Origin: a virus
Direction: 5' to 3' (one strand)
Virus record (IMG/VR): IMGVR_UViG_3300042887_003970
Location: 1 to 23,029 of that record
DNA: 23,029 nt
Under the pieces are notes generated by a model. That model worked only from the letters and a program-made list of their open reading frames with translations, was not told the DNA's origin and ran no database searches. Shown here in pieces: positions 1-23,029 of this stretch. Position 1 is the stretch's first letter; each line of letters starts with the position of its first letter. The position numbers and the translations under genes were made by a program.

Positions 1-28
1 GGGCGTGTCAAAGATTCAGCGGTTTAAC

Positions 29-55
29 CACAGAGAGCACAGAGGACACAGAGGG
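29..55. repeat. Three tandem 9-bp CACAGAG-type repeats
   Basis: Positions 29-37, 38-46 and 47-55 read CACAGAGAG, CACAGAGGA and CACAGAGGG, a degenerate 9-bp tandem repeat. From memory, similar CACAGAG/CACGAAG intergenic repeats are common in Verrucomicrobiota and Planctomycetota chromosomes; that is recollection, not a search. The stretch 1-191 around it has no convincing gene. An imperfect inverted repeat (TCCGCCT, loop, AGGCGGA) lies about 161-186 just past the stop of the gene at 192, without a clear U-run. Confidence 0.5.
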
Positions 56-191
56 GGAGGAATGCAGGGACGGTGTGCACTTCCTTTTCAAGCGTGGGCT
101 TTCGGGAGTCTTGGGTCATAAATAACCGCCCATCCCACCGTTGCATGTCGCTCCGGTCGTGTGTCCGCCTGCCTGCGTGGAGGCGGAGGAG

Positions 192-458
192 TCAAAGAGG
201 GATCAGGTGAATTTTGTTCGCTTTGAACTCCATGGCGAGTTCGTATTTTTGTCCGCCGCCGCTGTCTGGGAGTATCGACTCGATATACTTCCCGCGTGAC
301 TGGTCGCCTCGGGCGCGGTCGAGCTTGTCCCAACTTTCGGGCTGCATGGAGACGCTGCGCGTGACGGCGGTTCGGCCTTTGGCGTTTTTTGATTTCGCTC
401 CTTTGGGGCGGCCCGATCCTTTGCGCGGGCCGCCGTGGGTGGTTGGCTTTTTGCTCAT
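192..458 (-). CDS. Small basic protein with GGPRKGSGRPKG motif, possible DNA-binding
   Basis: The 88-aa product begins with a basic, glycine-rich segment (GGPRKGSGRPKGAKSK, about residues 9-24). This is a motif seen at the N-termini of many phage and plasmid DNA-binding or terminase-associated small proteins. It is followed by a segment RSVSMQPESWDKLD that looks like the strand and first helix of a ribbon-helix-helix fold, and by SRGKYIES. The ATG overlaps the stop of the upstream gene (ATGA at 455-458). It is the last gene of the four-gene cluster behind the promoter at 1114-1142. DNA binding is inferred from composition and from the RHH-like segment; no specific role can be named. Confidence 0.7.
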   Translation of the reverse strand: MSKKPTTHGGPRKGSGRPKGAKSKNAKGRTAVTRSVSMQPESWDKLDRARGDQSRGKYIESILPDSGGGQKYELAMEFKANKIHLIPL

Positions 459-601
459 GGCCTTGGGTAGTAGCCGGCGGGCGTGTCTACTTGGGTGAGT
501 GCTGGATTTTTTTGCAGGATTTCGGCAGCCTGGTCTTTCGTGATTTCTTTTGAGACGACGGCTCGTGTGCCGATGGTTTTGAATTTGATTTCGGTTTTCA
601 T
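455..601 (-). CDS. Hypothetical 48-aa phage protein
   Basis: This short frame starts MKTEIKFKTIGTRAVVSKEI and ends GYYPRP, 48 codons plus stop. It is coupled at both ends: its ATG overlaps the stop of the gene at 598-759 (ATGA at 598-601) and its TGA overlaps the ATG of the gene at 192-458. That exact fit into the chain of overlaps is the main evidence that it is a gene. No family is recognised. The predicted pattern is an N-terminal beta segment followed by a short helix (TKDQAAEILQKN). Confidence 0.65.
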   Translation of the reverse strand: MKTEIKFKTIGTRAVVSKEITKDQAAEILQKNPALTQVDTPAGYYPRP

Positions 602-759
602 TTTTTCGAGCGGGTGGTGGTTTTGAGGTTGTGGGCGATGAGAAGGCTCTCGGATTTTTCGATGGCGAAGGTCAGTTCCTCAAGCGTGTTTTTCAACTGC
701 TTGCCGAACAGGACGAGGTAAGCCAGTGCGTTGTAGAGTTGTTTGTCTGAGGTTTTCAT
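598..759 (-). CDS. Hypothetical 53-aa helical phage protein
   Basis: The 53-aa frame starts MKTSDKQLYNALAYLVLF and is largely alpha-helical with heptad-like leucines (LKNTLEELTFAIEKSESLL), ending in a basic tail TTTRSKK. The start is the first ATG after the T-arm-like hairpin at 770-800. A longer in-frame extension to 924 would run through that hairpin and the end of the neighbouring gene, so it was rejected. The stop overlaps the next start (ATGA). No function is recognised. Confidence 0.6.
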   Translation of the reverse strand: MKTSDKQLYNALAYLVLFGKQLKNTLEELTFAIEKSESLLIAHNLKTTTRSKK

Positions 760-769
760 TTTTTTGTGT

Positions 770-800
770 TGGTTGGTGGCGCGGGGATCGAACCCGCGCC
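770..800 (-). other. tRNA T-arm/acceptor-like hairpin with encoded CCA, no 5' half
   Basis: On the minus strand the sequence reads GGC-GCGGG-TTCGATC-CCCGC-GCCACCA-A-CCA. It contains a standard T-stem and T-loop (G53-TTC-G-A-C61), seven acceptor-like bases, a discriminator A and CCA. The stem extends to 8 bp because GGC also pairs with GCC. No matching 5' acceptor (TGGTGGC), D-arm or anticodon arm lies upstream; that space is the end of the gene at 809-1057. It is not a complete tRNA. It may be a tRNA-derived remnant, a tRNA mimic, or a chance intergenic hairpin. Confidence 0.4.
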
Positions 801-808
801 GGGTGGGG

Positions 809-1057
809 TTAGGCGGCGAGCTGGCGATCTGCGCTGAAAATTGGGGCCATGCTGTAACGCTCCGGGCAGATTTGTTCGACTCCTTGCCATTCATAAATTT
901 TGGCTTTGCGGACTTTGCCGTCATATTCGATTTGAGCTGTCTTAGGGGTGCGGGAAATTATCCGCATGGTGTAGATGCACTCGTGATTGCATGTTGAGCG
1001 TGTGGCGAGAATTTGGCCGGCTTTGATTTTGGTGTCTTGTGTTGTGGTGATGTTCAT
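809..1057 (-). CDS. Hypothetical 82-aa phage protein
   Basis: The 82-aa product starts MNITTTQDTKIKAGQILAT and contains a small-barrel-like pattern: KIKAGQIL, then a polar turn with two cysteines (STCNHEC), YTMRIISRTPKTAQIEYDG, and a basic strand VRKAKIYEW. Short phage proteins of this layout are common, but no function is known to me. The start was placed at the ATG at 1057, about 57 bp downstream of the promoter candidate; the upstream in-frame extension to 1123 overlaps that promoter. It is the first gene of a cluster downstream of terL. Confidence 0.65.
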   Translation of the reverse strand: MNITTTQDTKIKAGQILATRSTCNHECIYTMRIISRTPKTAQIEYDGKVRKAKIYEWQGVEQICPERYSMAPIFSADRQLAA

Positions 1058-1113
1058 TTTTTCGTTTTGGTTTTTGGTTTTTGTCTCCGGCGTTGCGCCT
1101 TCGATCTGACATG

Positions 1114-1142
1114 ACAATCTCACGAACTTGATTTCTCGTCAA
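1114..1142 (-). promoter_or_regulatory. Putative sigma70-type promoter for the 1057-192 cluster
   Basis: On the minus strand TTGACG (1142-1137) is followed after 17 bp by GATTGT (1119-1114). This lies in the 186-bp gap between the stop of terL and the ATG at 1057. The -35 is near consensus; the -10 is weak. A 6-bp inverted repeat (TCGGTG, AGCG loop, CACCGA on the plus strand, 1223-1238) sits immediately after terL. Together they suggest that the small-gene cluster can be transcribed separately from terL. Confidence 0.4.
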
Positions 1143-1243
1143 CAACTTTTTTCAAGAAAATGAAAATAATTTTGGAGGCTTGCGGAGCCGCTTAAAACCT
1201 AGCTCGGCGGGCGGGGGTCATTTCGGTGAGCGCACCGAGATGA

Positions 1244-2947
1244 TCAGTTTTTCAAAATATGCCATGCCACATGGCAGAGTTTCACGGCGTCCATGTAGTG
1301 ATCCTGCGCCACGGATTTCCACACGAACTCTTGGCCGGTGGCGGTCTTGCGGGGAACGAGGCGCTGGCCGCTCATGCCGCGGAGGAAGTCCTCGGTGGTG
1401 TCGCGCGGGATGGCGAGCGGGGGCTTGCCGTTGCGGATGCGGTCGATGAAGAGTTCCGTTTTGATGGCGTGGTCGACGAAGGTGTAGAGCACGACGCCGG
1501 GAAAGTCGTCGATGACGGTGCGCCCGATGCGGCTGCCGAAGGTTGCGCCGGAGCCTTTGGCGGCGTGCCAGAATCCGGCGCTCACTTGGCAAGCGGTGTA
1601 AACGCGGAAGGTGGCGAAGCCGGAATCCATGAGGCCGCACTCGGGGCGGACTTCCTGCCCGCTGGGTGTGCGGTAGATGCGGCGGGGCGAGTCGGCGAGG
1701 AGGTCTTCGATGGTGAGCGTGGTGCCGTAGTCGAGGACATAGCTCTGGCCGTTGGCGTCGAAGGCGACCGTGGTCCAGTGCTGTTTATCCTGGCCGATGT
1801 CGGCGCAGGTGACGATGTGCGCTGGCTCGATGGGGCAGGTGCCGCGCGTGTAGTCGCCGCGCAGGCTGAGAATGTTGGCGTCGCCGATGCTGGTTTCGAC
1901 CTGCTCCCACGGCATGGCCATCGTGCTGTTGGTGAAATCTTGGAGGCCGTTGAGCGTGTCCTTGTCGCGGAGGAATTTCACCGCGAGCGCTCCGAAGGTG
2001 CAGGAGCGCCACGGCGCGTAGAGGGAATTTAGGTGGAAGCTGCGAAAGCCTCGCTGGGCGCTGGGGTTTGTGGCCTGCCACTTGCCGTCTTGCAGGGCTT
2101 CGATCTTCTGGCCGTCGTTCCACTCGCCTCCGCACCGTTGGCAAATGTAGCGCGCGGATTCTTCGACGCGGGCCATGTTCCACTTGCCGGCCACTTTCGC
2201 GTCGGTGTCCCACTTGACCTGTTCCCAAAGTAGCTCGATGCGCTCGTGGCAATGCGGGCACTCGAGCATGAATTTCTCCTGCGTGCCTTTCTGGTATTCC
2301 TGCCATATCGCGCCGTCCGGCGTGGTGGGTGTGCTGGTCTTGACGCGAAGCGCGCCGACGAAGGACTTCGTGCGGTTCTCTGCGAGGAAAAGCGCGGAGG
2401 TTTCTTGGTCGGTCTCGCGGGCGAATTTGTCCACCTCGTCCATGAGCAGGAGACCGGCGGGACGGCTGGCGAGGTTCGCCGGGGAGTTGCTGCCGACGAA
2501 GACGAGCGAGCATCTGGAAAAATGCTGCTCGAGGTTTTTGAATCGGTGCCGGTCCGCTGGCTTCTGAGCGGCGAGCGTGGCGCTGTCGTCGAAGAGCGGG
2601 AGCCAGCGCGTCTCGGAGAACGATCGGGCGAGGCCTTCGGTGGGCATGACCCACACGACGGGCTGCGGCTTGTTCACGATGCGCCATGCCGTGCCTGCTT
2701 GCACCATCGTGGTCTTGCCGGTCTGCGTTCCAAATACCAACACGAGGTCGGAAACATCGACATCGCCAAAGCACTCGAGCGGCTCGCGGAGGTAGGGCGT
2801 GAGGCGGGTGCTGAAGTTGCCGGGCATCTGCGTTTGCCGCTCGCTCAATATCACCTCGTCAGCGCACCACTCGATGACGCTGCGCCGGTCAATCGGTGCG
2901 TAGATCGAGCGGAGGTGTTCGCGCAGGGCTTCGGCGGCGGGGGTCAT
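1244..2947 (-). CDS. terL: Phage terminase large subunit (GpA family)
   Basis: This is the packaging motor ATPase and nuclease that loads phage DNA into the prohead. The 567-aa product has a Walker A-like FGTQTGKTT at about residues 72-80 and a Walker B LLLMDE at about 166-171. Two zinc-knuckle-like pairs follow (CPHC near 229-232 and CQRC in the next 60 residues), as in lambda GpA relatives. A C-terminal nuclease-like region with scattered acidic residues (CADIG; GLMDSGF) completes the GpA layout. The length is close to the family norm. The ATG at 2947 overlaps the preceding methyltransferase stop (ATGA); a longer frame to 3247 was rejected because it reads through that gene. It lies 2.2 kb from the terminase small-subunit candidate, separated by DNA-modification genes. 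Confidence 0.95.
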   Translation of the reverse strand: MTPAAEALREHLRSIYAPIDRRSVIEWCADEVILSERQTQMPGNFSTRLTPYLREPLECFGDVDVSDLVLVFGTQTGKTTMVQAGTAWRIVNKPQPVVWVMPTEGLARSFSETRWLPLFDDSATLAAQKPADRHRFKNLEQHFSRCSLVFVGSNSPANLASRPAGLLLMDEVDKFARETDQETSALFLAENRTKSFVGALRVKTSTPTTPDGAIWQEYQKGTQEKFMLECPHCHERIELLWEQVKWDTDAKVAGKWNMARVEESARYICQRCGGEWNDGQKIEALQDGKWQATNPSAQRGFRSFHLNSLYAPWRSCTFGALAVKFLRDKDTLNGLQDFTNSTMAMPWEQVETSIGDANILSLRGDYTRGTCPIEPAHIVTCADIGQDKQHWTTVAFDANGQSYVLDYGTTLTIEDLLADSPRRIYRTPSGQEVRPECGLMDSGFATFRVYTACQVSAGFWHAAKGSGATFGSRIGRTVIDDFPGVVLYTFVDHAIKTELFIDRIRNGKPPLAIPRDTTEDFLRGMSGQRLVPRKTATGQEFVWKSVAQDHYMDAVKLCHVAWHILKN

Positions 2948-3588
2948 GGCTCGATGATCCATCCGGCGAAATCTCCAAAGCGGAAAATCTCGGTGGCCGG
3001 TTCTATCTCGCGCGGGTTGATCGGGCGTTGGATGCCTCCGAGGGATAGCTCTTTTGCCAATATCTCGCGGGCGTCTACTCCTGCCGCCGTCTTGCCTGCA
3101 AGCGCCAGCCTCCAGAGGACCGTGGCAACATAGCCTGTGGCCGGTTCGCACTTGTCGAAAACAATGATCGCCCCGCCTGGCCGTATGCGAGAACGAAGCC
3201 GAGCGATGAACTCCCCGCGCTTCGATGGCGGGACAAACATCAAGCACAAGAAAAGCACGGCAAGATCGAACGGTTGATAATCAAACTCGGCAGCGTCTGC
3301 GATGACGAGGCTGCCGGGGCCGCAATAGATTTCCGACATGGCCGCCGAGTTATCGATGGGAATTAGTTCCGCCTTGCGGGCTGTAAGTGTGTCCGCGATA
3401 GCGTTCCCGACATTCCCTGTGCTGGCTCCAATATCATACACGCGCCCGCCCTCCGGTATGTAGTGCCGGGCCACATGCGCTACCACTCCTGTCGTGAGTT
3501 CATACCACGGAAGCTGCTCGCGCACATGCCGGTCAAATTCTCCTGCGACATCGGCGGTTTTGAAAGTCCAGTCGGTTGGGATTGTCAT
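2944..3588 (-). CDS. CmoA-like class I SAM-dependent methyltransferase
   Basis: The 214-aa product has a Rossmann SAM-binding motif VYDIGASTGN (about 50-59), the acidic strand-2 end IPIDNS (76-81), and a post-motif segment RPGGAIIVFDK (136-146). The N-terminus (DWTFKTADVAGEFD, then LPWYELT) and the IDNS motif resemble CmoA, the enzyme making carboxy-SAM for tRNA wobble uridine modification, more than generic methyltransferases. The CmoA arginine-rich C-terminal segment that binds the carboxyl group is not evident, so carboxy-SAM synthesis is uncertain. It is coupled by 4-bp overlaps to the C5-cytosine methyltransferase upstream and terL downstream, which points to DNA modification linked to packaging. 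Role inferred; fold call firm. Confidence 0.75.
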   Translation of the reverse strand: MTIPTDWTFKTADVAGEFDRHVREQLPWYELTTGVVAHVARHYIPEGGRVYDIGASTGNVGNAIADTLTARKAELIPIDNSAAMSEIYCGPGSLVIADAAEFDYQPFDLAVLFLCLMFVPPSKRGEFIARLRSRIRPGGAIIVFDKCEPATGYVATVLWRLALAGKTAAGVDAREILAKELSLGGIQRPINPREIEPATEIFRFGDFAGWIIEP

Positions 3589-4637
3589 AGCTTGCGGAGG
3601 ATTTCATCGCGCACCGTTGCTGCGATGTGCGACATCATGACGGGAGGGACGGCGCGCCCGCAGCGTTCCCATTGCTGCGCGTAGGTTCCTTTTAGAATAA
3701 AGTCATCAGGGAATCCGCAGATTCGTTTGAGTTCAGCGATGGTGAATTTTCGCTTTTCATGCGGGTGCGTAATCCCAGCCGTTGAGCTATTACCATGCGA
3801 CCCGCATACGGTTGGGCTTGGCTTGTCTGGATCGGTCCGAACAAGATTGAAGTATTTGTCGGACTGCTCGCCGGGTTTTAAATTGTCCCACTCTGCGCCG
3901 ATAGCATAGCGGGTGATGTCTGTTTCTGGTTCAACTTCATGCTCAGCTTTTACGATCCACGGCAGCGCATCCCGGACGCTGTAGCGATACGCGAGCGGCT
4001 TGGGATGAACTGGATCGATGCCGAGGTCTTCACGCACGCCGATAAAAATCGTCCGCTGTCTTGCTTGCGGGACGCCGAGCCATTGCGCGTCGAGGACTTT
4101 GCAGCTCACGCGATAGCCGCAGGACTTGAGTTCTTTGAGGATTTCGAGGAAGTAGCCTTTTGCGGTTCCTTTGATGAGGCCGCTGACATTTTCGGCGACA
4201 AAAGTTTTAGGCTGTAGGCCACGGATGAGCCGAGAATATTCAAAAAACAAGTCGTCTGTCCGTTGCTCCTTGTCGCTGTATTTTTTCACCTTGCCCCATC
4301 CGGCTTCGCGTTTCCCTGCGGTAGAAAATGAAGCGCACGGCGGCGACCCGTCGAACAGGTCAAGCTCGCCGGGGTTCAATCCGGTAGCCTTTAGAATGTC
4401 CTCGGGTTGGACTTCGCGGATGTCCCTGCCGTCGACGATCGTGTGTGGAGCGGCGTTTGCTTTGTAAGAATCACGGGCTGCGTCGATAAACTCCGAAGCC
4501 CATAGCAACTTGAAACCTGCCATGCGGTAGCCTGTAGATGAACCGCCGCACCCGCTGAATGTAGAGGCTGCGGTGAATCCATTCCAGGGGAGGGAACGGA
4601 TTTCTTCCATGCTTGGGACTTTGTAAGGAGGTTTCAT
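3585..4637 (-). CDS. dcm: DNA (cytosine-5-)-methyltransferase
   Basis: It transfers a methyl group from SAM to C5 of cytosine in DNA. The 350-aa product has motif I STFSGCGGSSTG (about 25-36) and motif IV DGSPPCASFS with the catalytic Cys at about 101. Motif VI is AENV (148-151) and motif VIII is QARQRTIFIG (191-200). A target-recognition region follows, with motif IX/X near the C-terminus (RICGFPDDF; VPPVMM). The start at 4637 makes ATGA with the ParB-like gene. No restriction endonuclease is adjacent, so it is an orphan methyltransferase that could protect phage DNA from host restriction or alter packaging and expression. The target sequence cannot be read from the protein. Confidence 0.95.
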   Translation of the reverse strand: MKPPYKVPSMEEIRSLPWNGFTAASTFSGCGGSSTGYRMAGFKLLWASEFIDAARDSYKANAAPHTIVDGRDIREVQPEDILKATGLNPGELDLFDGSPPCASFSTAGKREAGWGKVKKYSDKEQRTDDLFFEYSRLIRGLQPKTFVAENVSGLIKGTAKGYFLEILKELKSCGYRVSCKVLDAQWLGVPQARQRTIFIGVREDLGIDPVHPKPLAYRYSVRDALPWIVKAEHEVEPETDITRYAIGAEWDNLKPGEQSDKYFNLVRTDPDKPSPTVCGSHGNSSTAGITHPHEKRKFTIAELKRICGFPDDFILKGTYAQQWERCGRAVPPVMMSHIAATVRDEILRKL

Positions 4638-5143
4638 TTCGTCTTGCCGCTCCATTCGTATCCGCAGCGCGGGCACTTGTGATCCGTCTCGATACCCTCA
4701 TCGAATTCTTTGAAGTCGTCAGGAGGCGCGTCTTCTTTTGTTTCGATCAAAAGCTTGTGCAGGTCGGTATCTGAAAAGCCGGTCAGGTCGAAATCGAGAT
4801 CCGCGTTTTGTGAGAGATCCGCCAGCTCGAGCTTGAGCATTTCCTCATCCCACCCGCCGCCGATCTCGGCGAGGCGGTTGTCGGCGAGGATGTAGGCTCG
4901 GCGCTGCGTGTCGGTGAGGTGGCCGAGGCGGATGCAGGGGACGCTCTCGAGGGCGAGGGATTGAGCGGCGAGGACGCGACCGTGACCGGCAATGATGCCG
5001 TTGTCCTTGTCGATGAGGACGGGGTTGTTAAAGCCGAACTCGCGGATGCTCCCGGCGAGCTTGGCGATTTGGCTGGCGTCGTGCTTTTTCGCGTTGCGCG
5101 CGTAGGGGATGAGGTCGGAGGTTTTGAGGTGTTCGATGGTCAT
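4634..5143 (-). CDS. ParB-like nuclease-domain protein with C-terminal zinc knuckle
   Basis: The 169-aa product has an N-terminal ParB/Srx-type domain: a LKTSDLIPYARNAKKH segment, then GIIAGHGRVLAA (about 49-60) with the GHGR-type motif, and RAYILADNRLAEI (82-94). The C-terminus carries CPRCGYEW (157-164), half of a zinc ribbon. In phages such ParB domains are often fused or adjacent to DNA methyltransferases. Here the gene overlaps the small terminase gene before it and the dcm-type gene after it (both ATGA). Partitioning is unlikely because there is no ParA. A role in DNA modification or nucleotide hydrolysis is more plausible but unproven. Confidence 0.85.
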   Translation of the reverse strand: MTIEHLKTSDLIPYARNAKKHDASQIAKLAGSIREFGFNNPVLIDKDNGIIAGHGRVLAAQSLALESVPCIRLGHLTDTQRRAYILADNRLAEIGGGWDEEMLKLELADLSQNADLDFDLTGFSDTDLHKLLIETKEDAPPDDFKEFDEGIETDHKCPRCGYEWSGKTK

Positions 5144-5796
5144 ATGGCTTTTCGGATAATGGTGGTGAGGTTGTCGGCCCACTCGGCAAGGGTGGCTTCG
5201 ATGGTTTTCTGCGGTTGGCCGTGCAGCCGGGTGGCGAGGGTCTTGGGCATGACTTCGAGGAGTTGCTTGGCGGTGATGTGCGGGCGGCTCGTGATGTCGC
5301 GCGCTTCGTCGTAAAAGAGGGTGATGGCTTCCTGGCGTTGCCAGTCTTTGAAATCCTTCTCGGCCTTGATGCGGTTGTTCCGGCTGGCGATGTAGATTTG
5401 GTTTGCCTTGCGGATGTCTTCGACCGAGCCGCCGTTGCGCTTGCAGATGACCAGTTCGTTGTAGCCGACCTTCTCGGCAAGGCGGGCGCGGCGGAGGGAT
5501 TGGCGCGGCGTGTTGTCTTCGTCGTCCGGCTCGGGTGCGCTGTCGTGAACCGGCGGCGGTGGAGGAACTGGCAGAGGCTCGGCAGACTCTGACACTCTCG
5601 GAGGTTCGGCGACCTTTGAGAGTTTCGGCGCCGGTGGGGGTGTGCCGCGTTGCCCACGCTTTGCGCGCGGCGGGGCGTTCGATTCGCGCCACGCTTGGGC
5701 GGCGTCCACGCTGGTCGTGGGCATGCCTTTCTTGACGAGGCGGGAGACGACCGACTTGTCGATGCTTAACGCGTTGCTTAATTCCGTGATTCCCAC
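5140..5796 (-). CDS. terS: Putative terminase small subunit (N-terminal HTH)
   Basis: The 218-aa product starts at GTG and has an N-terminal helix-turn-helix (ITELSNALSIDKSVVSRLVK, about residues 3-22) resembling the Nu1-like DNA-recognition domain. A long proline-rich linker (about 41-90, including PVPPPPPV) and a helical C-terminal half (LRRARLAEKVGYNELVICKR onward) follow. This layout fits small terminase or packaging-recognition proteins, but no diagnostic signature was seen. It precedes parB-like, dcm-like and cmoA-like genes and then terL, so the packaging genes are split. The 97-bp upstream gap may hold a tiny gene. A general HTH regulator is the main alternative. Confidence 0.6.
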   Translation of the reverse strand: MGITELSNALSIDKSVVSRLVKKGMPTTSVDAAQAWRESNAPPRAKRGQRGTPPPAPKLSKVAEPPRVSESAEPLPVPPPPPVHDSAPEPDDEDNTPRQSLRRARLAEKVGYNELVICKRNGGSVEDIRKANQIYIASRNNRIKAEKDFKDWQRQEAITLFYDEARDITSRPHITAKQLLEVMPKTLATRLHGQPQKTIEATLAEWADNLTTIIRKAI

Positions 5797-5812
5797 GGCT
5801 TGTGCAACGATG

Positions 5813-5902
5813 TCAAACTATGCAACGCTCAAAAGAATGACGAGCGACTGGCAAACTGCGATGGTCGAAGAGGTTGAAAAGATTACTTGCATACCCCCTC
5901 AT
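5813..5902 (-). CDS. Possible 29-aa ORF
   Basis: A 29-codon frame begins MRGYASNLFNLFDHRS and ends RCIV. Its ATG makes a 4-bp ATGA overlap with the stop of the zinc-ribbon gene, as real junctions in this array do. It ends 16 bp before the GTG of the putative small terminase gene. With so short a frame this could be chance; nothing in the peptide is recognised. Confidence 0.25.
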   Translation of the reverse strand: MRGYASNLFNLFDHRSLPVARHSFERCIV

Positions 5903-6129
5903 TCGGAGTCGGCGAGCTTGGCGTTGATGCGCTCGATCCATTTTGTGCTTATGTTTTGTTTTCGTTTCTTCTTCAATGGCTTGCGCTTTGGTTTGGATGG
6001 CCATGGGAACTTGGTTTCGTGCGCCTGTTCTAGTGTGACGAACCGATGGCCCTTGGTGCATAGCCTGCGCCTGTATCCGTCGCGGGTTGCAATGACTCGG
6101 GTGTCGGTGCCGCAGGTCGGGCAGGTCAC
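5899..6129 (-). CDS. NrdR-like zinc-ribbon protein, ATP-cone missing
   Basis: The 76-aa product opens with MTCPTCGTDTRVIATRD and continues YRRRLCTKGHRFVTLE. That gives a C3-x2-C6 pair and a C24-x3-H28 pair, closely like the N-terminal zinc ribbon of NrdR and Ogr/Delta-type phage regulators. The NrdR ATP-cone domain is absent; a very basic segment follows (KPKRKPLKKKRKQ). It probably binds DNA or RNA. It overlaps its upstream neighbour by 4 bp. It could be a late-gene activator, by analogy with small zinc-finger phage activators, but that is inference. Confidence 0.7.
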   Translation of the reverse strand: MTCPTCGTDTRVIATRDGYRRRLCTKGHRFVTLEQAHETKFPWPSKPKRKPLKKKRKQNISTKWIERINAKLADSE

Positions 6130-6551
6130 GCGAGGAGTTGGCGGATCCGTGCCGCTGTCGTCTCCATTGGCGTGAGTAGTTCGAGGGCGCGCTCGAGCCG
6201 GTCACGGTCCCACTTGCCGATATCGTCGCTCATCTTCCTCTCCCATACGGTGAACTTCTGGCTCAATCCCTCGATGGTCACGATGGCCTTGGTCTTATCG
6301 TCCGGGTTGAGGGTTGGCTTCTCGTCAGCCAAGGTGAGGCCGAGGTCAAGCTCGAGCTGTGCCTCGGTGTCGGCGGTGAACTCCATGCCCCATCGTGAGG
6401 TGCTGTAGTCTCTCGACTGACTGAGCCACTTGGAGGCGGCCCGCTTGCACACGAGGATGTCCTTATGGATATTCGTCCACTCGGCAGGGGTGAGGGTTTC
6501 GGGTAGGTTCAACGCATGGAGCGTGAACATGGTGGTGTCGATTATTTGCAT
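6126..6551 (-). CDS. Hypothetical 141-aa phage protein
   Basis: The product starts MQIIDTTMFTLHALNLPETL. It is acidic and mostly helical, with CKRAASKWLSQSRDY and an acidic stretch QLELDLGLTLADEKPTLNPDD, then a C-terminal helix with DRDRLERALELLTPM. The start overlaps the preceding HTH gene by 10 bp and the stop overlaps the zinc-ribbon gene by 4 bp. I recognise no family. Its place between HTH and zinc-ribbon genes suggests a late-regulation or packaging accessory role, with little certainty. Confidence 0.75.
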   Translation of the reverse strand: MQIIDTTMFTLHALNLPETLTPAEWTNIHKDILVCKRAASKWLSQSRDYSTSRWGMEFTADTEAQLELDLGLTLADEKPTLNPDDKTKAIVTIEGLSQKFTVWERKMSDDIGKWDRDRLERALELLTPMETTAARIRQLLA

Positions 6552-7051
6552 TTTGTGGTGATGTGGTTACTGGCTTTGTATCTTGCGATGGCAGCCGCCT
6601 TGGCCGCCGTGAATGGATCCGTCGCTTTCTCTCTGAAGGTCTGGCGCGATTTGTTGGACTTACGGAACTTGGTGCAGTCGAAGGTCTGGCTTTTGCCTGA
6701 GAGGAAATCCCTCACGCCGACGACATAATGGGAGACGAGGGCGCGTGTGACCTTTAGCTCCCGCGCTACCTGAGCCTGCGACATCTTGCCGTTGAGCTGG
6801 TCGAGGCCAGCCGCGAAGGCGATGGCGTTGGCCATGACCGGCAGGTTGTTCGTCTCGAGCAATAGCCCGACCACCTTGCCAAGCGTAAGCGCCTGCTGGC
6901 GCACCTCGGCGGCTTGGAGCATCGCAATGACCTTGCGGGCCACCGCGGGCGTGGTGCCGAGTTCATCGGCGAGCGTGTCCTCGGGTGTGTCGAGGTCGTA
7001 GTCTGGCATATAGGCAGGCTCCCCGTTCCTTGCGGTGAATGTGTTATTCAT
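6542..7051 (-). CDS. Helix-turn-helix regulator or sigma-like protein
   Basis: The 169-aa product starts MNNTFTARNGEPAYMPD. It contains a helical region (PAVARKVIAMLQAAEVRQQ) and a clear HTH, MSQAQVARELKVTRALVSHY (about 97-116), typical of Cro/C1-like or sigma-region-4-like recognition helices. A basic C-terminus rich in K and R (FRKSNKSRQTFREKATD) follows. The start at 7051 gives an 8-bp overlap with the preceding gene; the longer frame to 7135 was rejected. It most likely regulates phage transcription, possibly the switch to late packaging genes downstream. Which promoter it acts on is unknown. Confidence 0.7.
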   Translation of the reverse strand: MNNTFTARNGEPAYMPDYDLDTPEDTLADELGTTPAVARKVIAMLQAAEVRQQALTLGKVVGLLLETNNLPVMANAIAFAAGLDQLNGKMSQAQVARELKVTRALVSHYVVGVRDFLSGKSQTFDCTKFRKSNKSRQTFREKATDPFTAAKAAAIARYKASNHITTKCK

Positions 7052-7256
7052 GAGAGTGTCCAAAGTTAAATCCTGACCGCAGGCGTGCGGCCTCGATTTT
7101 CCGGCGCTCGGGGGTCTTGGCCCAAAATCGATCACAGGCCGCGCTCATCTCCTCGAGCATGTTGGCGAGCCAGGCTTCTCGAAACTCCCGATAGCCCATC
7201 GTCATCTGGATGATCTTCCCGCGTCCTCCGAATTTGGGCTTCTTGCGTTTGCTCAT
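7044..7256 (-). CDS. Hypothetical 70-aa basic phage protein
   Basis: The product starts MSKRKKPKFGGRGKIIQ, a basic and glycine-rich N-terminus. Helical segments follow (REFREAWLANMLEEM; CDRFWAKTPERRKIEAARLR). It is coupled by 4-bp overlap to the RuvC-like gene and by 8-bp overlap to the HTH gene. The basic head suggests nucleic-acid binding; no family is recognised. Confidence 0.7.
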   Translation of the reverse strand: MSKRKKPKFGGRGKIIQMTMGYREFREAWLANMLEEMSAACDRFWAKTPERRKIEAARLRSGFNFGHSHE

Positions 7257-7687
7257 GGCTTGGCCATCCTCCGGTTGAATTCGGCAATCAGGAGCGCGTC
7301 CGCCGTGGCGTGCGTGACCTTGAGCGTTGGGAAAAGCTCCTGCGCCCGGCGCTTGCTCACATTCTTATCGCCCTTGGTCAAACACCCCATTGCCTTCTGC
7401 CACGCTTGAGGCCGCACGCGCTCGAAGGGGACGCGTAGCGCGGTCAGAACCGCCTGCAAGCGCCCATAACCCTCGCCAAAGGTAAAAGCCGATTTAACGC
7501 CCATCTGCGGCGAAGAATGGACTAATTCCAGCATGGCCCGAGGCTCTGCCAGCGAAATGGCATCGCCGATGAGGTCGATGAGGTCTCGGTCGGTCTCGGG
7601 CATTTTGTGCGCCCATGGGTCGCCGAGGGTTGGGATAAATGCGATGCCGCCGGACAAGCCGGGGTCGATGCCTATGTAGAGTTTCAT
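7253..7687 (-). CDS. RuvC-like Holliday-junction resolvase
   Basis: The 144-aa product has the RNase H-fold signature GIDPGLSGG (about 6-14) with the first catalytic Asp at D8. The second acidic residue lies in LELVHS (E54), and the C-terminal motif THATADALLIAEF has H126 and D130. These match the DEDD-type active site of RuvC and of phage RuvC-like resolvases. It would cleave branched DNA left by replication and recombination before packaging. It is slightly shorter than bacterial RuvC (about 170 aa), as phage members often are. The ATG overlaps the queD stop (ATGA). Confidence 0.88.
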   Translation of the reverse strand: MKLYIGIDPGLSGGIAFIPTLGDPWAHKMPETDRDLIDLIGDAISLAEPRAMLELVHSSPQMGVKSAFTFGEGYGRLQAVLTALRVPFERVRPQAWQKAMGCLTKGDKNVSKRRAQELFPTLKVTHATADALLIAEFNRRMAKP

Positions 7688-8064
7688 AGTTCAAAAAACA
7701 CGGATGTCGTTGGTGTTTCAAAAAGCTCGACGGCATACACCGACGCCAATTTTGGCTTTATTTCGCCAGCGACCCAAAAGGCGATATTTTCGGCAGTTGT
7801 CTCAAAATCAAAGTGATCGTTGAGGAAGGTGTGGTCTAATTGCTGGACGATCGGCTTTGTGGCGGCAGCGATATCGGCATAGTCAACCACCCAATCACGC
7901 TCAGGGTTGAGTTTGCCTTGGCAATGAATCCGAAGTTTGTAGCTGTGGCCGTGAAGTCGGCCGCATTGGTGACCCACCGGAACTTTGGTGAGTTGATGAG
8001 CGGCTTCAAATGTGAAGTCTTTCCAGAGTTTGAATGTGGCGTTGAGCCGATCTTGTTTTGTCAT
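7684..8064 (-). CDS. queD: 6-carboxy-tetrahydropterin synthase QueD
   Basis: QueD converts dihydroneopterin triphosphate to 6-carboxy-tetrahydropterin, an early step towards preQ0, the 7-deazaguanine precursor of queuosine and of deazaguanine DNA bases. The 126-aa product has zinc ligands H23 (FEAAHQL) and H38/H40 (RLHGHSY), catalytic C34 in CGRLHGH, the D77-H78 pair in LDHTFLND, and E116 in ELFETPT. The length fits the family. It overlaps the DpdA-like gene before it and the RuvC-like gene after it by 4 bp each. FolE, QueE and QueC are not in this window, so the host or genes outside the window must supply them. Sepiapterin/PTPS activity is less likely given the neighbour. Confidence 0.92.
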   Translation of the reverse strand: MTKQDRLNATFKLWKDFTFEAAHQLTKVPVGHQCGRLHGHSYKLRIHCQGKLNPERDWVVDYADIAAATKPIVQQLDHTFLNDHFDFETTAENIAFWVAGEIKPKLASVYAVELFETPTTSVFFEL

Positions 8065-8654
8065 ATAAGTTTTGGTTGCCGTGCGTTTTCATAAATCGCC
8101 GCCCGCATGTGCGAGTAGCGAGCGAGGCCGGTGCCGTCGCACGAATCGGCCCCTAAATCCTCAAAGTATTCCAAGCGCCCAGGCGTGTTCACCCGTCCCA
8201 CATGGACCCACTTGCCAAGAGCCTTTGCCGCTTTCACGCAAGCGGCCCCATGGCGTCCTAGTTTGAAATCATCCGTTCCGCCGATAAACACGGCCACAAT
8301 CTCATCCCATGGAATCGGCAATGACTCCTGCCCGTCTTGGCAGACAAAGGCTAATGGCCAGCGGGAGATTTTGGTTTTCCAATGGTTAAAAACTTCGATT
8401 GTTCTTATGGCACTGCCCACGACATCGGGAACCGCCACCCACCGACAAAGGTCAACGCCATCGGCATTTCTTTCGAGAAGCGACAAAAACCCAGAGGGGT
8501 TGAATTTTGCAAATGCGCCATTGTCTATCGTGAATCGGCATTCTGGCTTCTGTCGCTTGCGCCGAGTTAATGGGGTCAGTAATTGCTCGACCTCACAGCC
8601 AAGCTCGCCAGCCGCCACATCCAAATCCTCGGGAGTATCAAGCATGACGATCAT
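8061..8654 (-). CDS. DpdA-like deazaguanine DNA transglycosylase (TGT-related)
   Basis: The 197-aa product matches, from memory, the short phage family annotated as queuine tRNA-ribosyltransferase-like or DpdA-family. Its motifs are FTIDNGAF (41-48; TGT-like first Asp), VAVPDVVG (73-80; second Asp), LAFVCQDGQ, FIGGTDDFKL (123-132), KWVHVGRVNT (148-157) and GADSCDGTGLAR (168-179). Such enzymes exchange guanine for a 7-deazaguanine base; phage DpdA members act on DNA. It is about half the length of bacterial TGT and lacks the zinc-binding tail that tRNA TGT has. The direct overlap with queD supports the pathway. ATG at 8654 overlaps the helicase stop; ATG at 8645 is an alternative. Confidence 0.75.
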   Translation of the reverse strand: MIVMLDTPEDLDVAAGELGCEVEQLLTPLTRRKRQKPECRFTIDNGAFAKFNPSGFLSLLERNADGVDLCRWVAVPDVVGSAIRTIEVFNHWKTKISRWPLAFVCQDGQESLPIPWDEIVAVFIGGTDDFKLGRHGAACVKAAKALGKWVHVGRVNTPGRLEYFEDLGADSCDGTGLARYSHMRAAIYENARQPKLI

Positions 8655-9922
8655 GAGTCTTGTTGTTGGGTGAATTTGGCGATGGCGCCGTCCATCTGGA
8701 CCGGCACCGCGTGGCCGCGCTCGCCGTCGCGGTTTTTGTCGAGTGAAATGAAAGATTCGTCTCCGTGGCGGATCATCCACACATGGTCCGAGTGCATCCC
8801 GATGGCGCGGGATTCGCGCAGTTTGCCGTCCTCGTTGAGCTGGCTGGCCGTGGCGACCGCGATGTTGAGTTGCAAAGCCAGCGCCTTGAGCCGCCGGGTG
8901 ATCTCCGAGACATGCTGCTCGCGTGTTTCGTTCGATGCCATGGCCCGCAGGTGGACGAGTTGCACATAGTCCACGATCACGAGGTCAGCTTCGCCCTTGC
9001 CCGCGAGGTCACGCGCCGAGGCGTCGATCGACTCCATGTCGGTGAATCCCGACTCGACCACGAGGCCGGATTGGGAAATCAAAGCCGAGGCCGAGTTGAA
9101 TTTCGCCAGCATGTCCTTGTTGACCGATCCCTTGGCGCCCGCGATGCGGAAGACGCCGACATTAAAGCCCGCCAGGTGCGAGACCATGCGAGCGAGGACT
9201 TGGGTGGCCGGCATCTCGAGGCTGAAGACCGCCACCTTTTTGCCAGCGAGGACCGCCTGCACTGCCATCTGGAGGAGCAGGATCGACTTACCGCCCGAGG
9301 TCGGCGCGCCGATCGTCAGGAGTTCACCCCGCTTGACGCCGCCATTCGTCCAGCGGTCCAGACGATCGATGCCGGTGCCAAATGCCTCCGCAGGCGTGTG
9401 GTTTTCGAGTTCCTCCGTCAGCTTTAGCAAGAGGTCTTTCGTCGAAACCCTCGGGCGGTCCACCATCATCGCTGCTTCGGAGAGAGCCAGCGACACACCG
9501 GCAATGTCTCCCTCCTGGCGAAGAAAAGCCCCCTCGGCCTCACGCACCGCCGACAATGCCCGCCGATACCTCGCCGCATCCATCAGTGCGCTCCGGTGCC
9601 ATGCCGCCGTCTTGGCGTCGCCCGTCGGCATGAAGTCCATAAGCTCGGTGAAGCCGTGCATCCCGCCGACCGCGTCGAGTTGGCCCTTGGCTTCGAGCCG
9701 CGACTGCACCGCGAACGGGTCGGTCGCCATGCCCGTCTCGGCGAGTTCCTTCGCCGTGGTCAAAATGATTTTGTGCGCCTCCGAAAAAAACAACTCCTCC
9801 GGCCAGGACATGACTCTCAGGCACTCGAAGTTTTGCAGGATGCAGGAGATCGCGGCCTTCTCGGCAGTTTCATTCAATGGGACGCTCGGGAGCATCGGGA
9901 TAATCTTGGGGAGTGTTGTCAT
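8651..9922 (-). CDS. dnaB: Replicative DNA helicase, DnaB-like
   Basis: The 423-aa product has the DnaB layout. An N-terminal helical domain starts around LPSVPLNETAEKAAISCILQ, and a RecA-fold C-terminal domain carries Walker A GAPTSGGKS (205-213), VAVFSLEM (230-237) and Walker B DLVIVDYVQL (313-322). Arg/Gln segments follow (ITRRLKALALQLNIAV; ATASQL). It unwinds DNA at the phage fork. The start was set at the ATG at 9922, which overlaps the stop of the replication protein gene (ATGA); the earlier frame start is inside that gene. With the upstream initiator-like gene it forms the replication core. Confidence 0.93.
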   Translation of the reverse strand: MTTLPKIIPMLPSVPLNETAEKAAISCILQNFECLRVMSWPEELFFSEAHKIILTTAKELAETGMATDPFAVQSRLEAKGQLDAVGGMHGFTELMDFMPTGDAKTAAWHRSALMDAARYRRALSAVREAEGAFLRQEGDIAGVSLALSEAAMMVDRPRVSTKDLLLKLTEELENHTPAEAFGTGIDRLDRWTNGGVKRGELLTIGAPTSGGKSILLLQMAVQAVLAGKKVAVFSLEMPATQVLARMVSHLAGFNVGVFRIAGAKGSVNKDMLAKFNSASALISQSGLVVESGFTDMESIDASARDLAGKGEADLVIVDYVQLVHLRAMASNETREQHVSEITRRLKALALQLNIAVATASQLNEDGKLRESRAIGMHSDHVWMIRHGDESFISLDKNRDGERGHAVPVQMDGAIAKFTQQQDS

Positions 9923-10371
9923 ACGCAGGTAGGGAGGAAGCGGTCGCAAGACCGCTCTTTATTCTTCTCTTCTCTGGTAACGCTTTTGTAACGCTGTGAG
10001 CGTTTCTCTTCCGTTACATCACCGTTACCGCGATGCTTGTTGACTCGACGCCCTACAAGTGCTCTCTCCTTAGCGGTTTGGGTGTTGTGCCGGTCGAAGT
10101 TCACAAAGGTGATTTTCGCATCTTTCACGCGCAACCACCCCGCTTCGACTAGGCTTTCAGCGAAGCACTCATTGCCCGCCAATTTGTTCAAATGCGAGAA
10201 AGCCGCGATTGTTGTAACGCCGTCAGCGTTACAATTCCGTGACGCCCAACCCCACACCTGGATCAACGCCCCGACCACCGCATTCGGGGCCATCTTCGTC
10301 GCCTCGGCAATCTGTAAGACCTCGGGCTTTTCGGGCAGGTGGAGCTCCACCTTTATCCATTCTCCGGCCAT
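9919..10371 (-). CDS. Replication initiator/organiser-like protein
   Basis: The 150-aa product starts MAGEWIKVELHLPEKPEVLQ. It has a winged-helix-like N-terminal part with a conserved phage pattern (KPEVLQIAEA, VGALIQVWGWA, then AGNECFAESLVEAGWLRV). This resembles the N-terminal domains of phage replication proteins of the O or DnaD-like type. The C-terminus is basic and low in order (RRVNKHRGNGDVTEEKRSQR). It lies directly before the DnaB-like helicase and overlaps it by 4 bp, as helicase loaders and origin-binding proteins often do. Origin repeats inside the gene, as in lambda O, were not seen. Confidence 0.7.
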   Translation of the reverse strand: MAGEWIKVELHLPEKPEVLQIAEATKMAPNAVVGALIQVWGWASRNCNADGVTTIAAFSHLNKLAGNECFAESLVEAGWLRVKDAKITFVNFDRHNTQTAKERALVGRRVNKHRGNGDVTEEKRSQRYKSVTREEKNKERSCDRFLPTCV

Positions 10372-10372
10372 A

Positions 10373-11335
10373 TTATTTCAACGCCTCCATTGGTTGCGAC
10401 CAGAGGCTCGGGGTGACGCTGTTGAGCCTTTGATTCATAAGCTGCACATATTCGGGGTTCAGTTCGCACAGGATGGCTTTACGGCCTTCCTCCATCGCCA
10501 CTTGGCCCGTGGTTCCGCTGCCGCCGAATGGGTCAAGCACGGTGCCGCCTGTGGGGCATCCTGCGAGGATGCAAGGGCGGACTAGGTCGGTCGGGAAGGT
10601 GGCGAAGTGCGCGCCACGATATGACTTGGTTGGAATACTCCAAACGCTGCGTTTGTTTTTCTTATCTCTAATTGGCAGCTCAGATAAGGACTTCCCGCCA
10701 AGATGCCCACCCGTTCCGCAGTGTTTTTTATTCTCTGTCTGGTTCCCCCATCGCTCCCATTTTGCATCTTCCTCAATGCTTGGGGCGTCGTAAAAATACC
10801 GCGCCGACTTCGACAGCAGGAAAATGTATTCATGCGCCTTGGTGCATCGGTCGGTCACGCTCTCTGGCATCGGGTTCGGCTTGTGCCAGATGATGTCCTG
10901 CCGCAGATACCAACCGTCCGCTTGCAAAGCGAAAGCAACGCGCCATGGGATGCCGATCAGATCTTTTGGCTTACAATCAGGCGTTTGGCTTTTGATAAGT
11001 TTTCCAATAATAGTTCCAGCGCTTGTCGCTTGCTTTGAGAGTGGGTCAACATTTGGGCTGCCGTCTCCATTTCGACCCTTACCGCTGCCCGCGTAGCTGT
11101 CGCCAAGATTAAGCCAAAGCGTCCCGTAATCCCGCAGAACGCGATTCACCTCGCGGAACACTTCGACCATTTTTTGCACGAATGCTTCCGGCGTTTCTTC
11201 AAGGCCGATCTGCCCCTCGTGGCCATAGTCGCGCAGGCCAAAGTAAGGCGGCGAGGTGACACAGCAGTTCACGGATCGGGCTGGGAGCGTCTTCATCATT
11301 TCGATGCAGTCCCCGTTTAATATTTCCACAGTCAT
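10373..11335 (-). CDS. DNA methyltransferase (SPPY, beta-class; N4-C or N6-A)
   Basis: The 320-aa product carries the catalytic motif IV TSPPYFGLRDYG (about 27-38) before the SAM motif I LDPFGGSGTTG (267-277). That order defines beta-class amino-methyltransferases. The SPPY form is typical of N4-cytosine or N6-adenine enzymes; the base cannot be decided here. The ATG at 11335 forms TAATG with the previous stop and has one of the few good Shine-Dalgarno sequences in the window (GGAAGGAAATA just upstream). No endonuclease is adjacent, so it is probably an orphan methyltransferase for anti-restriction or replication control. Confidence 0.92.
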   Translation of the reverse strand: MTVEILNGDCIEMMKTLPARSVNCCVTSPPYFGLRDYGHEGQIGLEETPEAFVQKMVEVFREVNRVLRDYGTLWLNLGDSYAGSGKGRNGDGSPNVDPLSKQATSAGTIIGKLIKSQTPDCKPKDLIGIPWRVAFALQADGWYLRQDIIWHKPNPMPESVTDRCTKAHEYIFLLSKSARYFYDAPSIEEDAKWERWGNQTENKKHCGTGGHLGGKSLSELPIRDKKNKRSVWSIPTKSYRGAHFATFPTDLVRPCILAGCPTGGTVLDPFGGSGTTGQVAMEEGRKAILCELNPEYVQLMNQRLNSVTPSLWSQPMEALK

Positions 11336-11532
11336 TATTTCCTTCCCTTCATAATGTTTGCATTGCGCTCGATGTATTTCCGCACCTTCTCCATGTCCGC
11401 CTCCGCCTCTGCCTGTTCTGCCAGCGCGTAGGTGTGCCGGTAGTTCGGCAGCGGCTCCGCCCGTTGAATGCGCGGCCCGATCGGGCAGCCGTTCAAGCAA
11501 ATGGAGATGCGGAGGCTGAGGTCTTGGGTCAT
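11335..11532 (-). CDS. Hypothetical 65-aa phage protein
   Basis: The product starts MTQDLSLRISICLNGCPIG and ends in a helical, charged tail (EQAEAEADMEKVRKYIERN). It begins 46 bp after the SSB-like gene and ends in a TAATG junction with the methyltransferase gene. There is no recognisable family. It lies between recombination and methylation genes of the early region. Confidence 0.6.
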   Translation of the reverse strand: MTQDLSLRISICLNGCPIGPRIQRAEPLPNYRHTYALAEQAEAEADMEKVRKYIERNANIMKGRK

Positions 11533-11578
11533 GGGTTAAAAATTCGTGCGCGTATCCACGCCGCGCCCCGGAGTTGAA

Positions 11579-12013
11579 TCAAAACGGGATGTCGTCCGTC
11601 TCTTTGGCGGGTTTGGCCTTCGGCGAGGGGGCCGAGGATTTGGGTGACATCCAGCGCTCGAGGGTATTGAAGCGATGGCCGGAGTCGGCGCCCTCTTCCT
11701 CGCCAAGAACGACCGTGGCCGTCTTGCCGATGAAATCCTCGGGCTGCACATCCACTTCCTCCCCTGGCACCACGGCGAACCCGCAGGCTTCGCGCACTTG
11801 GTCAATCTTCCACCCGGCTTTTTCGGTGAAGGTCAGGTGCTCATGGACTTCCGGCCCTTTGGCGCCCTCGCCGATCTCGACGCGGCAGATGAGTTTGATC
11901 ATCGGGTTTCCGGCCTTGGATAGCTTCTCCATGGCGTTGACGATTTCGACTTTGTAGGTTCCCGGCTCCACGAAATAGACGGGTTTCGGTTCACTCTGTT
12001 TGTATGTAGGCAT
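11579..12013 (-). CDS. DUF669-like single-stranded DNA-binding protein
   Basis: The 144-aa product has a beta-rich body (VEPGTYKVEIVNAMEK, MIKLICRVEIGEG, VHEHLTFTEKAGWK, EDFIGKTATVVLGEE) and a disordered Pro/Ala/Lys linker. It ends in ETDDIPF, the acidic-aromatic tip characteristic of SSB proteins that recruit partners. The body resembles the phage DUF669 family found beside Sak4-type ATPases and Cas4-like nucleases. It probably coats ssDNA during replication and recombination. Its start is separated from the nuclease stop by one base (TAATATG). Confidence 0.8.
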   Translation of the reverse strand: MPTYKQSEPKPVYFVEPGTYKVEIVNAMEKLSKAGNPMIKLICRVEIGEGAKGPEVHEHLTFTEKAGWKIDQVREACGFAVVPGEEVDVQPEDFIGKTATVVLGEEEGADSGHRFNTLERWMSPKSSAPSPKAKPAKETDDIPF

Positions 12014-12014
12014 A

Positions 12015-13022
12015 TTATTTTTTGGATTTGATTTGGCGCAGGGTTGTTATGGGTGACCCTGCTCGCACCGCGGATTCATCCACTTCCACCCCGGCTTCGA
12101 GGCAGAACTGGCGAAATTTGTCGGCGCCCATCTTCCCGCCGAGGGCGAGGATGAGCGTTTCTTTGCTGACATTGGCGGAGGCCCGAGCAATGGCATCAGC
12201 CTCGACGAACTGACGGCCCGCGCCGGTCGTGACCTTCCAGCCCGGAATGTCCTCGCCGGCGGCGAGGCGTTCCTTCAGAGCATCGAGGACCGGCTCGGCG
12301 ATCTGCTTCTCGGCGAGCTTCCAGTTCGCGGCGAAGGCGCTCAACTCGACCGGATTGGCGAGGATTTGTTCGCGGATGTCGGAGAGCGCGAGGTCGGACT
12401 TGACCAGCGCCAAAGCCTCGGAGGATTGGCGAACCAAGGCTCGGCACGAATTGGCATGAGCGCACCAGCCGCAATATTCATTCGGCGTCGGCTCCGCCAA
12501 CCGGCTGCTGGCGTTTGCGATCACCGCCGAAACGGTCGCCTCGGCTTGCTCGCGGGTGAAGGTGTAGGTGCGGCGGAGGCGTTGGTCCACATAGACGACA
12601 TGAGCCGTCCACGAGTCAGCGAAATGCTCGTGCATGCAGGCCAAACAATAGGCCGCAAGTTGTTCGCGGTAGTTGCGAACTTGGCCCGTCTTGATGTCTG
12701 CGACCCATTGAGCGCGAACGCATACCGCGTCGGCGGTGCCGGGTTTCGAGAGGCCCGGCACCTCCATACCGAGATATTCTTCGCGAGTCTCGACATGGTA
12801 GCCACCGGAGAGCGTCCGGAGTTCATCCACGCCCCACCGCGCCACAGCCTGATCCTCAGCGGCAAGGCCGTCGTAGGTGGTCGGATCGTCAATCAAAAGC
12901 TCGCGGATCGCTCGATCCAGTAGCGTCCCACGCTCGGCTGCTGGGCTGGTGCCGGGTGCGCCCGTGAATAGGGCGCACTCGGCGAGCTTCGGCAGGGACG
13001 AAGGGGAGATTTCCTTGATCAC
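12015..13022 (-). CDS. Cas4/RecB-like PD-(D/E)XK nuclease with likely Fe-S cluster
   Basis: The 335-aa product starts at GTG (GTGA overlap with the ATPase gene). The N-terminus SPSSLPKLAEC gives Cys16, and a C-terminal cluster CGWCAHANSC gives C184, C187 and C193, the 1+3 cysteine layout of Cas4/AddB 4Fe-4S nucleases. Between them are the active-site elements GTADAV (D98), VADIKTG (D109-x-K111) and REQLAAY (Q121, Y125). It is similar to the DUF2800 phage family. It likely resects DNA ends for the annealing pathway with the neighbouring Sak4-like ATPase and SSB-like protein. The C-terminal 130 residues form an extra helical region. The longer upstream frame was rejected as shadow. Confidence 0.85.
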   Translation of the reverse strand: MIKEISPSSLPKLAECALFTGAPGTSPAAERGTLLDRAIRELLIDDPTTYDGLAAEDQAVARWGVDELRTLSGGYHVETREEYLGMEVPGLSKPGTADAVCVRAQWVADIKTGQVRNYREQLAAYCLACMHEHFADSWTAHVVYVDQRLRRTYTFTREQAEATVSAVIANASSRLAEPTPNEYCGWCAHANSCRALVRQSSEALALVKSDLALSDIREQILANPVELSAFAANWKLAEKQIAEPVLDALKERLAAGEDIPGWKVTTGAGRQFVEADAIARASANVSKETLILALGGKMGADKFRQFCLEAGVEVDESAVRAGSPITTLRQIKSKK

Positions 13023-13951
13023 GCTGCCACCTCCATTTGGGCGGTCGCCTTGGCGATGAGCGCCTGCGGGCGGGATTTGATTTGTGCCAGCAACTTCGGC
13101 GAGGCATTGCGCCAGGTCTCGCCCTCTTGGATGGATCCGTTGCCGGTTAGGAAGGCGTTCACCGCGTCCTCGTTGGCTTCCAGCAACTCCATGGCCGCCA
13201 TCGTCTCGGCACCGAGGATTTCGACAGGCGCCGAGGTTTTGGGTGCAGGTTTGCCAAAGACATGCGCCACGGATTCCCACTCCATTGGCAATTCTTCGGC
13301 CAAGCCCGAGCGGGTCTTCGCGTCGTAGGCCGCCGAGTGGGTGGTCAGGATGATGCGTTCCTTGCCCCCGATGCCCTTGGCCTTGCCGTTCTCCTGCGAA
13401 ACGGCCTTGGTTTTGAACCTGAAAAACCACAACTCGTCGGCCCACTCTTTGACCAGCGGAGAGGACTGCTTCGACAGCTTCAACTCGTAACGGTCGTAAG
13501 CGGCGAGGATGTCCGGCGGCTCGGTGCGCTGAACCTTCGAGTGCGCCAGGACCACCACATGCTTGCCCGCGTCGATGAGCGCATCCAAGGCGGTCAAAAA
13601 CCGGCTGACCTTTTCCGCCGCCATCACCCACCCCTTGCCGAAACCGAAATCCTCGACGCTCTGCTTCTTATTGGTGGCGAGTAAGTCCTCCACCGCCAAC
13701 CGCTCTGCCCAATCTGCCGAGTCGATGACCACCGTCTCGTAATCCGTCCGGCTGGCTTCTTGGATGCACTCGCCGAGTTCCTTCCAACTCGAGACTGCGA
13801 CGCGGTCCACGGCGAGGTGATTGCTACCGCCCTCAATGTCGAGGAAGAGAGGATTTGGGAACTTGCTGGCGAAAGTCGTCTTGCCGACGCTTTCGACCCC
13901 GTAAATGACCACCCGCTGTGGTCGCTGTTGTTTGCCTTTAATTATTTTCAT
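13019..13951 (-). CDS. Sak4-like RecA-fold ATPase (AAA_24)
   Basis: The 310-aa product has Walker A GVESVGKTT (18-26), a DIEGGSNHL segment and Walker B ETVVIDSAD (72-80), followed by HVVVLAHSKVQRTEPP. This pattern fits phage AAA_24/Sak4 recombinases, RecA-related enzymes that promote single-strand annealing. The C-terminal part (from about residue 225) is Ala/Glu-rich and may be a separate helical module. ATG at 13951 was preferred to the upstream TTG because it has GAGTGA just upstream. It couples to the nuclease by GTGA overlap, forming a recombination operon with the SSB-like protein. Confidence 0.88.
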   Translation of the reverse strand: MKIIKGKQQRPQRVVIYGVESVGKTTFASKFPNPLFLDIEGGSNHLAVDRVAVSSWKELGECIQEASRTDYETVVIDSADWAERLAVEDLLATNKKQSVEDFGFGKGWVMAAEKVSRFLTALDALIDAGKHVVVLAHSKVQRTEPPDILAAYDRYELKLSKQSSPLVKEWADELWFFRFKTKAVSQENGKAKGIGGKERIILTTHSAAYDAKTRSGLAEELPMEWESVAHVFGKPAPKTSAPVEILGAETMAAMELLEANEDAVNAFLTGNGSIQEGETWRNASPKLLAQIKSRPQALIAKATAQMEVAA

Positions 13952-14024
13952 GTCACTCAATTTGTTGCGCGTTGTTTTGGATGCGCGCCCCCCGTCACCT
14001 GCCCTCTCGGGCGATGCTGAAATT

Positions 14025-14171
14025 TTATTCTTTCGACGGACTCACAGCCGCCGCTTGCCAAAGGAGTTCGAGCGTTGCCCACTGGCAGTGGGTGAAGCAC
14101 TCCGAGCACACCGGCCCGAGGTCGTTATCTACCTGATCGGCTTCGCCTTGGCAGATGGCGCACCTAGTCAT
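14025..14171 (-). CDS. 48-aa zinc-ribbon protein
   Basis: This short gene encodes MTRCAICQGEAD through VSPSKE, with two CxxC-type pairs: CAIC near the start and CSEC in the middle, then FTHC. The spacing is that of a small zinc ribbon. The ATG overlaps the stop of the preceding small gene by 8 bp. It is followed by a 73-bp gap containing a GCCC-GAGA-GGGC hairpin (14003-14014) before the Sak4-like gene. The cysteine pattern and tight coupling support it as real; the role is unknown. Confidence 0.65.
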   Translation of the reverse strand: MTRCAICQGEADQVDNDLGPVCSECFTHCQWATLELLWQAAAVSPSKE

Positions 14172-14331
14172 CGAAGTCCTCCAAGTTGTCGATGTCCCAC
14201 TCCCGCCAGCGCTCTTTCCGCTCCCGCAACTTGCGGAGCCGTTGCAAAATGTTCTCTTGGCCGAGGCAGTAGCAGGCGTAACATGAAAAGAGCGAAAGCA
14301 CCGCCAACGAGATCGCCATCCACCCGCTCAT
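14164..14331 (-). CDS. 55-aa single-pass membrane protein with charged helix
   Basis: The product starts MSGWMAISLAVLSLFSCYAC, a hydrophobic segment with three cysteines that could be one membrane span. A charged helix (LQRLRKLRERKERWREW) and an acidic end (NLEDFDD) follow. The ATG makes a 4-bp overlap with the gene upstream, and the stop overlaps the zinc-ribbon gene. It is probably an early membrane-associated phage protein, for example for superinfection exclusion, but that is only a guess from topology. Confidence 0.6.
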   Translation of the reverse strand: MSGWMAISLAVLSLFSCYACYCLGQENILQRLRKLRERKERWREWDIDNLEDFDD

Positions 14332-14477
14332 TTCGCCCTCCTCTCCAACCGAATCTCGGTTGGTGTTAATCCGTGGAGTTTTTGGAAAGTCACCCGTGCG
14401 GCCTCGCGGCTGACGGCCAGCACATAATCCCCGAACCGGCCAAAGACGCCGTTAGCAGTGCAATGCCAGAGGCTCAT
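14328..14477 (-). CDS. Hypothetical 49-aa phage protein
   Basis: The product starts MSLWHCTANGVFGRFGDYVL and ends RLERRAK. It is compact with mixed polarity, with no motif I recognise. It is coupled at both ends through ATGA overlaps (14474-14477 and 14328-14331), which is the main support for it as a gene. Confidence 0.6.
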   Translation of the reverse strand: MSLWHCTANGVFGRFGDYVLAVSREAARVTFQKLHGLTPTEIRLERRAK

Positions 14478-14581
14478 CGTGACATCCTCCAGGTAATCGC
14501 CCCGAGCACCGCCGGAGCGGCCATCAGTTGGAAAAACTCGATCCCGTAACCGAGCAGGCGGAGCGTGGTCTCGTAGTCCAT
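14474..14581 (-). CDS. 35-aa small hydrophobic peptide
   Basis: The product starts MDYETTLRLLGYGIEFFQLM and continues into a hydrophobic stretch APAVLGAITW, so it may be membrane-associated. Its ATG forms TAATG with the stop of the excisionase-like gene and its stop forms ATGA with the next gene. Short, but exactly fitted to the chain. Confidence 0.5.
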   Translation of the reverse strand: MDYETTLRLLGYGIEFFQLMAAPAVLGAITWRMSR

Positions 14582-14778
14582 TACGCGGCCCTCCCCCGGC
14601 TGCTCGCCTGTTGAAGCCGGTTTCCGTGCGTCACCTTCAAGGCGCGAATGACATCGGCCTCATCAAATTTCCACTCCCGCCCGACCTTGAATCCTGGCAC
14701 TCGATTTTGTGCCGCCCATTTAAGGAGCGTCGGCCTGGCCAACCCGAGCCGTTGCGCCATCTCCGTCGCAGAGGTCAT
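14581..14778 (-). CDS. xis: Excisionase-like MerR-type HTH protein
   Basis: The 65-aa product has a helix-turn-helix and wing, EMAQRLGLARPTLLKWAAQ then VPGFKVGREWKFDEADVIRA. This is the HTH_17 or excisionase fold seen in Xis proteins and in small MerR-like regulators. The ATG overlaps the upstream RHH gene stop (ATGA). Near a tyrosine integrase it may direct excision, but it is separated from the integrase by the switch region and a plus-strand gene, so a purely regulatory role is also possible. Confidence 0.75.
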   Translation of the reverse strand: MTSATEMAQRLGLARPTLLKWAAQNRVPGFKVGREWKFDEADVIRALKVTHGNRLQQASSRGRAA

Positions 14779-14936
14779 TTCTTGGCCCTCCGTTTGTTTT
14801 TGCGATCCACCATTTCGCGGACCGCTTGAACGATCACCTTGCTCATGGTGGTTCCGGTTGATTCGGCCTCCCGCTTTACCTCCTGCCAGAGGTCTAGTGG
14901 GAAACACGCTCCCTGTTTTTTGTTCGTCGCTGTCAT
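14775..14936 (-). CDS. Ribbon-helix-helix regulator
   Basis: The 53-aa product starts MTATNKKQGACFPLDLWQEV. It has the RHH pattern: a short basic strand (KKQGACFPLD), helix A (LWQEVKREAESTG), a turn, and helix B (TMSKVIVQAVREMVDRKN), with a basic tail. Arc/MetJ/CopG-type proteins of this size bind DNA as dimers. It is the first gene of the leftward early operon and lies directly beside the GGTGCAC palindromes, the first of which is 3 bp upstream of its ATG, so it is a good candidate to bind them and self-regulate. The longer frame to 14972 would run through two palindromes. Confidence 0.78.
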   Translation of the reverse strand: MTATNKKQGACFPLDLWQEVKREAESTGTTMSKVIVQAVREMVDRKNKRRAKK

Positions 14937-15121
14937 GCGGTGCACTTTTTTATTTCGGTGCACTTTTATCAATAAAAAAAATCAATGGGGTGTTGTCCCA
15001 CCATGAAAAAAACTATTGACATCCGCATGGGGACAAGGTTTGCGGGCGAAAATATTTTTTTGGTGCACCGAAAAAATAATTGATTGCAAGGGTGCACCTA
15101 TTCGCTGACATTGTTTTCGTT
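14937..15121. promoter_or_regulatory. Switch region with four GGTGCAC palindromic operators
   Basis: This AT-rich divergent intergenic region carries GGTGCACT at 14939-14946 and 14957-14964 (18-bp phase) and the perfect palindrome GGTGCACC at 15062-15069 and 15091-15098. A near inverted pair TTGTCCC (14993-14999) and GGGACAA (15030-15036) lies between them. TTGACA occurs on the plus strand at 15016-15021 without a good -10 box. The arrangement looks like an operator array controlling the leftward early operon and the rightward regulator. Confidence 0.65.
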
Positions 15122-15451
15122 GTGGGTCGGCACAAAAAACCAGACAGCGAAAAAGTAAAAAAACCGGGAGTCTCTTTGACCCCGGAGTGTCAGGATATTT
15201 TAGCCAAAATCATCCGCTACGAGTTCGAGGTGAACCAGACCGACATGGTTCCATCTCAAGCCATCCGCAAGTGCATGAGGCTCGCGTGGGACTATCACTA
15301 CAAGGCAGCATATGAACAGCACGAAGCCATGGGACACCCCCTCCCCCAGGGCGCGTCCGCGAATATTGTGCGCCCACAATCCGTGACCTCCGCTGGTGGA
15401 TACTCAACTCAGAAAACTGCGAACTCCCTCCAAACTGGCAAGGCGAAGTGA
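15122..15451 (+). CDS. Plus-strand regulator, RHH-like
   Basis: This is the only convincing gene on the plus strand. The product (about 109 aa from GTG) begins VGRHKKPDSEKVKKPGVSL and continues TPECQDILAKIIRYEFEV, then MVPSQAIRKCMRLAWDY. That is a basic strand followed by two helices, as in RHH/CopG-like regulators. The start is uncertain: GTG at 15122 or TTG at 15080; the latter would include the 15091 palindrome. Divergent from the early operon and convergent with integrase (13-bp gap), it sits where a lysogeny repressor would. It is not a classical CI: no HTH or peptidase domain is seen. The C-terminal third is low-complexity. Confidence 0.6.
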   Translation: MGRHKKPDSEKVKKPGVSLTPECQDILAKIIRYEFEVNQTDMVPSQAIRKCMRLAWDYHYKAAYEQHEAMGHPLPQGASANIVRPQSVTSAGGYSTQKTANSLQTGKAK

Positions 15452-15464
15452 TCGACCTGACCGC

Positions 15465-16469
15465 CTAAAGCGCCCAGAACTTCTCCGCGTCCGCTTTTCT
15501 AACGCCCCGCGCGTATTTTTCCTCCACCATGCGCGCCGAGGAATGCCCGAGGAAGTAAGCCGTCTTGGAGCTATCCTGCCACATCGCCCGGTGCATGGAT
15601 GCCGCCGTGTGGCGAAGGCAGTTCTGCGGCCATTCCGCCCACTTCATTTGTTCGGCCAGCTTCGTGCGTGCGCGCTTGATGATGTCCTCGTTTATGCGCG
15701 GCCATTTTTTCGGAAGATGCCGGCGGAGGGCAGGCAGGATCGGCACGAAGCGCGGCCGGGGTTGAAGGTCCGTAGATTTGCGGATCGGGATAAAAATCTC
15801 ATCTTTCTCGATGTGCTTCGGCTCACACCGCCACACCTCCGAGATTCGCATGCCGCCAAAAACTCCGAGCACGAGCCAAGCGCGGAGGCGCGCATCTTTT
15901 TTAGTGAGCGCCAGCAACCGCTTCACCTCCGCCACCGTCAAGAGGTGATGCTCCGGCGCGGCCTTCGGCGTGTCGATCTTGAGCACCGGATTGGTCGAAG
16001 TGAGTTCGTAGCGAACCAGCCAATTCCAGACAAGCCGGAGATACACGAACCCTTGGTTCGCCGTAGTCCCTGACCACCCCGGCCGCGAGAGAAACGCATC
16101 GATGTGAATCGCTTTGATGTCGCGGAGGTCCTTCGCGCCATACTCCGCCACGAACTTCCCCCACCACCACTCCAAGAGCCGCCGGTGGTTCCCATCCTTC
16201 AGCTTCGGCATCCGCGCCAGGCAGAACTCCCTCCACCCCTGCGCCACCGTCATTCCCGCCGGGCCGGTGAAAGCCTCCGTCCCGCGAGTCTCCAGCTTCT
16301 CCAAGAGTGCCGCCTGATGAACCCGCGCCTCCGCCTGGGTGCGAAAAAATTCCCGCTTGGCGACGCCATTGATCCGCGAAAAAACCACGAAACGAGGCTC
16401 CCCCCGCACCGTAGCCGTGCGAATGGTGACAACTGGCTTGTTGCGCCGTGTTGCGCTTGTTGCGCTCAT
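15465..16469 (-). CDS. int: Tyrosine recombinase/integrase
   Basis: This phage integrase recombines attP with attB. The 334-aa product from ATG 16469 has a core-binding region (about 70-165) and a catalytic domain. Catalytic residues are Arg in GGMRISEV (R208), Lys in IRKSTD (K231), Arg in NCLRHTAAS (R286), His in LGHSS (H309) and the Tyr nucleophile in EEKYARG (Y319). The box II His is replaced by Asn (N283 of N-C-L-R), tolerated in some integrases. A TTG-started 12-residue extension was rejected. The gene begins about 110 bp from the tRNA-Thr fragment at 16579-16625, which supports that fragment as the attachment core. Confidence 0.95.
   Translation of the reverse strand: MSATSATRRNKPVVTIRTATVRGEPRFVVFSRINGVAKREFFRTQAEARVHQAALLEKLETRGTEAFTGPAGMTVAQGWREFCLARMPKLKDGNHRRLLEWWWGKFVAEYGAKDLRDIKAIHIDAFLSRPGWSGTTANQGFVYLRLVWNWLVRYELTSTNPVLKIDTPKAAPEHHLLTVAEVKRLLALTKKDARLRAWLVLGVFGGMRISEVWRCEPKHIEKDEIFIPIRKSTDLQPRPRFVPILPALRRHLPKKWPRINEDIIKRARTKLAEQMKWAEWPQNCLRHTAASMHRAMWQDSSKTAYFLGHSSARMVEEKYARGVRKADAEKFWAL
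16439..16466. repeat. Three TGTTGCGC(C/T) repeats, candidate integrase arm sites
   Basis: TGTTGCGCC at 16439-16447 is followed by TGTTGCGCT at 16449-16457 and again at 16458-16466. They lie at the integrase start, partly in codons for its SATSATRRN N-terminus. The same 9-mer recurs at 16659-16667 across the tRNA core. Placement on both sides of the core is as expected for integrase arm-type sites, but codon repetition could also explain it. Confidence 0.4.
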
Positions 16470-16578
16470 GGGGGGCAATTTCAACCATTTGCCGTGCCAT
16501 TTCAATCCATTTCGTGCGATACAGAAAAACGCCCGCCAAGCCAGTGTTTATGCGGTTCGAGGGGCTTCAGAAGGGGGG

Positions 16579-16625
16579 AGCCGACGACGGGATTTGAACC
16601 CGTGACCTATCGATTACGAATCAAA
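16579..16625 (-). other. attP core: 3' half of tRNA-Thr(CGT)
   Basis: Reading the minus strand, the 47 bp contain an anticodon loop TTCGTAA (anticodon CGT), partial anticodon stem, variable loop AGGTC, T-arm ACGGG-TTCAAAT-CCCGT, acceptor strand CGTCGGC and discriminator T. The 5' half (GCCGACG, D-arm) is absent; the upstream sequence is the end of the winged-helix gene. A 3' tRNA half beside an integrase is the classic phage attachment identity block, which rebuilds the tRNA upon integration. Its position between phage lysis and integrase genes means attP rather than attL or attR. Confidence 0.8.
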
Positions 16626-16649
16626 ATTTGCGTGCTGTTTTGCAGGTAT

Positions 16650-16961
16650 TTATAGAGGTGTTGCGCTCTTATTGCGCGCTGTTGCCGACTTTGGGCGGTA
16701 GAAAGTCGTCGTGCGCGGGGTGCCTTTGCCGTCGTCCACTTTGTGCGTGCAGCGGTCAAGCAAGCCTTTGCTGGCTTTGTTGGACAGCGTGCGTGCCGCA
16801 CCTGAGTAGCTGAGGCCGAGGTCGGCGGCGATTTCGCGGACGGTGCGCCATCCGGCGGCGCGGAGAGGAGCGGCATCCGTGATGCGGGAGGTTTCAAATA
16901 CGGCTTCCCACGCGGATGTCAGATCGGGAGAAGCCAGGGATTCCCCTTTTTTCTTTCGCAT
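16650..16961 (-). CDS. Winged-helix DNA-binding protein
   Basis: The 103-aa product starts MRKKKGESLASPDL and has a winged-helix signature TVREIAADLGLSYSGAARTL (about 40-59), then SNKASKGLLDRC and a wing with TPRTTTFYRP. The fold is like small MarR/ArsR-type regulators. The start overlaps the phosphoesterase gene end by 43 bp, and the stop is 24 bp from the attachment core. It ends the late operon, so it may modulate late or integration functions, but there is no direct evidence. The C-terminal codons carry a TGTTGCGCT repeat on the plus strand (16659-16667). Confidence 0.7.
   Translation of the reverse strand: MRKKKGESLASPDLTSAWEAVFETSRITDAAPLRAAGWRTVREIAADLGLSYSGAARTLSNKASKGLLDRCTHKVDDGKGTPRTTTFYRPKSATARNKSATPL
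16659..16678. repeat. TGTTGCGCT repeat plus near copy, second arm-site candidate
   Basis: 16659-16667 is an exact TGTTGCGCT and 16670-16678 is TATTGCGCG (two mismatches). They are the same 9-mer as at 16439-16466, on the other side of the tRNA-Thr core, and are embedded in the last codons of the winged-helix gene. Confidence 0.35.
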
Positions 16962-17650
16962 AAATTCACGGTGAGGGATGTGTCGCAGTAGTGGCCGTAG
17001 GCGAAGCCCTGCGACCAGGCCAGAGTCGCCCGGCGGTGGTTGGCATAGGGCATGTCGAAGTTGGCGAGCATGCCGACGCAATAGCCGCTGGCGCCGTCGA
17101 TGTTGCGGGCGCGCTCCCAGCCGACGCGGTGGAGGTGGGCCATCACGACATTGCCGTAGGTCTCGGCGTGGTCTCGGATGGCGGAGACATTGAACATGGA
17201 GCCGTGGACGAATTTCGTGCCGCCGAGCATTTGGTATTCGCGAATGCCGTAGGGAGTAAGAGTGGCACGCAGTTTGTTTGCAGTTTCTGTAATCTTTTGG
17301 ATGGTTAGATTCGCGGCGTAGGCGAGGAGGGCGTTGGGGCTTTGGGAAAATTTCCAGAGGCGGGCTTCGTGGTTGCCGCACAGGATGTGCTGCGGGCGGA
17401 GTTCGTGGAGGAATTCGATGCCTGCGGAGAGATCCCCGGCGACATCGGCGGCGTGGTCGGAGTCGTTACTGTCGCGGACGGCTCCGGCGCGGAAAGCGGA
17501 GAGGTCAATGAAGTCGCCAAGGTGGAGGGTCTTGTCGGGCTTCCAGCGCTCCTTAAAAATCAACACGGCTTTGCGGGCTTCGGGATCGATCTCCGCTCCG
17601 TGACTGCATCCGACGGCCAGCCACTTTTTCCATTTTTTGATTGGCGTCAT
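16919..17650 (-). CDS. Calcineurin-like metallophosphoesterase
   Basis: The 243-aa product has the metallophosphoesterase blocks GCSHG (about 14-18), LHLGDFIDL (42-50), CGNHEARL (91-98), FVHGSMF (147-153) and VVMAHLHRVG (168-177). These give two-metal ligands H17, D46, N93-H94, H149, H172 and H174. The first block normally has Asp-x-His; here Cys15 replaces the Asp, which may alter one metal site. The substrate is not predictable (phosphodiester, nucleotide or protein phosphate). The ATG overlaps the upstream gene (ATGA); an upstream extension to 17734 was rejected. The location after the lysis genes is a typical accessory position. Confidence 0.88.
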   Translation of the reverse strand: MTPIKKWKKWLAVGCSHGAEIDPEARKAVLIFKERWKPDKTLHLGDFIDLSAFRAGAVRDSNDSDHAADVAGDLSAGIEFLHELRPQHILCGNHEARLWKFSQSPNALLAYAANLTIQKITETANKLRATLTPYGIREYQMLGGTKFVHGSMFNVSAIRDHAETYGNVVMAHLHRVGWERARNIDGASGYCVGMLANFDMPYANHRRATLAWSQGFAYGHYCDTSLTVNLCERKKGNPWLLPI

Positions 17651-17904
17651 GGGAGGTCGGGAATCTCGTTGTCTTTTCGGAGTTCCCAAATGAAGGAACG
17701 GATTTTTTCGAGCGTGGCGGGGCAGGCTTTGCATTCGCGGCCTTCGTCGTCTCGCCAGGACTTAAATTCGCCACCGCCGTGTTTAAGGAAGGCCCGGATT
17801 TCTTGAAGGAGGTCGTCGATTATTAAAATCGTGTCCATTCCCTTGACCGCGCAAATGTGCTCGGTGCGTTCTTCGGGCAGGGTGAATTCGAGAGTGGCTT
17901 TCAC
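17647..17904 (-). CDS. Hypothetical 85-aa phage protein
   Basis: The product starts at GTG (GTGA overlap with the gene upstream) with VKATLEFTLPEERTEH. A helical region IDDLLQEIRAFLKHGGG, a cysteine pair in GRECKACP and a helix LEKIRSFIWELRKDN follow. Small phage proteins with this LEFTLPEE start are familiar as a conserved family of unknown function. Its stop overlaps the phosphoesterase start. Confidence 0.75.
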   Translation of the reverse strand: MKATLEFTLPEERTEHICAVKGMDTILIIDDLLQEIRAFLKHGGGEFKSWRDDEGRECKACPATLEKIRSFIWELRKDNEIPDLP

Positions 17905-18146
17905 GCTTCTTCCTCCTCTTCTTCGTCCTCGTCTTCTTCCTCGTAGGGCCAGAGCAGGTCTTCGGCTTCGCGGGCGAGGGATTTCGCGGCGTAGTCGTTG
18001 CCGAACTTGAAATCCATGTTGTATGTCGTGCCTTCGTCTTCCCAACTCACGACCGCGATGCCGTGGGCGAAATGCTCGGCGAGGAGTGCACGGGCTTGGA
18101 GCATGACGGCCTCGCGGTCTTTGGGCGGGGCGGGTTTCTTGGCCAT
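17901..18146 (-). CDS. Hypothetical 81-aa protein with acidic tail
   Basis: The product starts MAKKPAPPKDREAVMLQA. It has a small mixed domain (LLAEHFAHGIAVVSWEDEG, TYNMDFKFGNDYAAKSL) and ends in a run of acidic residues (EEEDEDEEEEEEA). The start follows the endolysin stop by one base (TAATATG). The acidic tail could mimic DNA or neutralise a basic partner; this is speculation. Confidence 0.7.
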   Translation of the reverse strand: MAKKPAPPKDREAVMLQARALLAEHFAHGIAVVSWEDEGTTYNMDFKFGNDYAAKSLAREAEDLLWPYEEEDEDEEEEEEA

Positions 18147-18147
18147 A

Positions 18148-18756
18148 TTAAAGCACCCGATTGAGGGCGGCTAGGAGGGCGGCGTGGGCGGCTGGGGAGC
18201 AGTCGTCTTTGCGGCCGGGGGCGATGTCCGCGTGGCGGAGGATGTTGGCGAGGGGGATGTGGTGCTCGCGCAGGATGGGGAGAAGGTATTCGACGGCGCT
18301 GAGGAGGGCGTCTTCGCTCAAGGGCGTGGTGTAGGTGTCGCCTTCCCAGGCTAGGCCGACGCTGAATGAGTTGGCGTCTTTGCGGCCTTGCCAGCTTGAG
18401 ACTCCGGCGTGCCAGGTGCGTTGGCTCGGCAGGGCGAGGACGGTGCGTTTGCCGTTGCGGGCGATGATGCAGTGGTAGGAGACTTTGCTGACGGGGTCAC
18501 AGCACCATGAGACGGATCCGGCGTAGGCTCCGCTGGTGTGGTGCAGGACGATGTGGGTGGGCTTGATCACGCGGCCCGCGCTGATGTTTGGGGTTCGCTT
18601 GTTGGTCTGTTGGTAAAACTTTGGCTCGGGCTTGATGGTGCCGGAGGTTTTGGCCGGGGAGGTTTTGGCGGGCTTCGCGGGCTTCGGCTCAGGCGCGGGC
18701 GCTGGGGATTGCGCGGGCTTGGGGAGCATAAAGAAGCGGGCGAGGAGGGAGAGCAT
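18148..18756 (-). CDS. N-acetylmuramoyl-L-alanine amidase endolysin
   Basis: The 202-aa product cleaves the bond between muramic acid and the peptide stem during host lysis. It has the Amidase_2 fold: HIVLHHTSG with zinc His72 (or 73), TWHAGVS (H116), LRHADIAPGRKDD with zinc His175, K183, and D184-D185-C186 as third ligand region. The N-terminus MLSLLARFFM is a short hydrophobic stretch followed by a Pro/Ala/Lys linker (about 12-45), which may anchor or export it. GTG at 18759 is an equally possible start. It follows the lipoprotein and holin-like genes, forming a lysis cassette. Confidence 0.92.
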   Translation of the reverse strand: MLSLLARFFMLPKPAQSPAPAPEPKPAKPAKTSPAKTSGTIKPEPKFYQQTNKRTPNISAGRVIKPTHIVLHHTSGAYAGSVSWCCDPVSKVSYHCIIARNGKRTVLALPSQRTWHAGVSSWQGRKDANSFSVGLAWEGDTYTTPLSEDALLSAVEYLLPILREHHIPLANILRHADIAPGRKDDCSPAAHAALLAALNRVL

Positions 18757-19007
18757 CACTTGTCTTTCAGCGCGGGGAGGGATTTTTGAAATTCGCCGAG
18801 GGCGTTCCAGAGGTCGCGGTTCGCGGCTTCGCTGTCGGTCAGGCGTGGCTCAAAGCGCACGGTGGCGCGGATGTGGAGCGTGCCAGCCTCGCCGATGCGG
18901 TCGCCGAAGGGAGGCATCGGGACGGCCACGCACGAGGTCAGGAAGGCCATTGCGAGGAAGAGCCAGCCGAGGATCATCAACACGGCGGCGACCTGTTTGG
19001 GGTTCAT
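18756..19007 (-). CDS. Small lipoprotein, possible outer spanin-like
   Basis: The 83-aa product has a signal peptide with a hydrophobic core (VLMILGWLFLAMAF) and lipobox LTSC with Cys26, predicting an acylated, membrane-anchored mature protein. It lies between a holin-like gene and the endolysin. An Rz1-like outer-spanin role in membrane disruption is therefore suggested by position, but the mature part (about 57 aa) is not proline-rich like Rz1. The start overlaps the holin-like stop (ATGA). Confidence 0.75.
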   Translation of the reverse strand: MNPKQVAAVLMILGWLFLAMAFLTSCVAVPMPPFGDRIGEAGTLHIRATVRFEPRLTDSEAANRDLWNALGEFQKSLPALKDK

Positions 19008-19177
19008 TTTTCTTTTCGCAGGAGATTGATCAATCCCACGAGGCCGAGACCGGCCGCCACGATTTGGTTCTGGAGCTCTGGTTCCAGACGAAGGCCCAGC
19101 GCCGTGGCCACCAAAATTGCACCACGCCAGGAAGACGACTCGGCGGCTCTGTCCAAAACATAGAAGATTGCTTTCAT
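19004..19177 (-). CDS. 57-aa holin-like membrane protein
   Basis: The product starts MKAIFYVLDRAAESSSWRGA. It then has two short hydrophobic helices (ILVATALGL and IVAAGLGLVGLINLL) separated by LEPELQNQ, and a basic C-terminus LRKEK. Two hydrophobic spans with a short hinge and charged tail, directly before the lipoprotein and amidase genes, fit a small holin. The stop overlaps the next start (ATGA). Not a named family; the holin call is from topology and position. Confidence 0.65.
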   Translation of the reverse strand: MKAIFYVLDRAAESSSWRGAILVATALGLRLEPELQNQIVAAGLGLVGLINLLRKEK

Positions 19178-19201
19178 GCTTCGCGGCCTGATGTCAAAGG
19201 A

Positions 19202-19501
19202 TCACGGGGTGTGGCGGTCGAGTTTGGACTCGAGTCGGTCCATGATGGTGATGGCTCGGTTGGTGGTCTGCTGGTTGCTGCTGATGACCTCGAGCATTTC
19301 TCGGTTGGCGGTTTTAAGGTGCATGACGAATTCCTCGTTCTGCCGGTCCATCTTCGACTCGACGCGCTCGAGGCGGCGGGTGAACCAGCGGAAAAGCACG
19401 CTGGCAAAAACGAGCCCGATCGCCACGAGCGCGATCAGGTGCCAAGTGGCATCCTGACGCGCTGCGTGGTTGATGATGCCGAGGGCGGAGTCGGGCGTCA
19501 T
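19202..19501 (-). CDS. Single-TM protein with long coiled coil, lysis-associated
   Basis: The 99-aa product starts MTPDSALGIINHAARQDATW. A membrane span (about 20-38, including IALVAIGLVFASVLF) is followed by a charged coiled coil (RRLERVESKMDRQNEEFVM; ANREMLEVISS; IMDRLESKLDRH). The topology, TM near the N-terminus with a helical outside domain, resembles inner spanins or holin/antiholin partners. It sits between the fibre gene and the holin-like gene. Its start overlaps the fibre stop (ATGA). Confidence 0.7.
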   Translation of the reverse strand: MTPDSALGIINHAARQDATWHLIALVAIGLVFASVLFRWFTRRLERVESKMDRQNEEFVMHLKTANREMLEVISSNQQTTNRAITIMDRLESKLDRHTP

Positions 19502-21198
19502 GAGTTCGCCTGAGCGATGAGGTTGCCTACGATGGCTGTCGTCGCGACATTCGCGAGGCGCTCGGTGTTGAGGGCCGAGACTTTGGCGAGTTCGGCGGTC
19601 AACTCCGTGCGGACTTGGCTGGCCACGGTGGCGGCGCTTGGGGCTGTCGCACCGCTGACCGGGGCGTCGAGGCGAGCGAGTTCGGTGGCGAGTTCTACGC
19701 GGACTTCGTCGGCGATGGCGGCTGCGGTTGGGACGGTCGGCGCATTAGTGAGGGTCGTGACGGTCGCCAAGGTGCCGGATGGCGCGAGGCGGCTGGAGAC
19801 GGCGGCGTCGATGCGGCCGAGTTCGACCGAAAGCTCGGTGCGGACTTGGCTGGCGATTTCGGCCTCGGTCGGGACATCGGGCGAGTTGGTGAGGGTATCG
19901 ACCACGCCTCCGGTGATTTCGCGGGAGGCAGCAGACCAGACGGCGCTGGCGATTTCACCCTCGGTGGGCACATCGGGCGCATTGGTAAGGGTGTCCACCG
20001 TGCCGCCGGTTGTGGTGCGCGTGGCGGCGCTCCACACGGCATTTGCCACGCTGGCTGCGGTTGGCGCGCTGGTCGGTGCATTGTAGTCTGCCGATGCGAG
20101 CCTGCTCGAAACGGAGGCATCCAAGTTGATGAGCTTGCCGCCTGCTCGCTCAAGGTCCGAGCGGATCGCGGCGACGAGGGCGATTTCGTCCACATTCTGG
20201 TTGCCGATGGCGCCGACGAGGGCGTTGAGCACGGCTTGGCCGTCGCCTTCGTTGAGGAGCGAGCCTTCCACGGCGGCGCTGATCTGCGCGGTGGTTGGCG
20301 GGGTTGTGTAGTCGGCAGAGGCGAGTCGGCTCGAGATGCTTTGGTCGATGCGCCCAAGCTCGGTTCCGAGTTCCGTGCGAACGGCTGTGGCGACCGCGCT
20401 TGCGCTCGGTGCGGAGGTTGGCGCGGTGTAGTCTGCATCTGCCAGACGGCTGGAGATCGTGGCATCCAGATTACTGAGCTCTGTCAGCTCTGTGCGAACG
20501 GCTGAAGCCACAGCGGCGGCTGTCGGGGCGCTGGTCGGGGCGGTGTAGGCTGCCGAGGCCAGACGGCTTGAGACGGAGGCATCCAGATTGGAAAGCTCGG
20601 TCAATTCCGTTCGGACGGCGGAGGCCACCGAAGCGGCGCTAGGCACGCTCGGCAGGTCGCCGGTGGTGAGGGTCGAGCGACTGGAGATCGTGGCGTCGAG
20701 GTTTGCGAGTTTGGCGGAGTTGGAATCTAGCTCGGTGCGGATCTGGACCACGGTTGGGATCGAAAGCGCGGAGATGGCGGACTCGACGAGACTTTGGTCG
20801 GCAGGATCGCTCGGCAACGCATCGGTCTTGCTCTTGATGGCCGAGATGTCCGAGTTCGCTGGGGCTGTGTAGGCCGAGGAAGCGAGGCGGGAGCTTGTTG
20901 CAGCGTCGAGGTTTTCGACTCCGGCGCGGCCTAGGACCCAGAGGCTCGGGATGTGCTGAGAATCAACCGTGCTGTCGGCGGTCTTGAAGATTGCGGCGTA
21001 TTCGCCTTCCGAGGAATTGCTGGAGGACAGCGTGTAAGCATACAGCCCGCCGCCGACTGCGGTGGCGCTGCCGCCGGTGACGATCTGCGTGCCGGACGGA
21101 TCGTAAATGTCGATGGTGACGGTGAGGCCGGTTTTGCCTTGTTTGCTCGCCGTGAAAAAGGCGAGGAACTTTACGGAGTTTGAGACTTGTTCGAGCAT
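19498..21198 (-). CDS. Repeat-rich phage fibre/tail protein, 566 aa
   Basis: The N-terminal about 95 residues (from MLEQVSNSVKFLAFF; then VTIDIYDPSGT and GGGLYAYTL) look like an Ig-like or baseplate-binding domain. The remainder consists of about eight degenerate units around LDASVSSRLA (also IDAAVSSRLA, LDATISSRLA), separated by YTAPTSAPTA and VRTELTEL segments. This is a heptad-like trimeric shaft pattern. One inserted segment (SLLNEGDGQAVLNALVGAIG) and two TLTNAPDVPTE units break the regular array. It probably forms a fibre or tail shaft connecting to host contact domains. The start is the ATG 14 bp after the upstream stop; the extension to 21366 was rejected because it reads through the upstream gene. 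Confidence 0.8.
   Translation of the reverse strand: MLEQVSNSVKFLAFFTASKQGKTGLTVTIDIYDPSGTQIVTGGSATAVGGGLYAYTLSSSNSSEGEYAAIFKTADSTVDSQHIPSLWVLGRAGVENLDAATSSRLASSAYTAPANSDISAIKSKTDALPSDPADQSLVESAISALSIPTVVQIRTELDSNSAKLANLDATISSRSTLTTGDLPSVPSAASVASAVRTELTELSNLDASVSSRLASAAYTAPTSAPTAAAVASAVRTELTELSNLDATISSRLADADYTAPTSAPSASAVATAVRTELGTELGRIDQSISSRLASADYTTPPTTAQISAAVEGSLLNEGDGQAVLNALVGAIGNQNVDEIALVAAIRSDLERAGGKLINLDASVSSRLASADYNAPTSAPTAASVANAVWSAATRTTTGGTVDTLTNAPDVPTEGEIASAVWSAASREITGGVVDTLTNSPDVPTEAEIASQVRTELSVELGRIDAAVSSRLAPSGTLATVTTLTNAPTVPTAAAIADEVRVELATELARLDAPVSGATAPSAATVASQVRTELTAELAKVSALNTERLANVATTAIVGNLIAQANS
19655..20915 (-). repeat. Degenerate DNA/protein repeat array in fibre gene
   Basis: SSRLA-type units recur in the coding strand near 20900, 20690, 20580, 20460, 20340, 20110, 19800 and 19660. 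Nearly identical blocks include plus-strand gaGACGGAGGCATCCAgatt at 20570-20590 and a close copy at 20110-20120. Their spacing is uneven (about 110 bp to over 300 bp), so the array has diverged or has been rearranged by duplication. Confidence 0.65.
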
Positions 21199-21212
21199 GG
21201 GTTGGTGTGGGT

Positions 21213-21461
21213 TTATTCTTCGGGTTGCGGCAGTAGATTTTGGTATTCTGCGGAGGTGATTTCCTCGGCTCCAGCGGCCTCGAATCGTTCGGCGATTGGC
21301 GCGATGGCGGCGATGACGGGGTTTCCGTTTCCATCTTTTGGAGCGGCGGAGATTGGCACGAACCAAGTCTCTGCGTGCAAATTTGGGAAGCCGCTTTCGG
21401 CATCCATGGCGGAGCGGATAGATTCGTAAATAACCGGAGAGGTGCGAAAGAATCGGTTCAT
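21213..21461 (-). CDS. Hypothetical 82-aa tail-associated protein
   Basis: The product starts MNRFFRTSPVIYESIRSAM, shares TAATG coupling with the LamG gene, and is mixed alpha/beta (LHAETWFVPIS, GNPVIAAIAPIAERF), ending LPQPEE. It lies between the lectin-like and fibre genes, so it may be an adaptor or chaperone for tail fibres. No family is recognised. An in-frame ATG at 21476 is possible but overlaps the upstream gene more. Confidence 0.65.
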   Translation of the reverse strand: MNRFFRTSPVIYESIRSAMDAESGFPNLHAETWFVPISAAPKDGNGNPVIAAIAPIAERFEAAGAEEITSAEYQNLLPQPEE

Positions 21462-22261
21462 TAGTAAATAGCCCACTTTTGGTTAAGGTAGGTTTCGATA
21501 GTTGCGCGGTCGCTGGCCGACAGAGCGGTTTCGTAGATAAGAATTTCCGCGACTTCGATGTCGGCTGGCTGTGTTCCAGCAGTAAAAGCGCCGATACTGG
21601 AAATTCGGGCAGTATCCTGCGAATTTCCGCTCGTCAAAAAAGCGGTATTTGTCGCCAACTGCGTGCCGTTTTTGAAAATCGTCGCCGTTGTGACAGAGTG
21701 GTCAATGAGCGTTCCCCACAACTCAAATGTGCCTGCTGTCGTTTGCGAGTTTGAACCTTGGAGCAAGGTGAGTGTGTTCGCGGATTGGCGGCGAGCGCGG
21801 AGACCTGGGCGGTTTGTCGCTTGTGTGTTGAAATCGAAAATAGTTGTTGCCCCTGCTGAGCTTGCAAAGTTGACCTCTAGGGTTGAAACGGAGCTTTTAT
21901 TTTTGCGAACGAAAAAACAGGTGTAAGCGGCAATGTTGCGAAGCAGGGAATTTGAAGAAAGCGTGAGCAGATCGTTCGTGCCGTCGAACCCGAGCGTTGC
22001 TTTGCCATTTAAGCCAGAGGCAACGAGGGTTGGCTGGTTGTTCGCGGTTGCCTGCGTGAAATGGCGCAAATTCCCGCTCTGATCTTCCCATCGCGCAACT
22101 GCCGCTCCATTGCTGGAAACTGCGCTACCGCCCGAGGTGGCATCGTAAAGTCCGGTCGTGGAATCCAGCCATAGGGCGAGGCCGGAAACGGTTTTAGGCA
22201 CCGGCACAAGATTGGTCGGCACGCGGAGGGGGGAGAGTTGGCCGTAGAGTGGGCTAAGCAT
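21461..22261 (-). CDS. LamG/concanavalin-like carbohydrate-binding tail protein
   Basis: The 266-aa product starts MLSPLYGQLSPLRVPTN. Its lectin-like jellyroll shows GLALWLDSTTGLYD, VARWEDQSGNLRHFTQA, LGFDGTNDLLTLS and the terminal EILIYETALSASDRATIE, closing with LNQKWAIY. This set of motifs is typical of LamG-like laminin or concanavalin domains in bacterial surface and phage fibre proteins. It likely binds host glycans as part of the tail tip. The ATG overlaps the stop of the preceding gene by 8 bp. Confidence 0.85.
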   Translation of the reverse strand: MLSPLYGQLSPLRVPTNLVPVPKTVSGLALWLDSTTGLYDATSGGSAVSSNGAAVARWEDQSGNLRHFTQATANNQPTLVASGLNGKATLGFDGTNDLLTLSSNSLLRNIAAYTCFFVRKNKSSVSTLEVNFASSAGATTIFDFNTQATNRPGLRARRQSANTLTLLQGSNSQTTAGTFELWGTLIDHSVTTATIFKNGTQLATNTAFLTSGNSQDTARISSIGAFTAGTQPADIEVAEILIYETALSASDRATIETYLNQKWAIY

Positions 22262-22634
22262 AGGTCAAGGACTCTTTGGAAGACCACGCGCCGGTGGCGC
22301 TGGATTCGGTGCTGGTGGTGCCTGCGGAGTTGAAAATGGTTCGGGAGATTTCCCAGTTGGCGCTGTCGTAGACGCTGCCGTTGTTGGGAAAGTCTGAGTA
22401 AAGGAGGAAGCCGAGGTAGGTGGTGGTGCCGTCGCTCGAAATGTCGAAGGCCCAGACGCGGTCGGGGGCGTCTTTGGTTCCTGCCAATTTATACACCTCT
22501 CCCGTGCTTGGGTTGCGCGAGTAGAGCCGCCGGTCTGTGTGGTTCACACAAATTTCTCCCAAGGCCAGGTCGGAGGCGGCTGGGACTTTCGACGCTACGG
22601 TCGAGGATTTGGGCTTGATGATTGGATTTGGCAT
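22254..22634 (-). CDS. Short tail-fibre or hyaluronidase-like head protein
   Basis: The 126-aa product starts MPNPIIKPKSSTVASKVPAA. It has a phage tail-fibre N-terminal signature ASDLALGEICVNHTDRRLY, then SRNPSTGEVYKLAG, and a beta-rich C-terminus. This pattern is found at the base of many fibre proteins; here it ends after only 126 aa. It may be a detached fibre module that assembles with the neighbouring LamG protein. Confidence 0.75.
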   Translation of the reverse strand: MPNPIIKPKSSTVASKVPAASDLALGEICVNHTDRRLYSRNPSTGEVYKLAGTKDAPDRVWAFDISSDGTTTYLGFLLYSDFPNNGSVYDSANWEISRTIFNSAGTTSTESSATGAWSSKESLTYA

Positions 22635-22673
22635 GGGCCGGTTTTTGATTTTGCGGAGTTAGACCCCCCGCGT

Positions 22674-22699
22674 GGCGGAGCGCTATGGAGCGCCCCGCC
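22674..22699 (-). other. Strong intergenic stem-loop
   Basis: On the minus strand GGCGGGGCGCT pairs with AGCGCTCCGCC over 11 bp (one G-T pair) around a CCAT loop. It lies in the 84-bp gap between the coiled-coil fibre protein stop (22719) and the next gene start (22634). No U-run follows, so it is not a standard intrinsic terminator. It may be an RNA processing or attenuation structure, or a mobile small repeat. Confidence 0.6.
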
Positions 22700-22718
22700 G
22701 GGGTTGCGGGTTTAGGGA

Positions 22719-23029
22719 CTAGTAGCTGCCGCCATCGATGACGCTCTCGAGAGCGCTGATGCGGGTCTCGTGGTCGGCGACATCGGCCTCGAGGTCGGTC
22801 AGGCGGGTGTCCGCGCTGGCGTTTTCGAGGGTGGTGATGCGGTTGCTCAGGCTGGTGTCCGCTGTGGAACGAGTCGAAGCCTCGGCGTCGATGTTGTCCT
22901 GGAGCGTCTCGTCGGCTGCTTCGAGCGCGGAGACGGCGTTTTGGCGGGCGGTCTGCTCGGCGGAGACAGCGGCGATGCGCGCGGTCTCTTCGTCGATGAT
23001 GTCTTGCTCGGCGGCGCTGACGCGGCCGG
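22719..23029 (-). CDS. C-terminal end of a coiled-coil tail/baseplate protein (partial)
   Basis: An open frame runs off the right edge; the visible end is about 102 residues, ending LESVIDGGSY. The composition is a heptad coiled coil (IIDEETARIAAVSAEQTARQ, SALEAADETL, RISALESVIDG) with repeated S/T-R-L turns (NRITTLENAS, TRLTDLEADV). It looks like the stalk end of a trimeric fibre or baseplate protein. The N-terminus and true length are outside the window. It is transcribed into the fibre cluster. Confidence 0.75.
   Translation of the reverse strand, partial: GRVSAAEQDIIDEETARIAAVSAEQTARQNAVSALEAADETLQDNIDAEASTRSTADTSLSNRITTLENASADTRLTDLEADVADHETRISALESVIDGGSY

Follow-up and report, generated by a model that had tools for sequence, protein, structure and literature searches.

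The block of DNA described here very probably serves as the lysis-lysogeny (immunity) switch of a phage, and one that operates without a lambda-type repressor. Comparison with related viruses makes it likely that the block is the immunity cassette of a temperate tailed phage, in which two divergent proteins of ribbon-helix-helix (RHH) type would both bind four GTGCAC operators, genes and operators being exchanged between phages as a single block. The window, that is, the whole stretch of DNA analysed, is a linear virus record of 23,029 bp, and the gap under study occupies positions 14937-15121. The phage to which the cassette belongs comes from soil and is probably a temperate tailed phage. 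An earlier note had proposed that two RHH proteins and an operator array form a lysis-lysogeny switch at this place; footprinting across relatives, matched swaps and the lack of an S24 or CI-type protein strongly favor that proposal, but one inverted pair of repeats had to be removed from the array and a family match for the plus-strand protein was not obtained.

The locus and its operator array

The gap separates two small divergent genes. The minus-strand gene at 14775-14936 encodes a 53-aa Arc-like RHH protein (PHROG 6506) and is the first gene of the early operon. Its 3' end is overlapped by an HTH_17 excisionase-like gene of 65 aa (14581-14778, minus strand; PF12728, E=5.7e-9; PHROG 1840, excisionase). 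The early operon begins with the arc-like and xis-like genes and goes on to recombination and replication genes; the minus-strand genes to the left of the excisionase-like gene include small ones with no assignment, as well as Sak4-like and DnaB-like genes. On the plus strand, the divergent RHH-like gene occupies 15122-15451. Its start was set by alignment to relatives, whose conserved ATGGG starts point to the GTG at 15122 and hence to a product of 109 aa. It is followed by a tyrosine integrase gene (15465-16505, minus strand, likely ATG at 16469; PHROG 1, E=1.2e-30; PF00589) and by a segment of 45 bp that corresponds to the 3' half of a tRNA-Thr(CGT) gene (16578-16622, minus strand) and is likely to be attP. 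Because phage genes go on beyond this attP candidate, the window represents the phage form and not the end of a prophage. A tRNA-Thr(CGT) gene with a near-identical 3' half is present in a Terrimicrobiaceae MAG, and the host is probably a member of the Terrimicrobiaceae (Verrucomicrobiota).

Several further features of the window and its relatives were recorded. The tRNA-Thr(CGT) segment also adjoins the integrase gene in L037, L041 and L046. Open frames at 3585-4676 and 10373-11500 look like DNA methyltransferases by their motifs SPPCASFS and TSPPYFGLRDY. A 168-aa HTH protein is encoded at 6542-7048, in a lytic-direction gene run before terminase; it is common to most relatives, is 168-200 aa long across several of them, and is possibly a late regulator; it may also act as a second regulator beside the switch. 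One relative, a contig of a bacterial MAG with the same type of cassette as the window (G111:C38; L166 and L167), is a complete phage genome, circular, 38,719 bp in length and with a 141-bp terminal overlap. In comparison with the window, it carries terminase, tail, lysis, integrase and replication genes, and its MAG and a Terrimicrobiaceae MAG are members of one order.

Four sites with the core GTGCAC lie in the gap. O1 (GGTGCACT, 14939-14946), at -9 from the start of the 53-aa gene, overlaps the candidate -10 element and the start, and its GTGCAC is unchanged in all 18 distinct relatives. O2 (GGTGCACT, 14957-14964), at -27, is inside the -35/-10 spacer of the same gene, exactly 18 bp from O1. 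O3 (GGTGCACC, 15062-15069) is located at about -57 to -60 of the plus-strand gene, 5' of its candidate -35 element, and O4 (GGTGCACC, 15091-15098), at about -28, directly 3' of that element. The earlier note had described four GGTGCAC palindromes, and all of them are where it placed them; however, only O3 and O4 are perfect 8-bp palindromes, whereas O1 and O2 are symmetric only in the 6-bp core GTGCAC.

The raw count of GGTGCAC in the window is unremarkable (6 hits on the two strands vs 3.07 expected), and it is the clustering and conservation of O1-O4, not the copy count, that make the array noteworthy. Four GTGCAC within 160 bp occurred in none of 400 Markov-simulated genomes (model from the complete 38.7-kb relative). 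All 22 related viral loci that have the 53-aa gene retain the array at constant spacing, and so do two bacterial MAG contigs. Among 18 distinct related sequences, with homologues of the 53-aa protein down to 62% identity, the four sites are conserved in position while flanking bases vary. For example, a paired change on both arms of O3 in L022/L024 gives AGTGCACT and retains symmetry; in L023, O3 has decayed to ATGCAC. When further copies were sought, as the earlier note had proposed, they turned out to be confined to the array: in 12 contigs of 17-44 kb with this type of cassette, RGTGCACY has three or four copies per contig, only at the cassette; it is absent from four contigs whose integrases are related but whose cassettes differ; and in the complete circular relative GTGCAC is found exactly four times, each time at the cassette. 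Such conservation indicates that the GTGCAC palindromes are real and under selection.

Two other candidates were rejected. Avoidance of GTGCAC elsewhere (as a restriction site or decoy) is not supported, as counts without the operators are near expectation and, for the complete 38.7-kb genome, P(<=4)=0.11. The spaced pair TTGTCCC/GGGACAA, which the earlier note had included in the array, does exist (14993-14999 and 15030-15036), but in most relatives its left arm is CTCCCC, TACCCC, GCTTAT or another sequence, and its right arm varies independently; being unconserved, it is not part of the system.

The two proteins and the exchange of the cassette

That the 53-aa gene encodes an RHH protein, as first suggested in the earlier note, is upheld by a match to the Arc-like PHROG 6506 (E=5.8e-6) and by an AF2 model (pLDDT 84) of RHH topology, with helices at 14-27 and 31-52. 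The predicted beta-strand and two helices, as in the RHH superfamily, go together with similarity to a known RHH family. The protein also has a CdbA profile match (E=0.0017); its matches to Pfam RHH models are below cutoff, and its best Foldseek matches are RHH proteins but weak (E>=0.4). Neither this protein nor the integrase has a protein match in the named phage collection.

The plus-strand protein had likewise been called RHH-like. Its topology and position agree with that description, but profile searches gave no family match, and Foldseek of its model, in which the C-terminus is low-confidence, returned no RHH match and no significant match. The AF2 model has an extended N-terminus followed by helices 21-38 and 44-69, a topology that fits RHH. 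A weak in-register profile match connects it with the divergent RHH-like proteins of other cassettes, and none of 60 shuffles scored as high. Topology, profile match and position together suggest, if weakly, that the 109-aa protein is of RHH type. A full-length profile match of its family to other divergent proteins (97.7%) was discarded because it was driven by the shared C-terminal tail next to the integrase gene, the N-terminal part alone giving 13.8%.

The strongest evidence for the immunity-switch reading is the exchange of the cassette. Over the integrase and xis-like genes, the window is mostly 84-100% identical to L037 and L039 (80-100% over L037, L039 and L041). Across the body of the divergent gene, the operators and the arc-like gene, identity to these three relatives falls to about 25-48%, that is, to unrelated sequence, and inside this otherwise exchanged block an island of 68-84% identity remains at the core; for L037 and L039 its identity is 78-84%. 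Swaps of proteins together with operators between otherwise similar phages are the hallmark of a heteroimmunity region.

At least eight protein/operator types are arranged around the constant core, with their words at equivalent positions: GTGCAC and GGTGCACC in type A (the window), GTAATAC/GTATGACC in type B, GGTAGCACC in type C, TTTGTGCACAAA in type D, GTAGTA/TACTA in type E, GGTGCAATGCACC in type F (L049/L145), TGTGCACA in type G and TTGGCAA in type H. Each replaced block has a small arc-like gene followed by xis and its own repeated word, to which all types but F add a small divergent gene. Counted from the start codon of the arc-like gene, the operators are at -27/-9 in type A, -26/-8 in type C, -27/-6 in types D and G, and -36/-27/-18 in type H. 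The spacing is 18 bp in type A, where the O1-O2 distance is invariant, and equally 18 bp in type C with another word, 21 bp in types D and G, and a 9-bp tandem in type H; the layout is either a tandem array or a pair of sites separated by about two turns of the helix. The type-F cassette yielded no divergent RHH gene, so the pair is not universal, and type F may represent a switch with only one side. In L049, two small genes, one of them arc-like, lie in tandem in the slot between the integrase and xis-like genes, together with the operator GGTGCAATGCACC.

The type-A cassette also adjoins integrases that are only ~28% identical. Among the proteins of other cassettes there are several direct RHH/Arc matches, mostly sub-threshold, with PF03869 above cutoff for one type-D divergent protein. 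At the residues corresponding to Arc positions 9/11/13, in a hand alignment covering few cassettes, the two proteins have K-G-C/K-G-S in type A, K-S-S in both in type B, H-G-R/F-S-R in type D and F-G-R/F-A-R in type G; a similarity of DNA-contacting strand residues between the two partners of a cassette is suggestive only. The 3' tail of the divergent gene (15385-15451 in the window) is almost the same in types A and B, the gene bodies being unrelated, which places the integrase-side recombination joint inside the 3' end of this gene.

The core consists of a left block (14982-14995; GTCAATGGGGTGTT in relatives) and a right block (TATTGACATCCGCATG...TTTGCGGGCGAAAA, 15014-15052), both retained in cassettes whose proteins and operators are unrelated. 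As TATTGACATCCGCATG...TTTGCGGGCGAAAA plus (G/A)TCAATGGGG, it is present in one copy per genome. For the 53-aa gene, the putative promoter comprises a candidate -35 element TTGATA (14967-14972, minus strand, 36 nt before the ATG) and, after a 17-nt spacer, a weak candidate -10 element AAAAGT (14949-14944, minus strand). For the 109-aa gene, the candidates are TTGCAA (-35; 15084-15089, plus strand, 38 nt before the start) and GACATT (-10; 15107-15112, plus strand). The candidate -10 elements are poor, a sigma-70 consensus scan found no promoter, and an Rfam search gave no match. A TTG is located 35-38 nt before the arc-like start in 6 of 8 types (-36/-37/-38) and at -35 to -38 on the divergent side in 5 of 6, with binomial probabilities of about 1e-4 and 2e-4, respectively, which are indicative only, as the interval was chosen after inspection. 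Since this is the distance expected of a -35 element if transcription begins at the start codon, both genes are probably leaderless, with operators that would overlap spacer, -10 element and start.

A model of the switch and its alternatives

We infer that GTGCAC is the word bound by both proteins, and at the same sites. The gene order suggests a lytic role for the 53-aa protein and a lysogenic role for the 109-aa protein: the arc-like gene heads an operon with xis and recombination/replication genes, as cro and arc do, and the divergent gene is thus the natural candidate for the lysogenic repressor. The 53-aa protein would be made first from the early operon and would then shut this operon off, like Cro or P22 Arc. 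The 109-aa protein would be the CI/Mnt-like repressor of lysogeny. Bound to O1/O2 over the leaderless early promoter, it would silence the lytic operon, excision included; bound to O3/O4 over its own promoter, it would regulate itself, and O3, upstream of the -35 element of the divergent gene, could serve this autoregulation. Occlusion of RNA polymerase would be the simplest mechanism. Immunity specificity would reside in the pairing of DNA-binding strand and operator word, and for that reason the block would be exchanged as one heteroimmunity cassette. The cassette may be the only switch of the phage. The earlier note had claimed that a CI-type repressor is absent, and the claim holds in 10 related viral records, in which the S24 peptidase (PF00717) has no match and HTH_3 is never above cutoff.

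It is unlikely, in our view, that only the 53-aa protein binds the palindromes, as an autorepressor of the early operon that also acts on the divergent gene, and that control of lysogeny lies in another part of the genome, for instance with the HTH protein near terminase. A significant RHH-type family match was indeed obtained only for the 53-aa protein, and the HTH protein at 6542-7048, itself a weak match, is shared by most relatives. However, the run of genes that contains the latter has the lytic direction and precedes terminase, and the protein is not CI-type by domain content. In the swaps, the divergent gene moves as one with the operator and the arc-like gene; this would be expected only of a gene whose product is linked to their specificity.

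The position of the module between int and the excisionase-like gene could also indicate that the RHH proteins act at int/xis to set integration versus excision, with secondary effects on transcription; Apl of phage 186, which is both excisionase and regulator, provides a precedent (PMC7498355). We regard such a directionality switch as very improbable, since the operators are about 1.5 kb from the attP candidate and absent from it, the cassette is found with unrelated integrases, and the sites keep constant positions relative to the start codons. Hardly any weight can be given to a toxin-antitoxin or plasmid-partition-like RHH module that adjoins the integrase by chance: although the weak Foldseek matches of the 53-aa protein include RHH antitoxins and structures of MazE/VapB type, the neighbouring genes have no toxin fold or ParA-like partner, the two genes are divergent and not co-transcribed, and the slot is always refilled by other small, mostly RHH-like regulators.

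Returning to the immunity switch, we extend it, tentatively and with slightly more doubt than confidence, to a lineage of Verrucomicrobiota phages. In this lineage, an RHH pair reading the same short word would be the only immunity system, at least eight mutually heteroimmune specificities would have been recombined into one constant divergent promoter core, recognition would depend on a few beta-strand residues shared by the partners, and induction would proceed without S24 cleavage.

Significance and comparison with known systems

Bacterial phages that have been studied well usually rely on an HTH protein as their main repressor of lysogeny; the RHH pair of P22 is accessory. Our search of the open literature, with sparse coverage of subscription journals, found no report of a bacterial tailed phage whose immunity region consists of RHH proteins only, and it brought up no account of an RHH-type pair that appears to be the sole immunity region and comes in many exchangeable specificities. 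Nor did the literature search find a characterised repressor for environmental Verrucomicrobiota phages. If our reading is true, this natural series, in which a single fixed promoter frame has taken up eight or more RHH pairs, each with its own operators, would be a ready set for the study of RHH-DNA recognition and of how immunity specificities diversify. It would also be a source of small orthogonal repressors and would supply a lysogeny switch for environmental Verrucomicrobiota phages.

Lysogeny of the fusellovirus SSV1 is kept by F55, a small RHH protein that binds repeats at early promoters (PMC5569661). In that archaeal virus, a single RHH protein acts on tandem ATAGATAG repeats at several dispersed promoters, and no paired divergent RHH gene is described, unlike the cassette here.

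The closest known system is immI of the Salmonella phage P22, where Arc acts in the lytic cycle and Mnt in lysogeny (PMC7549136). As here, two small divergent genes for RHH-type proteins, mnt and arc, have their operators in the shared promoter region, and P22 Arc has the same size, 53 aa, as the Arc-like protein of the window; the layout is matched, while the RHH assignment of the 109-aa protein is weak. In P22, immI is the second of two immunity regions, the other being immC/c2, whereas no c2/CI-type repressor was detected in the 10 related viral records. The antirepressor gene ant is under immI control in P22; in the window, the early operon starts with the arc-like gene and includes xis, and no ant is seen 3' of the arc-like gene, the next genes being the xis-like HTH_17 gene, small genes without assignment and the Sak4-like gene. 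The operator also differs from that of immI in being a short GTGCAC palindrome.

With the lambdoid imm region, the cassette shares a divergent repressor/Cro arrangement, common operators over both promoters and block exchange between near-identical phages, proteins and operators being exchanged together between otherwise similar phages. The lambdoid repressor is an HTH protein, CI, with an S24 cleavage domain, whereas RHH-type proteins of 53 and 109 aa are found here and PF00717 is absent from the 10 viral records; the route of induction must therefore differ. The earlier note had considered the switch to be unlike lambda, but its layout is the classic divergent repressor/Cro arrangement, and it comes closest to P22 mnt/arc.
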